Of a stretch of 64,000 bases of DNA, positions 1 through 64,000 are shown piece after piece. The notes under the pieces were generated by a model. That model saw nothing but the letters and a program-made list of their open reading frames with translations, was not told the DNA's origin and made no database searches. Both the position numbers and the translations under genes were made by a program. Position 1 is the first letter of the stretch. Every line of letters starts with the position of its first letter. The stretch spans positions 2,249,725 to 2,313,724 of the forward strand of contig NZ_JH980292.1 of NCBI RefSeq assembly GCF_000314005.1. Direction: 5' to 3'. The DNA is from Spirulina subsalsa PCC 9445 (GTDB lineage: Bacteria; Cyanobacteriota; Cyanobacteriia; Cyanobacteriales; Spirulinaceae).

Positions 1-1220
1 TGAAACTGGGTTTAACCGATGCCTCACCGATCTTTTTTGTCCTGACGAATACCCGCGCTTTAACCCCAGAGAAGGTGGCATCTGTGACCCGCGAAGTCTG
101 TCAGAATTTAAAAATTGCGATCGCCCAAACCCAAACCCAAGAATTTTTAGTCGTCAGTCGTTCCGACTCCACCCTCCGCGGCCACTACCCCATTGAAACC
201 GATGTCATCGCCGAGGAACTAGGCGGTTTTGATGCTCACTTCCTCACCCCCGCCTTTTTTGAAGGAGGCCGCATCACCCAAGACAGTGTACATTACCTGT
301 TCATTGACGGCGTAAAAACCCCCGTCCACGAAACCGAATTTGCTCGCGACTCCGTATTTGGCTACAGTACCAGCTACCTCCCCGATTATGTCGCCGAAAA
401 AACCCAAGGTCGCATCCCCTCGGAGCAAGTGGAGCGCTTTCTCCTCGCCGATATTCGCGCCGGAAGTCAAGAACGATTAAAAATCTTGACAAATAACCAA
501 TGTTGTGCAGTAGACGCAGAAACCCAAGGGGATTTAGATCAATTTGCCCAAGATATTCTAACCTGCGCCGCCCAAGGGAAGCGCTTCCTCTTCCGCAGTG
601 CCGCCAGTTTGCTCACCTCCCTAGCACAGTTAGGCCCCCAACCTGTTCCCCCGGAAGACATGGCACAGTATGAACGAACCCATCAACCGGGGGTAGTATT
701 AGTGGGTTCTCATGTGCAGAAAACCACCCAACAACTCAGCCAATTATTGCAAGAACCCGGGGTTGCTCCTTTGGAAGTTGATGTTAAACGATTGCGGGAT
801 AATTTAGGGGAAAAAGCGGCGTTAAAAGAGGAGATTTTGCAAGAGGTTCAAAGGGTTTATCAAGAGGGCAAAAATCCAGTTATTTATACCAGTCGGGAAG
901 AGTTACAATTTGCCGATATTCAACAACGGCTTGATTTTGGGATTGCGGTGTCAAGTTTGTTAATGGAAATTGTCCAAGGGTTGCCGAGGGATATTAGCTT
1001 TTTGATTAGTAAGGGGGGGATTACCTCTAATGACGTTCTCAGCACAGGATTAGGGTTAAGATCCGCCCGTTTATTGGGTCAAATTTTACCCGGTTGTTCT
1101 ATGGTGATTACCTCAGAAGATCATCCCCACTTTCCCAAGTTACCTGTGGTTTTATTCCCCGGCAATGTGGGAGACGCTCAAGGATTAGCGACGGTTTATC
1201 AGCGTTTAACTGCTAACTAG
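1..1220 (+). CDS. Four-carbon acid sugar kinase family protein (DUF1537/OtnK-like), 5' end outside window
   Basis: The frame is open from base 3 to a TAG at 1218-1220, so the gene starts before the window; an internal GTG at 75 is not a likely start. The motif SRSDSTLRGHYP (about bases 157-192) is the N-terminal signature of the DUF1537/four-carbon acid sugar kinase family. The C-terminal part holds the glycine-rich SKGGITSNDV and PGNVGDAQGLA segments of the nucleotide-binding domain. Members phosphorylate erythronate- or threonate-like acids with ATP in the cytoplasm; the substrate in cyanobacteria is not established. No partner gene (aldolase or dehydrogenase) is visible downstream, where a repeat-filled gap begins. 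Family assignment is firm, substrate unknown. Confidence 0.88.
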   Translation, partial: KLGLTDASPIFFVLTNTRALTPEKVASVTREVCQNLKIAIAQTQTQEFLVVSRSDSTLRGHYPIETDVIAEELGGFDAHFLTPAFFEGGRITQDSVHYLFIDGVKTPVHETEFARDSVFGYSTSYLPDYVAEKTQGRIPSEQVERFLLADIRAGSQERLKILTNNQCCAVDAETQGDLDQFAQDILTCAAQGKRFLFRSAASLLTSLAQLGPQPVPPEDMAQYERTHQPGVVLVGSHVQKTTQQLSQLLQEPGVAPLEVDVKRLRDNLGEKAALKEEILQEVQRVYQEGKNPVIYTSREELQFADIQQRLDFGIAVSSLLMEIVQGLPRDISFLISKGGITSNDVLSTGLGLRSARLLGQILPGCSMVITSEDHPHFPKLPVVLFPGNVGDAQGLATVYQRLTAN

Positions 1221-1458
1221 GGAACAGGGAACAGGGAGTCGGGTGTCGGTATAGGGGCGCAATGCTTGCGCCCTAGGGAATCGGGAATCGGGTGTCGGGT
1301 GTCGGGAATCGGGTGTCGGGAATTGGGAATCGGGTGTCGGTGTAGGAGCGCAATGCTTGCGCCCTAGGGAGTCAGGAATAGTCAAGAGTTTCGGCTATTC
1401 ACTACCCACTATTCCCCTGCTCCCCCTCTCCCCCTCTCCCCGTTCCCCGTTCCCTATT
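1219..1458. repeat. Heptamer repeat array with two small palindromes
   Basis: Gene-free stretch made largely of 7-base units such as GGGAACA, GGGAATC, GGGAGTC and GGTGTCG in tandem or near-tandem order, then C-rich inverse units (CCCCTCT, CCCGTTC). Two copies of a short hairpin, TAGGGGCGCAATGCTTGCGCCCTA-like, lie near 1251-1275 and 1343-1366; a third copy in reverse lies at 26281-26305. The array resembles the STRR-type heptamer repeats known from cyanobacterial intergenic DNA. No coding potential seen. Confidence 0.8.
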
Positions 1459-1623
1459 TAGGGTCTGCTGAATAACACGCCTATGCTAGGCTCAACAAGG
1501 GAACAGGGAACTCTTAACAGGGAACAGATCATCTAAAACTGGCACGATTGCCTATTCCCGACTCCCGACTCCCGACTCCCGACTCCCGATTCCCCAACTC
1601 TCGGACTTATTCAGCAAGCCCTA
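1459..1623. mobile_element. MITE-like element, family A copy 1
   Basis: Bounded by TAGGGTCTGCTGAATA at 1459-1474 and TATTCAGCAAGCCCTA at 1608-1623, which are imperfect inverted repeats (14 of 16 matching). The 165-bp interior carries no ORF and contains a run of ACTCCCG heptamers. The same ends flank elements at 6251-6424 and 48092-48333. The right end supplies the TAG stop of the convergent pmbA gene, so insertion probably reset the end of that protein. No transposase with these ends is in the window. Confidence 0.7.
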
Positions 1624-2937
1624 TTTATTGTTACTCACCACCGATAAACTATCCACAATCAGGGAGGGAGTATAACAAAAACCTTGCCATTGGGCATCTC
1701 CTCCGAGTGCGATGACTTGTTTGAGTGCGGTGTAAACATTTCCGGCCACCATTGTATCTTTAACCCGTCCCACAATTTGCCCATCCCGTACCCGATAGCC
1801 TAATTCCACATTAATCGAAAAGTCCCCAGAAATATCGGCTCCTTCTCCTAACATTTGATCCACAATCAAACCGTCATCTAAATGACTGACCAATTCATTA
1901 AATGTGCTTTCTCCCGGTTCAATGATTAGGTTGATTAAGTCCGGGGTGGGGTAGCGGCCTAAACTGGGGCGGAATCCATTTCCGGTGCTGGGGATGCTCA
2001 GTTTTCGCCCTACGGTGCGGTCAGTGTAGATTTGGTTTAATTGCCCATTGACGACTAAGGCGACGGTTTGGGTGGGGGTGCCTTCGTCATCAAAAGGACA
2101 ACTATAGGGGCCAAAATCCGGTTTTTGAGACAGAGTGAGCAGGGGAGAGAGTACCGTTTGGCCGTCTTGCTGACTCCAAGGAGAAGAACCTTCTAAAATG
2201 CGTTTGCCGTTGGTGGCTTCGCAAATGGTACCCCAGAGCATGGTGGCCGCCTTGGTGGTGAAGAGAACGGGAACACAACCTTGGGGGGGGAGGGTATTTT
2301 TTTCCGCCCAGGTTAAGCGCTGCCAAATGGCTTGGAGAAGGCGCTCCATCTCTAATTCATTGCGAGTTTCTTGGTCTTCGTAGATGCCGAGAAAATCCTC
2401 CCCCCGAACCCATTCCACCCCAAGGGAGGCGCTCAGGGTGATGTCGGTATATTGACAATGGAGGTTTTGGGAGTTGATCAACAGGGTGGTTTCTTGTTCA
2501 CACTGTAATTCAGCACTACAGAGGACTTCAGGATAACGGGCGCGAATTAAGGCGATCGCCTCTCGTCCTAATTTCACCAATTCCCCCACCTCCACGCTAT
2601 CCCCAAAGTTGGGAAAAACCCGTTGCTGCTGACTCGCTAATTCAATGGGTTCTGGGGGATTGAGTTGAGACAAAGCTAAGGCCTTTTCTACCAAAACCTG
2701 CGGCTCCACGCGACCATAGGCCACCGCCAAACCCGGGCAGCCTTCCCGCCAGAGACGTAGAGCCGTGCCTTGGGCTTGGGCGCTTTCGAGTTGTTTTAAA
2801 CGATTCGCCTCAAAAAAAACCGGACGGGCGAGGGAGTTAGACTGATACACCTCTGCACAACTCGCCCCGGCTTTGAGGGCTAAGTCAATCAGTTGTTCTG
2901 CTAACTCAGCGCTGGATTCGCTCTTGATGTCTCCCAT
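1621..2937 (-). CDS. pmbA: TldD/PmbA-family metalloprotease-like protein, PmbA/TldE type
   Basis: The 438-residue product has the family layout: an N-terminal domain with the AEVYQSNS segment, and a C-terminal domain with GTPTQTVALV, NGFRPSLG and DMSGDFS-like (ISGDFSINVELGYRV) segments. No HExxxH zinc motif is present, which marks the TldE/PmbA partner and not the catalytic TldD. TldD-TldE heterodimers degrade unfolded or modified peptides in the cytosol. A TldD partner is not in the window. The start ATG at 2937 lies 9 bp from the end of the upstream same-strand Tab2-like gene at 2947, suggesting co-transcription. The stop codon lies within the terminal repeat of a MITE-like element. Confidence 0.88.
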   Translation of the reverse strand: MGDIKSESSAELAEQLIDLALKAGASCAEVYQSNSLARPVFFEANRLKQLESAQAQGTALRLWREGCPGLAVAYGRVEPQVLVEKALALSQLNPPEPIELASQQQRVFPNFGDSVEVGELVKLGREAIALIRARYPEVLCSAELQCEQETTLLINSQNLHCQYTDITLSASLGVEWVRGEDFLGIYEDQETRNELEMERLLQAIWQRLTWAEKNTLPPQGCVPVLFTTKAATMLWGTICEATNGKRILEGSSPWSQQDGQTVLSPLLTLSQKPDFGPYSCPFDDEGTPTQTVALVVNGQLNQIYTDRTVGRKLSIPSTGNGFRPSLGRYPTPDLINLIIEPGESTFNELVSHLDDGLIVDQMLGEGADISGDFSINVELGYRVRDGQIVGRVKDTMVAGNVYTALKQVIALGGDAQWQGFCYTPSLIVDSLSVVSNNK

Positions 2938-2946
2938 CTCCCCCCT

Positions 2947-3819
2947 TCACTCTTGTTTCAAGAGCCAAAATCCCGCAAAAGATTCCGACTCTGGATTGTC
3001 TTGTACTGCCAAAAAGTGAATATTTTGGGCTTGTTGTTTAGCTTGCTCAAAGCCTTGAGCTTCGGCGAGGGTTTGGGGATCTTTGAGATCCGCCAAAATC
3101 CAGCTATCACTGGCCCCGGTTTCTAAGCGTATCCGAGGGAGTGGCTCGGTTTCCAACTGAAGAAACCCTAACTCAATCCCCGATAACCACCCGGCCAAGG
3201 GCATAGCCCGACGGGAGAAAATAATCAAGCCCGGAATCCGCATTTCTGGGGTGACACCGAGGAAATCGAGGGGGAAGGCTTCACTAAAGGCAATATCCCA
3301 GTCTTTCATTTCCCCAAAAGCCTCTGCTTCCAAGGACACAAAAGCCCAGCGATCGGCTTTATCCCCTCGTACTGCTTCGGGTAACGGGGAGATATTCAAG
3401 GGGGGATACTGTACCGAAGCGGCTTTAGCGGCCGCCGCATCATAGCCCGGTTGACTGGGATAAAAATCCGTCATCCGCTCCTGAATCCACTGGTTTAAGC
3501 TATAAGTCCGACGACTTGGCACCGCCGGAACTCCAAACTCCTCACAGGCTTTCGTGATCATATTATTCATCTGACGACGAAAGAAGCGGATTCGCCTTGG
3601 GGCTTGAGGGGCTTGGGCTAAGGCTTCTTCTAGGGCTTCTTTTAACCAGAGGGAGTTCACGTTCTGATTATTGGTGAATTTGGAGAACCGAAAAAGGGTT
3701 TCGGGCGATCGCGTCACCTCCAAAGGACTCTCACAGATTAAAACTTCCCATAATTTTTTTTGATTGTCATCAAAGACCGGACGTGAATAAAAATCGAGTT
3801 CCCAGATCGTTGTTCCCAT
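2947..3819 (-). CDS. Tab2/Atab2 family RNA-binding protein (DUF1092)
   Basis: The 290-residue product opens with WELDFYSRPVFDDNQKKLWE, a hallmark of the Tab2/Atab2 family found in cyanobacteria, algae and plants. Plant and algal members bind the 5' region of psaB mRNA and are needed for translation of photosystem I subunits; the bacterial role is less clear. Other family segments are FFRRQMNNMI around residues 80-90 and a C-terminal WILADL. No signal peptide or membrane segment is seen, so it should be cytoplasmic. It is the first gene of a likely two-gene unit with pmbA. Repeated CATACTCCTGTTC units lie just upstream of the ATG. Confidence 0.88.
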   Translation of the reverse strand: MGTTIWELDFYSRPVFDDNQKKLWEVLICESPLEVTRSPETLFRFSKFTNNQNVNSLWLKEALEEALAQAPQAPRRIRFFRRQMNNMITKACEEFGVPAVPSRRTYSLNQWIQERMTDFYPSQPGYDAAAAKAASVQYPPLNISPLPEAVRGDKADRWAFVSLEAEAFGEMKDWDIAFSEAFPLDFLGVTPEMRIPGLIIFSRRAMPLAGWLSGIELGFLQLETEPLPRIRLETGASDSWILADLKDPQTLAEAQGFEQAKQQAQNIHFLAVQDNPESESFAGFWLLKQE

Positions 3820-3939
3820 ACTCCTGTTCCCATACTCCTGTTCTCATACAACGTAGCTTCCCCCGTAGCTCCTTGGGGCTAGAGAAGTTCGTTAGATCCC
3901 TAATATCAGGTACTTTCTTGCGGGTTAAGCATATCATTT

Positions 3940-4020
3940 TTTGGGCTTGCTTTTGAGAAGAAGAGGGAATCGGGAGTTAGGAATCGAGAATTCCCGATTC
4001 CCGATTCCCGGACTTTTTCA
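3940..4020. repeat. Heptamer repeat block with degenerate MITE-like end
   Basis: Short GGGAATC/GGGAGTT/CCCGATT heptamers fold back on each other. They end in GGACTTTTTCAGCCCACCCTAAAT, which looks like a decayed version of the TATTCAGCAAGCCCTA end of the family A element. A matching opposite fragment, GGGCTTGCTTTTGAGAA, lies near 3941. I read this as an eroded copy. Confidence 0.4.
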
Positions 4021-4106
4021 GCCCACCCTAAATGGAGGTCACGAAAACATCCTTAAAGAAAAAGAAGATCGACCATTCTGGGCTTATTCTTAATCCGTAA
4101 GGTTAA

Positions 4107-5414
<1,308 letters not shown>

Positions 5415-5533
5415 GATGGCGATTTAAGCTAATTTAACCGGAAAAACCGGGTTTCTGGCGACCCATGGTCGGGTTAACAGAAACCCATCTGCTTTTGAAA
5501 CTGTTTTTTCCAATCCTTGCGGGTTAGTTGCAA

Positions 5534-5557
5534 GCCCCATCCTCTTGTGGGTGGGGC
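5534..5557. terminator. GC-rich hairpin downstream of eno
   Basis: GCCCCATCC and GGGTGGGGC pair across a TCTTGT loop with one mismatch. It may be a transcription terminator for eno or the convergent gene, but no clean T-run follows, and the CAGTTGACA just after it resembles the right end of an IS605-type element. Function is uncertain. Confidence 0.35.
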
Positions 5558-5607
5558 AGTTGACAAGACTTTCAACCTTCCCGACTAGCAAACTTCTTCA
5601 GCCCGTC

Positions 5608-5919
5608 CTAACTCGACTCCCCCTCTGAAGATTGAGGGCGAATCTGTTCCGCCTCGGGACAATCCTCCGCTATCAGTAACTCTGTATCCCCCCGAGGCAC
5701 AGAGGCTAACTTACGCTGAATTGCGCCGATACTCTCTAAACGAACTAATTCCTCCCAAGAACTAATTTCATCATCATCCTCAATTTCATAACGCATGGTA
5801 ATTAAATCCCCTTCCACATCAACAATATGAGCCGCTTCTATCCAGCGTTGTTGATCTCGCAAGAAAACACATACCTCACGACCCTCTTCATAAAGCTGAT
5901 AGATCTTGCGGTGTAACAT
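5608..5919 (-). CDS. Conserved cyanobacterial protein of unknown function (possibly DUF6679)
   Basis: The 103-residue acidic protein begins MLHRKIYQLYEEGREVCVFL and has a compact beta-rich core to about residue 75 with WIEAAHIVDVEGDLITMRYE and ISSWEELVRLESIGAI. The tail is rich in Glu and Ser. I recall similar short proteins across cyanobacteria, probably DUF6679, but the function is not known. It has no membrane segment. A strong AGGAGAAAG ribosome binding site precedes the ATG at 5919. It converges with eno. Confidence 0.75.
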   Translation of the reverse strand: MLHRKIYQLYEEGREVCVFLRDQQRWIEAAHIVDVEGDLITMRYEIEDDDEISSWEELVRLESIGAIQRKLASVPRGDTELLIAEDCPEAEQIRPQSSEGESS

Positions 5920-6250
5920 TGTTTACTTTCTCCTAGGCAGATCATGAATGGTTGAAATGTGCAGAACCCCGAGAACTGTTGCATTGACACCCAGCACAAA
6001 GAAGGTAGAGAACCCCCTTGGCTGGTTAACCCTTAATTGGGCAATGATTCACGTGATCCAGTTCGGACTTGCCTCAGCACAAGCCCCTCGGAAGGCAACA
6101 GTCAGGTGGGAAGATAAAAGAGCCGAAAGCGTTATGAAATGGGAGAAATTCATGAGCAATAATAACTGAGCCATCCAAATGGGCTGGTTAAAAACGAGCT
6201 TTGAACGTATCAACATGAGAGGATTGACACTTTCACCACATGAGCTTAAT
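5920..6250. other. Unexplained intergenic stretch, possible structured RNA
   Basis: A 330-bp region upstream of the 103-aa gene. An ORF at 5948-6169 (73 codons, plus strand) has no recognisable family, no clear ribosome binding site and an atypical composition, so I do not call it a gene. The base composition is mixed and unlike the heptamer-rich spacers. Segments such as GCCTCAGCACAAGCCCCTCGGAAGGC could form stems, so a non-coding RNA is possible, but no known RNA family was recognised. Confidence 0.3.
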
Positions 6251-6424
6251 TAGGGTCTGCTGAATATCCATCTAATCACTTTTACTAGGACTTTCGATTG
6301 GGAGCGAGAAACTACAAGGTTTTAGGGATAAATCATCAAAAAGGCTTGCCTTTTTCTGATTCCCCCTGTTCCTTCCCGTTCCCTGTTCCCTAGCCCCACG
6401 AGTAGAGTTCTTCAGCAAGCCCTA
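6251..6424. mobile_element. MITE-like element, family A copy 2
   Basis: Starts TAGGGTCTGCTGAATA and ends TTCAGCAAGCCCTA, imperfect inverted repeats. The 174-bp interior matches copy 3 at 48092-48333 through the segment AAGGTTTTAGGGATAAATCA and the following TCAAAAAGGCTTGCC, plus a block of TTCCCTG heptamers. The flanks continue the symmetry (TTAA before, ATTA after), which may hide a short target duplication. No ORF. Confidence 0.75.
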
Positions 6425-6478
6425 ATTAGATATATTTTAGTCTAACCTGTGTAGAACTGGATTATTCACCACCCTCTT

Positions 6479-7363
6479 TTACTTCTTAGAAGGCAGAGAA
6501 ACCGACGATACTTTACAATACTGGTCTAAAATCCCCCGAATTTGGTCATAGACCGCCTCCGTTTGTTCCACCATGGATAAATGCCCACAATTGGCAATTT
6601 GCATCACATTCGCCCCAGTCATTTCAAACAACGGATGGAAACTGGCAAGATGATTGACATATTTGGGTTCCATTACCATATCTTGTTCCCCTGCCAGAAA
6701 ATACACAGGCTGGGATAAACGGGCGACCACTTGGGGTAATAAATGCACCTCCGATTCAGTAGTAGATTCCAAAAGAGAGCCTAACGCGGCTTGATAGGAG
6801 GCCTGGACAAAATCGAATAAACGTTGTCTTCCCCAAAGGCGAGGTAAGGTTTGATCTACCATGGCTCGACAAAAGACTAAATCTAAAAAGGGGATATAAC
6901 AAAGCCATTTCGGGCGACGTTTGACAATTTGTTGTCCCGCCGCCCGAAATCGCTCAAATTCTTCTTTAAGATAAATCCCGCCCCCAGCATTTAGACAAAC
7001 TACGCCCTCAATACAGTTTGGATAACTTTGGGCTGTCCAGAGGGCAATACTGCCGCCAAGGGAGTGACCCATCAGCCAAGCTTGTTTGATCTTAAGGGTT
7101 TCTAGGAGAATGCCGAGGTCTTCCCCGTAGGCTTGGAGGCTGTAATTTCGGGGATTGGGGGATTCCCCTTGGGACTCCCCAAAGCCTCGTAAATCGTAGA
7201 GCAAACATTGATAATCAGGGGAAAGCTTTTCCACCAGAGGCCGCCAGTAGTGACGACTTAACAGCCAGCCGTGAATAAAGACTAGCACTGGACGATCTGT
7301 CTGGGAAACGGGAGGAGTTAACTCATAGGTATGAGGCACTCCTAATATATTTACGGTTGCCAT
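6479..7363 (-). CDS. Alpha/beta hydrolase fold protein
   Basis: The 294-residue product has the classic hydrolase order: the oxyanion region VFIHGWLLSRHYW near residue 30, LLYDLRGFGES, the nucleophile elbow GHSLGGSIA near residue 108, the acid region LAGEQDMVM and the catalytic histidine in IANCGHLSMVEQ. It is a cytoplasmic serine hydrolase of esterase or epoxide/haloalkane-hydrolase type; the substrate cannot be told. It is monocistronic, with a MITE downstream. Confidence 0.87.
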   Translation of the reverse strand: MATVNILGVPHTYELTPPVSQTDRPVLVFIHGWLLSRHYWRPLVEKLSPDYQCLLYDLRGFGESQGESPNPRNYSLQAYGEDLGILLETLKIKQAWLMGHSLGGSIALWTAQSYPNCIEGVVCLNAGGGIYLKEEFERFRAAGQQIVKRRPKWLCYIPFLDLVFCRAMVDQTLPRLWGRQRLFDFVQASYQAALGSLLESTTESEVHLLPQVVARLSQPVYFLAGEQDMVMEPKYVNHLASFHPLFEMTGANVMQIANCGHLSMVEQTEAVYDQIRGILDQYCKVSSVSLPSKK

Positions 7364-7691
7364 AATCCCATCGCGCTAAACCATGAATTCCAACTTAAGA
7401 TCCCTATTATCAATGTACCTGAAATGTGCCAAATGAAGCTCTCCCATCTGGCGTAGCCTATGTGGGAGTGTCCTATGCTAATCTTGAACTATCCACAGTC
7501 CATAGATCACACAAGCAAGCCCAGCTTCGGGGCGACCGTCCAGAATGTTGGCTGGAACAGTCCTCACTGTCTTTTCGGCGAGTGAGCTTAGTCGAACTCT
7601 TCCCTGTTCCCCGTTCCCCAAACCTTCCCCTACCGCACACAACTCAAGTTAAATTGGTATTAGATTGCGATCGCCATGAACAGAGGGGGTG
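7364..7691. other. Intergenic region without a recognisable gene
   Basis: About 330 bp between two minus-strand genes. It contains a short run of CCCTGTTCCCCGTTCCCC heptamers near 7601-7620. The plus-strand ORF that crosses it (7426-7872) runs into the ACT-domain gene antisense and shows no family, so it is not called. Confidence 0.5.
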
Positions 7692-8411
7692 TCACTCGCC
7701 AAGAAGTCTTTGCCGGACACTTTCGGCAATTTTTTGTCCGAGATATTCAGGAATTAAGCTTTCATTGGGACCAAGTAAGTACAGAATTAAGCGAGTCCGT
7801 CCCCGCCAAACCAATAGATTGGCATTGACCACCAGCAAATCTTCTTGCCAAATGGCATACATAACCTTATAAAACAAACCGGGCTGGTTATCAGCTTCGA
7901 TTAACAGGGCCGGTAAGTGGAACACAGGATCTACATAAAATTCTGTTTCCACTTGTTCGAGTCCTGCATCTAGATTAAATTCGACCGCCAGCATTTCCTC
8001 GACCTCGAAACGTCCGGCTAAGGCTTCTCGGATGGCGCGACAGACGTTTTCAGAGGTTTTCTCTGTTAAGGCCTTATTGCCCCTTGAAACAACCAGTTTG
8101 ATGAAAACTAACATAGGGGGCTTGATTTGACCATAGAGGCTCAGACTGTGGATGGTCAAACCGTAGGCGGCCAATACGCCAAAAATATCACTCAGCAAAA
8201 AGGACTGATTGCGATAGGCGAAATGTAGGGCGCTTTTGTTGCTTTCGGGTTGAATCTCAATGACTGCTAATTTAGTTTTGTACAGCCGATAGGCTAATCG
8301 GAGATTTTGCAGTTGAATCTCACTGCTGACAAACTGCTCATAGAATTGAGGAAACGCCTGATTAAAGCGTTTTAAGAGTCCCAACGTTGATGGTTTTAAA
8401 CCCGCAGCCAT
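7692..8411 (-). CDS. ACT-domain protein with two ACT-like regions
   Basis: The 239-residue product has two ACT-like ligand-binding regions. The first, about residues 75-110, includes FLLSDIFGVLAAYGLTIHS; the second, about 165-205, includes LPALLIEADNQPGLFYKVMY. This is the arrangement at the C terminus of GlnD (PII uridylyltransferase), but the transferase and HD domains are absent. It may sense an amino acid or nucleotide in the cytoplasm. Similar stand-alone proteins are common in cyanobacteria. No operon partner is visible. Confidence 0.78.
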   Translation of the reverse strand: MAAGLKPSTLGLLKRFNQAFPQFYEQFVSSEIQLQNLRLAYRLYKTKLAVIEIQPESNKSALHFAYRNQSFLLSDIFGVLAAYGLTIHSLSLYGQIKPPMLVFIKLVVSRGNKALTEKTSENVCRAIREALAGRFEVEEMLAVEFNLDAGLEQVETEFYVDPVFHLPALLIEADNQPGLFYKVMYAIWQEDLLVVNANLLVWRGRTRLILYLLGPNESLIPEYLGQKIAESVRQRLLGE

Positions 8412-8924
8412 AGGTAGAAGAGGATATCGTACTCAATAAAGGGGTGTTGATGAAGCAACTGCTGCTTTAAGCTTACTCGTAACCAGTCTTTACCATTGAC
8501 ATCTTACCCGCCAAGCTTACCCAGATGTTTCTCTTTTTGAGCAGACAAGGTGCAACACTTGGGCTGCAAAACTGGGGCAGAAACCGTTTACAGACGGGAA
8601 ACAACCTTTTTGGTGCGGGTGGATCCGTTAGGCTTGATGTTGGAATATCTACATTCTAGTATCTCTTGGACAGTTCTCTTTACCAAAATATGGCGCGGGT
8701 TGGGTGGAGATGCGCCGTGTGCCTAGCTTCCTTGTTCAAGCGTTTGCTACGCAATGGGTCTCCCAGAGAATGGTTTTTTCAGCCACCAGACCATCAATAG
8801 TGACTTCCTCCCGACGCTCACGGCAAGGGGTACAGCGCAAGTTTCCCTGTGTCACTAGGGGGCTTTCCGGTTCTACGGGCAGGCTGTGTCAACGGGAGAG
8901 CGCGGGGCAACTGGCGCGGATTAG
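8412..8924. other. Gene-poor region with fragmentary reading frames
   Basis: Roughly 510 bp without a convincing gene. A plus-strand ORF at 8704-8928 and a minus-strand frame with CTPCRERREEVTIDG are both short and match nothing I know. A partial copy of the GCTACGCAA palindromic repeat lies at 8745-8755. It may be the remains of a lost gene. Confidence 0.4.
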
Positions 8925-9713
8925 CTAACTCAGTTTACTGTGCTTTTTCAAGGGTTTTATGGGGGGGCTTTCCTGGGGATGTATGAACTCGTTTTGGTCG
9001 GGGCGGCTGGGGTGATTAAAACGGCTGCGACTACCTCCTTGTCCCTTGATATTGCGACTTCTGGTGATGCGCTTTTTGGGGATAAAACCTAGATCGTGGG
9101 CTTCCTGTAATAATAAATTATTGCCCCGTCGTAGGATGTGCAGGTCCCAAAAATGACCGATGGCTCGTTCTGTGAGTAACAGTCCTTGGAGATGAATTTT
9201 AAAAAATTTCCGCTTTTCGGTCGGTTTGCGGGGGATTTGTTGAATACGGACAATAATTTTTTCTTCGTCGTGGGAGTAAAAGACTACTTCTCCTCGCACG
9301 GAAAAATAACCATCTTTCATTATGGTTGGAGCAATTCCAGCAGAAGGGCTTTCTGCTGACTCTACCAGTTTGGGGTGCAGGAGTTCAGGATTCCATAATC
9401 CTGAGAGTTGAACGTGCAAGGTTTGCTCTTTTTCACGGGTGCGGGGATAAACGACCCAGAGATGACTGTCCTGTAAGTCAATGTGGTTTTTCACTAGGCT
9501 AATCATTCTGCCAAGGAGAACCGCATCAATTTCTGTTCCGTCTTCGGTTAATAAAACTCCTCGGGTGAGCAGGTCATCTACAGGTTGATAAATTCCTTTG
9601 ACTAAACCAATGGCGCGGTATTGTCTGGGTTCACTGGGGGGGGGGATTGGGTGTTTGCGGGAGGTTTGAGAGAGGAGGTCGGTTGAAGTTAAGCGGGAAT
9701 GAGTGGTGTTCAT
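8925..9713 (-). CDS. Conserved hypothetical protein, cyanobacterial
   Basis: A 262-residue basic protein starting MNTTHSRL at 9713. The frame is open further upstream to 9902, but that extension lacks conserved features and overlaps the promoter region of fabG. The core, about residues 35-200, has YRAIGLVKGIYQP, GVLLTEDGTEIDAVLLGRM, VVYPRT and KRKFFKIHLQG. The C-terminal 50 residues are rich in Arg, Lys, Ser and Pro, and look disordered and nucleic-acid-binding. I recognise similar cyanobacterial proteins but no assigned function. It is transcribed divergently from fabG. Confidence 0.7.
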   Translation of the reverse strand: MNTTHSRLTSTDLLSQTSRKHPIPPPSEPRQYRAIGLVKGIYQPVDDLLTRGVLLTEDGTEIDAVLLGRMISLVKNHIDLQDSHLWVVYPRTREKEQTLHVQLSGLWNPELLHPKLVESAESPSAGIAPTIMKDGYFSVRGEVVFYSHDEEKIIVRIQQIPRKPTEKRKFFKIHLQGLLLTERAIGHFWDLHILRRGNNLLLQEAHDLGFIPKKRITRSRNIKGQGGSRSRFNHPSRPDQNEFIHPQESPPIKPLKKHSKLS

Positions 9714-9934
9714 GGAGATGGATTCCACACTGAATGGCTGGTTACGGAGCAGAGGTTTTAGACCCAATTTTTTGGGAAATAAACCGAGTTCGGAAAATGC
9801 CCTCGGCCGATTGGTTATTGTAGGGGCTTCACACCCTCCTATTCTACTCAATGCAGTGACTCGGACGGTTGATCCGCATAATTTGTCAATTCGGCTTCCC
9901 AATCATTGCATAATAAGGGGTTGTTCTGGTTTGA

Positions 9935-10699
<765 letters not shown>

Positions 10700-10722
10700 T
10701 TTTGACGGGTTAGGGTAGGGGC

Positions 10723-10876
10723 AACCTTAACAAGTTAGGCTTGTGTGCATTTTATCAAGTCCCCTTTTCCCTGTTCCCCGTTCCCTGTTCCCTAATTTTG
10801 GACACAACCGCATTTTCCCGACTCCCGACTCCCGACACTTTGACTTCTAACGTTGAGCCTTAACTTGTCAAGATTA
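10723..10876. mobile_element. MITE-like element, family B copy 1
   Basis: Left end AACCTTAACAAGTTA (10723-10737) and right end TAACTTGTCAAGATTA (10861-10876) are imperfect inverted repeats. The segment GGCTTGTGTGCATTTTATCA beside the left end is the reverse complement of a segment in family B copy 2 at 29909-30011. The interior holds CCCGTTC and ACTCCCG heptamers and no ORF. Confidence 0.62.
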
Positions 10877-10942
10877 GGGTAGGGGAGCAGGGGGAATAGT
10901 GGCTAGTGGCTAGTGAATAGCCAAAACTCTTGACTATTGCCT

Positions 10943-10991
10943 TTTCCCCACCGACTCCCGTTCCCCAGTCAAAAGGGAGTCGGTGGGGAAA
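10943..10991. repeat. Perfect 17-bp inverted repeat
   Basis: TTTCCCCACCGACTCCC at 10943-10959 is matched by its exact reverse complement at 10975-10991, with a 15-nt loop. It is built from the same heptamers as the other spacer repeats. It lies about 150 bp before cysC and could form a strong RNA hairpin, but no T-run follows. Confidence 0.6.
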
Positions 10992-11002
10992 GAATCCCCA
11001 CA

Positions 11003-11067
11003 GCTTTTAGCTCATCGTCGGGAAGCCCGCACCGTACCCGTAGGGTCGGTGTCGGGAGGATGTCACG
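11003..11067 (+). mobile_element. Solitary right end of an IS605-type (TnpB) element
   Basis: The segment from CTTTTAGCTCATCGTCGGGA through GGAAGCCCGC, ACCGTACCCGTAGGGTCGGT and GTCGGGAGGATGTCACG is shared with minus-strand copies at 55814-55860 and 56387-56473, one of which follows a tnpB relic. It forms stacked hairpins as expected of a right end or the omega-RNA scaffold. No tnpB is left here. Confidence 0.55.
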
Positions 11068-11137
11068 TCAGAGAGTGCCAATGTTATAAAATGGGATCCG
11101 CAACCCAAACCTATTTTATTTTTCAGCAGTTTAAACA

Positions 11138-11671
11138 ATGAATCAACGTGGTGTCACTTTATGGTTTACAGGTCTGAGTGGTGCAGGCAAAACTACGATT
11201 AGTTCTGCTGTGGCCGAAGAATTGCGATCGCGCCAATGTAAACTAGAAGTCCTAGACGGCGATATTGTACGCCAAAATTTAACCAAAGGCTTGGGTTTCA
11301 GCAAAGAAGACCGAGACGAAAATATCCGTCGGATTGGTTTTGTTTCCCATCTTCTCACCCGCAATGGGGTAATAGTTATTGTTTCGGCTATTTCCCCCTA
11401 CCGGGAGATTCGAGAGGAAGTGCGGGGCCGCATTGGGGATTTTGTGGAAGTGTATGTGAACGCTCCCCTAGAAGTCTGTGAAGCGCGGGATGTGAAAGGA
11501 CTCTACAAAAAAGCGCGGGCTGGGGAAATTAAACAATTTACTGGAATTGATGACCCCTATGAACCCCCCCTCAATCCCGAAATTGAATGTCGCACGGATC
11601 AGGAAACGTTGGAAGAAAGTAAAGCTAAAGTCTTGAAATACTTAGAAACCTCTGGCTATCTGACGGTGTAA
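11138..11671 (+). CDS. cysC: Adenylyl-sulfate kinase
   Basis: Phosphorylates adenosine 5'-phosphosulfate to PAPS with ATP in assimilatory sulfate reduction. The 177-residue product has the P-loop GLSGAGKTT near residue 13, the APS-binding FSKEDRDENIRRI near 55 and ISPYREIREEVR near 85, all in place, at full family length. The stop TAA overlaps the ATG of the next gene by one base (TAATG), so the two are probably translationally coupled. Confidence 0.95.
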   Translation: MNQRGVTLWFTGLSGAGKTTISSAVAEELRSRQCKLEVLDGDIVRQNLTKGLGFSKEDRDENIRRIGFVSHLLTRNGVIVIVSAISPYREIREEVRGRIGDFVEVYVNAPLEVCEARDVKGLYKKARAGEIKQFTGIDDPYEPPLNPEIECRTDQETLEESKAKVLKYLETSGYLTV

Positions 11672-12264
11672 TGCTCCATCTTCCCCATCTGATTCAGGTG
11701 GTCAAGGAGGAACAAGAAACGGATTCATTCCTCTACCACCACGTTGAGTTTCATCTCACTCCCCGCTCCCTCAGTCAGCTTGAACAAGTCCAACAAGGGG
11801 GATATCCCCTGCACCTGCCCCCTGACTGTCATCATGACCTACGCGCCTATTTAAGGTCGGGTCGAGGTTGTGGGGGGGGATTGACCTTTGTCACCTATTA
11901 CGGGGGTGAGGGAGGCTCTGAAGCCCTGCTCCGGAGCTATTTAGGGGAGGATGGGGAGATGATTCATCAAGTGTGCGATCGCTGTCTGACGAACCCGACC
12001 TTGGCTCTATCCCTCAATCGTGCGCACCACTGGCTCATTCAGCAAGTCCTCCAACACCAGCAACCGTCACCCTTCCCCCCTACCCGGCGACTAGAAGCCA
12101 TTGCTTGGGGGGGAGCCGTCCTGATTATCATGGTTTACAGTGTCATCCACTTAGCCACCGGACACCCTTTCTCAGTGATTACCCTCCTCTCCTTGGGGAT
12201 TATGCTGTGGGGGGTGCAACGGTTGCTGATTTGGGGGTTGAAACGCTTTCCACTTTTCGCCTAA
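11671..12264 (+). CDS. Hypothetical protein with C-terminal membrane hairpin
   Basis: A 197-residue protein whose start overlaps the cysC stop. The first 140 residues are soluble and rich in His and Gln, with a glycine-rich patch GRGCGGGLTFVTYYGGEGG. Two membrane helices follow at about 148-166 (AWGGAVLIIMVYSVIH) and 172-190. No family recognised. Coupling to cysC suggests shared expression, not necessarily shared function. Confidence 0.6.
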   Translation: MLHLPHLIQVVKEEQETDSFLYHHVEFHLTPRSLSQLEQVQQGGYPLHLPPDCHHDLRAYLRSGRGCGGGLTFVTYYGGEGGSEALLRSYLGEDGEMIHQVCDRCLTNPTLALSLNRAHHWLIQQVLQHQQPSPFPPTRRLEAIAWGGAVLIIMVYSVIHLATGHPFSVITLLSLGIMLWGVQRLLIWGLKRFPLFA

Positions 12265-12322
12265 CCTAGCCTAACCCCCCAGAAACCTCCCGTGAACCCT
12301 AGGGGGATAGGGTGGGTAGAGG

Positions 12323-14389
12323 TCACGCCATTAACACCACAACGGAACGGGGGGTGGTCTTATAGTGATCTTCTGTGATGGGAGAGGCTAGAGCGCGATC
12401 GCAATAATCCAGTGGAGACGGGAGCGCCGTGTCAATAATCCGATGCCATCTTTGACCCTTAGCTAAAGGTGGTAACTCAAACGTTAGAGACTCCCAATAG
12501 GCATTCAAAATCAAAAATAGATTTTCCTTCGCCTCCGGATGGGTCAACGTAAACGCTAAACTATGAGCATCATAGAACCATTCCGGTTGATTGACCTTCA
12601 CCCCATGCCAATACAAATGAGGCTTAGAACTATCCTGAGCCACCACTAATAAATCCTCCAATTGAAAAACCTTCAATCGTTGAGTTAAATCAATAATGCC
12701 CTTGACAAAATTCAACATATCGGCATTCTTTTCCACCAAACTCCAATCAAACCAACTGAGTTCATTGTCTTGGCAATAAGCGTTATTATTCCCCTGTTGA
12801 GTGCGTCGCACCTCATCCCCCATCAACAACATAGGAGTCCCCTGAGAGAAAAATAAAATCGTGAACAGATTTTTAATCTGACGAGTGCGTAACGCTAAAA
12901 TTTCCGGGTCATCCGTTTCCCCTTCCTCCCCACAATTCCAACTGAAATTATAATTACAGCCATCCTGACTATTCTCCCCATTAGCCTCATTATGTTTTTC
13001 GTTATAAGCCACCACATCATTAATAGTAAACCCATCATGACAAGTCACAAAATTAATACTGCGATAAGTCTTAAAATCAGGACGATAGTATATATCAGGA
13101 CTGCCTAAAATTCGAGCCGCAATACACCCCACCGCACCCGAATCACTTTTCACAAAACGCCGCACATCATCCCGAAACGGTCCATTCCATTCCGCAAAAC
13201 GTTCACTACTACGGATAAATTCCCCCACCTGATATAAACCGGCCGCATCCCAAGCTTCAGCAATTACCTTAGATTCTACTAACATGGGATCGGTTTCAAT
13301 ATCCCACAACACAGGAGCTTGTTCTACAGGTAATCCTTGAGGATTTCTCGACATAATAGAAGCCAAATCAAAGCGGAATCCATCAACGTGCATTTCATCC
13401 ACCCAGTAGCGCAAACTATCGAGAATCAAACGACAAACAATCGCATGATTGGTATTAACCGTATTCCCGCATCCTGTATAGTTACTGTAATACCTTGGAT
13501 CATCTTCCAATAAATAATAAGTTGGGTTATCCAAACCTCGGAACGAAAGCGTTGGACCTTCCTCATTTCCCTCCGCGGTGTGATTAAACACCACATCTAA
13601 AATTACCTCAATCCCCGCTTTATGGAAAGCCTTGACCATATCCCGAAACTCATTCACCGGACCGAGCGGATCTTTTTGGGAGCTATACTGCCAATGGGGA
13701 GCAAAAAAACCTAGGGTACTATAACCCCAATAATTCACCAAACCGGGTTTAACATCTTGTTCATCAAACTGATGAATCGGCAAAATTTCAACCGCCGTAA
13801 TTCCTAACTCTTTTAAATAAGGAATTTTTTCAATTAACCCCGCAAAAGTTCCCCGTTTTTCTGGGGCAACCCCAGAATTGGGATGGCGAGTAAACCCCCC
13901 AACGTGTAATTCATAGATCACACTATTTGCATAGGGAATTCCCAGAGGAACATCTTCCTCCCAATCATAAAGACTTGAATCTACAACCACACTTTTCAAC
14001 GCTTGGCCGCAATTATCCCCCGGATAAATAGCCGCTTCTCGGTCATAGTTTTCCCAGCCAACAATGGCTTTAGCATAAGGATCAAGAAGCACTTTATCCC
14101 CATCAAACAATAGGCCTTTTTCTGGCGAATAGGGGCCATAAACACGATAGCCATAAATCTGTCCCGCTTTTAACCCTCGGATAAAAATATGCCAGTAAAA
14201 GATTTTACAGTTAATTTTCGGGTCTAGGGGAATAATACGAGCCGGAACTGCATCCTTGGGAGAGTCAAACAGTAAGAGTTCTATGGCAGTGCAGTTCGCC
14301 GAAAAAATACAGAAGTTAACTCCATCCGGGTACACTGTTGCACCAAGGGGGAAACTCCGGCCGGGTAAAATATCCGATTTCATCATCAA
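12323..14389 (-). CDS. glgX: Glycogen debranching enzyme (GlgX/isoamylase type)
   Basis: Hydrolyses alpha-1,6 branches of glycogen. The 688-residue product has an N-terminal CBM48-like domain (SFPLGATVYPDGVNFCIFSA), then the GH13 barrel with conserved region I DVVFNHTAEG, region II GFRFDLAS carrying the nucleophile Asp, region III VIAEAWD carrying the acid Glu, and region IV FVTCHDGF. Length and the GLxNPTYY and EANGENSQDGCN-type segments fit the GlgX/TreX group. It is a single gene. The start may be one of three adjacent Met codons. Confidence 0.94.
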   Translation of the reverse strand: MMMKSDILPGRSFPLGATVYPDGVNFCIFSANCTAIELLLFDSPKDAVPARIIPLDPKINCKIFYWHIFIRGLKAGQIYGYRVYGPYSPEKGLLFDGDKVLLDPYAKAIVGWENYDREAAIYPGDNCGQALKSVVVDSSLYDWEEDVPLGIPYANSVIYELHVGGFTRHPNSGVAPEKRGTFAGLIEKIPYLKELGITAVEILPIHQFDEQDVKPGLVNYWGYSTLGFFAPHWQYSSQKDPLGPVNEFRDMVKAFHKAGIEVILDVVFNHTAEGNEEGPTLSFRGLDNPTYYLLEDDPRYYSNYTGCGNTVNTNHAIVCRLILDSLRYWVDEMHVDGFRFDLASIMSRNPQGLPVEQAPVLWDIETDPMLVESKVIAEAWDAAGLYQVGEFIRSSERFAEWNGPFRDDVRRFVKSDSGAVGCIAARILGSPDIYYRPDFKTYRSINFVTCHDGFTINDVVAYNEKHNEANGENSQDGCNYNFSWNCGEEGETDDPEILALRTRQIKNLFTILFFSQGTPMLLMGDEVRRTQQGNNNAYCQDNELSWFDWSLVEKNADMLNFVKGIIDLTQRLKVFQLEDLLVVAQDSSKPHLYWHGVKVNQPEWFYDAHSLAFTLTHPEAKENLFLILNAYWESLTFELPPLAKGQRWHRIIDTALPSPLDYCDRALASPITEDHYKTTPRSVVVLMA

Positions 14390-14761
14390 GTGTATAGTGT
14401 GTGGTTGTAGGAGAAAAGGGGCATTCAGGGGGGCAAAACGTTAGGTCAAGGGTTACAGATTTACAAAACGGCAAAACTGACAGGAGAAAGACTTACAACA
14501 GGTAGAGAGTTTACAACAGGGCATTTAAGGGGCGCACAAATACCATTAGGGAAAAAGGTTAAGAGCGGACTCACCCAGGGCATCACAAGGATCTGTCCGA
14601 AAAGGTACAACTTAGCTATTCTAAGGCCAATCTTGACCGGCTTCTTGCAAAATCAGGAAAACTTTAGTTTTCTCAGAAGAATGAATTATTAATTCTCAAT
14701 GGGTTTGAGGGGTAAAGCGTTCGGTATAATTGAAACATTACTTAACATAACTTAGAGTTTT
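14390..14761. other. Divergent spacer between glgX and grxC
   Basis: About 370 bp carrying both promoters. Near 14641-14700 it is A/T-rich with an AAAACTTTAGTTTTC hairpin. TATAAT lies at 14725-14730, about 30 bp before the grxC ATG, and is a plausible -10 element. No ORF or known regulatory site was recognised. Confidence 0.45.
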
Positions 14762-15022
14762 ATGGCATCAAAGGTTGAAATTTACACTTGGAGTGCTTGT
14801 CCTTTCTGTCTGCGTGCAAAAGCACTGCTCAATCGTAAGCAGGTTGAATATATCGAGTATTGTATTGATGGAGACAACGAAGCACGGGATAAAATGGCAC
14901 AACGGGCTAACGGAAAGCGTTCTGTCCCGCAAATCTTCATCAACGATCAACATATTGGCGGATGTGATGATATTCACGCCTTAGAGCGCTCTGGTAAATT
15001 AGATCCCCTTTTGAGTGCTTGA
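14762..15022 (+). CDS. grxC: Glutaredoxin 3
   Basis: A small thiol-disulfide oxidoreductase reduced by glutathione. The 86-residue thioredoxin fold has the dithiol active site CPFC near residue 13, the cis-proline segment RSVPQIFI near 55 and the glutathione-binding GGCDD near 67. In many cyanobacteria grxC precedes gshB; here it is followed by a repeat-filled spacer and btpA. Confidence 0.95.
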   Translation: MASKVEIYTWSACPFCLRAKALLNRKQVEYIEYCIDGDNEARDKMAQRANGKRSVPQIFINDQHIGGCDDIHALERSGKLDPLLSA

Positions 15023-15039
15023 TGTACTGAGGACAGCAG

Positions 15040-15146
15040 AAAAGGTCTTTTTGTCGAGCTTTCTGAGGAGCGGCAATAGGGAATAGGGGGGTGTGGGGTT
15101 TGAATGACCCCGACTCCCGACTCCCAGACTTATTCAGCAAGCCCTA
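15040..15146. repeat. Spacer with heptamers and a solitary family A MITE end
   Basis: Short GGGAATA and ACTCCCG heptamers run into TATTCAGCAAGCCCTA at 15131-15146, identical to the right end of the family A MITEs. No matching left end is visible upstream, so this is a solo or truncated copy. Confidence 0.55.
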
Positions 15147-15298
15147 GATAAATTATTCTCCTGCTGTGAGCGGGATACTTCGCGATAGAATATTCAGGGG
15201 ACGTTGAACCTGTGGTTTATCCCCGTTTTTGTGAGAATTGCCCTAGGTCAGCCCCCGGCGTTATATCAATTAATCGGACTGTTATTTTTTAGATTTAA

Positions 15299-16174
15299 GT
15301 GGACTTAACACAGATTTTCCAAACCCGAAACCCAGTCATTGGCGTGGTTCATCTCTTACCCCTTCCGAGTTCTGCTCGTTGGGGTGGAAATTTGCGGGAG
15401 GTGATTGACCGTGCAGAACAAGAGGCTACTGCTTTAGCGGCGGGCGGGGTTGATGGCATTATTATAGAAAACTTTTTTGATGCCCCCTTTACTAAGGATA
15501 ATGTTGATCCGGCGGTGGTGAGTGCCATGACATTGATCACCCAACGGATTCAAAATTTAGTGATGCTCCCGGTGGGGATTAATGTGTTGCGGAATGATGC
15601 CCTGAGTGCCATGGCGATCGCATCAGTCTGTCAATGCCAATTCATTCGGGTTAATGTGTTAACAGGTGTGATGGCAACAGATCAAGGCTTAATTGAGGGT
15701 CGCGCCCATGAATTACTACGCTATCGTCGGGAGTTAGGGAGTGAGGTCTGCATTCTAGCAGATGTGTTAGTCAAACACGCTCGACCGTTAGGGACTCCCA
15801 ATTTAACCACAGCCGTACAGGACACCATTGAACGAGGCTTGGCCGATGGTGTGATTCTGTCAGGCTGGGCAACGGGTAGCCCCCCCAATTTAGAAGATCT
15901 AGAGTTAGCCTGTAGTGCCGCGAAAGGGACTCCGGTATTTATTGGCAGTGGGGCCGATTGGGATAATGTCGGGACATTGCTACAAGCCGCCGATGGGGTC
16001 ATTGTCGCCAGTTCCCTCAAGCGTCGAGGCAAGATTACTGAACCCATTGATCCCATTCGAGTTCAGAATTTTATCGAAGCAGCCCGTCAAGGATTTGCTA
16101 ATCCTCCTGATTTGAACAAAATTAGCGACGCATTCCCCCACCTCGAAGTGGGGGTTAAGGAGCGGCGGGGTTGA
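15299..16174 (+). CDS. btpA: BtpA-family protein, photosystem I biogenesis
   Basis: In Synechocystis BtpA is a peripheral thylakoid protein needed for stable photosystem I reaction-centre proteins. The 291-residue TIM-barrel-like product opens NPVIGVVHLLPLPSS and has GVDGIIIENFFDAPF, RVNVLTGVMATDQG and FIGSGADWDNV, all typical of the BtpA/SgcQ family. The start is GTG at 15299. The last 15 residues (from DAFPHLEV) are encoded by a CCCCCACCTCGAAGTGGGGG hairpin belonging to a mobile-element remnant, so the native C terminus may have been replaced. Confidence 0.92.
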   Translation: MDLTQIFQTRNPVIGVVHLLPLPSSARWGGNLREVIDRAEQEATALAAGGVDGIIIENFFDAPFTKDNVDPAVVSAMTLITQRIQNLVMLPVGINVLRNDALSAMAIASVCQCQFIRVNVLTGVMATDQGLIEGRAHELLRYRRELGSEVCILADVLVKHARPLGTPNLTTAVQDTIERGLADGVILSGWATGSPPNLEDLELACSAAKGTPVFIGSGADWDNVGTLLQAADGVIVASSLKRRGKITEPIDPIRVQNFIEAARQGFANPPDLNKISDAFPHLEVGVKERRG

Positions 16175-16430
16175 GTCATCATAGCCCGGGTTCTCAATGT
16201 ACTACTTGAGGATGGAAAGATGCTTCCATGGGTGGCTCAAAGCCAAGATCCGGGACTACACAGAGATGAAGTGGCAGGAGTTAGGTGGCGAAGTGATTGA
16301 TGTTGTTGCTGCCTATACCTCTAAATCTGATCTAATACCTCCCCACCCAGCAGACCTTAACTTCTTGCGCCGCTCATGAATGCTCCGCCACCTGCGTTCC
16401 GCGAGGTGGGGGTGTCTACAAGGATTTATC
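16150..16430 (+). pseudogene. Degenerate TnpB (IS605-type) fragment
   Basis: The frame at 16197-16379 contains IRDYTEMKWQELGGEVIDV followed by VAAYTSKS, matching the segment before the zinc finger of TnpB, where an Ala/Tyr-Thr-Ser motif precedes the first Cys pair. It is cut off on both sides. Hairpins CCCCCACCTCGAAGTGGGGG at 16136-16155 and a GCGAGGTGGGGGTGTC segment at 16400-16415 border it and look like element ends. Confidence 0.5.
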
Positions 16431-16435
16431 CCTCT

Positions 16436-16828
16436 TCAAAGACCTAGCAACATTCGGGACATGGGGAAGTAGGTTGCCCAACGTTGGGGATCGGGTTCTC
16501 GTTGCCAGAGTTGGCGAGTGACTTGTAGGCGAAGAATAGGGACGCTAGTCCCGCCATTTTTCCCAACAATAGTAATGGCAACTTCTGTCACGACAATATC
16601 CTGATCAAAGACACGCTGGACAGCAGAGCGGGCTACTCCTTCGGCGCGTCGTAACAAGACATCGTAACTTTCATCTTGCCGACGAGACAGTTCAATTTCT
16701 TGGCGCGGCATTCGAGCTTGAACGGAAGTAGTAATGCCTAAAACGAGGGGTAGAGTAACTCCGATTACACTCGAGAGGAAGATTCCTCCCCATAAGGAAG
16801 AATGAAATCGAATAGTGCGGTAACTCAT
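16436..16828 (-). CDS. Hypothetical exported or membrane-anchored protein
   Basis: A 130-residue protein starting MSYRTIRF at 16828; the frame extends to 16876, but that addition looks non-coding. A hydrophobic stretch at about residues 13-33 (GGIFLSSVIGVTLPLVLGIT) is a signal peptide or anchor. The rest is a compact domain with DVLLRRAEGVARSAVQRVF and a beta-rich VVTEVAITIVGKNGG. I do not know the family; it is probably periplasmic. Confidence 0.65.
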   Translation of the reverse strand: MSYRTIRFHSSLWGGIFLSSVIGVTLPLVLGITTSVQARMPRQEIELSRRQDESYDVLLRRAEGVARSAVQRVFDQDIVVTEVAITIVGKNGGTSVPILRLQVTRQLWQREPDPQRWATYFPMSRMLLGL

Positions 16829-17366
16829 TGTAACTAGAGGAATAGGGGATTTGACACTCCATCGGGCTAAAGCCACGAGGATTTTTTAGAGGGGATCACC
16901 AACAAATATTAGTTATTGCTCCTAACAACCACATTGTCGTACCGTACCTTAGCACTAATACAACAGCAGTCCACAAGGCGGTGTCAATTGCCGCTACACT
17001 GTTAGCTTTTGCTTTCAGTTTACTTTAGATTTATGCTTTTCACTCGCTTAACGTCTTGGCTTGTGGGGGCTAGGCATTTGATTTATTTGTACTAACTGCT
17101 ATTTCGGTCAGTCATCTTTTCAACAGGTGTCCCACCACCCTTGAGTTTCACCGTACAATTCAGGTCTTAGTGGAATGCTTCATTTTGCGAGATTTCAGCC
17201 CTATTTAGTCAAGATTTGTGAATAATTAGGCGCATTGGGTTGAATTTTTGAGCATTTTTGTAAAAATGGATACAGAAATAAGGCGGCTTTATTTTTTCGT
17301 CAGAGCCGGACCAATATTTATTTACACAAGTCGGCTGATCGGGATAACAGTTAGCCTCAGATGTGA
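16829..17366. other. Long spacer without a recognised gene
   Basis: About 490 bp with several T-rich runs and no coding frame of note. It lies upstream of the NO-locus remnants, so it may hold the remains of lost promoter or coding DNA from that locus. Confidence 0.4.
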
Positions 17367-17411
17367 TTGCACATTTTGCCAACTTCAAAGCAAATCCTAA
17401 TTATCAATTAT

Positions 17412-17562
17412 TCATTCCCCAGTCTCAAAAATCTTGAGGATTTGTTCTTTGCCTGTTGGGGAAACATTAAAAACTTTGACCCGTCCAGATTTGACAATAA
17501 AAAAGCCAGTGGCGGGTTCTCCCTGCTTAAAAATGACTTCCCCTTTCTTCAAAGATGGACGG
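17412..17562 (-). pseudogene. Fragment of a Crp/Fnr-family regulator
   Basis: Reading the minus strand from about 17562, the frame gives KKGEVIFKQGEPATGFF, then IVKSGRVKVFNVSPTGKEQI and LKIFETGE before a TGA at 17412-17414. This is the middle of a cyclic-nucleotide-binding-like domain of the Crp/Fnr family (KG..IF.QGEPA.G.., G.VKV...SP.G.EQIL..). The N-terminal start, the rest of the sensor domain and the whole DNA-binding domain are missing. Its upstream edge abuts the norB remnant on the other strand. Too short for the usual ORF cut-off but a clear homology by eye. Confidence 0.65.
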
Positions 17563-17711
17563 TGTGGTTACGGATTCCCGGTGACATCATGTTTGCCATC
17601 GGTGCAGTAGTGTTAATATATTGCGTTGCTCAAGCCCTGTTTGGCATTTTCCAACAACCCACCCAAGCGCAGCCCACAGACGCTTTAGTAACGTCGTCTT
17701 CGGCTCCCTAA
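17556..17711 (+). pseudogene. norB: C-terminal remnant of a quinol-dependent nitric oxide reductase
   Basis: The last 52 residues of the frame, from WTVWLRIPGDIMFAIGA through a final membrane helix to a Ser-rich tail, match the C terminus of qNOR/NorB, where W-LRIPGD-(I/V)-F-GA is conserved in the last helix. The remaining roughly 700 residues are gone. The upstream part of the same open frame (17367-17555) is antisense to the Crp/Fnr fragment and is not norB. NorB reduces NO to N2O in the membrane. Confidence 0.6.
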
Positions 17712-17802
17712 CCCGTCTGTAAGCCTGGGTCAGCTTGAGCTATTCTAACGACCCAGGCTAAACCCAATTCGTCCTTTTTACCCATTCTGAGAGAGAAAAA
17801 CC

Positions 17803-18177
17803 ATGGCAACCCTATACGAAAAACTCGGTGGAGCCGATGCCGTTAATTTAGCGGTTGATAAGTTCTATGAACGAGTCCTGCAAGATGACCGCATCAAGCA
17901 CTTTTTTGCTGATGTAGATATGGTCAAACAACGGGCGCATCAAAAAGCATTTCTCACCTACGCCTTTGGGGGTACGGATCAATATGACGGTCGCTATATG
18001 CGAGAAGCTCACAAGAAACTCGTGGAAAAGCACGGTTTAAGTAGTGAGCATTTTGATGCCGTGGCGGAAGATTTGATGGCAACTTTACAAGAAATGGGAG
18101 TTTCAGAGGAATTAATGGCAGAAGTGGCCGCCGTTGCTGCTGCACCTCAACACAAAAAAGATGTTTTGAATCAATAA
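17803..18177 (+). CDS. glbN: Group I truncated hemoglobin (cyanoglobin)
   Basis: A 124-residue 2/2 globin, cytoplasmic, that binds O2 and NO and in cyanobacteria is linked to protection from reactive nitrogen. The three histidines of Synechocystis GlbN are all present at the same numbers: His46 (E10) in QRAHQKAF, His70 (F8, heme ligand) in MREAHKKL, and His117, which forms the covalent heme link, in APQHKKD. Tyr22 (B10) is in KFYERV. A GAGAGAAAAA-type site precedes the ATG. It is the only intact gene of an otherwise broken NO-related locus. Confidence 0.95.
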   Translation: MATLYEKLGGADAVNLAVDKFYERVLQDDRIKHFFADVDMVKQRAHQKAFLTYAFGGTDQYDGRYMREAHKKLVEKHGLSSEHFDAVAEDLMATLQEMGVSEELMAEVAAVAAAPQHKKDVLNQ

Positions 18178-18210
18178 ATACAATCGTAAGCTGTTAGCAA
18201 AATGCTTAAA

Positions 18211-18236
18211 AATCCCCCTTCTTTTGCGGGGGGATT
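18211..18236 (+). terminator. Intrinsic terminator-like hairpin after glbN
   Basis: AATCCCCC pairs with GGGGGGATT around a TTCTTTTGC loop, 34 bp after the glbN stop. A T-run is only partial downstream (near 18249-18256), so it may be a weak terminator or an attenuating hairpin before the ric remnant. Confidence 0.55.
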
Positions 18237-18287
18237 GAAGAGATAAATACTTTTTTACTCAACAGTCCAGTTTTTAGGAGTCTAACC

Positions 18288-18386
18288 ATGACCACTTTCC
18301 AAATCAGTGACACGGTAGGGGCGATTGTTCAGGATCACCCCGCCCTTTCTCGGCTCTTTGAACAAGCCAAAGTAAACTATTGCTGA
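18288..18386 (+). pseudogene. Truncated RIC/YtfE/ScdA iron-sulfur cluster repair protein
   Basis: From an ATG at 18288, with TTAGGAG nine bases upstream, the frame gives TTFQISDTVGAIVQDHPALS and RLFEQAKVNYC, then TGA. This is the DUF542/ScdA_N domain of the di-iron RIC proteins, whose next residues should be a second Cys and Gly-Gly. A shifted frame just after it (KKKSTFAQ) may be the broken continuation. The di-iron hemerythrin-like domain is absent; rloB begins about 60 bp later in convergent orientation. Only 32 codons remain. Confidence 0.7.
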
Positions 18387-18982
18387 AGAAAAAATCTACC
18401 TTCGCTCAAGAGAATAAGCATCACGATTCAAGGTTTGCCGCTTCTATTATCATTTAACAAACCTGTTGAGTTCTTGCACCAATAAATGCACTGTTGTAGA
18501 AGGATTATCTATAGCAGGAATATGGGGATCATATTGATTGAGCAAATTTATAGCATTTCTAATAGCAGTAGGTTGCCTATCAAAAAGCTCATCATATATC
18601 TTCTCGCTATTTTTGTGATACTTGTGATTAAGAAGACGGTCCAACTTTTGAAGATAATCATTTCGAGGAATTCCAGTATTGAGAAACTCAAAGTGAAGAA
18701 CATACCATAATTCAAATGCTTCATTGGAATAAGCTACTTTGAAACCTTGATTCTCAGCATTTCTGATGGCATTATTGAAATCTTCTGGAGTCCAGGAATC
18801 TCGATCAAAAACGCACCATACCTGATCGTAATCTTCTCTTTCCTTCAAATCTTTCGCGCTGTTAAGCAACTTGCTAGGATTTTTTCCTACACCCTTAACA
18901 TCTATCTCAGCAACCAGAAGTGTTGAATCGGTACTTATGAACTAAGTACAAATGGACACACTAACCCTGTTAAGGGGTAAAT

Positions 18983-20079
18983 TTAACCAGGTGGCACTAG
19001 CTCTCTAAACCAGTGTACATAGCTAATTTTTTGACACATAAACGCCTGTAAATATCGCAATTTATCCAATAAAGATTTACCGAACTCTGTCGGTATCTTG
19101 AGCATATTTAGAAGTAAATAGGCAATCAGACAACTATAAATCTGGATTTCAATTCCGTTGATATTTTTAGGGATGAGGCGATCTAATTTGAGGTGCATCT
19201 TTAAAAATTTCCAAAGCAACTCAATTGACCAACGCAAACGATAAAACTCGGCAATTTCTTCTGAGCTAACTCCTCCTTCTCCCGTCTCGGGTAAGTTCGT
19301 TACTAATCGAAACTCAGTCTTTTTCTCTAAGTCGCTAAAACTCACGACTCTAGCTTCAATTTGTTCGCGACCTTGGCCTAGTAACAATTGCCATTATCTA
19401 GGAAAGTTAAGTGAACATTGTTCCTAATTCTCAGAACGAAGTAGCGATCCTTCAACTTTTGTAACAGGGCAATTTGAATTAGGCTAAAAAAGCCTCTATC
19501 CATTATTCCAACGCCATTAGCTGGAATTGATTCTAGGGTTGTATCGCCATATTTATAGTCATGACCTTGACCAAAATGAAGGAAGAGTCCGCCTGGAATT
19601 CCGGTGAAGAGATTTAGACCCGCAAAAAGCTTGACTTGGTGAACTTCTTGATGCCAGAGTAACTTACTGGTGAGAGTGACAATGGTTGAATCTAAGGGAA
19701 AAAGTTGTAGCTGATTGGATGGAATCTTATTCTGTTTAAGAAACTGTTGTGTTAGATGAACCCACAATTGATAAAAAATTTGAGGATCGCGATACTTACT
19801 GGCTTTAGAAAAGGTGGAAATATCAACAGACTCCCCCATAATATTAAGCCTCTTGAAGAGACTTCTCATACTGGTTTGACTCTGGTCAAGAACAAATTCA
19901 AGCCAAATGGAAACGAATTTAAAAGTATTTAAGACGGGATAGTCATCTTGAGGCAAATGACCGAGGCATTGTTTGACAATTTGAGGAAAGTTGGATAGAA
20001 TCAAGGGATTAGTTTTTTTAAAAAAGTAAGCCCCTATTTTAAAACAATAGGGGCTTTTTGTCAAGTTTTTTACTAACAT
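18983..20079 (-). pseudogene. IS4-family DDE transposase in two frames
   Basis: The first frame (20079 to 19378, 233 aa) has the catalytic Asp in PLDSTIVTL and the second Asp in GIMDRGFFS. The second frame (19387 to 18983) has the Y-2-R-3-E-6-K signature in FYRLRWSIELLWKFLK. The break is at about 19380, where the second frame is -1 relative to the first; no classical slippery heptamer is visible, so this is more likely a mutation than programmed frameshifting. A terminator-like hairpin lies in the first 20 codons. Confidence 0.82.
20030..20059 (+). terminator. Intrinsic terminator hairpin inside the transposase 5' coding region
   Basis: GCCCCTATT (20030-20038) pairs with AATAGGGGC (20046-20054), followed by TTTTT on the plus strand; a T-run also lies on the other side. 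It would stop readthrough entering from rloB-side transcription on the plus strand and would fold in the transposase mRNA near its start. Confidence 0.65.
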
Positions 20080-20233
20080 TCAACACTTCTGCTCAGCAAC
20101 ATCTTTAGGGACGCGAAAACTTCTAAAGTAGTTGGGTTCAGTTTTCTCTCCTTCGCACACAATCAAAAATCTCTGCCTGACTTCTTTAGTGTCAACTTTT
20201 CTAGGAGAGTATCCACGAGAATACGGCTTTCTT

Positions 20234-21520
20234 TTAGACATTGGATTCAATCAAGCGATTCAGATTGCCAATATATGGAATTGCACCATATCTCCCCTTA
20301 ATATAGTTACTTTCGAAAGATTCATCATTACTTATTTTGTACTCTGCAAGAGAGTATAAGTCTGTTGCGCTGTATCTATTCTTTTCAGTAAACCAAATCT
20401 GATCTCTACGAAAGATTTTATTACTGAGCAAGTTAGTATCATGAGTCATGAAAATTAGCTGGCCATTGTTTGGGTTTGCCTCCCTGGAGTTAAACAGCTT
20501 AACAATCGCAAGGCTAATTAAAGGATGAAGCCTTGCATCAAACTCATCAATAATTAGAATCTCTCCTTCTTTAAGAGCAGTTACGAGAGGTCCAGCTAAT
20601 GCAAAAACCTTTTTTGCACCTTCAGATTCATGGTTTTCTAAATTAAATTCTTCAATAGACTTGTAGTTTCCATCGGCATCAAATTTTCGATGAGAAATAC
20701 CTATTGAGGTTGCTTTACCTCCTGCTTCTTTAACAATAAGCCTCTTAAGCTCATCTGGCATTTCGTCGGGTAGCAAGTCAATTGTGAAATCTTCCTGTTC
20801 AACTTGTATCTCGCTAATCCCTAGATCTAGCTTCTTGATCAATTGAACAATATCAGCCTTATTCTTATCGTTTATAAAACATTTGACTGTATAATTTAGG
20901 TAAGCTCCATCATGAAGACCTGAAATAATATTTAACTTATCCGTTATCCATTCTAGAATTCTTTCCGCTATTTCAACGTTAAATTGAGCAGAAACAGAAA
21001 GGAAGAGTGCATTGCTTCTAGTTCTTTGCTGAACACCGTCAGCATTGTAGACTTTAGATGATTTAATGCTATCAAGTTGACGTTCAAATAGGCTCGTTTC
21101 CCTTATGTTAGGAACATAAAATAGCCACTCCGATATTACTCTCTTCTGAGTTGCTTCAAAGCCATATCTATACTTTCGTCCATCCATCAAAAATGCTAAC
21201 TCAAAGTATGATGGCTTTCCCTCAGTTTCTGTACTGAGCCTAAAAGGTTCTACCTTTATTTCATCTATGCTTTGAGTCTCTTTAGACGAATTGATCATAA
21301 ACCATTTCATGAAGCTTAAGCCTCTAGCAAGATTACTTTTGCCACTGGCATTTGCTCCATATATGGCAGAGGTCTTAAGCAGTTTCAGTTCTTCATCTAT
21401 CTCAAAAGTGTTGTTTGTATCAATACTCTTTTCTTTTGACACAAAATTTGCTGCCACCATACTAAAGGTGACTCGATCTTTGAATGACCTGTAATTACCA
21501 ACACTAAATTCGATAAGCAT
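20234..21520 (-). CDS. rloA: RloA-family AAA ATPase (SMC/OLD-like ATP-binding protein)
   Basis: The 428-residue product starts MLIEFSVGNYRSFKDR and has Walker A IYGANASGKSNL near residue 55. Late in the protein are Walker B GEILIIDEFDARLHP, the LISLAIVKLFN helix and the D-loop/H-switch FMTHDTNLL, the pattern of ABC/OLD-type DNA-associated ATPases. RloA is paired with RloB in loci near restriction systems and is thought to act in phage defence. It overlaps rloB by 8 bp (ATGTCTAA), implying coupled translation. It is intact while rloB is not. Confidence 0.88.
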   Translation of the reverse strand: MLIEFSVGNYRSFKDRVTFSMVAANFVSKEKSIDTNNTFEIDEELKLLKTSAIYGANASGKSNLARGLSFMKWFMINSSKETQSIDEIKVEPFRLSTETEGKPSYFELAFLMDGRKYRYGFEATQKRVISEWLFYVPNIRETSLFERQLDSIKSSKVYNADGVQQRTRSNALFLSVSAQFNVEIAERILEWITDKLNIISGLHDGAYLNYTVKCFINDKNKADIVQLIKKLDLGISEIQVEQEDFTIDLLPDEMPDELKRLIVKEAGGKATSIGISHRKFDADGNYKSIEEFNLENHESEGAKKVFALAGPLVTALKEGEILIIDEFDARLHPLISLAIVKLFNSREANPNNGQLIFMTHDTNLLSNKIFRRDQIWFTEKNRYSATDLYSLAEYKISNDESFESNYIKGRYGAIPYIGNLNRLIESNV

Positions 21521-21788
21521 AGCTCATCCCCTACCTTAATCTAGAAATCTGTGAAAAAATCACACATTCCCACATTAAGCATAGCAACAATTGGCTTGGA
21601 ATGTTAAGGCATAAGATTGTCTTATGCAGTTCATGAGTACTAAAAAAGCTATAAAATATAATTAATATTTATAAATAAATTAAAAAGATGAGTGAACTGA
21701 TTTTCACTTCTAAGGTATCCGGAGGCTACCCTAAATGGGTAGCCTTCGGCAAGCTAACACTGCGCTAGTGCGGACGGCACAGAGGTTA
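21521..21788. other. AT-rich spacer with hairpins
   Basis: A 268-bp spacer. GGCTACC-CTAAAT-GGGTAGCC at 21724-21744 and ACTGCGCTAGTGCGG nearby form stems that could end the HNH transcript (minus strand) or the element to its right. The promoter of rloA lies in the AT-rich part near 21640-21690 or closer to 21521. Confidence 0.4.
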
Positions 21789-22064
21789 TCACGTAAACCG
21801 CCGCTTAAAGCGGGGATCTAGATAATGTTTCTTGCGGCGATTGCAGGGACGACAAAGGGTTTGTAGGTTGCTAAGGTCATTTGTTCCCCCCTTCGCCAGA
21901 GGGATAATATGATCCACTTCTAAATTTTGGGTGCTGCCACAACTACGACAGCATCCACCATCACGATTTAATACAAACTGTCTGACCTCGGGGGGCATTT
22001 TGATGCGGGGGCTTTTTTCCATTGTTAAATTGATTTGTTGAATTAATTTGAACTTCTCTATCAA
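21789..22064 (-). CDS. HNH endonuclease
   Basis: A 91-residue nuclease of the small stand-alone HNH type. The domain spans about residues 25-85 with the zinc-knuckle cysteines in CCRSCGS and CRPCNRRK, and the catalytic core NLEVDHIIPLAKGGTNDLSN. The start may be TTG at 22064 or the Met at 22022 (MEKSPRIKMPPEVRQF). It lies next to rloA on the same strand and may belong to the same defence islet, though such proteins are also common singly in cyanobacteria. Confidence 0.85.
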   Translation of the reverse strand: MIEKFKLIQQINLTMEKSPRIKMPPEVRQFVLNRDGGCCRSCGSTQNLEVDHIIPLAKGGTNDLSNLQTLCRPCNRRKKHYLDPRFKRRFT

Positions 22065-22184
22065 ATGATCAACTTTTATAAAGTTTTCTTACAAGAAATA
22101 ACCTCAACCGTCCATTCTATCAGACGGAGAGAGTCTTATGGGATGACCTTAGAGCAGTCCTAGCTTATTATCTCTTTTAAAGTC

Positions 22185-22226
22185 GTAACACAGACTACAA
22201 AATATTATTTTACCTCGTCTTAATAT
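22185..22226 (+). promoter_or_regulatory. NtcA-activated promoter of the urt operon
   Basis: GTAACACAGACTAC at 22185-22198 is a perfect GTA-N8-TAC NtcA box. It is followed 22 bp later by TAATAT at 22221-22226, a -10 element, the exact geometry of class II NtcA promoters. The urtA ATG is 79 bp downstream. NtcA with 2-oxoglutarate should switch on urea uptake under nitrogen limitation. Confidence 0.85.
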
Positions 22227-22304
22227 TAACCCCTTGACTATGTTGTTGGGTACTCCAGTGAACAAGGACAACAACATTCGCTAGCAAGCTCAAAAGAGGA
22301 GCCT

Positions 22305-23615
22305 ATGGACAAGCAATTTGGTAGACGGAAATTTTTGATTTATGGCTCGGCAGCCCTAGGAACAAGTATTTTATTAAAGGCCTGCGGAAGCACTCCCACG
22401 ACAGGAGATACTACGACGGAAGGATCTGCATCTACCCCAGTTGCAGCTAGTGGAGACACAATTAAAGTAGGGATCTTACACTCCCTCAGCGGCACAATGG
22501 CGATTAGCGAGACAACAGTAGTTGATGCGGAAAAACTCGCCATTAAACAAATTAATGAAGCTGGGGGCGTTTTAGGGAAACAAATCGAGGCTGTTATTGA
22601 AGATGGTGCTTCAGACTGGCCAACTTTTGCCGAAAAAGCAGCTAAACTGATTGATCAGGATAAAGTCGTAACGGTGTTTGGCTGTTGGACTTCTGCGAGT
22701 CGGAAAGCGGTTTTAGATGTCTTTGAATCGAAAAACCATATGTTATGGTATCCCGTCCAATATGAGGGACAAGAATGCTCTAGAAACATTTTCTATACTG
22801 GGGCTGCACCGAACCAACAGATTGAGCCTGCTGTGACTTGGCTCTTGGAGAATAAAGGCAATAAGTTCTTTTTAGTCGGGTCAGACTATGTGTTCCCTCG
22901 CACGGCTAACACGATTATTAAGGAACAGTTAAAAGCCAAGGGTGGCGAGACTGTGGGTGAGGACTATTTACCGTTGGGGAATACGGAAGTTACCCCGATT
23001 ATTACCAAAATTCAGGCGGCTTTACCTGATGGAGGGGTAATTTTTAATACTCTCAATGGTGATAGTAATGTGGCGTTTTTCAAACAGTTACAAGGGGCGG
23101 GATTAACCCCAGACAAGTACCCTGTAATGTCTGTCAGTGTGGCGGAGGAAGAAGTCCAGCAAATTGGGGCGGAGTTCTTAAAAGGACATTATGCCTGTTG
23201 GAATTACTTCCAAACGGTTGAAACACCAAAAAATCAGGAATTTGTGGAGGCTTTCAAAGCAGAGTATGGTCAAAATCGGGTGACGAATGACCCGATGGAA
23301 GCGGCCTATATTATGGTGTACCTGTGGAAACAGGCTGTGGAAAAAGCGGGAACGGCCGATGATCTCGATAAGGTTCGTATGGCGGCCATTGGTCAGGAAT
23401 TTGATGCACCGGAAGGGAAAGTGACGATGAATGTTAATCATCACATCTCAAAAACGGTGCGGGTGGGTCAAGTTCGCGAGGATGGTCTATTTGATATTGT
23501 CTGGTCAACGGAAGGCCCCATTGACCCCTTACCTTGGAATCAATTTGTGCCGGATACCAAGGGATATGGCTGTGATTGGACTGACCCCAATAAGGGCGGC
23601 CGCTATAAGATTTAA
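22305..23615 (+). CDS. urtA: Urea ABC transporter, substrate-binding lipoprotein
   Basis: The periplasmic urea-binding subunit of the high-affinity UrtABCDE system. The 436-residue protein has a twin-arginine-like start [14 protein letters not shown] and a lipobox LLKAC near residue 27, so it is probably lipid-anchored. The mature part is a leucine/amide-type binding fold with [35 protein letters not shown] and the UrtA C terminus [14 protein letters not shown]-type ribosome binding site 7 bp upstream. First gene of the operon behind the NtcA box. Confidence 0.96.
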
Positions 23616-23757
23616 CGGTCGGGTTTTGGGTGAAAGAAGGGTGAATTTTGGTCATCCTTCTTTTCCTTTTTGTGGTGTGGGGTTGGGAGGGTGTTGGGTT
23701 ACGCTTTTCCTATGCCTAACCTATGGGGTTTTGTTGGTTGTTTTGAGATTTTTTTGC

Positions 23758-24924
23758 ATGGTTTTACAGCTAGTACAAGGTTTATTTAATGGCCTCAGTA
23801 TTGGGTCGGTGTTGTTGGTGGTTGCTCTCGGTCTAGCCATTGTGTTTGGCTTGATGGGGGTGATTAATTTGGCTCACGGGGAGTTAATGATGCTGGGGGC
23901 CTATACCACGTTTGTGGTGCAAAATACCTTTAGACCCTTGGGAGAGCCTATTTTTAGTTTTTATATTTTGGCCGCGTTACCGATGGCGTTTTTAGTGGCG
24001 GCGTTGGTGGGGTTGATTTTAGAACGGGGGGTGATTCGCTTCCTCTATGGACGACCGCTAGAAACGCTGCTGGCCACTTGGGGGGTGAGTCTCATTTTGC
24101 GCCAATTTGTGCGGAGTGTGAATGGGTCATTGGCGATGGGTTTAGGGGTCTTTTGCCTGTTGTTTTTTGGCGCGTGGGTGGTTCTCTATCGGTTGCGTCC
24201 CGATTGGCCTCGGATCCGAAATTGGGTGTTGTGGGGGGTGGGGATTTTATCTGGTGCGATCGCCTTTTTCACCCACAATCTATTAGAAGCTAACCCCACC
24301 TTTAGCACTCTCTGGTTTAGCGCGAGAAACGTCGATGTTACCGCCCCCCCTTGGTTACGGGGTGGGATTCCTTTGGGCAATTTTCAACTCCCCTACGCCC
24401 GAATTTTCATTATTATCTTGACGCTGTTCTGTGTGGTAGGGATTTATTTGTTCCTCAATCGGTCGAATTGGGGGTTACGGATTCGCGCTGTCACCCAAAA
24501 CCGCAATATGAGCGCCTGCCTTGGGATTCCCACGGATCGGGTGGATGCGTTAACTTTTGCCTTGGGATCTGGTTTAGCGGGTTTGGCAGGGGTTGCGATC
24601 GCCTTATTGGGTTCGGTCGGCCCCAACACCGGACAGAACTACATTGTAGATGCTTTTATGGTGGTGGTAGTGGGGGGAGTGGGTAATCTCTTCGGCACCA
24701 TTATTGCGGCGATGGCCATTGGAATTGTCACCTATTTAATCGGTTCAGGTACCCTTGCGGCGTTACTTTTACCCATTGATGCCTTAAAACCGATTACTGA
24801 GTTTTTCCTCTTCTTTGCTACTACTAGCATGGCTAAGGTGATGGTTTTTGCCCTGATTATTGCCTTTCTCCAGTTCAAACCGGCGGGAATTTTTGCCCCC
24901 AAAGGTCGAACGGCTGAACTGTAA
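23758..24924 (+). CDS. urtB: Urea ABC transporter permease UrtB
   Basis: A LivH-type inner-membrane permease, about 388 residues from ATG 23758 (MVLQLVQGLFNGLSIGS). The frame is open upstream to 23431 inside urtA, but homology starts here. It has about nine membrane helices and the family motifs NLAHGELMMLGAY, RPLETLLATWGVS and GLRIRAVTQNRNMSACLGI, the last being the coupling helix that meets the ATPases. Gap to urtA is 142 bp and holds no gene. Confidence 0.94.
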   Translation: MVLQLVQGLFNGLSIGSVLLVVALGLAIVFGLMGVINLAHGELMMLGAYTTFVVQNTFRPLGEPIFSFYILAALPMAFLVAALVGLILERGVIRFLYGRPLETLLATWGVSLILRQFVRSVNGSLAMGLGVFCLLFFGAWVVLYRLRPDWPRIRNWVLWGVGILSGAIAFFTHNLLEANPTFSTLWFSARNVDVTAPPWLRGGIPLGNFQLPYARIFIIILTLFCVVGIYLFLNRSNWGLRIRAVTQNRNMSACLGIPTDRVDALTFALGSGLAGLAGVAIALLGSVGPNTGQNYIVDAFMVVVVGGVGNLFGTIIAAMAIGIVTYLIGSGTLAALLLPIDALKPITEFFLFFATTSMAKVMVFALIIAFLQFKPAGIFAPKGRTAEL

Positions 24925-24990
24925 ATCCATTCTCCAATCTTCATTTTCCCAATTCCCTAGTCCCCCTGTTCCCTGTTTCGTCTAAATCCA

Positions 24991-26166
24991 ATGACAGTAG
25001 AGATTTTAAGCAAAAGCCAAAGTCAGAAACGAGAGCGAAAGCGGCAGTTTTTGCTAGAAGGCATTGCCCTTGTTGCGATCGCCATCTTGCTGATCGGAGT
25101 GATGCCACTCTGGCTCACCCCCTTTCGTTTGCGCCTCCTCGGGCGGTTTTTGTCCCTTGCCATAGTTGCCCTTGGCATTGACCTAATTTGGGGCTACACG
25201 GGGCTGTTAAGCCTCGGACATGGCATCTTTTTCGCCTTGGGGGGGTATGCGATCGCCATGCACCTACAACTCCAACTTCCTCCCGGACAAATTCCCGACT
25301 TCTTCCCCCTCTATGGAGTCACAGAACTTCCCCTCTTCTGGCAGCCCTTTTATTCCTTCCCCTTCACCCTCTTAGCCATCATCCTGATTCCCAGTTTAGT
25401 GGCAGGCTTTTTAGGCTATCTAGTCTTTCGCAATCGCATCAAAGGGGTTTACTTTTCCATTCTGACTCAAGCCGCCCTGATTGTTTTTTTTAACTTCTTC
25501 AATGGGCAACAAAAACTGATTAACGGGACAAACGGCTTAAAAACAGACACCAATGAATTGTTCGGAGTTGTAGTAAGTTCTCAGCCCGCCCAATTTGCCT
25601 TTTATACAGCCACAATTCTGATTTTAATTTTACTCTATCTCCTCGGTCGATGGCTCACCAGTGGACGTTTTGGCCGTTTATTAATTGCCATCCGAGATGA
25701 TGAAAACCGGGTGCGTTTTTCCGGTTATAATCCCACTACGTTTAAAGTCCTAGTTTTTGCCATCTCTGGCGGGGTTGCAGGGATTTCTGGCGCATTATTC
25801 ACCGTTCAATCGGGTATTATCACCCCCAGCGCGATGGATGTAGCCTTTTCGATTGAAATGGTGATCTGGGTTGCTGTAGGAGGACGGGGAACCTTAGTCG
25901 GAGCTATTTTAGGTGCGTTATTAGTCAACTATGCCCGCACCTTTTTAAGTGAACAATTTGCTGAGGTTTGGCTATTCTTCCAAGGGGCTTTATTCTTAAT
26001 TGTCGTAACCGTCTTACCCGATGGTATTTTAGGCTGGGTTAGAAGTTGGCAATGGGGCAAAGTTCGCGCTTTATTAGGAAGGTCAGAACCCGTTGTCACT
26101 TATCCCAGTTTAGAACAAGATCCAGAAGTGCAGAAAGAACGCCAAGAAATTGGTCAAGACAGTTAA
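24991..26166 (+). CDS. urtC: Urea ABC transporter permease UrtC
   Basis: A LivM-type permease of 391 residues that pairs with UrtB. It has a basic N terminus and about ten helices. Motifs include GYTGLLSLGHGIFFALGGYA, GRWLTSGRFGRLLIAIRDDE with the coupling helix NRVRFSGYNPT, and VAVGGRGTLVGAILGALLVN. The spacer from urtB is 66 bp and holds a CCCCCTGTTCCCTG heptamer block. The gene belongs to the NtcA-driven operon. Confidence 0.95.
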   Translation: MTVEILSKSQSQKRERKRQFLLEGIALVAIAILLIGVMPLWLTPFRLRLLGRFLSLAIVALGIDLIWGYTGLLSLGHGIFFALGGYAIAMHLQLQLPPGQIPDFFPLYGVTELPLFWQPFYSFPFTLLAIILIPSLVAGFLGYLVFRNRIKGVYFSILTQAALIVFFNFFNGQQKLINGTNGLKTDTNELFGVVVSSQPAQFAFYTATILILILLYLLGRWLTSGRFGRLLIAIRDDENRVRFSGYNPTTFKVLVFAISGGVAGISGALFTVQSGIITPSAMDVAFSIEMVIWVAVGGRGTLVGAILGALLVNYARTFLSEQFAEVWLFFQGALFLIVVTVLPDGILGWVRSWQWGKVRALLGRSEPVVTYPSLEQDPEVQKERQEIGQDS

Positions 26167-26334
26167 CAGTAAACCGCCATTTGTAGGTTGGGTGGAGCGA
26201 TAGCGAAACCTAACTTTAGGGAATAGGTAATAGGTAATAAGTAATGGGTAATGGGTAATACTAATCAACTCCCGAATCCCTAGGGCGCAAGCATTGCGCC
26301 CCTACACCGACTCCCGACTCCCAATCCATGAACC
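26167..26334. repeat. Repeat-filled spacer between urtC and urtD
   Basis: Contains the palindromic GTAGGTTGGGTGGAGCGATAGC repeat (26183-26213), GGGTAATA heptamers, and the hairpin TAGGGCGCAAGCATTGCGCC (26281-26300) that is the inverse of copies at 1251 and 1343. Then come ACTCCCG units up to the urtD start. Confidence 0.6.
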
Positions 26335-27429
26335 ATGACAGAAACCATCCTAAAAATTGAAGATTTAACCGTAAGTTTTGATGGATTCAAAGCCATTAAT
26401 AACCTCAACTTGTCCCTCGAAAAAGGGGAATTACGAGTCATTATCGGCCCCAACGGTGCGGGAAAAACAACCCTGCAAGATGTTATTACTGGGAAAGTAC
26501 AACCCACCACCGGGCAAGTTTATTTTAAAGGGCGCAAAATTACCGGACTCGCAGAACATGAAGTTGCCCGCTTAGGGATTGGGCGAAAATTTCAAACGCC
26601 TCGCGTCTATTTAAACCTAACGGTTCGGCAAAATTTAGACCTGGCTTGTAACCGCAATAAAAACTTATTTAGCACCCTATTTAAAACCATTCCTAGCACA
26701 GAAAAACGTCATGTGGTGGGATTATTAGAAACCATTGGGTTAACGGCAAAAGCGGATCTATCAGCAAGTTTGTTATCTCATGGAGAAAAACAAAGACTAG
26801 AAATTGGGATGTTAGTAGCTCAATCTCCTGATTTATTATTAGTAGATGAACCCGTAGCCGGATTAACCGATGAAGAGACGGAAAACATCGGGGCGTTATT
26901 ATTAGCCCTCGCAGAAAGTCACTCTATTATTGTGATTGAACATGATATGGAGTTTGTGCGACAAATTGCCCGACAAGTGACTGTTCTCCATCAAGGTTCT
27001 GTACTTTTTGAGGGGACAATGGATGAGGTACAAAGCAATCCTAATGTCATTGAAGTGTATTTAGGAAAATCCCCTGAATTAACCCCGGAACAGATGAATA
27101 TTTTGCAAGTTATCGCTTTATTTATCGACAGTGACGGGTTATTTGAGATTGATGATAAGCGGCAAATTATCTCAGAAGTTGCCGCGAAATTTGCGGGAGG
27201 TCAAGACCCTACCTTAGTGGAGGAAACCCTACAGTTGTATCTGTCAGAGGAGATAGAATGGGATTATGCGATCGCACAACTCCAGAATTCCCCCGAAAAA
27301 GAGCAAGTTTTAGCCTTAAGTCAGGACATTTTAACCTCTCGCGGCATTGACCCCAGCGAGTGCGAAATTTATCAAACTCTGATGGAACAATTGATGAAAG
27401 AGGATTTGGATGGTGTGTCAGAATTATAG
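26335..27429 (+). CDS. urtD: Urea ABC transporter ATPase UrtD with C-terminal extension
   Basis: A LivG-type ATPase. The first 250 residues hold Walker A GPNGAGKTT near 41, the signature LSHGEKQRLEIG near 149, Walker B LLLVDEPVAGLT near 172 and the H-loop IVIEHDMEFV. UrtD proteins usually end soon after this; here 110 more residues follow (from about 255, after YLGKSPEL). They form an acidic, all-helical domain with VIALFIDSDGLFEIDDKRQI and EEIEWDYAIAQLQ. The extension may be regulatory. Also note TTLQDVITG where TTLMD- is more usual. Confidence 0.94.
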   Translation: MTETILKIEDLTVSFDGFKAINNLNLSLEKGELRVIIGPNGAGKTTLQDVITGKVQPTTGQVYFKGRKITGLAEHEVARLGIGRKFQTPRVYLNLTVRQNLDLACNRNKNLFSTLFKTIPSTEKRHVVGLLETIGLTAKADLSASLLSHGEKQRLEIGMLVAQSPDLLLVDEPVAGLTDEETENIGALLLALAESHSIIVIEHDMEFVRQIARQVTVLHQGSVLFEGTMDEVQSNPNVIEVYLGKSPELTPEQMNILQVIALFIDSDGLFEIDDKRQIISEVAAKFAGGQDPTLVEETLQLYLSEEIEWDYAIAQLQNSPEKEQVLALSQDILTSRGIDPSECEIYQTLMEQLMKEDLDGVSEL

Positions 27430-27453
27430 TGATTTGCCCCTACAATTGTTTAC

Positions 27454-27584
27454 GGTTTTGTTGGGTTTCGCTGTCGCTGCACCCAACCTACGAATTGCAC
27501 ACAACCTACGAATAGCTGATTAGGGTTTTGTTGGGTTTCGCTGTCGCTGCACCCAACCTACGAATTGCACCCAACCTACGAATA
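27454..27584. repeat. Two direct copies of a 62-bp palindromic repeat
   Basis: The unit GGTTTTGTTGGGTTTCGCTG followed by TCGCTGCACCCAACCTACGA and ATTGCAC-CAACCTACGAATA occurs twice with a period of about 70 bp. Each copy can fold because TTGGGT pairs with ACCCAA. Related copies lie at 26183-26213 and 48370-48405. They separate urtD from urtE. Confidence 0.75.
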
Positions 27585-27605
27585 CCATAGGAAAAGTAAT
27601 TGAAA

Positions 27606-28358
27606 ATGACTCAAGTTCAAGATCATTCCCCGACCTCCCAAGTTGCAACCCCTCCTCTGTTAAGAATTTCTGGTCTTAATGTTTATTACGGAGAAAGCCA
27701 CATTTTGCGCAATGTGGATTTAAACGTAGGTCGGGGTCAGATGGTCTGTTTAATTGGCCGGAATGGGGTCGGAAAAACCACGCTGTTAAAAACCGTGATG
27801 GGATTGCTTTCCCCCCGCGAAGGTCAAATTAGGTTTATGGATGAAATTATCACCAAAAAAAGTCCCCACCAACGTGCAAAAATGGGCATTGGATATGTTC
27901 CCCAAGGCCGAGAAATTATTCCCCGTGTCACGGTGCGTGAGAATTTATTATTAGGACTAGAAGCCCGTCCTCACGGTCGAAAGGGGAATGATACAATTCC
28001 CGAAGAAATTTTTGATCTCTTCCCGGTTTTAAAAACGATGTTACACCGTATGGGAGGCGACTTAAGCGGTGGACAACAGCAACAATTAGCCATTGCCCGC
28101 GCTTTGATGGGGAAACCTCAATTACTGGTATTAGATGAACCGACAGAAGGCATTCAACCTTCTATTATTTTGGAAATTGAGGCGGCAGTTAAAGGGATTA
28201 TTGAAGCAACCGGAATTTCGGTTTTATTAGTGGAACAACATTTACATTTTGTGCGACAAGCCGATCGGTATTATGCCATGCAGAAAGGAGGAATTGTGGC
28301 ATCAGGAGCCACAAAAGATTTAAGTCAAGAAGTGATTCAACGCTTTTTATCGGTTTGA
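27606..28358 (+). CDS. urtE: Urea ABC transporter ATPase UrtE
   Basis: A LivF-type ATPase of about 250 residues, starting MTQVQDHS at 27606. Walker A GRNGVGKTT near 52, signature LSGGQQQQLAIAR near 152, Walker B LLVLDEPTEGIQPS, and H-loop LLVEQHLHFV. UrtD and UrtE drive the UrtBC permeases. The end overlaps the convergent aroH gene by 22 bp. An internal terminator for the operon is therefore not visible. Confidence 0.95.
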   Translation: MTQVQDHSPTSQVATPPLLRISGLNVYYGESHILRNVDLNVGRGQMVCLIGRNGVGKTTLLKTVMGLLSPREGQIRFMDEIITKKSPHQRAKMGIGYVPQGREIIPRVTVRENLLLGLEARPHGRKGNDTIPEEIFDLFPVLKTMLHRMGGDLSGGQQQQLAIARALMGKPQLLVLDEPTEGIQPSIILEIEAAVKGIIEATGISVLLVEQHLHFVRQADRYYAMQKGGIVASGATKDLSQEVIQRFLSV

Positions 28359-28750
28359 TATCCAGAGGAACTCATTTGAGCTAAATTCCAATCCGGTCGC
28401 AGGTTCTTCGCTTGGCCTAAATAGACGTGAATCATGGCAGCTTGGGGGTGGGGGGTGTTAACGTGAATTAACACCCGGATACAGCGTTCTAGGCTATTTT
28501 CTACAGACATTTGCTGGACATCAAGGAGGGCGACATTATCCCAATTGGGGCGATCGCGTGCCACCGAGGCCGGGAAGATAGCATTGAGGTCAGGAGTGGC
28601 TGTAAACACCGCGCTGATAATCTCTTCCGGGTCTAGTTGATTGCGGTACTCAATCTCATCCATTAACTCCTTTACGGCCACCTGAATGGCCTCTACCGTA
28701 TTCTCTAGGGCTGTTGTTGCCCCACGAATTGCCCGCACTTTCCACTCCAC
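28337..28750 (-). CDS. aroH: Chorismate mutase, AroH class
   Basis: Converts chorismate to prephenate for phenylalanine and tyrosine synthesis. The protein has the AroH (trimeric, non-helical) fold signature: EWKVRAIRGATT at the start, then DEIEYRNQLDPEEIISAVFT, FPASVARD and RCIRVLIHVN. GTG at 28750 is the likely start because GGAGG lies 8 bases before it; the frame extends five codons further. Length is about 137 residues. The 3' end overlaps urtE. Confidence 0.93.
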   Translation of the reverse strand: MEWKVRAIRGATTALENTVEAIQVAVKELMDEIEYRNQLDPEEIISAVFTATPDLNAIFPASVARDRPNWDNVALLDVQQMSVENSLERCIRVLIHVNTPHPQAAMIHVYLGQAKNLRPDWNLAQMSSSGYQTDKKR

Positions 28751-28789
28751 TGTTACATCCTCCACTGCTGCAAAATTTCCCGTAAATTC

Positions 28790-29617
28790 TTAAGGTCGGT
28801 AGATCCACATCGGTTGTCCTTGGGTGGAGAGTTCAAACTCTAACCAATCCAAAGAGGTGGCAAGACGCGATCGCTTAGAGAGACTACGACCAGACAACAG
28901 ACGCATCAGGACGGGTTTTTTCTCCTCAATAGTGCGACATTTCACCTTGTCCGGGTCGAGATCCACTAAATCCGCTAACCACCGACGGGCATCTTCTTCC
29001 GTCCCCAAACGATCCACCACTCCCAATTCTAGAGCTTGCTGACCCGTAAAAATTCGACCATCGGCAAAACTTTTTACTGTCTCGACGGGTAAATTGCGAC
29101 CTTGGGCAACGGTTCCCACAAACTGCTCATAACTGGTATCAATCAACTGTTGCAGGATGTTCATTTCCTCGGGGGTAGACTCCCGGTCAAAGGCTAGAAT
29201 GTCCTTATAGGGGCCAGATTTAATGGTTTTGAACGATACCCCCACTTTCTCTAACAGACGTTCTAAATTATTGCCCCGAATAATCACCCCGATACTCCCG
29301 GTAATGGTGCCTGGATTGGCCACAATATGATCGGCCCCTACGCCAATATAAACCCCTCCCGAAGCGGAAATATTGCCGAAACTAGCGATGACTTTCACTC
29401 CCTTATGGCGAATCCGTTGGAGTGCGTCATAAATTTCCTGAGAGTCTCCGACGGTACCTCCGGGGGAGTCAATGCGCAATAACAGGGCAGGATAATGTTC
29501 CTCCTCGACAGTTTTTAGGGCTTTGAGGACTCGTTTCCGGGTTTCTGAGGCGATCGCACCCGTGATTTCAATACGGGCAATTTGCTTGCGTTTATTCGGT
29601 TTGAAGGGCCAGATCAT
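28790..29617 (-). CDS. sppA: Signal peptide peptidase SppA, short type
   Basis: Cleaves leftover signal peptides in the membrane. The 275-residue protein has the S49 family fold. LLLRIDSPGGTVGDSQEIY and the nucleophile Ser in NISASGGVYIG are near residues 50-100, TGSIGVI follows, and the general-base Lys is in KSGPYKDIL. The start is ATG 29617 (MIWPFKPNKR); a TTG two codons upstream is less likely. No clear membrane helix, as in the cytoplasmic-type short SppA. Gap to aroH is 39 bp, so they may be co-transcribed. Confidence 0.93.
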   Translation of the reverse strand: MIWPFKPNKRKQIARIEITGAIASETRKRVLKALKTVEEEHYPALLLRIDSPGGTVGDSQEIYDALQRIRHKGVKVIASFGNISASGGVYIGVGADHIVANPGTITGSIGVIIRGNNLERLLEKVGVSFKTIKSGPYKDILAFDRESTPEEMNILQQLIDTSYEQFVGTVAQGRNLPVETVKSFADGRIFTGQQALELGVVDRLGTEEDARRWLADLVDLDPDKVKCRTIEEKKPVLMRLLSGRSLSKRSRLATSLDWLEFELSTQGQPMWIYRP

Positions 29618-29791
29618 GGACAAGTTCAGTAGTCAGTAAAAGGCTATTGTTCTATTGTAATCACGAACGGGGTGATCTCACTGAAGGGCGAACAAAAGCC
29701 CGCGCTGTCTCGGGCTTCGGCTTCTGTCGTTAGCCCTAGCCAAAAATGCCCCTCAGTCGCTACAATAGTTTGTTGAAACCCTATCGACCTT

Positions 29792-29878
29792 GGAGAGGTG
29801 GCAGAGTGGTTGAATGCGACGGTCTCGAAAACCGTTAAGGCGGCAACGTCTTCGAGGGTTCAAATCCCTCCCTCTCCG
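29792..29878 (+). tRNA. tRNA-Ser (anticodon CGA)
   Basis: Class II tRNA with a long variable arm. Acceptor GGAGAGG pairs with CCTCTCC; the anticodon stem ACGGT/ACCGT closes loop CTCGAAA, giving anticodon CGA (reads UCG). The T loop is GTTCAAATC. CCA is not encoded. Confidence 0.95.
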
Positions 29879-29908
29879 TTCCCAGTTCGTTAATCATGAG
29901 ACACCACC

Positions 29909-30011
29909 CAACCTTGACAAGTTAAGGGAACAGGGCGGAGTGTCGTCCAATTTATTGGACGCTATATATGGGACTTGACAAAATGCACACAAGCTTAACT
30001 TGTTAAGGTTC
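29909..30011. mobile_element. MITE-like element, family B copy 2, with 9-bp target duplication
   Basis: A 103-bp element beginning CAACCTTGACAAGTTAAGG and ending CTTAACTTGTTAAGGTTC, imperfect inverted repeats. It is flanked by GACACCACC at 29900-29908 and 30012-30020. The interior holds a GTCCAATTTATTGGAC palindrome and the segment TGCACACAAGC shared with copy 1. No ORF. The 9-bp repeat shows it moved by transposition. Confidence 0.8.
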
Positions 30012-30151
30012 GACACCACCTAAAACCCCCTTTTGAGAAGGATAGCGTAGGCGTTTCAGCCTAATTTTGAGAGATGTCTAATAAGAGGAGTAAACACTGA
30101 GTAAATTAGGGTCATTGACGCTCCCATCGCTAAAAGCGAGGGATTCCCTGT

Positions 30152-31333
30152 TCATCCAGTTACCTTATCTAGGAGGCTTTCACCTAATAGACAGTGGGTA
30201 GTCTGTCCGAGGGCTTGAATTTCTGTCCGCCCGACAGTATTCGCTTTTTGAAGTATGTTTTTAGCGGCGTTTTCATCCCTATCCAAAACACAACCACAAG
30301 AACAAATATGTGTTCTTACAGACAATGTTTTCTTGACAATATTGCCACAACTAGAACATTGCTGGCTAGTATATTGTGGGTTTACCGCTATCACAAACTT
30401 CCCGTGTATTTTTCCAAAATAGTCTAACCAATCGGTGAACATTGACCAACTTGCGTCACTAATAGACTTAGCAAGTTTTCTATTTTTCACCATGTTAGAA
30501 ACCTTCAAATCCTCATAAACTACCAAATCGTTAGATTGGATTAACGCTTTTGCTGTCTTTACAACAAAATCTTTACGTTGTCTAGAGATTTTTAAATGAA
30601 GACAGGCTACTTTTGACTTTTGTTTTTGACGCTTGTTGCTCCCCTTTTTCTTTTTAGATAGCTTACGTTGCGCTTTTTTTAAACGCTTCTCGGCTTGGCG
30701 GAGAAATCGAGGGTTATCAACTTTATCCCCGTTAGAGTCCGTTAAAAAATGGTTTAATCCAACATCAATTCCCACTTCCTTTCCTGTAGAATCAAACGGT
30801 TCTATTCTTTCAAGATCCAAAACAAATTGGCAATAGAATCCGTCAGCCCTTTTGATAAGTCTAACTCTTTTAATTAGCAACTTATCTAGAATTTCACGAT
30901 TATAAGAGCCAATTAGCTTTAACTTACCAATTCCAGTTTTATCTGTTATGTGGATAGATTTTTTATCTTCTGTTAGTTTCCAACCAGAAGTTTTGTACTC
31001 CACAGACCTTGAGAACTTCTTAAATTTAGGGTAGCCTTTTTGAGCTAACCCTTTTTTACAGTTATTGTAGAAACGAGATATAGCCAACCAAGCTCTTTCA
31101 GCACTTGCCTGGCGAGCCATAGAGTTTAGATTGCTTACAAACGGAGTATCTGTATTGTTACTCAAAGTTGTTACAAATTTACAAAAAGAAGCATAATTGA
31201 CCTTGTCTTCTTTACTGGAATCCATCCAAAGTCTAAGGCATTTATTCCGAATAAACTGCCCTGTTCTAATAGCTTCTAGGATAGCTACTTGTTGCGTTTG
31301 TGTCGCTTTAACTTTAAACTCTATGACTCGCAT
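30152..31333 (-). CDS. tnpB: RNA-guided nuclease TnpB (IS605 OrfB)
   Basis: A 393-residue TnpB with all three RuvC acids: Asp in GIDVGLNHF near 190, Glu in VYEDLKVSN near 273 and Asp in DRDENAAKN near 353. The zinc finger CSSCGNIV...CSCGC is intact, and an N-terminal helical domain recognises the target. TnpB uses an omega-RNA read from the 3' end of its gene and the element's right end to cut the empty donor site. The basic bridge AQRKLSKKKKGSNKRQKQKS is present. It appears functional. Confidence 0.94.
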   Translation of the reverse strand: MRVIEFKVKATQTQQVAILEAIRTGQFIRNKCLRLWMDSSKEDKVNYASFCKFVTTLSNNTDTPFVSNLNSMARQASAERAWLAISRFYNNCKKGLAQKGYPKFKKFSRSVEYKTSGWKLTEDKKSIHITDKTGIGKLKLIGSYNREILDKLLIKRVRLIKRADGFYCQFVLDLERIEPFDSTGKEVGIDVGLNHFLTDSNGDKVDNPRFLRQAEKRLKKAQRKLSKKKKGSNKRQKQKSKVACLHLKISRQRKDFVVKTAKALIQSNDLVVYEDLKVSNMVKNRKLAKSISDASWSMFTDWLDYFGKIHGKFVIAVNPQYTSQQCSSCGNIVKKTLSVRTHICSCGCVLDRDENAAKNILQKANTVGRTEIQALGQTTHCLLGESLLDKVTG

Positions 31334-31397
31334 TGAACCGACCTCTCAATGTGTTATGTTATAGTTATAGCATCTCACTGCACTAACTGTCAAGGGT

Positions 31398-31817
31398 ATG
31401 GAAATTAATTATTTTAAGACTCGCCGGGCTACATTTAATCTCACTGTCCACATAGTCTTGGTGACTAAATACCGTAGAAAAGTATTCAAAAAAGAACATT
31501 TAGAGTTCTTAAATGAGGCTTTTAAGTCTATTGTTGATAAGTGGGATGCCGGTATCGTAGAGTTTAACGGGGAGTCTGACCACGTTCACATTCTTTTGAC
31601 CTACCCACCACATAAGTTACTGAGTGGATTAATTGCTAATCTAAAATCTACTTCTAGCAAACGTATGTGGGATAATTACTCTGACTACCTGAAAAAGATT
31701 TACGGGAAAGACAAACGAGTATTATGGACGGGGGCTTATTTTGTAGCTAGTTGTGGTGGTGTCACAATAGACCAACTTAAAAAATATGTCGAGAATCAGG
31801 ATTCCCCTGAATATTAG
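31398..31817 (+). CDS. tnpA: TnpA, Y1 HUH transposase of an IS200/IS605 element
   Basis: A 139-residue single-strand transposase that moves the element by peel-and-paste. The HUH motif is HVHILLTY near residue 63, and the catalytic Tyr is in QLKKYVENQ near 130. Also typical are FNLTVHIVLVTKYRRKVF at the start and GELWTGAYFVAS-like WTGAYFVASCGG. Full length. Divergent from tnpB within the same element. Confidence 0.94.
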   Translation: MEINYFKTRRATFNLTVHIVLVTKYRRKVFKKEHLEFLNEAFKSIVDKWDAGIVEFNGESDHVHILLTYPPHKLLSGLIANLKSTSSKRMWDNYSDYLKKIYGKDKRVLWTGAYFVASCGGVTIDQLKKYVENQDSPEY

Positions 31818-31947
31818 TTGTGCTTCGCTGTCTTATATTGGTCGGCTTTTCATCTCATCGGTAAAACCGAGAGCCTTCAAGCCGACATTTTAGGTAAGGA
31901 TTGAGTAACTTGACTAGACCCTAGGCTACATAAGCTTTTAGACGCTA

Positions 31948-32021
31948 TCGGGATGACAGGATTTGAACCTGCGACATCCTGCTCCCAAAGCAGGCGCGCT
32001 ACCAAGCTGCGCTACATCCCG
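31948..32021 (-). tRNA. tRNA-Pro (anticodon TGG)
   Basis: Minus-strand tRNA of 74 nt. Acceptor CGGGATG pairs with CATCCCG; the anticodon stem CCTGC/GCAGG closes TTTGGGA, giving TGG (reads CCA/CCG). The D arm has AGCGCAGCTTGGTAGCGC and the T loop GTTCAAATC. CCA is not encoded. Confidence 0.96.
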
Positions 32022-32092
32022 AAGTCGCTGTCCAGTGACAATCAAAAGACAACCCACTTACTATACCCTATTTTCGGCCCTCCTGCCTAGCC

Positions 32093-32641
<549 letters not shown>

Positions 32642-32787
32642 TCAGTGGTGAATAAACTGGAAGGCGAAATTACAGCAGAGTCCAGAACTCCTTGTTTCAC
32701 CCCCACAGCCATAGATAATAACACAACTCACCCCTTCAACGGCTAATTCGGGATCCTCAACGGAAACGGTAAGGTAGAATACAGAAC

Positions 32788-32946
32788 ATGGAAGCGAAGA
32801 AAGTGATCGTGATTGCCGGAGTAAAAATCCCCCAAGCGGATTGGGAGCAAACACCCCTGAGCGTGCGAGAACTGATCAAAGCCCTAGAACCAAGAATGAT
32901 CAAGATAGAAAATAGACTAGGACTAAGCTTAAAAAAAAGTTTATGA
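32788..32946 (+). pseudogene. Small ORF resembling the N terminus of an IS66-type transposase
   Basis: A 52-codon frame starting ATG 32788. Its core KIPQADWEQTPLSVRELIKA resembles the start of IS66-family transposases (IP.ADWE.TP.SV..L). The stop TGA overlaps the lspA ATG (ATGA), so ribosomes finishing it could start lspA. Either a transposase leftover now serving as a leader, or a small coupling gene. Confidence 0.45.
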
Positions 32947-33431
32947 AGCAGCGACGTAGAGGATTTGCAGTCAATCGCTGGTTTTGGCTTGCCGGACTGG
33001 TGGGACTATTACTCGACCAACTGACTAAAAACTGGGTTACAAGTACCTTTGCTCAAGAATTCGATACAATTCCTATTCTGCCCGGAATTTTTCACTTCAC
33101 TTATGTTACCAATAGTGGGGCAGCGTTTAGCCTCTTTACCGGAGGGGCGGACTGGTTGCGGTGGTTGTCTTTAGGGGTCAGTGTGGGGTTGATGTTATTT
33201 GCTTGGTACAGTCCCCGCCTCCAATTAGCGGAACAACTGGGCTATGGCTTCATCCTCGCCGGGGCGATTGGTAATGGGGTTTGTCGGTTTTTGTATAGTT
33301 ATGTGATTGATTTTCTGGATTTTCGTTTAATCCAGTTCCCCGTTTTTAACTTAGCCGATGTGTTTATTAACATAGGAATTGTCTGTTTACTCTATGCCAT
33401 GTTCCGTTCTCCCTCCCATCTCAAAAGTTAG
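32943..33431 (+). CDS. lspA: Lipoprotein signal peptidase II
   Basis: Cleaves the signal peptide of prolipoproteins in the inner membrane. The 162-residue protein has four helices, the LLLDQLTKNWV motif at the first helix, NSGAAFSL in the loop, and the two catalytic Asp in SYVIDFLDF and FNLADVFINIG. In the conserved GN..DR motif, the Asp is replaced by Cys (GNGVCRF), an oddity since this Asp is strongly conserved but not catalytic. Start overlaps an upstream small ORF. fhaPBP follows 15 bp later. Confidence 0.94.
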   Translation: MKQRRRGFAVNRWFWLAGLVGLLLDQLTKNWVTSTFAQEFDTIPILPGIFHFTYVTNSGAAFSLFTGGADWLRWLSLGVSVGLMLFAWYSPRLQLAEQLGYGFILAGAIGNGVCRFLYSYVIDFLDFRLIQFPVFNLADVFINIGIVCLLYAMFRSPSHLKS

Positions 33432-33446
33432 CTACCGAATTGACTT

Positions 33447-35687
33447 ATGACTAGCCCTCCTCCGACTCAACTCAGTCGTATTGCGACCCAAGTCGTTCAA
33501 CGGTTAAATACGGTTTTAGCACTTCGTCCCAATGCACGGGTGCCGGAATTGTGGGTACAGGATGCCGATGCAGACCACGCGGAAACTTATAAGTTGGTGG
33601 GGGATAAGTACACCTTGGGGCGCAGTTCCCGCTCCAGTGATATTGTGGTGCGGAATGCGGTGGTGAGTCAGGTTCATTTATCGGTGAGTCGGGACCCGAA
33701 ACATCCCCGCCAGTTTGTGCTGAAGGATGAACACTCCACCAATGGAATTTATTTGGGCAAACGTCGCCTCACGTCTCTAGAATTGCGTCATGGGGATATT
33801 TTCACCCTCGGTCCGCCGGAGTTAGCCAATGGGGTGCGCTTGCAATACCATAATCCCCCGCCGTTATGGGTGCGAGGCCTGCGCTATGGTTTGTATGGGG
33901 TGGCCGGGATTACGGGGTTAGTTACGGCGGCGATTTTGTGGGAGTGGACGAAGATTCCCATTTATCCTCTACCCTTGGGGGTACAGGGGCCGGTGGCGGT
34001 GTATGCTCGGGATGGGGAAACGCCTTTGATGCCTTTGCGGACGGAAGCCCATCGGGAGTTTGACCGTTTGTCAGATTTTTCGCCCTATTTGCCCAAGGCG
34101 GTGATTGCTTCGGAGGATAGCCGCTTTTTTTGGCATCCGGGGGTAGATCCCTTGGGGATTTTCCGGGCGGTGTTAATTAATGTGCAACGGCAGGGGATTC
34201 GTCAGGGCGGAAGTACGGTGACGCAACAGTTGGCGCGTAGTTTGTTCCCGGAGTATGTGGGGCGCTCGAATACGGCGGGGCGGAAGGTGCGTGAGGCGAT
34301 TGTGGCGTTGAAGTTGGAGACGTTCTACAGCAAAAATGAGTTGTTGCGGACTTATTTGAATCGGGTCTATTTGGGGGTGGGAAGTTATGGCTTTGAGGAT
34401 GCAGCCCGGTTTTATTTTGATAAGTCGGCGGCGGATTTGACGGTGGCGGAGGCGGCGGCGCTGGTGGCGATTTTGCCGGCTCCGAATGCTTATAATCCGG
34501 TGCAGGATTACCGGACGGCGGTGCAGTTGCGGGATCGGGTGATTAGTCGGATGGCGCAGTTGGGGATGATCTCGGAGGAGGAGGCGAGTCAAGCGCGGCG
34601 ATCGCGAATTCAGGTGAGTCCGAGGGCGCGGGAGGCGTTATCTCAGGCGATCGCTCCCTATTATTATGGTCAGGTGTTGCGGGAGTTAAATCGTCTGTTC
34701 CCGGAGGTGGCGCGAGAGGGAAATTTTGTTATTGAGACGGGGCTGGATCTCAATAAGCAACAGAAGGCGGAAGAGTCTTTGCGCCAAATGGTGGAACAGG
34801 ACGGGGGACGGTTAAATTTTCGGCAAGGGGCGATTGTGACGTTGGATAGTCGCACGGGGGAGGTGTTGGCGTTGGTGGGGGGGGTGAGTTATGCCCAGAG
34901 TCAATTTAACCGAGCCACTCAAGCCCAACGCCAGCCCGGATCAACGTTTAAGGTGTTTGCCTATGCGGCGGCGTTGGAACGGGGGATTTCGCCGAATAAG
35001 GTCTATTCCTGCGCTCCGGTGACGTGGCGGGGGCAACGGTACCGAGGCTGTGAACGGACGGCGGGAGGGGGTGCGAATTTGTATCACGGGATGGCGCAGT
35101 CGGAAAATGCGATCGCCATTCGCATCGCCCAAGATGCGGGGATGGATAACATGATCCGCATGGCTCAACGCTTAGGGGTGACTTCTCCCCTGAATCCGTC
35201 TCCGGGGTTAGTCTTGGGGGAAAGTGAGGTGAATGTGCTGGAAATGACCGGGGCCTATGCGGTGTTTGCCAATAATGGGGTCTGGAATCGCCCCCACACG
35301 ATTCGCCGGATTTTAGATAGTAGTGACTGTGAAGATACCGACAATTTCCAAACTTGTCGGGTGATGTATGATTTCACCCAGGATGGGGAACGGGACGGGG
35401 ATAGAAACCAACAAGTCATTAGTGGTGCGATCGCCCAAACCATGCACAGTCTATTACGAGGTGTCATCCAAGGAGGCACCGGAGGACGTGCGGCCATTGG
35501 ACAAGGAGAAGCGGGAAAAACCGGAACCACCGATCGCAATGTGGATCTGTGGTTTATTGGTTATGTCCCCCGTCAGCATCTAGTAACAGGCGTTTGGTTA
35601 GGTAATGATGACAACTCCCCCACTCGCGGAAGTAGTGGTCAAGCGGCTCAATTATGGCGGGATTATATGCGGCAAATTGTTCAATGA
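33447..35687 (+). CDS. Class A penicillin-binding protein with N-terminal FHA domain
   Basis: A 746-residue bifunctional peptidoglycan synthase. It carries an FHA domain at about 48-120 (YTLGRSSRSSDIVVRN, STNGIYLGKRRL) that binds phosphothreonine, a membrane helix at about 148-170, a GT51 glycosyltransferase at about 200-370 (ASEDSRFFWHPGVDP, GGSTVTQQLARSLF), and a transpeptidase with SxxK in GSTFKVF, SxN in SENA and KTG in GKTGTTD. FHA-PBP fusions are typical of cyanobacteria and suggest control of wall growth by Ser/Thr kinases. Follows lspA at 15 bp. Confidence 0.94.
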   Translation: MTSPPPTQLSRIATQVVQRLNTVLALRPNARVPELWVQDADADHAETYKLVGDKYTLGRSSRSSDIVVRNAVVSQVHLSVSRDPKHPRQFVLKDEHSTNGIYLGKRRLTSLELRHGDIFTLGPPELANGVRLQYHNPPPLWVRGLRYGLYGVAGITGLVTAAILWEWTKIPIYPLPLGVQGPVAVYARDGETPLMPLRTEAHREFDRLSDFSPYLPKAVIASEDSRFFWHPGVDPLGIFRAVLINVQRQGIRQGGSTVTQQLARSLFPEYVGRSNTAGRKVREAIVALKLETFYSKNELLRTYLNRVYLGVGSYGFEDAARFYFDKSAADLTVAEAAALVAILPAPNAYNPVQDYRTAVQLRDRVISRMAQLGMISEEEASQARRSRIQVSPRAREALSQAIAPYYYGQVLRELNRLFPEVAREGNFVIETGLDLNKQQKAEESLRQMVEQDGGRLNFRQGAIVTLDSRTGEVLALVGGVSYAQSQFNRATQAQRQPGSTFKVFAYAAALERGISPNKVYSCAPVTWRGQRYRGCERTAGGGANLYHGMAQSENAIAIRIAQDAGMDNMIRMAQRLGVTSPLNPSPGLVLGESEVNVLEMTGAYAVFANNGVWNRPHTIRRILDSSDCEDTDNFQTCRVMYDFTQDGERDGDRNQQVISGAIAQTMHSLLRGVIQGGTGGRAAIGQGEAGKTGTTDRNVDLWFIGYVPRQHLVTGVWLGNDDNSPTRGSSGQAAQLWRDYMRQIVQ

Positions 35688-35799
35688 ATATGAATGGGGA
35701 ATAGAGAATAGGGGGGAGTCGGGAGTTGATTAGTCTTACCTATTACCTCTCCCCTGTTCCCCGTTCCCTACTTGTCAAGATTGCCCCTTGCCTATTGCC
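35688..35799. repeat. Heptamer spacer
   Basis: GGGAGTC, CCCTGTT and CCCCGTT units between two convergent genes, with ACTTGTCAAGATT at 35770-35782 that recalls a family B MITE end. No gene. Confidence 0.5.
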
Positions 35800-36120
35800 C
35801 TAAACCATCATCTTTTGCTTCTTCCGTTGGCGATGTTGACTCTTTTCTAAAACATAATAAATGCCGTTGCGAATAGTGGCTTCTCTAGCCAGTTGGCGTT
35901 CTGCGGATTCATTAATCAGATGGGGTTTCAAGGATTGTCCTTTACCTTCATCAAACACCATATAAAAATTGGGAATTCGACTCAAAACGTAAGCAATTAA
36001 ATCAGGAAATAAATCGCGGCGAGTAAATTCTGTTTGAATGTGATCGGGCTGTTCTGCTAGGATGTGATCCATATCTTGTTCAACTTGTAGGAGTGTCAAG
36101 TTGACTAAGTTTTTGCTCAT
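35800..36120 (-). CDS. ComFB-family protein (late competence, second-messenger binding)
   Basis: A 106-residue protein from MSKNLVNLT at 36120; the longer frame to 36198 adds a repeat-encoded NSKPMNSK stretch and is not chosen. The core ...RRDLFPDLIAYVLSRIPNFY matches the ComFB pattern D..A..LN.LPP.Y. Recent work shows cyanobacterial ComFB proteins bind cyclic dinucleotides and act in phototaxis and competence. Here it is not next to com genes. The match is moderate since some family residues differ. Confidence 0.62.
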   Translation of the reverse strand: MSKNLVNLTLLQVEQDMDHILAEQPDHIQTEFTRRDLFPDLIAYVLSRIPNFYMVFDEGKGQSLKPHLINESAERQLAREATIRNGIYYVLEKSQHRQRKKQKMMV

Positions 36121-36198
36121 GCTTATCTTCCTGTTATGAGTTCCTACCCACTGCTTTGAGTTCATAGGCTTTGAGTTCATAGAACATTGATTAATCAA

Positions 36199-36634
36199 CT
36201 TGTCTCAAGGAACTTGCCTCAATCACTGGCCTAATCTGCGTAAAGACTGGAGCAGTTACGCCTCATTATAGACCATGATGAGCGCAAATCTGACCGCAAT
36301 ATTTAGTTTTTTAAAGGGTGTGAGAGAATACATTTATATGCCAAAGATTGTGGTTCACAAAAAGCTGATCTAGGGATAACTTAACAGGAAATGGCATAAT
36401 CCAGTGTCGTTAGTCGTTGTTTTAACATGGGTTTCAGTCAATTGCCTATTGTTTTTTGTTTAAACCTGTGACGGTGTAACCCTAGATTGCTGATGATCTT
36501 TTAAGAGATAAGGATGTAAAAATAAGTATATATTCTTATTGTGTTTTCATGCCTTATAGGGTAGGGAAAAAAAGGAAACTCCATCCTGCCAGAGGATGGA
36601 GTCTTTCCCACGGGTCAGGCATTAAAACCAGCCC
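36199..36634. other. Spacer with tpsB terminator
   Basis: About 430 bp without a gene; AT-rich, containing the promoter region of the ComFB gene and, near its right edge, the terminator at 36578-36602. Confidence 0.5.
36578..36602 (-). terminator. Intrinsic terminator of the tpsB gene
   Basis: ACTCCATCC pairs with GGATGGAGT around a TGCCAGA loop. On the minus strand the hairpin is followed by TTCCTTTTTTT. It lies 33 bp beyond the stop of the TpsB-type gene. Confidence 0.75.
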
Positions 36635-38437
36635 TTAAAAACGGTAGTTGACACTGAAATATAGGCCGTCATCTTGGGCATTTCGCCCGCGATCGCGTAA
36701 ATTGACCAAGGGATAACCATACTCTAAACGGATTTCTAAATTGTCAATGGGATTCCATAGAATCCCCCCCCCAACACCTGCGATAAAGTTCTGATTCCCC
36801 AGTGGGAATACATTTTGAGAATTATTCCACACCCACCCCAAATCAACAAACGGCACCACTAATAACGTCGCATTTCCCCCTTCATCCCGCAGGACAGTGA
36901 TCCGATCTTCCACTGAAAAGCGCAAACCATTGTCCCCAGCTCGGACATTTTGCCGAAAACCGCGCACAGAGCGAGCGCCCCCAACGGGGAATAATTCTGA
37001 GGGTAATAAAGGCTGACTAGCTAATTGTAAATCGGCTGAAACGAGAAATAAATGATTATCCCCGACTCTTTGCACTCGTCGCACTTGTCCCAACCAACTT
37101 AAAAATTGACCGTCTGCCACCCCCGAAACATTGCTTTTTGTAGCATCAAACCAATCGGCACCGAGGCGGAATTCTGAGCGCAATAACCAAGCGCCTGCCT
37201 GGTCCCGTCTGAGGTAATCTTGGGCAAACGTTAAAACCCTAGTGCGGACTTTACCATCAGCATTGGTGGGGGCTCCAAAGGAAAAAGGCCTCCCGGATAG
37301 AAAGGTTTGCTCATTAAAGACTTCAAATCCTAAAGAAAGGGCAAATTCTTCCGTAGAGGTGCGCCGTAAGGGTTGCCGGAAACCGATGCTATAGCGTTGA
37401 CTTCTACCTTCAGCGTTGAACTGTTGAAGAATGCCAGAAACGGCCCGTTGCCAGTCTAGATTCACACCCAAGCTTAATGTGCCTTCCATGGGATTGACGG
37501 GCAAACTGTAGTTAAACCCAAGCTGATTACTTCCCCCTTGCCACGTGCGGTTATACCCTAAAAAGAGTTGATCCCCTCGTCCCGTTAAGTTGAGGTGACG
37601 AAAGTTACCAAAAATTTGTTCTGAACCAATCGTCGGGGGAGATTGATTATTCGCTCCCACTTCGCCAAAATATTGTTTATCTTCAGTAACTCTGGCTCTT
37701 AAAATATATTGGAAGGGATTACTACCGGGGGTTAATTGAACTTCTATATTTTCAATCAGGGGGTTGAGACGGAGTAGTTTTAATTGGTCTTCGAGTTTGC
37801 GTAAATTTAGGGGGGGTTGTGTTCCCACGGCGATACGACTCCGGAGATACTGATCTAAAAGGCGCTGGTTGCCTTCAATTTCGATGGCTTCAATACCCCC
37901 TTCAAACACAATAATTTCAATTTTACCCGTGCTGATTGTCTCTGAGTTCACAACGGCGCGGGAGGTAATATATCCCCTTTCAATGTATAGGTCAGTGATG
38001 CTATCGGCAATTTTGGTTAGGGTTTCTGCACTGATAGATTGACCAATATAGGGGTTAATTAAGGGGGCAAAATCTTGGTCTGAAAATAGGGTGCTACCGA
38101 GGACGCTGATCCCTTCGATGGGGATGTTGTTTTGGGTAATTTGGAGGGGGTTAGAAGGGCTGGGAGAAGAGGGGACGCTGAGGGAAGAAAGGGGGGAGAA
38201 TTCTAGCCAATTGGATTCTAAAAAGCCTTCTGGGAGGGGATTGTGTGGCGGTAGTGAAGAGGATAACGAGGAACAAAACTCTGAGGGAACAGGACAAGGC
38301 AGAATAAAAGAGGGCTGTTGGATTGTTGGGGGTTGATGGGGGGCTTGGGCGATCGCATTTTCCCCCAAAGCACCATAAACAAGGGGGCAAGCAACCCCTG
38401 TTAATAGTAGAGTTGTTCTTAAGGCTTGTTTAAGCAT
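36635..38437 (-). CDS. TpsB-type outer-membrane transporter (ShlB/FhaC family)
   Basis: The outer-membrane pore of two-partner secretion. The 600-residue protein has a signal peptide (LLLTGVACPLVYGALG), a Pro-rich linker to about 100, two POTRA domains (ISVLGSTLFSDQDF and VEAIEIEGNQRLLDQYL), and a 16-strand barrel from about 265 with the VRGF-type GARSVRGFRQN on the barrel-plug loop. Its TpsA partner is not adjacent; the divergent neighbour codes for a secreted CHAT-domain protein that may be the cargo or a linked protease. Confidence 0.9.
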   Translation of the reverse strand: MLKQALRTTLLLTGVACPLVYGALGENAIAQAPHQPPTIQQPSFILPCPVPSEFCSSLSSSLPPHNPLPEGFLESNWLEFSPLSSLSVPSSPSPSNPLQITQNNIPIEGISVLGSTLFSDQDFAPLINPYIGQSISAETLTKIADSITDLYIERGYITSRAVVNSETISTGKIEIIVFEGGIEAIEIEGNQRLLDQYLRSRIAVGTQPPLNLRKLEDQLKLLRLNPLIENIEVQLTPGSNPFQYILRARVTEDKQYFGEVGANNQSPPTIGSEQIFGNFRHLNLTGRGDQLFLGYNRTWQGGSNQLGFNYSLPVNPMEGTLSLGVNLDWQRAVSGILQQFNAEGRSQRYSIGFRQPLRRTSTEEFALSLGFEVFNEQTFLSGRPFSFGAPTNADGKVRTRVLTFAQDYLRRDQAGAWLLRSEFRLGADWFDATKSNVSGVADGQFLSWLGQVRRVQRVGDNHLFLVSADLQLASQPLLPSELFPVGGARSVRGFRQNVRAGDNGLRFSVEDRITVLRDEGGNATLLVVPFVDLGWVWNNSQNVFPLGNQNFIAGVGGGILWNPIDNLEIRLEYGYPLVNLRDRGRNAQDDGLYFSVNYRF

Positions 38438-38658
38438 TGATTTTTCTCCTACCTACTCGGTGGATTCTAAATGAAATTGCCTTATTAAAGCGAAGATTCT
38501 CAGAATGATCAACCCCAATCTCAATCTATGAATTTATTTCGCTAACAAAAAATAAATTAAATGTCAACCTCTGGAGGGTTAATTTTAGATTAAACGGGGG
38601 TCAAGATTTAACAGCCGACTGCCAGAAGATTAGATACAATACCAACAACCTATCGTTA
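38438..38658. promoter_or_regulatory. Divergent promoter region of tpsB and CHAT genes
   Basis: An AT-rich 220-bp spacer between two divergent genes. It holds candidate -10 boxes (TACAAT near 38635-38640, followed by the CHAT gene ATG about 20 bp later). No known operator recognised. Confidence 0.45.
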
Positions 38659-40203
38659 ATGGTCAATGATTCAATCATGAAACTGCTTTATGTTTTCCCT
38701 GTGTTGCTCGGTGGTTTGACGGCGTGGAGTTTGGTGCAGGGATATCAGCCCCTTTTATCCCAAGTCTCTCCTTCTGATCCTAGCTTTTCTGGGCCATCTA
38801 GCCCTAGCTTTTCTGAGCCTTCCCCTAGCCCTATTCCTAGCCCTATTTTCACGCCTGCCCCTACCTCCACTCCTCCCTTTGAGTCTGATTCCAATCGGCC
38901 GCAACCTTGGCAATATCGACCTAGACCAACGTTGCAAACTCCTGTTTTTGTGCCAACGCTCCAACAAGAAGATGCGCGGAATATTTTAGAGGAGATTAGT
39001 GAGGAAACGGGGGTAAATCCGGCGATTATTTATATTAATTTTGTGCCGGGTCAACTGGCCTATAGTCCTAATTTTGAACAACGAGAAGCGCAAGTGACGC
39101 GGGATTTTTTGGGTCATTTGAATATTACGGAGGCTCAAGAAACCAGTCCTAGTATTACGTTTAGTCCACAACCGGATGATCAGCTGGAAATTTTAATGCT
39201 GACGGCGCAGGGGGATGCGGTGCGGAAACGGGTTCCTGTGACGCGAGAAACGGTGTTAGCCCAAGGGGATGAACTGCGTCGTGCCGTGACCAATCCGGGA
39301 CGGGCGACGGCATTTTTAGCCCCGGCACAACAGTTTTATCGTTGGTTGGTTGAGCCTTTGCTGGAAGATTTAGAAGCGCGCAATATTGAGAATTTGGTGT
39401 TTATTTTAGATGAGGGATTGCGATCGCTCCCTCTGGCCACTTTACACGATGGAGAAGGGTTCATCATTGAAAACTACAGCGTCGGTTTAATGCCGAGTTT
39501 GGCGTTAACAGATACGCGCTATGTTAATATCCAAAACCTGCAAGTCCTAGCTATGGGGGCCGCTGAGTTTGCCACTCAAGATCCCCTACCGGGAGTTCCC
39601 TTGGAATTAGAACTGATTACGGAACAACTTTGGCCGGGTCGGTTTTTGTTAAATCAAGACTTCACGGTACGCAATTTAACGGAAATTCGTCAGCAAACGC
39701 CTTACGGGATTGTTCATCTGGGGACTCATGGGGAATTTCAGTCTGGGAGTCCAGAAAATTCGTTTATTCAGTTTAGTGATGGCCCCCTGCGTTTAGATGC
39801 TATTCGTCGGTTAGGGTTTAATAATCCCCCGGTGGAGTTGTTGGTGTTGAGTGCCTGTCGGACGGCGTTAGGGGATACGGAGGCAGAATTAGGGTTTGCG
39901 GGATTAGCGGCCAAGGCCGGGGTTAAAACGGCGTTAGGGAGTCTGTGGTATGTCAGTGATGCGGGGACTTTGGCCTTTATGGTGTCTTTTTATGAACAGT
40001 TGAGACAGGTTCCGATTAAAGCGGAAGCGTTACGTCAAGCACAATTGGCAATGGCCCAGGGACAAGCGCGTTTAGAGGGGGGCCAGTTGGTGACTCCGGA
40101 GGGGACTTTTCCCCTAACTCCGGAGTTGGTCGCTTTAGGCGATCGCGAATTAACCCATCCCTACTACTGGAGCGCTTTTACTATGATTGGTTCCCCGTGG
40201 TAG
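38659..40203 (+). CDS. Exported CHAT-domain (caspase-like) protein
   Basis: A 514-residue protein with a signal peptide or anchor (LLYVFPVLLGGLTAWSLV), then a long Pro/Ser linker (about 38-85) that would sit outside the cytoplasm. A CHAT protease domain covers about 230-514, with the catalytic His in HLGTHGEF near 355 and Cys in LSACRTALGD near 398. CHAT is the caspase-like fold shared with separase-type proteases. It is transcribed divergently from the tpsB gene, a pairing seen in other cyanobacteria. The start could be Met7 (38677). Confidence 0.88.
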   Translation: MVNDSIMKLLYVFPVLLGGLTAWSLVQGYQPLLSQVSPSDPSFSGPSSPSFSEPSPSPIPSPIFTPAPTSTPPFESDSNRPQPWQYRPRPTLQTPVFVPTLQQEDARNILEEISEETGVNPAIIYINFVPGQLAYSPNFEQREAQVTRDFLGHLNITEAQETSPSITFSPQPDDQLEILMLTAQGDAVRKRVPVTRETVLAQGDELRRAVTNPGRATAFLAPAQQFYRWLVEPLLEDLEARNIENLVFILDEGLRSLPLATLHDGEGFIIENYSVGLMPSLALTDTRYVNIQNLQVLAMGAAEFATQDPLPGVPLELELITEQLWPGRFLLNQDFTVRNLTEIRQQTPYGIVHLGTHGEFQSGSPENSFIQFSDGPLRLDAIRRLGFNNPPVELLVLSACRTALGDTEAELGFAGLAAKAGVKTALGSLWYVSDAGTLAFMVSFYEQLRQVPIKAEALRQAQLAMAQGQARLEGGQLVTPEGTFPLTPELVALGDRELTHPYYWSAFTMIGSPW

Positions 40204-40272
40204 GAAAGAAGGGAGTCGGGAGTTGATCATTATTCCCTATTACCTCTCCCCTGCCCCCTAGTCGAGAGGGAA
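40204..40272. repeat. Heptamer spacer between convergent genes
   Basis: GGGAGTC and TTACCTCTCCCC units, the same type as at 35700-35770. Confidence 0.5.
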
Positions 40273-41811
40273 TTAATCCAAAAAATCGGGATATTCAGCA
40301 AGGATCATCCGATCTCGTCCTTGGTGTTTGGCCTCATAGAGTGCCTGATCTCCTCGTTTGACGAAATCCTGATAGGAGAGTGCGGGATGGGGAATAGTGG
40401 TGACAATTCCCACGCTAACGCTGATATGATGGCTAACGCTCGATTGAGAATGGGGAATTTTGAGTTGTCGCACTCTGGAGAGAATTTCCCCGGCCACTTG
40501 AACGGCTCCGTTGGCATCGGTATGAGGGAGCAAAATGGCAAATTCTTCCCCTCCGTAGCGTGTTACAAGGTCTGTAGACCGTTTAACAGCCGTGCGTAAA
40601 GTTTGAGCAACAGCGCGTAAACACTCATCTCCGGCTGGATGACCATAGGTGTCATTGTAGGCCTTAAAAAAGTCTACATCGACTAATACTAAGCTGAGGG
40701 AGGCTTGAGATAAAGCCATTTTCTCCCATTCTCGGGGCAGGGCCTCGTCAAAAGAGCGACGATTTCCCACTTGGGTTAAGCTGTCTAGGGTGGCCAGTTG
40801 TTGGAGTTCGGTGTTGGTGGTTTTGAGTTCTTCTAAGAGTTCGGCCTGTTGGATAGCGATCGCAACTTGAACGGCCAACTGTTGTAATAATTCCACCTCA
40901 AACGCTTGCCAAGGGCGGGGTTGTTCGCATTCCTGCACCACCAACATTCCCCACAGTTCCTCATCATGCAGCACCGGCACCACTAAATTAGCCCGCACTT
41001 GTAAATCAGTGAGCCAGTTAATATAACACTCCGATAAATTGGACTGCTGCACATCATCCACTACATGAATCCGCCCCTTTTGGTACAGTTCCACATAGTT
41101 GGCGATGAATTCTGTATCCGTCAGTCGTCGTCCCAGCAGGGAATAATCTGGGGATCGTAATGCTTCTACTACTACAGTCCCACTCCAATCAAAATCTAAA
41201 CGGTAGAGAAAAGCGCGATCGCATAATAAAAGATTCTGCACCTCCTGCACCGTTGTCTCTAGAATGGCCTCAATTTCCAAAGAACGACGAATCCGTTGGG
41301 CGATCGCATTCACTAAAGTCTGTTGATGGATAATATACTTTAAAGCATCTTCCGTATTTTTCCGTTGGGTAATATCTTCCCCAATCCCAGCCACCCCCTC
41401 CACCGTTCCCTCTGCATTCCGAATGGGAAACAACCGCACCGACACCCAGCGCGTCCGCTTTTGGGGATCTACCATCCGATACTCTAACTCTACGGTGTCC
41501 TGTAAAATCCCCTGATCTAGTGCCTGTTCTTGACTAAAAATAACTTGCTCGGCATCCTCCGCTAAAATCCCCCTTAACCAAAAACATCCTGTTTCTGTCG
41601 AGAGGGACTCTGGCCACAAGGACTCGCAGCAGGGACTTTTGTAGAACAATTGTTTTAAATCGGGACTCATTAACCAGATGCCAATGGGTAAATGAGTCAC
41701 CAACTCTTGCAAAGCAATATAGTCTCGCCATGCGGCCAGATCCTTCTGTAACAAAGACTCTTGAGGGTTTGCATCCGCAGACCAACAAGCAGGGAGGGGT
41801 GAATGGGTCAT
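40273..41811 (-). CDS. PAS-GAF-GGDEF diguanylate cyclase
   Basis: Makes cyclic di-GMP in response to a signal. The 512-residue protein has a PAS domain at about 35-150 (FSQEQALDQGILQDTVELEY ... VAGIGEDITQRK), a GAF domain at about 170-325 (TTVQEVQNLLLCDRAFLYR, DTEFIANYVELYQKGRIHVV), and a GGDEF domain at about 340-505 (DSLTQVGNRRSFD, active site YGGEEFAIL). The inhibitory I-site RSTD lies five residues before GGEEF. The cyanobacteriochrome Cys is not evident in GAF, so it may be a redox or ligand sensor. Monocistronic. Confidence 0.92.
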   Translation of the reverse strand: MTHSPLPACWSADANPQESLLQKDLAAWRDYIALQELVTHLPIGIWLMSPDLKQLFYKSPCCESLWPESLSTETGCFWLRGILAEDAEQVIFSQEQALDQGILQDTVELEYRMVDPQKRTRWVSVRLFPIRNAEGTVEGVAGIGEDITQRKNTEDALKYIIHQQTLVNAIAQRIRRSLEIEAILETTVQEVQNLLLCDRAFLYRLDFDWSGTVVVEALRSPDYSLLGRRLTDTEFIANYVELYQKGRIHVVDDVQQSNLSECYINWLTDLQVRANLVVPVLHDEELWGMLVVQECEQPRPWQAFEVELLQQLAVQVAIAIQQAELLEELKTTNTELQQLATLDSLTQVGNRRSFDEALPREWEKMALSQASLSLVLVDVDFFKAYNDTYGHPAGDECLRAVAQTLRTAVKRSTDLVTRYGGEEFAILLPHTDANGAVQVAGEILSRVRQLKIPHSQSSVSHHISVSVGIVTTIPHPALSYQDFVKRGDQALYEAKHQGRDRMILAEYPDFLD

Positions 41812-42074
41812 AAGGAAATTTGTTCTACCTCAAGAACAATACCCAAGATTAGGCTATGCTCCTGCAAACATTAAGGGTGACAAAGAGCATTAACCCGACA
41901 TTTTACCTGTTATACCGCAAGACCGCCTGTAGCATGATCCTGCACGAAAAAACCACTAGAATGGCAAACTCCCACAACAATCACAATTCCCCGAGGTAAT
42001 ATCAACCCCCTTGGGGTGGGTATTGCAACCACTACGATTTTAGCAATTTCTGAAGGAGAACGTCTGGACAGGCA

Positions 42075-44165
42075 CTAACTTTGAATCGCTGTAATGACCA
42101 CCGTGTTTATAATATCCGGCACAGTACAGCCGCGACTGAGGTCATTGACGGGTTTTTTCAGACCTTGGAGAATCGGACCAATGGCGATCGCACCTGTTTC
42201 TCGTTGTACCGCCTTATAAGTATTATTCCCCGTGTTGAGATCAGGGAACACCAAGACCGTCGCTTGTCCGGCCACTTCGGAATTAGGCAACTTTTGGGCG
42301 GCCACCTCTGCATCTACCGCCGCATCGTATTGAATCGGCCCTTCTAATTTTAAATCGGGACGGCGTTGTTTAGCAATTTCTGCCGCCCGACGGACTTTTT
42401 CCACCGCTTCCCCCTGTCCTGATGTTCCCGAAGAATAGGACAATAACGCCACTTTCGGTTCAATGCCAAAAGACTCGGCCGTTTCCGCCGAAGATAGGGC
42501 AATTTCCGCTAATTGTTCGGCGTTGGGATTGGGATTAACCGCACAATCCCCATAGACTAAAACCCGATCCGATAAACACATTAAAAACACAGAAGAAACA
42601 ATCGCATAATTCGGCTTAGTTTTAATAATTTGTAGAGCTGGACGAATGGTGTGTTGTGTGGTATGCAATGCACCGGATACCATGCCATCCGCCTCCCCTT
42701 GATAGACCATCATCGTCCCAAAATACGACACATCTAAGACACAATCCCGAGCCGATTCTAAGGTTACTCCCTTATGTTTCCGTAGGTCATAAAAAATTTG
42801 AATATATTCCCCCAATTTCTCCGACTCAAGGGGATTAATAATCTGTACTTTATCTAAATCTAAATGAATGCCTTGTTGTTTGATAATTTGGGCAATTTCT
42901 TCCCGTTGTCCCAAAAGCGTTAAATCCACAATATCCTGATTAACTAACCACGCCGCCGCTTTTAAAATACGCGGCTCATTGCCTTCTGGGAGAACAATAT
43001 GTTTATGGAGTGCTTTTGCCTGTTCTACCCGATTATAAATAAACATTTTCGGCGTGATTCCGTGACTGCGGAGGGTGCTAATTTGTTTTTCCAGTTGGGC
43101 TAAGTTTACATGACGGTTAAATTGCCGCAAACTCAGGGAAATTTTTTCATGATCCGATGCTGTAATAGAAGGATAAACAGCCGTATTGAGTTGGGTCGCT
43201 GTTTCATAAGTATTCTCTTCTACTAACAGAATCGGCAAGCTATCGGATAACCCCTCAATTAACTGCATAACGGGCAATTCTGGTCTAAATCCTGTGGATA
43301 AGACTATCCCCGCCAAGCGTGGATAATTGACCGATTGATGGGCTTGTAATGCCCCAATAATAATATCTCCTCGATCTCCCGGTGTAATAACTAAGGCATC
43401 ATCAACAAAGTGAGTAATAGCGTGTTGTACCTGCATCGCGGCTACAATATAAGAAGATACCACATTATCTAGTTTATCCCCTCCCCAAATCACCTCCGCT
43501 TTAAGTTGAGCGACAATATCCCGCACCCGAGGACTATTCAGACGATTACTAAAGGGAATCACTCCTAATAAATACTTTTCGGGATCATATTTTGCCTCTA
43601 AATGGTCTTGAAACTCTTTTAAAGCGCGGGGATTCGCCTTATTCAGTAAAATTCCCACTACTTGACATTCTTCTTCTTGGTAAGCATTGAAGGACAAGTC
43701 AACGGAATTAATGGCCTCATCAATGGTCTTTTGATAGGCATTGCCGATAATTAAAACGGGACAATTTAAGGTCTTGGCAATGGTGCGGTTAATGTTAAAC
43801 TCAAAGGCCGTACTTTGTCCTAAATAATCTGACCCTTCACAGAGAATAAAATCACATTTTTGTTCAAGATTTTTGTAGCGACTAATGATTTTTTCTAAAA
43901 CGTTCTCTATATTACCATTTCGTCCTAAATCTCCCATCTCCTGAAAGGAAACCCCGTAGGATTCTTCATAGGTTTGATTTAAGCGAAAATGCCGCAAAAT
44001 CAGCTTAATGTCCTTATCGGCTTCTTCGGGGTGATGACTCCCGATAATAGGTCTAAAAAAACCGACTTTTGTTGTTTTGCGCAAAATTAGTTCAATAATG
44101 CCTAAAGCAATGAGGGATTTCCCACTTTTGGATTCATTAATACTAATGTATAGGGAGTGTGTCAT
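42075..44165 (-). CDS. pta: Phosphate acetyltransferase, long form
   Basis: Interconverts acetyl-CoA and acetyl phosphate. The 696-residue enzyme has an N-terminal P-loop-like domain (LYISINESKSGKSLIALG), a DRTGG domain around 215-330, and the catalytic PTA_PTB domain from about 370 (GNEPRILKAAAWLV, AISGMV-like GEADGMVSGALHTT, LLSYSSGTSGQGEAVEKVR, GPIQYDAAVDAEVAAQK). With the phosphoketolase at 56.5 kb it could feed the acetyl-phosphate to acetyl-CoA path. Starts ATG 44165. Confidence 0.96.
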   Translation of the reverse strand: MTHSLYISINESKSGKSLIALGIIELILRKTTKVGFFRPIIGSHHPEEADKDIKLILRHFRLNQTYEESYGVSFQEMGDLGRNGNIENVLEKIISRYKNLEQKCDFILCEGSDYLGQSTAFEFNINRTIAKTLNCPVLIIGNAYQKTIDEAINSVDLSFNAYQEEECQVVGILLNKANPRALKEFQDHLEAKYDPEKYLLGVIPFSNRLNSPRVRDIVAQLKAEVIWGGDKLDNVVSSYIVAAMQVQHAITHFVDDALVITPGDRGDIIIGALQAHQSVNYPRLAGIVLSTGFRPELPVMQLIEGLSDSLPILLVEENTYETATQLNTAVYPSITASDHEKISLSLRQFNRHVNLAQLEKQISTLRSHGITPKMFIYNRVEQAKALHKHIVLPEGNEPRILKAAAWLVNQDIVDLTLLGQREEIAQIIKQQGIHLDLDKVQIINPLESEKLGEYIQIFYDLRKHKGVTLESARDCVLDVSYFGTMMVYQGEADGMVSGALHTTQHTIRPALQIIKTKPNYAIVSSVFLMCLSDRVLVYGDCAVNPNPNAEQLAEIALSSAETAESFGIEPKVALLSYSSGTSGQGEAVEKVRRAAEIAKQRRPDLKLEGPIQYDAAVDAEVAAQKLPNSEVAGQATVLVFPDLNTGNNTYKAVQRETGAIAIGPILQGLKKPVNDLSRGCTVPDIINTVVITAIQS

Positions 44166-44214
44166 GGTTCACCATCGAGAGGTCAAGATTAATTTGAGGT
44201 GAGGAAAAAACCCT

Positions 44215-44535
44215 TTAAAACGCATCTTGGACCACTAACATTAAGCCCCAAATAAGTATGAGTAAAGAAACACTGATCACTCCCATAACGGGGGTGAAAC
44301 GGGGAGGAGATGAGCCACTATAAGCCTCCCGCACTAGGATAGACACTGAGGCCCCTATGCCGTAACTTAGACTCAAGACGAGATAGGGCCATTGGTGACT
44401 GGTGCGCCAGGTGAAGAGAAGGATTAGCAAAAAGGCGATCGCTAAAGATAACATTAAAGCCTCAATAAAGCGCGGGGGGTTGTGTTGACTCGATAAAACA
44501 ATAGTCTGCCACCACAGTCGCCAAAGTTCCATCAC
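44215..44535 (-). CDS. Small hypothetical membrane protein
   Basis: A 106-residue protein with three membrane helices at about 23-42, 49-67 and 83-103. A WRLWWQTIVLSSQHN start lies in the cytoplasm or on the membrane surface. Lies 50 bp before pta on the same strand and may be co-transcribed. Family not recognised. Confidence 0.65.
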   Translation of the reverse strand: MMELWRLWWQTIVLSSQHNPPRFIEALMLSLAIAFLLILLFTWRTSHQWPYLVLSLSYGIGASVSILVREAYSGSSPPRFTPVMGVISVSLLILIWGLMLVVQDAF

Positions 44536-44709
44536 GGTGTTTCTCTCCTGTTTACTCTTCTCTTTCCCTCCCTCTAACTTGCATCAAAATCCCAATTTTT
44601 GCCAAGAGGTTAAGATAGAATTCACAATTGATTCCCCCCACCCCCCCATTCCCCGGATTAGAGTCCTATTCAGCCCATCCTAAATAGGATGGCTAGATTC
44701 AGCCGCCCA

Positions 44710-45690
44710 TCATAAATTTTTCCGAAACTCTTCTAACGTAATACCAGCATTTTGTAGGGCATTTCTTAAAGTACCCGGAGCAATTTCTGATTTGTTGGGC
44801 AAAATGAACGTTAACGTTTGTCTTTTCTGATACCTAATATGACTCCCCCTCTGCCCCACATAAACAAAGCCGAGACGTTCCACCGCACGCAAGGCTTGAT
44901 CTGCGGAAATTCCAGTCAGGTGACGAAACGGCCAAGAGTTTTGATCTAAATGCTGATGGGTGAAGTCCTCATTATAATCGTCGTGATTATTCTGGTCTTG
45001 ATATCTTTTAAGCGCTTGTTCCATTTGCCAAAGTTGAGCAGTTTTTGAGTCTAATTCCTGCATAATTTGCCCTTTTTCCTCATGCAGTTGATGGTTTTCT
45101 TGCTCTAATTCTCGATTGTACCAGTTGATATTTTCCAGTTGATGGGTCGCCTCTTGATATTGGGTTAAAACTTGCCTGTTTTGCTGCTCCAACTGTTGTA
45201 GAATACTTTGTAAGTTGACCATTTCTTGCTGAAGTATTTCTAAATTTTGTTGCACAACGGGGTTCAGTTGTTGTTGCAAGCTATTCCGTTCTTGGGTTAA
45301 TTGTTCGAGATCCCGTTGTAACTGTTGAATCCCGGCTTGTTGCGCCTGATTTTCCACTATCTGACGGCGTAAATGGCGAGTCGTGCGTTGCCGGAGAATC
45401 AACCATTCTGTCCCTCCCCAGAGGGCTAAACCTGTGCTAAGGGTGGTGAGTGCTACGGTGGTGTAGAGGGGGAAGGGGTAGCGGGGAGAGAGGGGGTTTT
45501 GTAGCCATTCTCTTATGGCTTGGGGGAAGGTGGGGGAGCTTTCTGCTCTATTGGGCGGGTTGTGCTGGATGTGGTAAGTTTGACGAAGGGCAAATGCACC
45601 ACTCCCCAAAACCATCACCCCCAACAGTACCCCCCGACTCAATGGGGTAGAAAACAATCGCCAGAAGGGGGGACGTTTGGAAGATGACAT
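44710..45690 (-). CDS. Membrane-anchored coiled-coil protein with C-terminal HicA-like domain
   Basis: About 326 residues from ATG 45690 (MSSSKRPPFWRL); the frame extends into the upstream gene but that part is not used. Two membrane helices at about 13-34 and 74-92 precede a long Gln-rich coiled coil (about 110-240). The last 65 residues are HicA-like (YcfA fold): ISADQALRAVERLGFVYV, GSHIRYQ with the catalytic His, and PGTLRNALQNAGITLEEF. HicA is normally a small free mRNA interferase paired with HicB; no HicB is here. The gene follows the GH57 gene by 7 bp, so they form an operon. Confidence 0.82.
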   Translation of the reverse strand: MSSSKRPPFWRLFSTPLSRGVLLGVMVLGSGAFALRQTYHIQHNPPNRAESSPTFPQAIREWLQNPLSPRYPFPLYTTVALTTLSTGLALWGGTEWLILRQRTTRHLRRQIVENQAQQAGIQQLQRDLEQLTQERNSLQQQLNPVVQQNLEILQQEMVNLQSILQQLEQQNRQVLTQYQEATHQLENINWYNRELEQENHQLHEEKGQIMQELDSKTAQLWQMEQALKRYQDQNNHDDYNEDFTHQHLDQNSWPFRHLTGISADQALRAVERLGFVYVGQRGSHIRYQKRQTLTFILPNKSEIAPGTLRNALQNAGITLEEFRKNL

Positions 45691-45697
45691 AATCCTG

Positions 45698-46942
45698 TTA
45701 CGACATAGTTTTAGTCCATTGTAAAAACTGACGGGCTTGATTGAACCAAAATTCTGAATTCCAGTAGACAAAGCAACTGGTTTCACATAATAAGAGCGCC
45801 TGTTCTAGGGGATGATCTGGGGTGAGTTTCCCCTGTTGTCGTAACGTCATCACCTGCTGACTCAACTGTTCAATCTGGTCTAAAATGGCTTTGCGTTCAT
45901 CCCCCGCAAACCAATGATCATGGCCACCAATCCAAGATCCTCCGGTGGCTTTAAGTGTCACCTGACTAGCCACTCCTTGGCTACAGTAGTGGTCTATATA
46001 CTCACTCACCGTCAGAAATGTAACCTCTGGCCATTGGTGGGTATTGTAAAACAGAGGGGCGAAGGAGTTTTTAAAATACTCAAACATCATCACGTTGCCA
46101 TTTTCCCCGTCGGAGGTTGGCACAATGAGGGGAGGAGGACTAATCTGTTCTCGTTGGAAGAGTTCCCCCCGATAGCGAATATCATTCACCACTCCTTCGG
46201 CATTATGTCCACTTTGTTGGCGGATTCCCATATCTGTATCCCGCACCACACAAAGGATGCGTTCGGTTTCTCCCCCCGCTTCGATCACTAATTCATGGAC
46301 GCGGTTTTCTAATAAGGGAGTCGCCCAATTGTCCGGTTTTTCTAGGGTACTACTGGGCAAAATTAACCATTCGTAGTGATATTTTTTCAGTAGCCGAATC
46401 AGTTGTATGGCTTCCTTGGCCTCGCCTAACATCCCCATTTCTGGCAACCAAAACCCCCGCACCCGTTGCAGTGCAGCCTCTCCAAATAAGTCGGCAAAGA
46501 GTACACGCCAAGCGCGGATTTGCGCCTCATGATCTCGTTGGGGGGTGGCGGGAAAGTAGCAGTGACTGTAGGCGGTTCCGGCAAACTCTAAGGCTTCGGG
46601 GTATTGCTCTAAAACATGGCGGAAGAGGGCGATTACATCGCCTACAGGCTCGCCTTCGACATATAAATGCTCAAACCGCCCACTACGGGATAACTGGGCT
46701 AATTCGGCTAATAAAACGCCGGAATAGTCTACCATTAACCGGGGGGTGCAGCCTTGTTGAGAGAGCATCTGCACATAACGGGCAGGATTTTTGTAAGCTT
46801 GGGCAAACCATTGGGCGTTCCATCCTTCCTCGGAGTTGGGATCACTGTTGAGCATTTTCTCTAAATTGCCTAAAATGCGATCGCCTACCCAAATCGGCGG
46901 TTGGTGCATATGAAGCCAAGGCACAAATACAGCGTAGGTCAT
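45698..46942 (-). CDS. Glycoside hydrolase family 57-like protein
   Basis: A 414-residue protein with the GH57 barrel start (VPWLHMHQPPIWVGD), the nucleophile Glu region GFWLPEMGMLGEA near 170, and PTSDGENGNVMMFE near 290. GH57 enzymes are retaining alpha-glucan-acting enzymes (branching enzyme, amylase, 4-alpha-glucanotransferase). The length is shorter than branching enzymes, so the activity is not assigned. It is the first gene of a two-gene unit with the HicA fusion. Confidence 0.87.
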   Translation of the reverse strand: MTYAVFVPWLHMHQPPIWVGDRILGNLEKMLNSDPNSEEGWNAQWFAQAYKNPARYVQMLSQQGCTPRLMVDYSGVLLAELAQLSRSGRFEHLYVEGEPVGDVIALFRHVLEQYPEALEFAGTAYSHCYFPATPQRDHEAQIRAWRVLFADLFGEAALQRVRGFWLPEMGMLGEAKEAIQLIRLLKKYHYEWLILPSSTLEKPDNWATPLLENRVHELVIEAGGETERILCVVRDTDMGIRQQSGHNAEGVVNDIRYRGELFQREQISPPPLIVPTSDGENGNVMMFEYFKNSFAPLFYNTHQWPEVTFLTVSEYIDHYCSQGVASQVTLKATGGSWIGGHDHWFAGDERKAILDQIEQLSQQVMTLRQQGKLTPDHPLEQALLLCETSCFVYWNSEFWFNQARQFLQWTKTMS

Positions 46943-47033
46943 GATGGGTTAAAAAAAAGGTGCAGAATCCCCCCTCATCCCCTTTTAGCCGGGGGAAAAA
47001 TGGGGAGGAAAAACATTGAGAATTGATGATTGA

Positions 47034-47882
47034 TTATTGATTCTGGATCATTGCTTTAATCTTACGCCATAATCCCTGTCTTGGACTGAATAAAAAAGCC
47101 ACCCAGAACAAGGCGAAAATAACTAACACAATGGCGGGGCCAGAGGGCAGGTCAAGATAATAGCTTAAATACATCCCTGTAATGCTACTAAAAACCCCGA
47201 AGATTCCCGCCCCCACCATCATCCAGTGCAGTTCTTTCACTAATAAATAGGCGGTACTCGCCGGCCCGACTAACAGGGAAATGACTAATAAAACCCCCAC
47301 GCTTTGCATACTGGCAATAATCGTTAAGGTAACGGCGGTAATAAAGCCAAAATAAATCCAGTTGACGGGCAAACCGCTTGCTTTTGCACCTAATGGGTCA
47401 AAGGTGTAATAAAGCAAGGGTTGGTAAAAAATAATTACAATAATGGCAATGGCTAGGGTAATGAAAAAGGTCTGGACGATATGCTGAGATTGTACGCTTA
47501 AAATATCGCCAAATAATAGCTGATTGAGGTCAATCCGATTGGTGCGCAAGAGTTCGATTAACATCACTCCAAGGGCGAGGAAACTGGAGAGAACTAAGCC
47601 CATTGCGGCATCAACACTAATGGGGGAGTTTTGCCGAATCCAAGCGACGGTAAAGGCGCTTAATACTCCGGCAATTAATGCCCCGATGGATAGATTAATC
47701 CCTAAAAAAAAGGCAATGGATAATCCGGGTAATATGGCATGGGAAATGACGTTAGCCATTAAACTCATTTGCTCTACGACTAGGTAACTGCCGACGATGG
47801 CGCATAAAATTCCGAGGAGAATCGCCATCCCGAAGGCGTTTCTCATAAATTCAAATTGTAGGGGTTCAAGTAACCAATTCAT
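47034..47882 (-). CDS. znuB: Zinc ABC transporter permease ZnuB
   Basis: A 282-residue permease of the ABC-3 family (ZnuB/MntB type) with eight or nine helices and motifs SYLVVEQMSLMANVISHAILPG near 30, DAMGLVLSSFLALGV and LVGPASTAYLLV. It pairs with ZnuC and ZnuA. The gene lies downstream of znuC on the minus strand, but about 550 bp of repeats separate them. Zinc specificity is inferred from the His-rich ZnuA next door. Confidence 0.9.
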   Translation of the reverse strand: MNWLLEPLQFEFMRNAFGMAILLGILCAIVGSYLVVEQMSLMANVISHAILPGLSIAFFLGINLSIGALIAGVLSAFTVAWIRQNSPISVDAAMGLVLSSFLALGVMLIELLRTNRIDLNQLLFGDILSVQSQHIVQTFFITLAIAIIVIIFYQPLLYYTFDPLGAKASGLPVNWIYFGFITAVTLTIIASMQSVGVLLVISLLVGPASTAYLLVKELHWMMVGAGIFGVFSSITGMYLSYYLDLPSGPAIVLVIFALFWVAFLFSPRQGLWRKIKAMIQNQ

Positions 47883-47910
47883 TGGAGGGAATAGTAAGCA
47901 GTAATGAACA

Positions 47911-48046
47911 AGGGTTGAGGCAATAACTTCCTACACTGTGTTCGACTCGTAGGGGCGTATTGCATACGCCCAAAGGGGTTGAGGCAATAACTTCCTAGAT
48001 TGTGTTTGACTCGTAGGGGCGTATTGCATACGCCCAAAGGGGTTAT
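47911..48046. repeat. Two and a bit tandem copies of a 64-bp repeat
   Basis: The unit GTTGAGGCAATAACTTCCTA + CACTGTGTTCGACTCGTAGG + GGCGTATTGCATACGCCCAA is present at 47911-47974 and 47975-48038 with three substitutions, followed by a third start. Each unit has a GGGCGTATTGCATACGCCC hairpin. They sit between znuB and znuC. Confidence 0.8.
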
Positions 48047-48091
48047 CGGCTGCGGAGTGAGAGAATAGGGTGACAAGGGAATTAAAATAAA

Positions 48092-48333
48092 TAGGGTCTG
48101 CTGAATATCCCTCTAAGCACTGTTTAATAAGGTTTTCAGCCGTTTTGAGCGCGAGAAAGTGCAAGGTTTTAGGGATAAATCATCAAAAAGGCTTGCCTTA
48201 TTCCGATTCCCCCCTGTTCCTTCCCGTTCGCTGTTTTCCACCCGGAGTAGAGTTATATTGCTACGCAACGCTTCGCGTTCACTTCGTGACGCTTCGCGAA
48301 CGCGAAGCGTCACGAAGTGAACAGCAAGCCCTA
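48092..48333. mobile_element. MITE-like element, family A copy 3, with a nested palindromic repeat
   Basis: Starts TAGGGTCTGCTGAATA at 48092-48107 and ends ACAGCAAGCCCTA at 48333. The first 160 bp match copy 2. A block of GCTACGCAACGCTTCGCG plus a 46-bp perfect palindrome (48277-48322) is inserted into the right terminal repeat, breaking it. The element lies in the znuC-znuB operon. Confidence 0.75.
48277..48322. repeat. 46-bp perfect palindrome
   Basis: GTTCACTTCGTGACGCTTCG ends CG, a two-base AA loop, and then the exact reverse complement. This is a member of the GCTACGCAA/GTTCGCGAAGC hyper-palindromic family also found at 55929-55952, 56074-56123, 56405-56439 and, as a fragment, 8745-8755. 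Confidence 0.9.
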
Positions 48334-48369
48334 AATATTGACGCGCTATCTCTCAATTATTAACCTATT

Positions 48370-48405
48370 TTGTTGGGTTGCGCTGTCGCTCCACCCAACC
48401 TACAA
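48370..48405. repeat. Palindromic GTTGGGT...ACCCAAC repeat
   Basis: TTGTTGGGTTGCGCTGTCGC then TCCACCCAACCTAC, another copy of the repeat doubled at 27454-27584 and present at 26183-26213. Confidence 0.7.
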
Positions 48406-48434
48406 ATTTCATGGGGTTAGGTGCTTGGGTAGCG

Positions 48435-49154
48435 TTAGGCGGACAACAAGTTAAACGGATGACCATAGGCTTGATAAAAGTTGTCGGGGGTGAGAACTTC
48501 TTGGGGTAAACCTGTAGCGAGAATGGAGCGATTGATTAACATTAACTGATCATAGTAGTTCAGGGTGTCGCCTAAATCGTGACTCACAATTAGTAGGGTT
48601 TTATGTTCTTCTTTGAGTTCCTGTAAAATGGAGTAGAAAATCTCTTTGGTTTTTTGATCTACGCCATTAAAGGGTTCATCAAAAAAGAAAATATCGGCTT
48701 GTTGTGCAAGGGAACGGGCTAAAAAGACGCGCTGCTGTTGACCACCAGAAAGTTCTCGGATATGGCGATCGCGCAAATCCCACAAATCCACCTGGATTAA
48801 CGCCTGCTTCACCCTTTGACGCGCTTGGCGAGTGGGAAACTGCCAAAACCCCTGTTGCTGCATCTGCGCCAACATCACCACATTTTTAACGGTAATCGGA
48901 TAATTCCAGTCAATTTGAGAACGTTGGGGAACATAGGCCACTTTTTGCCGTTGCTGAATCAGGGGGTGGCCATCATAACGAATACTGCCCCCCTGGGGTG
49001 CCACTAACCCTAACATACTCTTCAATAAGGTACTTTTCCCCGCCCCATTCGGCCCCACCACACCGACTAATTGACCTGACTCTAAGTTAAAGCTTATCCG
49101 ATCTAAGGCGCAAAACCCTTGATAGTGGACGGTCAGATCCCGAACTACCAGCAT
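48435..49154 (-). CDS. znuC: Zinc ABC transporter ATPase ZnuC
   Basis: A 239-residue ATPase with Walker A GPNGAGKST near 35, signature LSGGQQQRVFLAR near 135, Walker B IFFFDEPFNGVD and H-loop LIVSHDLGD. The family motif for manganese/zinc ATPases VAYVPQRSQIDWNYPIT is present. It starts ATG 49154 immediately after the Zur-box region shared with znuA, and is followed by a repeat-filled gap and znuB. Confidence 0.94.
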   Translation of the reverse strand: MLVVRDLTVHYQGFCALDRISFNLESGQLVGVVGPNGAGKSTLLKSMLGLVAPQGGSIRYDGHPLIQQRQKVAYVPQRSQIDWNYPITVKNVVMLAQMQQQGFWQFPTRQARQRVKQALIQVDLWDLRDRHIRELSGGQQQRVFLARSLAQQADIFFFDEPFNGVDQKTKEIFYSILQELKEEHKTLLIVSHDLGDTLNYYDQLMLINRSILATGLPQEVLTPDNFYQAYGHPFNLLSA

Positions 49155-49170
49155 ATTTTTCCCTCTTGCA

Positions 49171-49251
49171 TGATAACGATTCTCATTCTTGAATTTTTGC
49201 GTTAAACTTAAGAATGATTATCAATTTTACTGCATAATGAGAATCATTCTA
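49171..49251. promoter_or_regulatory. Zur-like operator region between znuC and znuA
   Basis: Three 7-1-7 palindromes resemble the cyanobacterial Zur box TGATAAT-N-ATTATCA. TGATAACGATTCTCA at 49171-49185 and TAAGAATGATTATCA at 49209-49223 each have two mismatches; the third, around TGAGAATCATTCTAT at 49238-49252, is weaker. They fill the 117-bp divergent promoter, so Zur with zinc would turn off both directions. Confidence 0.75.
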
Positions 49252-49271
49252 TTTTTCTGGGAGGTTGTTTA

Positions 49272-50300
49272 ATGTTTGCTCGTCCACTGGGTCCGGTTGT
49301 TGGGGTTGTGATAGCTTTGGGGATGTCCGCTTGTGCGGGTACAGTTCCCCCGGTTGTAGAAGAAACAGACACCCCGAAACCCAAAGTCGTGGCAACCACA
49401 GCGATTTTGTGTGAGATGACCGAGGCGATCGCACAAGATACCATTGATTTGACCTGCTTAATGGATAGCGCCCAAGATCCCCACACCTACGAACCCACCC
49501 CCAGCAACCGTCAGGCCATCGAAGCCGCCCAATTAATCTTTTATGGTGGGTATAATTTGGAACCAAGAGTAGAAGGGCTTTTAGCTGCCAGTTCCACCCC
49601 CACCGTCGCCGTTTACGAGCAGGCCGTTCGGGATCCCCTCATGGGACACCACCATCATGATCATGAGGATCACGGCTACAGTCATGATCACGACCATGAT
49701 CACAGCCACAGCCATGATCACGAAACCAGCAGCGAGGAGAAAGAACCTGATCCCCACATCTGGCACAGTGCGGAAAACGGCGGCAAAATCGCCCGAGTGA
49801 TTGCTACAGAATTAAGCTCCCTAGTTCCCGAATCCGCCACACAATATCAGGAAAAAGGCCAAGCCATTCAAGACCAACTCAACCAACTCCACAGTTGGAT
49901 TAAAGACCAAATCGCCACCATACCCGCGCAACAACGGAAACTCGTAACCACCCATGACGCTTTTGCTTACTACAGCGCGGCCTATAACATCCCTAGCATG
50001 GCCGTACAGGGGTTAAGTACCGAAAGCACCCCCACCCCCCAACGTCTGAAAACCATCGTTGAAACAGTGCGAAACGCCCAAGTTCCAGCTTTATTTGTGG
50101 AAACAACCACCAACCCCGGATCGATTGAAATTGTTGCCCGTGAAGCCAACATCACCATCCCAGAACAGCCCATTTTCACCACTGGGGCTGTCGGTGTGGC
50201 TGGGGTGGGGTTAGTCCCTCTCTATACGGCCATGTTGATTGAAAATACCCGCAATATTGTTCAAGGATTGGGGGGGGAGTTTCAGGAACCGAATCTTTAG
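49272..50300 (+). CDS. znuA: Zinc ABC transporter substrate-binding protein ZnuA
   Basis: A 342-residue periplasmic zinc-binding lipoprotein. It has a signal peptide with lipobox GMSACAG near residue 17, metal-ligand segments DPHTYEPTPSNR and HIWHSAENG, a His/Asp-rich loop at about 124-155 (HHHHDHEDHGYSHDHDHDHS then HSHDHE), and KLVTTHDAFAYYSAAY. The His-rich loop marks zinc and not manganese transporters. It is transcribed divergently from znuC and znuB. An AGGTTG-type site precedes ATG 49272. Confidence 0.95.
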   Translation: MFARPLGPVVGVVIALGMSACAGTVPPVVEETDTPKPKVVATTAILCEMTEAIAQDTIDLTCLMDSAQDPHTYEPTPSNRQAIEAAQLIFYGGYNLEPRVEGLLAASSTPTVAVYEQAVRDPLMGHHHHDHEDHGYSHDHDHDHSHSHDHETSSEEKEPDPHIWHSAENGGKIARVIATELSSLVPESATQYQEKGQAIQDQLNQLHSWIKDQIATIPAQQRKLVTTHDAFAYYSAAYNIPSMAVQGLSTESTPTPQRLKTIVETVRNAQVPALFVETTTNPGSIEIVAREANITIPEQPIFTTGAVGVAGVGLVPLYTAMLIENTRNIVQGLGGEFQEPNL

Positions 50301-50420
50301 ATTAGGGAACAGGGAACAGGGGAAATCCGCTCTGGTCAGAAAAAATTCTCAGCTTTGCTTAACAAAACTCAACATTTGATTACAATGAACTAAAGACACT
50401 GGCAAAATTTCTTAGAGTTC

Positions 50421-51458
50421 ATGCAGTTGAAATCCCTAACTTCTCAATCCCCTTGGCTTCCTTTGGTTCTCATTGCGCCGTTTTTCCTCTGGGGAACGGC
50501 GATGGTGGCGATGAAAGGGGTCATTGATGATACAACCCCGTTGTTTGTGGCAGGAGTGCGTTTAGTTCCGGCCGGGGTGTTGATTTTGGGGGCGAGTTGG
50601 TACTGGAAACTCCCCCAACCCAAGGGATGGAAAGCATGGCTTTGGATTGGCTTGTTCGCCCTGTTAGATGGGTTTTTGTTTCAAGGGTTTTTAGCTGAAG
50701 GATTGACCAGGACAGGGGCGGGGTTAGGATCGGTGATGATTGATTCTCAACCGATTGCGATCGCCTTACTCTCTAGTTGGCTATTCGGCGAAGTGATTGG
50801 CCTATGGGGAGGGATTGGCCTACTCATTGGCATATTAGGGATTAGTTTAATCGGTTTGCCCGATGCGTGGCTCTTGAGTTGGTTTAGCGACAGTAGCATT
50901 GCATTGTCCTGGAGTTGGCAAAATCTCTTTAACAATGGTCAATGGTTGATGTTATTGGCCGCCCTCTCCATGGCTACCGGAACCGTTAGCATTCGTTTTG
51001 TTAGTCGTCATGTGAATCCCATTGTGGCGACAGGATGGCACATGATTTTAGGTGGAGTTCCCCTGTTTGTGCTGTCGGGATGTTGGGAAAGTCACCAATG
51101 GCAGCATATTACAGGGAGTGGTTGGTTAGCCTTGGGATACTCGGCAATTTTTGGCAGTGCGATCGCCTACGGACTCTTTTTCTACATCGCCTCCCAAGGC
51201 AACCTCACCAGTTTTACCTCCCTCACCTTCCTGACTCCCGTTTTCGCCCTCATTTTTAGTAATCTCCTCCTCGGAGAAATCCTCAGTCCTCTGCAATGGT
51301 TAGGGGTAATCCTAACCCTAGTCAGTATTTATCTAGTTAATCAACGGGAACAACTCGCCCAACAGTGGAAAAAAAACACCACACCTCTAGTATTTAACAC
51401 CTTAGAACCTGTGCCTGAGCCAATCCAAAAAACCCCCCTAACCCACTCCAAGCCCTAG
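50421..51458 (+). CDS. EamA/DMT-family transporter
   Basis: A 345-residue inner-membrane exporter with ten predicted helices in two EamA repeats. FFLWGTAMVAMKGVIDDTTP and LTRTGAGLGSVMIDSQPIAI are in the first half, FVSRHVNPIVATGWHMILGG and LTFLTPVFALIFSNLLLGE in the second. Substrates of this family are amino acids and related metabolites; none can be assigned. The C-terminal tail (EPVPEPIQKTPLT) leads straight into a TnpB relic at the stop codon. Confidence 0.88.
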   Translation: MQLKSLTSQSPWLPLVLIAPFFLWGTAMVAMKGVIDDTTPLFVAGVRLVPAGVLILGASWYWKLPQPKGWKAWLWIGLFALLDGFLFQGFLAEGLTRTGAGLGSVMIDSQPIAIALLSSWLFGEVIGLWGGIGLLIGILGISLIGLPDAWLLSWFSDSSIALSWSWQNLFNNGQWLMLLAALSMATGTVSIRFVSRHVNPIVATGWHMILGGVPLFVLSGCWESHQWQHITGSGWLALGYSAIFGSAIAYGLFFYIASQGNLTSFTSLTFLTPVFALIFSNLLLGEILSPLQWLGVILTLVSIYLVNQREQLAQQWKKNTTPLVFNTLEPVPEPIQKTPLTHSKP

Positions 51459-51642
51459 ATAGGGATTGGAATGGGGCACTCAATATTCTAAAAGCCGCCT
51501 ACGGTAGGGCATACCGGAACTTGGATCAACGATCCGAACGCTTCAGGAGATTTAGTCTCTACTTTGGCTAGAGTAATCCTGTCAAGGCAAGCTGAGTCTA
51601 TGAATGAAGAATCCCCGTCCCTTTAGCGTCCAGGAGTGTCAA
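51458..51642 (+). pseudogene. C-terminal TnpB relic with right end (IS605 type)
   Basis: In frame from 51458: DRDWNGALNILKAAYGR, the final RuvC Asp motif of TnpB. After a one-base shift the text continues GHTGTWINDPNASGDLVSTL and ESMNEESPSL to the stop at 51624-51626, the usual TnpB tail. The right end GTCCAGGAGTGTCAA follows at 51628-51642. It starts on the last base of the EamA gene. The right end is repeated in reverse at 60838-60890. Confidence 0.75.
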
Positions 51643-51864
51643 TTAATCAGTCACTTTTTTAAACCCATGGAGTTTATCCATTGCCAAAGGCAACCCCAGA
51701 ATCAACAGTTTGAGAAACCAAGGTGCAAAGAAGAGGCTAAGAAATAAACAGAGCAAGGCAATAAATCCAGCCGTCACTTTGACTATCTCTTCTTGGGTGT
51801 TGATGTTTAAACAAACTGCTACGGAAGCAATTGATAAACTGATTAGTAAAGGCGCAAGCATCAT
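51643..51864 (-). CDS. Small membrane protein of unknown function
   Basis: A 73-residue protein with two membrane helices at about 4-20 and 31-55 and a short cytoplasmic tail (MDKLHGFKKVTD). It starts ATG 51864 or 51861. No family known. The gene ends against the TnpB relic. Confidence 0.6.
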   Translation of the reverse strand: MMLAPLLISLSIASVAVCLNINTQEEIVKVTAGFIALLCLFLSLFFAPWFLKLLILGLPLAMDKLHGFKKVTD

Positions 51865-52394
51865 ATCTCGTTTTACTCTTTCATTAGTTGGAAGGATTTC
51901 TAGATGCGGTGCGTTCCTTCGGTCATTGGCCTACTTCCGTCTCCCCGCTATACATTATTAGCTCTAGCATTTTGACTCAATTTGACTCAACATCGGGCAA
52001 AATATCGGCTCAATCTGCCAATCTAAACTAGACACTTTTGACTGGGCATTCCCAGATGGAAGTTCCCACATTAGAGTTAGTTGCTCAGGGGCTAGTTAAC
52101 GGCCTAATGTTGCCAGTCTTATATAACTTCAAGTTATGCAGAGAGATGAACGATTTATGTATCCTAATATACAACATATACTTTAGTTGATGGGATTTGT
52201 CAAGTCTCTACGGATTTATTTTTTTAGGGTCTGAGGGTGATTTTTATCACAATTTTTTTAGGTTTAGATCACCACTTATCCGTGTTGCTTATCACTTCAT
52301 TTTGCGATCAAATTCACTCCTTACCTTGGGGACTAATCACGTTTGCTCTGGGAAAAATGGGAGATATTAGACTGAGCGTCATCCATTTAAAGCT
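51865..52394. other. AT-rich spacer
   Basis: About 530 bp with no gene. It carries the promoters of the divergent genes at its edges and T-runs near 52215-52250. Nothing further recognised. Confidence 0.45.
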
Positions 52395-52604
52395 ATGTTG
52401 CCTCCCGTTCAACTAATTCCAGGCTCTATTTCCGAAATTTTGGTGGCTGCAACGGAGACAGGTCAAATCACAAGGGCTGATCGTTATGGTTTACTAGCGG
52501 CGGTTTGTGATGAGTCTCTCCCGGAAGAGGATGCGCGGGCAATTAACCGACTACTACGAGCTATTCGTAAAGGCAAAATTAAAGTAGTAGATCAGATGTT
52601 TTAA
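52395..52604 (+). CDS. Conserved small cyanobacterial protein
   Basis: A 69-residue soluble, mostly helical protein, MLPPVQLIPGSISEILVAAT then EEDARAINRLLRAIRKGKIK. I recall close relatives in many cyanobacteria, but the function is unknown. A -10-like TATTAGACT is about 25 bp upstream. Confidence 0.68.
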   Translation: MLPPVQLIPGSISEILVAATETGQITRADRYGLLAAVCDESLPEEDARAINRLLRAIRKGKIKVVDQMF

Positions 52605-52691
52605 TCAAGAGCCTTGGGAAACTTTTTTCTTTGTTCGATATTCCTTTTTTTAACTCTGTTGAATTAATTACTCCTTACACGGTACAACCTC

Positions 52692-52889
52692 ATGAAATCA
52701 TCACTCTTACAAGCTTTGGTTAGATTTTTACAAGATGAACTCGCCATTCCCTCCGAATCTGTGGCGATCGCACTTCGTCGGAATCGGGACGCGAGCGCCG
52801 CGCACTGTATCCCGATGATTCTCTGGCAATATGGTTTAGTCACCTTAGACCAACTGGATCTAATTTTCGAGTGGTTAGAAACCGCCTAG
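52692..52889 (+). CDS. DUF2949-family protein
   Basis: A 65-residue protein matching DUF2949: LVRFLQDELAIPSESVAIAL and IPMILWQYGLVTLDQLDLIFEWLE. These short proteins are found only in cyanobacteria and related plastids; role unknown. It follows the 69-residue gene by 88 bp and may share its promoter. Confidence 0.8.
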   Translation: MKSSLLQALVRFLQDELAIPSESVAIALRRNRDASAAHCIPMILWQYGLVTLDQLDLIFEWLETA

Positions 52890-52906
52890 GGGATGGTTTC
52901 CGGTGA

Positions 52907-53707
52907 TTATCCCCCCGGTTGTTGAAAGTGATAGACTTCTTGCAGAACCTTCACCCAACTTTCAGCCAAAGATTGCAAAATGCGATCGCCCTTCTCCCGC
53001 GTTCCCTTCGTTCCATCTCCCAGCACCCCACTGTGGCTTAACTCCCGCGTCACCCAAGCAAAGGGTAAAGCACCCTCCAGACTCAACAGACTCCCCTCGG
53101 GCATAGCGGGCGGATACTCACAAACAGCCCTCTCCATCTGCACCTGCTCCGGCAAGAGAGAAAGCATTAAACTCGTTTCCGCCTCCCCCCCATGAATCCC
53201 ATACTCCAACTCCTTAGCGCTGAGTAATTCCCGCGTAGCATTGGGAACTCGCCAAACAAACAAGGGAAACACCAATAAATCCCCATACCCTTGATGTAAG
53301 TCCCGGGCCGCAATTTGCATCACTTGAGGTTGTCCCCCGTGGGCATTAAACAACACCAACTTGCGAAATCCTGCCCGGTAAATACTCCCGGCCACCTCCC
53401 GAATCACCCCTAACAGCGTTTCTGCGGATAAGGTAATCGTGCCGGGGAAGTGCCAATGCTCATTAGACTTGCCATAATACAACGGCGGCAGGGCATACAC
53501 AGGCACATCAGACGGCAACAAATTCAACGCCCGCCCCAATACCCCCACACTAATCGCCGCATCCACCACCAGAGGCAAATGGGGGCCATGCTGCTCAATT
53601 GCTCCCACAGGTTGAACAATGACCACATTTTCCCGATCCTCCATCTGTTCAATTTCCGTCCAAGTGAGATAGGGAAAAAACCGTTCTGGGGGAATAAAAC
53701 CGTGCAT
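52907..53707 (-). CDS. Creatininase-family amidohydrolase
   Basis: A 266-residue metal-dependent hydrolase with family motifs QPVGAIEQHGPHLPLVVDA near 33-50, YGKSNEHWHFPGTITLS near 80, LVLFNAHGGQPQVM near 118 and HGGEAETSLML near 170. These give the Glu, His and Asp ligands of a two-metal site. Relatives include MftE and FapyGua deformylases; the exact substrate is unknown. No operon partner. Confidence 0.9.
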   Translation of the reverse strand: MHGFIPPERFFPYLTWTEIEQMEDRENVVIVQPVGAIEQHGPHLPLVVDAAISVGVLGRALNLLPSDVPVYALPPLYYGKSNEHWHFPGTITLSAETLLGVIREVAGSIYRAGFRKLVLFNAHGGQPQVMQIAARDLHQGYGDLLVFPLFVWRVPNATRELLSAKELEYGIHGGEAETSLMLSLLPEQVQMERAVCEYPPAMPEGSLLSLEGALPFAWVTRELSHSGVLGDGTKGTREKGDRILQSLAESWVKVLQEVYHFQQPGG

Positions 53708-53935
53708 TGTTTCCTTAAAGTTACTAAAAATTTGGGTTTAAAGCCCCGTCCTTTTAGGACAGCTTTTCTAGGGCAGAGAGCATCAACTACAAATTGAAAA
53801 GCCCCACAGTAACACATCAAAGCGTGGCCGTGAGCGACTCAGCCCAACGGTGAGCGTGGGACAAACTACCTCCTAGTATAATATTCAGGGATTAGCCAAG
53901 CTAATTTGTTTGCCACCTACATAATCTGGAAAAAT
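53708..53935. other. Spacer with IS605-like right-end sequence
   Basis: AAAGCCCCGTCC then TTTTAGGACAGCTTTTC at 53741-53768 resembles the right end of an IS605-type element, without tnpB. A hairpin GCCCCGTCCTTTTAGGACAGC is possible. No gene. Confidence 0.4.
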
Positions 53936-53964
53936 CAGAGTCCCTTTCCTTCCTACTCCCCCGA

Positions 53965-54855
53965 ATGAAAACCGACACCATCTTTTACCGCATCTTCAAA
54001 GAACTGCCCAACACCCTCTTTGACCTTCTTGGACAATCCCCCACCCCCGATAATCCCTACCGTTTCGAGTCCATCGAAATCAAACAAACAGCCTTTCGGA
54101 TTGATGGAGTATTCTTCCCCCAAACCATCACCCCTCAAACCCCCCTCTACTTCACCGAAGTCCAATTTCAGAAAGACCCCAATTTGTACGCCCGTCTGTT
54201 TTCTGAACTCTTCCTGTATCTACGCACCAATCACCCCCAAGCCCCTTGGCGCGCTGTTATCCTGTTTAGAAGTCCCAACATAGAACCCACTCCCCGAGAA
54301 AGACTCCCCTATGAACCCTTGCTTAATAGTCCTTGGGTAACGCGGATTTATCTCAACGACTTGCAACAAGAGGAAAACCCACGACTGAGTTTAAGAATTC
54401 TTCAGTTACTGGTAGCCCGGAGCAAAGAAATCCGTCCCCAAGTGAAAAGCTTAGTCGAACAAGTAGAACAGGAGGTTGGAAGTCAACGGAATCGAGAACA
54501 AGTGTTAGATTTGATAGAAACGATTGTTTTGTATAAACTACCCCAGATTAGTCGTCAGGAGTTAGGAGAAATGTTCAGTGTAGAGAATTTAAAAAAGACT
54601 CGTTTTGCTCAAGAGATGAAGCAAGAGGGACGAGAGGAAGGTTTACAACAGGGGCGAGAGCAGGGTTTACAACAGGGGCGAGAGCAGGGTTTACAGCAGG
54701 GACGAGAGCAGGGTTTACAACAGGGGCGAGAGCAGATGAAACAGCAACTCATCCACCGTTTAACGGAGCGAGGGATGTCTCCTGCTGAAATTGCCGATCT
54801 TTTGGAATTAGACCTCACTGTTGTTCAACAAATCCTCAAATCTTCAGAAAATTAA
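53965..54855 (+). CDS. Rpn-family nuclease (DUF2887), tandem copy 1
   Basis: A 296-residue protein of the recombination-promoting nuclease family. A PD-(D/E)xK-like domain covers about 1-150 (SIEIKQTAFRIDGVFFP and YFTEVQFQKD with the Asp and Glu-x-Gln signature). A helical linker follows, then four repeats of GLQQGREQ at about 226-257, and a C-terminal AERGMSPAEIADLLEL-type helix-turn-helix-like end. Rpn proteins are linked to phage defence and may be held in check by a short form made from an internal start. Copy 2 is directly downstream. Confidence 0.87.
   Translation: MKTDTIFYRIFKELPNTLFDLLGQSPTPDNPYRFESIEIKQTAFRIDGVFFPQTITPQTPLYFTEVQFQKDPNLYARLFSELFLYLRTNHPQAPWRAVILFRSPNIEPTPRERLPYEPLLNSPWVTRIYLNDLQQEENPRLSLRILQLLVARSKEIRPQVKSLVEQVEQEVGSQRNREQVLDLIETIVLYKLPQISRQELGEMFSVENLKKTRFAQEMKQEGREEGLQQGREQGLQQGREQGLQQGREQGLQQGREQMKQQLIHRLTERGMSPAEIADLLELDLTVVQQILKSSEN
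54571..54855 (+). CDS. Possible intragenic short Rpn form (copy 1)
   Basis: An in-frame ATG at 54571 sits 2 bases after AGGAGAA, a strong Shine-Dalgarno-like run although close. It would give a 94-residue protein, MFSVENLKKTRF plus the GLQQGREQ repeats and C terminus, lacking the nuclease part. Small C-terminal Rpn forms that neutralise the nuclease are known in E. coli. Presence here is an inference. Confidence 0.4.
   Translation: MFSVENLKKTRFAQEMKQEGREEGLQQGREQGLQQGREQGLQQGREQGLQQGREQMKQQLIHRLTERGMSPAEIADLLELDLTVVQQILKSSEN
54640..54735 (+). repeat. 24-bp tandem repeat, 4 units
   Basis: GGTTTACAACAGGGGCGAGA then GCAG, coding GLQQGREQ, repeated four times with small variations (CAGCAGGGACGAG in unit 3). 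Units are in frame. The second gene has five. Confidence 0.95.
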
Positions 54856-54891
54856 GCCAGACCAGAGTCCCTTTCCTTCCTACTCCCCCGA

Positions 54892-55806
54892 ATGAAAACC
54901 GACACCATCTTTTACCGCATCTTCAAAGAACTGCCCAACACCCTCTTTGACCTTCTTGGACAATCCCCCACCCCCGATAATCCCTACCGTTTCGAGTCCA
55001 TCGAAATCAAACAAACAGCCTTTCGGATTGATGGAGTATTCTTCCCCCAAACCATCACCCCTCAAACCCCCCTCTACTTCACCGAAGTCCAATTTCAGAA
55101 AGACCCCAATTTGTACGCCCGTCTGTTTTCTGAACTCTTCCTGTATCTACGCACCAATCACCCCCAAGCCCCTTGGCGCGCTGTTATCCTGTTTAGAAGT
55201 CCCAACATAGAACCCACTCCCCGAGAAAGACTCCCCTATGAACCCTTGCTTAATAGTCCTTGGGTAACGCGGATTTATCTCAACGACTTGCAACAAGAGG
55301 AAAACCCACGACTGAGTTTAAGAATTCTTCAGTTACTGGTAGCCCGGAGCAAAGAAATCCGTCCCCAAGTGAAAAGCTTAGTCGAACAAGTAGAACAGGA
55401 GGTTGGAAGTCAACGGAATCGAGAACAAGTGTTAGATTTGATAGAAACGATTGTTTTGTATAAACTACCCCAGATTAGTCGTCAGGAGTTAGGAGAAATG
55501 TTCAGTGTAGAGAATTTAAAAAAGACTCGTTTTGCTCAAGAGATGAAGCAAGAGGGACGAGAGGAAGGTTTACAACAGGGGCGAGAGCAGGGTTTACAAC
55601 AGGGGCGAGAGCAGGGTTTACAGCAGGGACGAGAGCAGGGTTTACAGCAGGGACGAGAGCAGGGTTTACAGCAGGGTCGAGAGCAGATGAAACAGCAACT
55701 CATCCACCGTTTAGCGGAGCGAGGGATGTCTCCTGCTGAAATTGCCGATCTTTTGGAATTAGACCCCACTGTTGTTCAACAAATCCTCAAGTCTCTAGAG
55801 AATTAA
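54892..55806 (+). CDS. Rpn-family nuclease (DUF2887), tandem copy 2
   Basis: A 304-residue near-copy of the preceding gene, with eight more residues because the GLQQGREQ block has five units. Other changes are Thr to Ala and Leu to Pro late in the protein (LAERGMS, LELDPTVV) and SLEN for SSEN at the end. The nuclease domain is unchanged (FTEVQFQKD). The two are 36 bp apart and on the same strand; the copy carries its own upstream CTTTCCTTCCTACTCCCCCG leader. Confidence 0.87.
   Translation: MKTDTIFYRIFKELPNTLFDLLGQSPTPDNPYRFESIEIKQTAFRIDGVFFPQTITPQTPLYFTEVQFQKDPNLYARLFSELFLYLRTNHPQAPWRAVILFRSPNIEPTPRERLPYEPLLNSPWVTRIYLNDLQQEENPRLSLRILQLLVARSKEIRPQVKSLVEQVEQEVGSQRNREQVLDLIETIVLYKLPQISRQELGEMFSVENLKKTRFAQEMKQEGREEGLQQGREQGLQQGREQGLQQGREQGLQQGREQGLQQGREQMKQQLIHRLAERGMSPAEIADLLELDPTVVQQILKSLEN
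55498..55806 (+). CDS. Possible intragenic short Rpn form (copy 2)
   Basis: The ATG at 55498 repeats the TTAGGAGAAATG context of copy 1 and would give about 102 residues with five GLQQGREQ units. Same reasoning and doubt as for copy 1. Confidence 0.38.
   Translation: MFSVENLKKTRFAQEMKQEGREEGLQQGREQGLQQGREQGLQQGREQGLQQGREQGLQQGREQMKQQLIHRLAERGMSPAEIADLLELDPTVVQQILKSLEN
55567..55686 (+). repeat. 24-bp tandem repeat, 5 units
   Basis: Same 24-bp unit as copy 1, here five times. Units 3 to 5 carry the CAGCAGGGACGAG or CAGGGTCGAG variant, so the array has expanded by about one unit and been partly homogenised. Confidence 0.95.
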
Positions 55807-55813
55807 AGGGTAT

Positions 55814-55860
55814 CGTGACATCCTCCCGACATCGACCCTACGGGTACGGTGCGGGCTTCC
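55814..55860 (-). mobile_element. IS605-type right end after a TnpB relic
   Basis: The minus strand reads GGAAGCCCGCACCGTACCCG TAGGGTCGATGTCGGGAGGA TGTCACG, matching 11003-11067. It lies about 100 bp after the stop of the adjacent TnpB fragment, as a right end should. Confidence 0.65.
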
Positions 55861-55960
55861 CCATATTACTATGAGGCTTTCCTGCTTCTACGGGAGGCTC
55901 TAGATGTCTTTTTAGGGACATCCCCGTTCGCGAAGCGTTGCGTAGCAATAACCTCTTCCT

Positions 55961-56365
55961 CTACAGGCAGCTTGACCCCCAAAGGGCTGCAAGTCCACGT
56001 TGCTCAACAACCATCGCCGCAGCAACGTCCCTATCCGTTACCAACCCACAATGAGAACATTTGCTACTCAACGCTCCGCGTTTGCTACGCAACGCTTCGC
56101 GTTCGCGAAGCGTCACGAAGTGAACATGCACTCGTTGAGACAAGTCTTTCTTACCAGTCACTACACCACAATTCGGACAAATTTGGCTAGTGAAATTAGC
56201 ATCAACTTTCTGGAAATAAACATCTCGTTTCCAAGCCACGTGCTTTAATACCTCTAGAAAACCGCCAAAACCAGCATCAAGGGTAGGTTTACACAACATT
56301 CCCCTAGACATGGCTTTGACGTTTAAATCTTCGGCAAAAATGATATTGGCTTGGTCACAAAATCG
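55961..56365 (-). pseudogene. TnpB fragment with palindromic repeat inserted in its zinc finger
   Basis: The minus-strand frame from 56365 (RFCDQANIIFAEDLNV with the catalytic Glu) continues KAMSRGMLCKP, WKRDVYFQKVDANFTSQ, ICPNCGVVTGKKDLS, then 24 residues coded by a palindromic repeat (FVTLREREALRSKRG). It resumes CSHCGLVTDRDVAAAMVV with the last catalytic Asp. The N-terminal two thirds are missing. The repeat is in frame and splits the two Cys pairs. Confidence 0.85.
56074..56123. repeat. Palindromic repeat copies inside tnpB fragment
   Basis: TTTGCTACGCAACGCTTCGC and GTTCGCGAAGCGTCACGAAG in a row, with GTGAAC at the end. It is the same family as the 46-bp palindrome at 48277-48322 and a nearby partial copy at 55929-55952. 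Confidence 0.85.
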
Positions 56366-56386
56366 AACCCCTCAATTAACCGTCTT

Positions 56387-56473
56387 TCCTCCCGACACTG
56401 ACATTTGCTACGCAACGCGTCACAAAGTGAACGCGAACGTACAGTGCGGGGCTTCCCGACGATGAGCTAAAAC
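56387..56473 (-). mobile_element. Second IS605-type right end, interrupted by a palindromic repeat
   Basis: The minus strand gives TTTTAGCTCATCGTCGGGAA GCCCCGCACTGTACG, then a GTTCGCGTTCAC...GCGTTGCGTAGCAA insert (56405-56439), then TGTCGGGAGGA. Without the insert it matches 11003-11067. Confidence 0.6.
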
Positions 56474-56539
56474 ACTGTTTGCTGCCAAAACAAAAAGAAC
56501 AGGTTAGAATGCAGCCAAGAATCTAACCCAGAGTCATTT

Positions 56540-58942
56540 ATGGTTATTACCCCAGAATCCTCCAATCCTTACTCTATTCAACAAGAGGAACTGCAAAAAA
56601 TAGATGCCTACTGGCGAGCCTGCAATTATCTAGCCGCAGGTATGATTTATCTACGCAGTAACCCCCTGCTTAAAGAACCCCTGCAACCCGACCATGTTAA
56701 AAACCGCCTCCTCGGCCATTGGGGTTCTAGTCCGGGTTTAAGCTTTGTTTATGTTCACCTGAACCGTCTGATTAAGAAATATGACCTGAACGCGATTTAT
56801 TTAGCGGGTCCGGGTCATGGGGCTCCGGGTGTTCTTGCTCCGGTCTATCTCGAAGGGACTTACTCGGAAATTTATCCCAACATGAGCGAGGATGAGGAGG
56901 GGATGCGACGGTTTTTCAAACAGTTTTCCTTTCCGGGGGGGATTGGTAGCCATTGCACCCCAGAAACTCCGGGCTCCATTCACGAAGGGGGAGAATTGGG
57001 TTACAGTCTGTCCCATGCTTACGGAGCGGCTTTTGATAATCCTGATCTCCTAGTGACGGTGATGGTGGGAGATGGGGAAGCGGAAACGGGTCCCCTTGCC
57101 ACGGCTTGGCACTCGAACAAGTTCCTTAATCCTATCCGGGATGGGGCGGTGCTGCCGATTTTGCACCTTAATGGCTATAAAATCGCCAACCCTACAATCC
57201 TGTCTCGCATTAGTCGGGAAGAATTGGAAGATTTGTTTAAAGGTTATGGCTATACCCCTTATGTGGTGGAGGGGGAAGACCCGACAACGATGCACCACTT
57301 GATGGCGAATACTCTGGAGCATTGTGTGAATGAGATTCACGCGATTCAGGAGGAGGCGCGTCGTAGTGGGGTGGCTAAACGTCCCCGATGGCCGATGATT
57401 ATTTTGCGCACTCCGAAGGGGTGGACGGGACCGAAAGAGGTAGATGGTCACAAGGTTGAGGGATTTTGGCGATCGCATCAAGTCCCAATGGGAGGTCTAC
57501 ATCATAACCCAGAACACTTGCAGATGTTGGTGGACTGGATGAAAGGGTATGAACCCGAGGAACTATTTGATGAGAAAGGTCGTTTAATCCCCGAATTAAA
57601 GGCACTCAGTCCTACAGGACATCGCCGAATGGGAGCTAACCCCCACGCTAACGGGGGAGTTCTGCGTAAAAAGCTGAAAATGCCCGATTTCCGCGATTAT
57701 GCTGTAGATATTGGTCGCCCGGGTTCCATTGAGATGGAAAATACTAAGGTCATGGCCTATTTTCTGCGGGATGTGATGCGGAATAATATGACTAATTTCC
57801 GCTTATTTGGCCCGGATGAAACGGCTTCTAATCGTCTCCATCCAGTCTATGAGGTCACAAAGAAAACCTGGCTGGCTGACTTTTTACCTGAAGATGAGGA
57901 CGGGAGTGAATTGTCCCCCGATGGTCGGGTGATGGAAATGCTCAGTGAGCATACTTTAGAAGGGTGGTTAGAGGGCTATTTACTCACAGGAAGACATGGC
58001 TTTTTCCATACCTATGAAGCTTTTGCCCATGTGATTGATTCAATGTTTAATCAACACGCCAAATGGCTAGATATTTGTAAGAAGGAGGTGCCTTGGCGTG
58101 CGCCGATTTCTTCCCTGAATATCCTGTTATCTTCTGTGGTATGGCGGCAAGATCACAATGGGTTTAGTCACCAAGATCCGGGTTTTGTGGACTTGGTAAC
58201 GAATAAGAGCGCCGATGTGGTGCGGGTTTATTTCCCACCAGATGCGAACTGTTTGTTATCGGTGGCAGATCACTGTTTACGCAGTACGGATTATGTGAAT
58301 GTCATTGTGGCAGATAAACAGTCTCATTTGCAGTATTTGACTATGGAAGAGGCGGTTAAACACTGTACTAAAGGGATTGGGATTTGGGAGTGGGCGAGCA
58401 ATGATGATTGTGGCAAGGAGCCGGATATTCCTGATGTGGTAATGGCCAGTTGCGGGGATATTCCCACGCGGGAAGCGTTGGCGGCAACGGCGATTTTACG
58501 GGAAGAGTTCCCGGATTTAAAAGTCCGTTTTATTAATGTGGTGGACTTGTTTAAGTTGCAGTCGGAGGGGGAACATCCTCACGGTTTATCGAACCGGGAT
58601 TTTGATACGTTGTTCACGCCAGATAAGCCTGTGGTGTTTAATTTTCACGGCTATCCTTGGTTAATCCATAAGTTAGTGTATCGTCGGACAAATCAGGATC
58701 GGATTCATGTTCGAGGTTATAAGGAGGAGGGAAATATTAATACTCCTTTGGAGTTGGCGATTCATAACCAAATTGACCGTTTTAATTTGGTGATTGATGT
58801 GATCAATTATGTGCCGAAATTACGTTCTGCGGCGGCTTATGTGAAGGAACGGATGAAGAATGAGATCATTGATCATTTACACTATGCCTATGATCATGGG
58901 ATAGATAAGCCGGAAATGGTTCACTGGAAGTGGCCTTATTAG
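56540..58942 (+). CDS. xfp: Phosphoketolase (xylulose-5-phosphate/fructose-6-phosphate)
   Basis: Splits xylulose-5-P or fructose-6-P with phosphate to acetyl phosphate and an aldose phosphate using thiamine diphosphate. The 800-residue enzyme has full XFP length. It has [20 protein letters not shown] near 55, the TPP site [20 protein letters not shown] near 176, and the C-terminal [13 protein letters not shown]. In cyanobacteria it serves carbon overflow and acetate formation; pta at 42 kb could use its product. ATG 56540 has no strong Shine-Dalgarno sequence. Confidence 0.96.
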
Positions 58943-59039
58943 GGGAAATCTATCAATCTATATTGTGCTACATCGTGGCGGCAATTTGTGAATTTCCCCA
59001 ATAGTCTAGGGGGAATTCATGAATTACCTCCGCCCCCTG

Positions 59040-59861
59040 CTATAGGCTTTTGGCTAATAGTTCAGGAATGGTGACAAATTCATACCCTTGTTGCTTGAAC
59101 TGACTAATAATTTGGGGGAGGGCTTCGAGGGTCTGACGACGACTCCCTCCCCCATCATGGAGTAGTATAATCCCGCCGGACTTGGCTTGACTAACGACGC
59201 GCTGGGTAATGGTGGAGGCTTGAATATTGGTGTAGTCTTGGGGATCAACAGACCACATAATGATGGTGTAGTTCTGGCTTTTGGCCTGAGTGACCATCCC
59301 ATTATCGAGAACTCCACCGGGAGGACGAAATAGGGTAGTTTTGACCCCTGTGAGCCTTAGTATCTCATTTTCGGTCTTTTTGACCTCTGTGGCGGCTTGG
59401 GTGGCGCTGAGGGGCTGATAGGTGTGATTCCAGCTATGATTAGCGATGATATGACCTTTTTCTACGAGGCGTTGGGCGACTTGGGGATAGAGTTCTAGGT
59501 GTTTGCCGACGACGAAAAAGGTGGCTTTGATTTGGTGGGTGTCGAGGACTTCTAGAAAGCGATCGCTGTTTTGCCACGGGCCATCATCGAAGGTCAGGGC
59601 GATCGCCTTTTCTGTAGGGGGTAGGTCAACTTTATAAACAATTTTGCCCTGAAATTCGGGGGGAGGGGTCGTAATAGGTGTGGAGGGTGGAATCTCGGGC
59701 AGGTGATCCGCAAAGTCGGGCAGCAGGGGCAGTTCGAGATTAACTGGCTCTGGCGTTAAGATAATATCAATGGGTTGTGGACTGAGGGCTAAAGGGGTTG
59801 AGACAAGCAAAATCCCTAGGAATACCATGATCAAAAACCAGCGTTTCCAGCGTTTCATCAC
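59040..59861 (-). CDS. Exported polysaccharide deacetylase (NodB type)
   Basis: A 273-residue carbohydrate esterase 4 protein. An N-terminal signal or anchor (WFLIMVFLGILLVSTPLAL) is followed by a Pro-rich linker to about 75. The NodB domain has ALTFDDGPWQ near 92, the zinc His pair in ANHSWNHTY near 140, FRPPGGVLDN near 170 and ILLHDGGGSRRQT near 228. It probably removes acetyl groups from peptidoglycan or an exopolysaccharide in the periplasm or outside. Monocistronic. Confidence 0.93.
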   Translation of the reverse strand: MMKRWKRWFLIMVFLGILLVSTPLALSPQPIDIILTPEPVNLELPLLPDFADHLPEIPPSTPITTPPPEFQGKIVYKVDLPPTEKAIALTFDDGPWQNSDRFLEVLDTHQIKATFFVVGKHLELYPQVAQRLVEKGHIIANHSWNHTYQPLSATQAATEVKKTENEILRLTGVKTTLFRPPGGVLDNGMVTQAKSQNYTIIMWSVDPQDYTNIQASTITQRVVSQAKSGGIILLHDGGGSRRQTLEALPQIISQFKQQGYEFVTIPELLAKSL

Positions 59862-60228
59862 TTTTTCCGGGTGTTGTTATAAGTTTATGATAGCAATGGT
59901 TAAATCCTCTGGCTTAATATAGCTACAATCAAGGTTTAGTCAGCATTTAAGCCCTTTTTTCAGGAAAATTGATCCTCATTTTTCGCCTCTTTGAAGAAGA
60001 AAGCCCCATCTCTCATGATTTTGTCAGAAGAGACTGGGGCAAATAGGGTCTAATTATGGTCATCTCTTATTGTGCCAATACTTTTGTCAAAATACCAAAT
60101 AGATAAGGAAAAAATTACAAAAATTCCCCCTGAAAAATTCCTTCTAGATCAGGAGAAGTGATGGGAGCGGTCGTCCCCCTTGCCGAGTAAAATAGAGGAA
60201 ATGTGCATCGAAAGGAGTGGACAACGGG
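59862..60228. other. Divergent spacer with a hairpin
   Basis: GCCCCATCTCT near 60003 and AGAGACTGGGGC near 60030 pair with one bulge, forming a stem in the middle of the spacer. A T-rich stretch is not adjacent. No gene found. Confidence 0.45.
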
Positions 60229-60828
60229 ATGTCTCCAATTGGCGATCGCTTAAATCGAATGATGGGACGCACGCGCTTTATGGTGTGTCGTTTGTTTTTG
60301 CAAATCACAGGATCGGATATTGCCCCACTATTGGGAATTCTCAATCAGGCGGGACGAGAGGCGATCGCTTCAGAGGGCGATCTCAGAGTCTTGGGGGAAA
60401 GTTTAGAGCAAATTTGTCAGAGTTTGTTAGATGTCCAACACGCTTGGCAGGCTGCCGCTAATGAAGGGGATATCTTTTGGCAGGAAGAAGAAGCCGGAGA
60501 TTATGTTAACGCACTCTTCACCGATTCCGCACAACGTTATCTGAGTCAGCCTAGTATTGGGGAAGAAATGGGACAGGATACGCTGTCTTTCCCCATGACC
60601 CGCCACATTGTGGTGATGATTACGGTCGCAGCAGAGGGAGAAGTCCAAGAGTTAGAAACGGATCTCGCGGATCTTAATGCGATGACAGAGGGCTTAAAAA
60701 GTCTGATCAATTTACATTATGAAGGCCGTTTGCGTGCCATTCAAGTCCATTTTTCCCCCGCCCGTTTCGGAGATCAGTTAACGGATGAACAAGTCCTCTT
60801 GAATTTTCCGGAACTGATTCCCCTTTGA
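60229..60828 (+). CDS. DUF1517-like protein
   Basis: A 199-residue protein from ATG 60229 (MSPIGDRLNRMMGRT), with GAAAGGAG about 14 bases upstream; an in-frame GTG at 60217 is possible. The C-terminal half, IVVMITVAAEGEVQELETDL to AIQVHFSPARFGDQLTDEQV and FPELIPL, matches DUF1517 of cyanobacteria and chloroplasts. The N-terminal membrane part of longer DUF1517 proteins is absent. Function unknown. Confidence 0.78.
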   Translation: MSPIGDRLNRMMGRTRFMVCRLFLQITGSDIAPLLGILNQAGREAIASEGDLRVLGESLEQICQSLLDVQHAWQAAANEGDIFWQEEEAGDYVNALFTDSAQRYLSQPSIGEEMGQDTLSFPMTRHIVVMITVAAEGEVQELETDLADLNAMTEGLKSLINLHYEGRLRAIQVHFSPARFGDQLTDEQVLLNFPELIPL

Positions 60829-60837
60829 CTTAATGTC

Positions 60838-60890
60838 TTGACACTCCCGAGCCCTAAAGGGACGGGGATTCTTCATTCATAGACTCAGTT
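60838..60890 (-). mobile_element. Solitary IS605-type right end
   Basis: The minus strand ends CTGAGTCTATGAATGAAGAA TCCCCGTCCCTTTAGGGCTC GGGAGTGTCAA. It matches the right end at 51591-51642, including the last coding bases of tnpB (ESMNEESPSL). Nothing else of the element is recognisable upstream. Confidence 0.7.
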
Positions 60891-61041
60891 TGCCCTCAGA
60901 ATTCCCCATCCCTTCTCATCGTCTCGACCCAATGACTGCACCTCAGATTTCTCTCCCATCCCTAACTCCCGTGCAGAGACTTGACAAAACCTCCATTCTG
61001 GGCTATTTTTAAGATACCCATTACCCAATCTAAACCCCTCT

Positions 61042-61092
61042 GGTGCGCCCCTTAAGGATTGATCTGAGAGTCAACCTTAAGCTGGGCGCGCC
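61042..61092. repeat. 51-bp long hairpin of unknown function
   Basis: GGTGCGCCCCTTAAGGATTGA and TCAACCTTAAGCTGGGCGCGCC pair nearly fully with a TCTGAGAG loop. It lies 210 bp downstream of rnpB. No T-run. It is not one of the repeats above. Confidence 0.6.
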
Positions 61093-61115
61093 AGTAAATT
61101 TTTGGGGGGTTAATT

Positions 61116-61290
61116 TGGGCTTGCTGAGAAAGTCGGGGAACAGGGAACAGGGAGTTGGGGGTCGGGAGTGGGGAATCGGGAGTCGGGAATAGGCAAAAGG
61201 CAAAAGGCAGTAGTAATCAACCCATCCCCCCTCTCCCCTGCTCCCCTGCTCCCCCTCTCCCCCTGTTCCCCGTTCCCCGTTCCCTGTTCC
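61116..61290. repeat. Heptamer array downstream of rnpB
   Basis: Starts with GGGCTTGCTGAGAAAGTC, a decayed family A MITE end, followed by GGGAACA, GGGAGTC, GGGAATC and then CCCCTGCTCCCC and CCGTTCC units. No gene. Confidence 0.65.
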
Positions 61291-61304
61291 CTAATTTCAA
61301 AGAA

Positions 61305-61663
61305 AGAGCCGGACATAAGCCGGATTCTGTTCTTCCCGAAGGAAGGACGGTTATCTATCTAGGATGTTTGTTACCAAACACCTCAAGCGGTTCACCAAAA
61401 GCGGGACGGGAAAAAGACCAACCCTTGCCCCTGCGACCTTGCTCCCAACCGGGGTTTACCGAGCCAGTACCTCACGATACTGCTGGTGCGCTCTTACCGC
61501 ACCTTTGCACCCTTACCCTCCAAAGAAGGCGGTATTTTTCTGTGGCACTCTCCTCACGCTCACGCGCACTGGGCGTTACCCAGCAAGTCTGGTCTTTGGG
61601 GAGTCCGGACTTTCCTCAGACTAACCGCAAGGGATAATCTGCAACCATCTCGCCGACTCTTTC
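61305..61663 (-). ncRNA. rnpB: RNase P RNA
   Basis: The minus strand carries the class A RNase P hallmarks. GAGGAAAGTCCGGACTCCCC at about 61622-61603 is the conserved P4/J region, and the 3' end is ACAGAATCCGGCTTATGTCC GGCTCT. Between them are GTAACGCCCAGT, a GGAGAGTGCCACAGAAA block and GGTAAACCCC. The size of about 360 nt fits. The 5' end at about 61663 (AGAAAGAGTCGGCGAG) is estimated. It cuts 5' leaders from tRNA precursors. Confidence 0.95.
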
Positions 61664-61801
61664 TAGCTCTAGTGTATCTTGAGAAGTTACGATGCTCTCT
61701 CCAATGATTGAAATTTTTGATACAAAATCGCGAAAGGAGCGCGTTTTTGTAGGATGGAGAGAGAAGAACAACAGCTAAAATAATGAAGTTGTTCTGACTC
61801 C

Positions 61802-63844
61802 ATGAGCCGCCGATTTTTCCCCCTTGCCCAATCCACCTCCGAGGAAAAGACCCCAACCCCAACTTCAATGAGTATTTCTACTTCCATCCTTGCTGATTTG
61901 TTGAAGGTGCTACCGGACTGGCGACCCCAGATGTATTTTAAATCGTCTCTCATTGCGCTGTCCCATGCGATGGAGGATCAAGTGCTGGCAGGGTCTAGCT
62001 CTCCTTTAGTCATTGCAACGTTCCAACAAGAGCGTTTTTATCGCCAAGAAGCCCATCGTTATCGTCGCATTGCCCAGAAAAGTGATCAGGTCTATGTGTT
62101 AGCTGCCCCAGAAACGGAGTTTCGCAATCACTCAGGGGATTATGAAACGGTTGCCTTTGCGCCTACTGATGGTTTAGCCCAAGAATGGCATCTAGTGGTG
62201 TTGGGGGATAGTTATGCCACTTGTTTGATTTGTCGGGAAAAAAGTAGCCCGGGGGATGAGTCTACATTAGGGATGGACTCTAATCGTCGGTTTGAGGGGA
62301 TTTGGACTTTTGATCGTCAAGTGGCTCAAGAGGCGGCTGGGCTTTTGTTGGATCGGATTTTGCGCTACCGTCCGGAGTTGGCGCGGAAACTGGCTCAGGC
62401 CAAACGAACCTATTTGGGGGTTTCCGTCAGAACTCAGGGGGGGGATGAGTCTGTGGCGACGAATCCGGATCCCTTTGTGGGGCGTTTAGTGACCTACTTG
62501 CAGGTAAGTCAGTATAAGTTAGTGAAAGCTTATCGTGCGATCGCCGCTCAAGAGAAACGAGAGCGCTTGATTCACCTGATGACCGTGGCCATTCGGCGAT
62601 CGCTCAATCCCGAAGAAATCCTACAAGTCGCCGTCGAAAAAGTCGGGCAAGTCCTCGGTGCTTGTCGTTGCCTCATCTATCGCTGTCGATCCACCGACAC
62701 CACCGCCACCATTACCCATGAATTCCTCAGTCCTAACGTTCCCTCCCTCCAAGGCATTACTTGGCCCCTCACGGAAAACCCCCTCTTTCAAGCCGTCATT
62801 ACCACCAACGAATCGGCCTGGGTGAAAGATGCCCAACAAGATCCTCCCCTTGACCAAGCCAGCCGGGAATTCCATCAACTCTTGCAACAGTGGGGGATTC
62901 GCTCCTGGCTCCTCGTTCCCGTCTTTTACCAAGAGCGCCTACTGGGGATTGTAGAACTCCAACACTGTGGCCCGCGACCCGAAGAATGGACTAGCGAGGA
63001 AATCGGCTTAGTGGAGGCGATCGCCAATCAAGTGGGAGTCGCCCTCATTCAAGCCGAGGCCTACGCCCACCTCGAAGACCTCAATCAACAACTCGCCGCC
63101 CTCGACCGCACCCGTTCCAACCTCGTCGCCATCACCGGACACGAACTGCGCACCCCCCTTTCCACCATTCAAGTCTGTCTCGAAAGTCTTAGCACAGAAC
63201 CCGATATGCCCCCAGAACTGCGTCAAGTCATGCTCAACACCGCCCTCTCCGACGCAGAACGAATGCGCAAACTTATTCAAGACTTCCTCACCCTCTCGAA
63301 ACTCGAAAGCGGCCGGGTGGACTGGAATCCTGAACCCCTTGCCCTACCCGAATGTATTGATTTGGGACTCAGCCATATTCGCGCCCGCCATAACCCCCAA
63401 GACCTACCCCAGATTATCACCCATCTCCCCGAAAACCTGCCCCTCATCGAAGCTGACGGGGAATGGTTAGTCGAAGTTCTCGCCAAACTCCTCGACAACG
63501 CCTGTAAATTCACCCCCCAGAAAGGCAACATCACCATCAGCGCCCAACCTCGGGACTCCAAAATGTTACAAGTCACCGTTACCGACACCGGACGCGGCAT
63601 AGAACCCAAACGCCTAGAAACCGTCTTTGACCGCTTCTATCAAGAAGAAGGCGCGTTACAGCGCACCACCGGGGGAACCGGCCTAGGATTAGCCATTTGT
63701 CGGCAAATCATTCAACGTTGGGGCGGCATAATCTGGGCAGAATCCCAAGGCAAAGATCAGGGGAGTTCCTTCCATTTCACCCTACCCATGATTCCCCGGA
63801 CTGAAACCCCCTCAAGAAAGCGGCAAAAAAGGACAGTCCGCTAA
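61802..63844 (+). CDS. DICT-GAF histidine kinase
   Basis: A 680-residue soluble sensor kinase. The N-terminal about 45-205 is a DICT domain ([33 protein letters not shown]), a sensor found with light-related and two-component proteins. A GAF domain follows at about 255-415 ([20 protein letters not shown]). HisKA is near 440 with HELRTPLS (phosphorylated His), and HATPase with N box [11 protein letters not shown]1 DTGRGIEP and G2 GTGLGLAIC. No response regulator is adjacent. The start may also be Met23. Its gene precedes a Nudix gene by 23 bp. Confidence 0.93.
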
Positions 63845-63867
63845 TTTTTCCCGGAGTACCCCTATCC

Positions 63868-64000
63868 ATGACCTACCGAAACCCAGCCCCCACCGTTGAT
63901 ATTATTATCGAACTGATCGACCGTCCCCACCGTCCCATTGTCTTAATTGAACGGCAAAACCCCCCCTATGGCTACGCTATCCCCGGTGGGTTTGTCGATT
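63868..64000 (+). CDS. Nudix hydrolase, 3' end outside window
   Basis: ATG 63868 opens [20 protein letters not shown] with [21 protein letters not shown] to the edge. The [10 protein letters not shown] segment is the lead-in to the Nudix box of ADP-ribose pyrophosphatase-type enzymes. About 44 codons are visible. Lies 23 bp after the kinase gene. Confidence 0.85.

Follow-up and report, generated by a model that had tools for sequence, protein, structure and literature searches.

Why cyanobacteria retain a small haemoglobin, and whether nitric oxide (NO) is its job, is a long-standing question. Parts of a relevant gene neighbourhood are already known, namely the HcpR-norB pair (PMC1274295), the linkage of norB and glbN (PMC8400943) and a norA-norB cluster (PMC9403480). 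In Synechocystis, slr0449, a Crp/Fnr regulator gene divergent from the quinol norB, was counted among the HcpR orthologs, and a site TTGACnnnnGTCAA was predicted for it (Rodionov et al, 2005; PMC1274295). In Limnospira indica PCC 8005, norB and glbN are adjacent and both intact; the authors report their joint induction by gamma radiation and query the upstream region; hcpR, the operator and ric are not described there (PMC8400943). In Thermosynechococcus TA-1 and CL-1, ric (as norA, dnrN) and norB lie side by side together with three more adjacent genes, no glbN being named, and the authors inferred that this cluster was gained in block (PMC9403480). For GlbN itself, NO dioxygenase or NO-protective activity has been reported in Synechococcus and Synechocystis (reviewed in PMC3820574). 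No description of a locus that unites all four genes, or of its repeated erosion, was found in the literature searched, which covered few subscription papers.

The locus analysed here lies in a 64,000-nucleotide stretch of the Spirulina subsalsa PCC 9445 genome (the window). As in Synechocystis, a Crp/Fnr regulator gene and a quinol norB diverge from an operator of the form TTGACnnnnGTCAA in relatives of this strain, where glbN and ric follow norB as additional genes; the window, by contrast, retains only fragments of the regulator and of norB and has lost the operator. We infer orthology of the regulator to slr0449 from position and operator, not from sequence. The locus is very probably the recent wreck of an HcpR-controlled NO-defence cluster, of which only glbN is still whole, without its regulator, its operator and its former promoter.

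Remnants around an intact glbN

About 1 kb of the window holds an hcpR remnant on the minus strand and, on the plus strand, the tail of norB, the whole of glbN and the start of ric. The locus and its flanks comprise the following features:

16842..17414, no strand: unassigned stretch from where same-genus synteny stops (16841) to the hcpR break
17412..17552, minus strand: remnant of hcpR/dnr (Crp/Fnr family), residues 36-82 of about 242, both ends gone
17552..17556, no strand: deletion junction of hcpR (antisense) and the norB 3' end, from side-by-side flanks of loci L126, L123 and L163 and blastn limits
17556..17711, plus strand: remnant of norB with roughly the final 52 residues of a quinol NO reductase and the original stop codon
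17722..17759, plus strand: 10-bp hairpin in the norB-glbN spacer (fold z -2.2), with similar GC-rich arms in Oscillatoria and Spirulina
17803..18177, plus strand: intact glbN, group 1 truncated haemoglobin (cyanoglobin), 124 aa
18288..18386, plus strand: ric/ytfE remnant, first 32 codons (18288-18383), then a TGA created by the breakpoint
18450..21520, minus strand: AbiL-like pair (AAA ATPase and RloB/AbiLii), a neighbour outside the locus that adjoins the ric break

A sequence-only reading had named these four pieces, and profile searches, tblastn and the corresponding loci of relatives place their identity far beyond chance. The regulator piece (17412-17552, minus strand) matches Pfam cNMP_binding (E 6.6e-14) and NCBIfam Fnr (3.5e-6), and it shares 73-87% identity over residues 36-82 with hcpR from the nearer relatives (74% with that of Oscillatoria in tblastn). 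The norB piece was recovered by tblastn of the own genome with an intact NorB (E 1.7e-17, residues 722-773, about 721-773 being what remains) and shares 86% amino-acid identity with Oscillatoria NorB; because it comprises the C-terminal tail only, profile searches gave no Pfam and no relevant NCBIfam match. Where a complete NorB has about 760 residues with a haem-copper oxidase core, this stub lacks all catalytic residues. The ric piece matches positions 2-27 of the 56 of Pfam ScdA_N at an E-value of 2.4e-4, which falls short of the curated cut-off, and is 91% identical to the start of Oscillatoria ric; it thus offers a partial ScdA_N motif without the di-iron haemerythrin-like domain of RIC/YtfE. 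Over each of the pieces, DNA homology to the syntenic loci amounts to 76-82%. The divergent arrangement of regulator and norB, intact in relatives, survives in the window as remnants only, and the window holds no complete regulator with a complete NO reductase.

GlbN is whole. It matches Pfam Bac_globin (1.9e-17) and the cyanoglobin structure 1S69 over residues 1-124 (E 4e-68), and the distal His46, the proximal His70 and the haem-linking His117, which had been pointed out before and were now read directly from the sequence, mark it as a TrHb1. It belongs to the same family as the cyanoglobins (GlbN) known from Synechocystis and Synechococcus PCC 7002, from which it differs in sitting amid the ruins of an NO cluster; an NO-protective role is assumed for it. 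The hairpin in the spacer upstream of glbN has no T run behind it.

The earlier claim that the partners are broken and have no intact copy in the window extends, by homology searches, to the entire genome (5.3 Mb, two contigs). With intact NorB as tblastn query, the stub is the sole norB match genome-wide, and the ric stub likewise is the sole ric match; an hcpR ortholog is missing from the genome, whose other Crp proteins are at most about 30% identical to the regulator of the window. Flavohaemoglobin was considered as a replacement and rejected, as no match in the genome attains the family cut-off and the better match is a cyclase-globin fusion. At G000:C2:1085568-1085960 (L255:1471-2619, minus strand) the genome encodes a 382-residue protein with a C-terminal globin domain and, judged by eye, a cyclase-like N-terminus; this fusion is a possible second haem sensor.

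The intact cluster and its operator in relatives

Neighbourhoods of glbN were fetched from relatives and searched with intact HcpR, NorB, GlbN and RIC. As anchoring on glbN favours loci in which this gene has been kept, regulator- and norB-anchored searches were added. The complete order was found in Pseudanabaena FACHB-1998 (L151), whose hcpR has one in-frame stop inside the matched stretch:

L151, 2655-3347, minus strand: hcpR
L151, 3523-5829, plus strand: norB
L151, 6001-6369, plus strand: glbN
L151, 6439-7155, plus strand: ric

Oscillatoria HE19RPO (L126, also G136; GlbN 93% identical) carries all four genes in the same order, with ric interrupted by a repeat after about 38 codons and continued on another contig. 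This repeat (L044:1-160, L084:130-165) has the ends CTAGCCCTGTCAAGG and is flanked by a duplication of 10 bp, GGTAAAAAGA, and the two contigs with ric parts would join. Spirulina S17.Bin059 (L123, G011; GlbN 94%) and three further genomes (G019, G020, G429) have hcpR-norB-glbN; in Spirulina S17.Bin059, the nearest intact relative, ric is not adjacent, which counts against our preferred explanation. The same genome has two glbN genes (L152, L123), one behind norB and one upstream of suf-like genes. In the window the pieces are ordered, oriented and spaced as in the intact cluster, and because relatives carry the same order and orientation, the common origin that the sequence-only reading had proposed for the pieces is supported, the full order of Pseudanabaena FACHB-1998 included.

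Between hcpR and norB or glbN, relatives carry an exact palindrome TTGACTTAAGTCAA (or TTGACCTAAGTCAA), which fits the HcpR consensus TTGACnnnnGTCAA predicted in 2005 beside Synechocystis norB (PMC1274295). In 2.04 Mb of fetched loci we found 32 distinct predicted operator sites, all but one of them (31/32) within 500 bp upstream of hcpR, norB, glbN or ric. In many intact loci norB follows 54-97 bp behind the operator, and in several Pseudanabaena and Phormidesmis loci, where norB is absent, glbN does so at 69-80 bp. From its divergent place beside norB and this operator, the regulator of the window is best called HcpR/Dnr-type (PMC1274295); its closest named solved structures include the NO sensor DNR (3DKW, E 1.3e-25). 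The intact cluster would accordingly be under NO control: hcpR would face norB-glbN-ric across a divergent promoter region with a single HcpR operator TTGACTTAAGTCAA, and HcpR would sense NO, NorB turn it into N2O, GlbN bind or oxidise it and RIC mend damaged Fe-S centres. In the window the operator between the regulator and the first gene has been deleted, and the whole genome contains zero exact copies of TTGACTTAAGTCAA. A match to TTGACnnnnGTCAA lies at about position 19876, within a transposase region. Upstream of the window's glbN, no consensus promoter scored above shuffled expectation.

The genetic context of GlbN thereby becomes clear: many cyanobacteria have its gene downstream of an exact HcpR operator, with genes for an NO reductase and for Fe-S repair as neighbours.

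Breakpoints, age and competing readings

Homology to hcpR runs from 17415 to about 17552-17554 and homology to norB begins at 17555-17556; two or three bases are common to both. The fusion of crp and norB had been placed near 17555-17562, and its position has to be corrected to 17552-17556. Compared with Oscillatoria and Spirulina, the junction lacks some 2.6-2.8 kb, comprising codons 1-35 of hcpR, the promoter region together with the HcpR operator, and norB as far as residue about 720. The single deletion postulated before explains the fusion but not the whole state of the locus: the hcpR piece has a second broken end at about 17414, and DNA homology of ric ends at 18385 in comparisons with four relatives, which brings the breakpoints required to at least three. 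A single deletion of about 2.6-2.8 kb would have taken the N-terminus of hcpR, the shared promoter and operator and nearly all of norB, and two further breaks the remaining hcpR and the last 85% of ric; glbN would still be transcribed from some other promoter and still be functional.

At the ric break, a selenocysteine at the TGA after Tyr-Cys was considered and rejected, since homology to the four relatives stops at 18385 and never resumes; a 57-residue ric match across the TGA was a gapped tblastn extension that a local search did not reproduce. The AbiL-like defence pair begins 65 bp past the break. Its AbiLi is matched with an E-value of 2.4e-101, and its RloB gene is split at about 18915-20091 by an IS whose inverted ends match and whose 9-bp duplication is CTCAGCAAC. 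On the other side, the sole same-genus genome searched (G001) agrees with the window at 83-94% as far as 16841, beyond which it diverges, beside a defence/IS region. For the sequence 16842-17414, a second copy that would point to an IS or repeat was sought in the genome, and none turned up.

The hcpR, norB and ric stubs show no stop, no frameshift and no excess of non-synonymous change, and they diverge from relatives about as intact copies do among themselves (for the hcpR piece, pN is 0.12 between window and Spirulina and 0.15 between Oscillatoria and Spirulina), the dN/dS values of the stubs resting on 32-51 codons. Because the stubs still look coding and are free of frameshifts, decay of the locus is likely recent. 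Comparison of glbN with its counterparts in Spirulina, Oscillatoria and Myxosarcina gave a dN/dS of about 0.05; the gene is, or was until recently, under purifying selection.

That the pieces arrived already broken, as the scar of a partial horizontal transfer or recombination, in a lineage that never had a working cluster and kept glbN as a useful passenger, is an unlikely alternative. G001 lacks norB, ric and the glbN of the window, its own GlbN being 65% identical; its synteny with the window stops at 16841, next to the defence/IS region; and the nearest relatives of the window's GlbN (Spirulina S17, Oscillatoria HE19RPO, Myxosarcina) come from three different families. However, the GlbN tree is poorly resolved around the window, and order, strand and spacing as in the intact cluster are most simply explained if such a cluster was once present. 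Decay of a formerly intact cluster, the reading that we prefer, is neutral as to how the cluster came to be there: because the same-genus G001 is without the locus, acquisition as a block followed by decay fits as well as ancestry in the genus.

We consider it very improbable that the stubs were retained for a function, for example as a short ScdA-like peptide in the case of ric, or as a new protein in the case of the hcpR-norB fusion, whose frame (17367-17711) is open for 114 codons through the junction. The absence of stops and frameshifts and the low dN/dS against relatives would agree with this, but low dN/dS is expected anyway if the breaks are recent, the ric stub stops in the middle of the ScdA_N motif and has no di-iron domain, and nothing catalytic is left of norB. 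Least credible of all is that short reading frames look alike by chance or that errors of sequencing or assembly produced the pieces; the pieces are short and two of their profile matches weak or absent, yet homology over each piece at the DNA level already refutes chance and the assembly consists of two contigs only. A regulon known in part has here undergone ordinary decay, for which the documentation is unusually good.

Erosion of the cluster across cyanobacteria

Nine genomes, including that of the window, combine a norB stub with a whole glbN, and their nine sets of breakpoints all differ, which argues for repeated erosion of norB. The norB residues left in the other eight are:

Calothrix PCC 7716: 6-313
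Calothrix FI2-JRJ7: 371-439
Pseudanabaena UBA1465: 5-48
Pegethrix: 1-56 and 747-767
G021: 189-767
G049: 6-356 and 652-774
G089: 6-121 and 595-767
G105: 694-767

In the GlbN tree, which has few well-supported branches near the window, the norB-stub state must have changed at least four times to fit the starred branches; counting independent losses from it was dropped for weak resolution, and the figure serves as a lower bound only. Myxosarcina has a C-terminal piece of hcpR (residues 173-238) about 60 bp before glbN, which is 92% identical to that of the window, and represents parallel decay with other breakpoints.

The proposal that an NO regulon was lost except for the globin is true of the genome of the window but is no general rule. 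Elainella Prado103 (L163:6001-6099) keeps hcpR, norB and ric and has glbN as a C-terminal stub (residues 92-124), and G347 and G384 have norB and ric with no adjacent glbN, G347 (hcpR, norB, ric) being arranged similarly to the Thermosynechococcus cluster. A rule that glbN is the durable member was therefore rejected, and set against the genomes with norB stubs these cases indicate that members are lost in various combinations. A bolder reading, which we regard as possible though somewhat doubtful, is that the four-gene locus is a labile cyanobacterial cassette that repeatedly loses members by preferred routes: internal deletions of norB would often put glbN in its place behind the operator, and loss of the operator, as here, would have freed the globin from NO control and turned it from inducible to otherwise expressed.

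The variants amount to natural experiments, with the globin on its own, devoid of NorB, RIC, HcpR and operator, in the genome of the window, under the operator without NorB in Pseudanabaena, Phormidesmis and Acaryochloris, and lost with the rest kept in Elainella; comparing them would bear on what the globin does alone. At four loci (L132:5914, L137:5829, L142:5826 and L004:2002), where neither hcpR nor norB was found beside glbN, an exact HcpR operator lies 87-175 bp upstream of this gene, and these glbN would be orphan members of the HcpR regulon.
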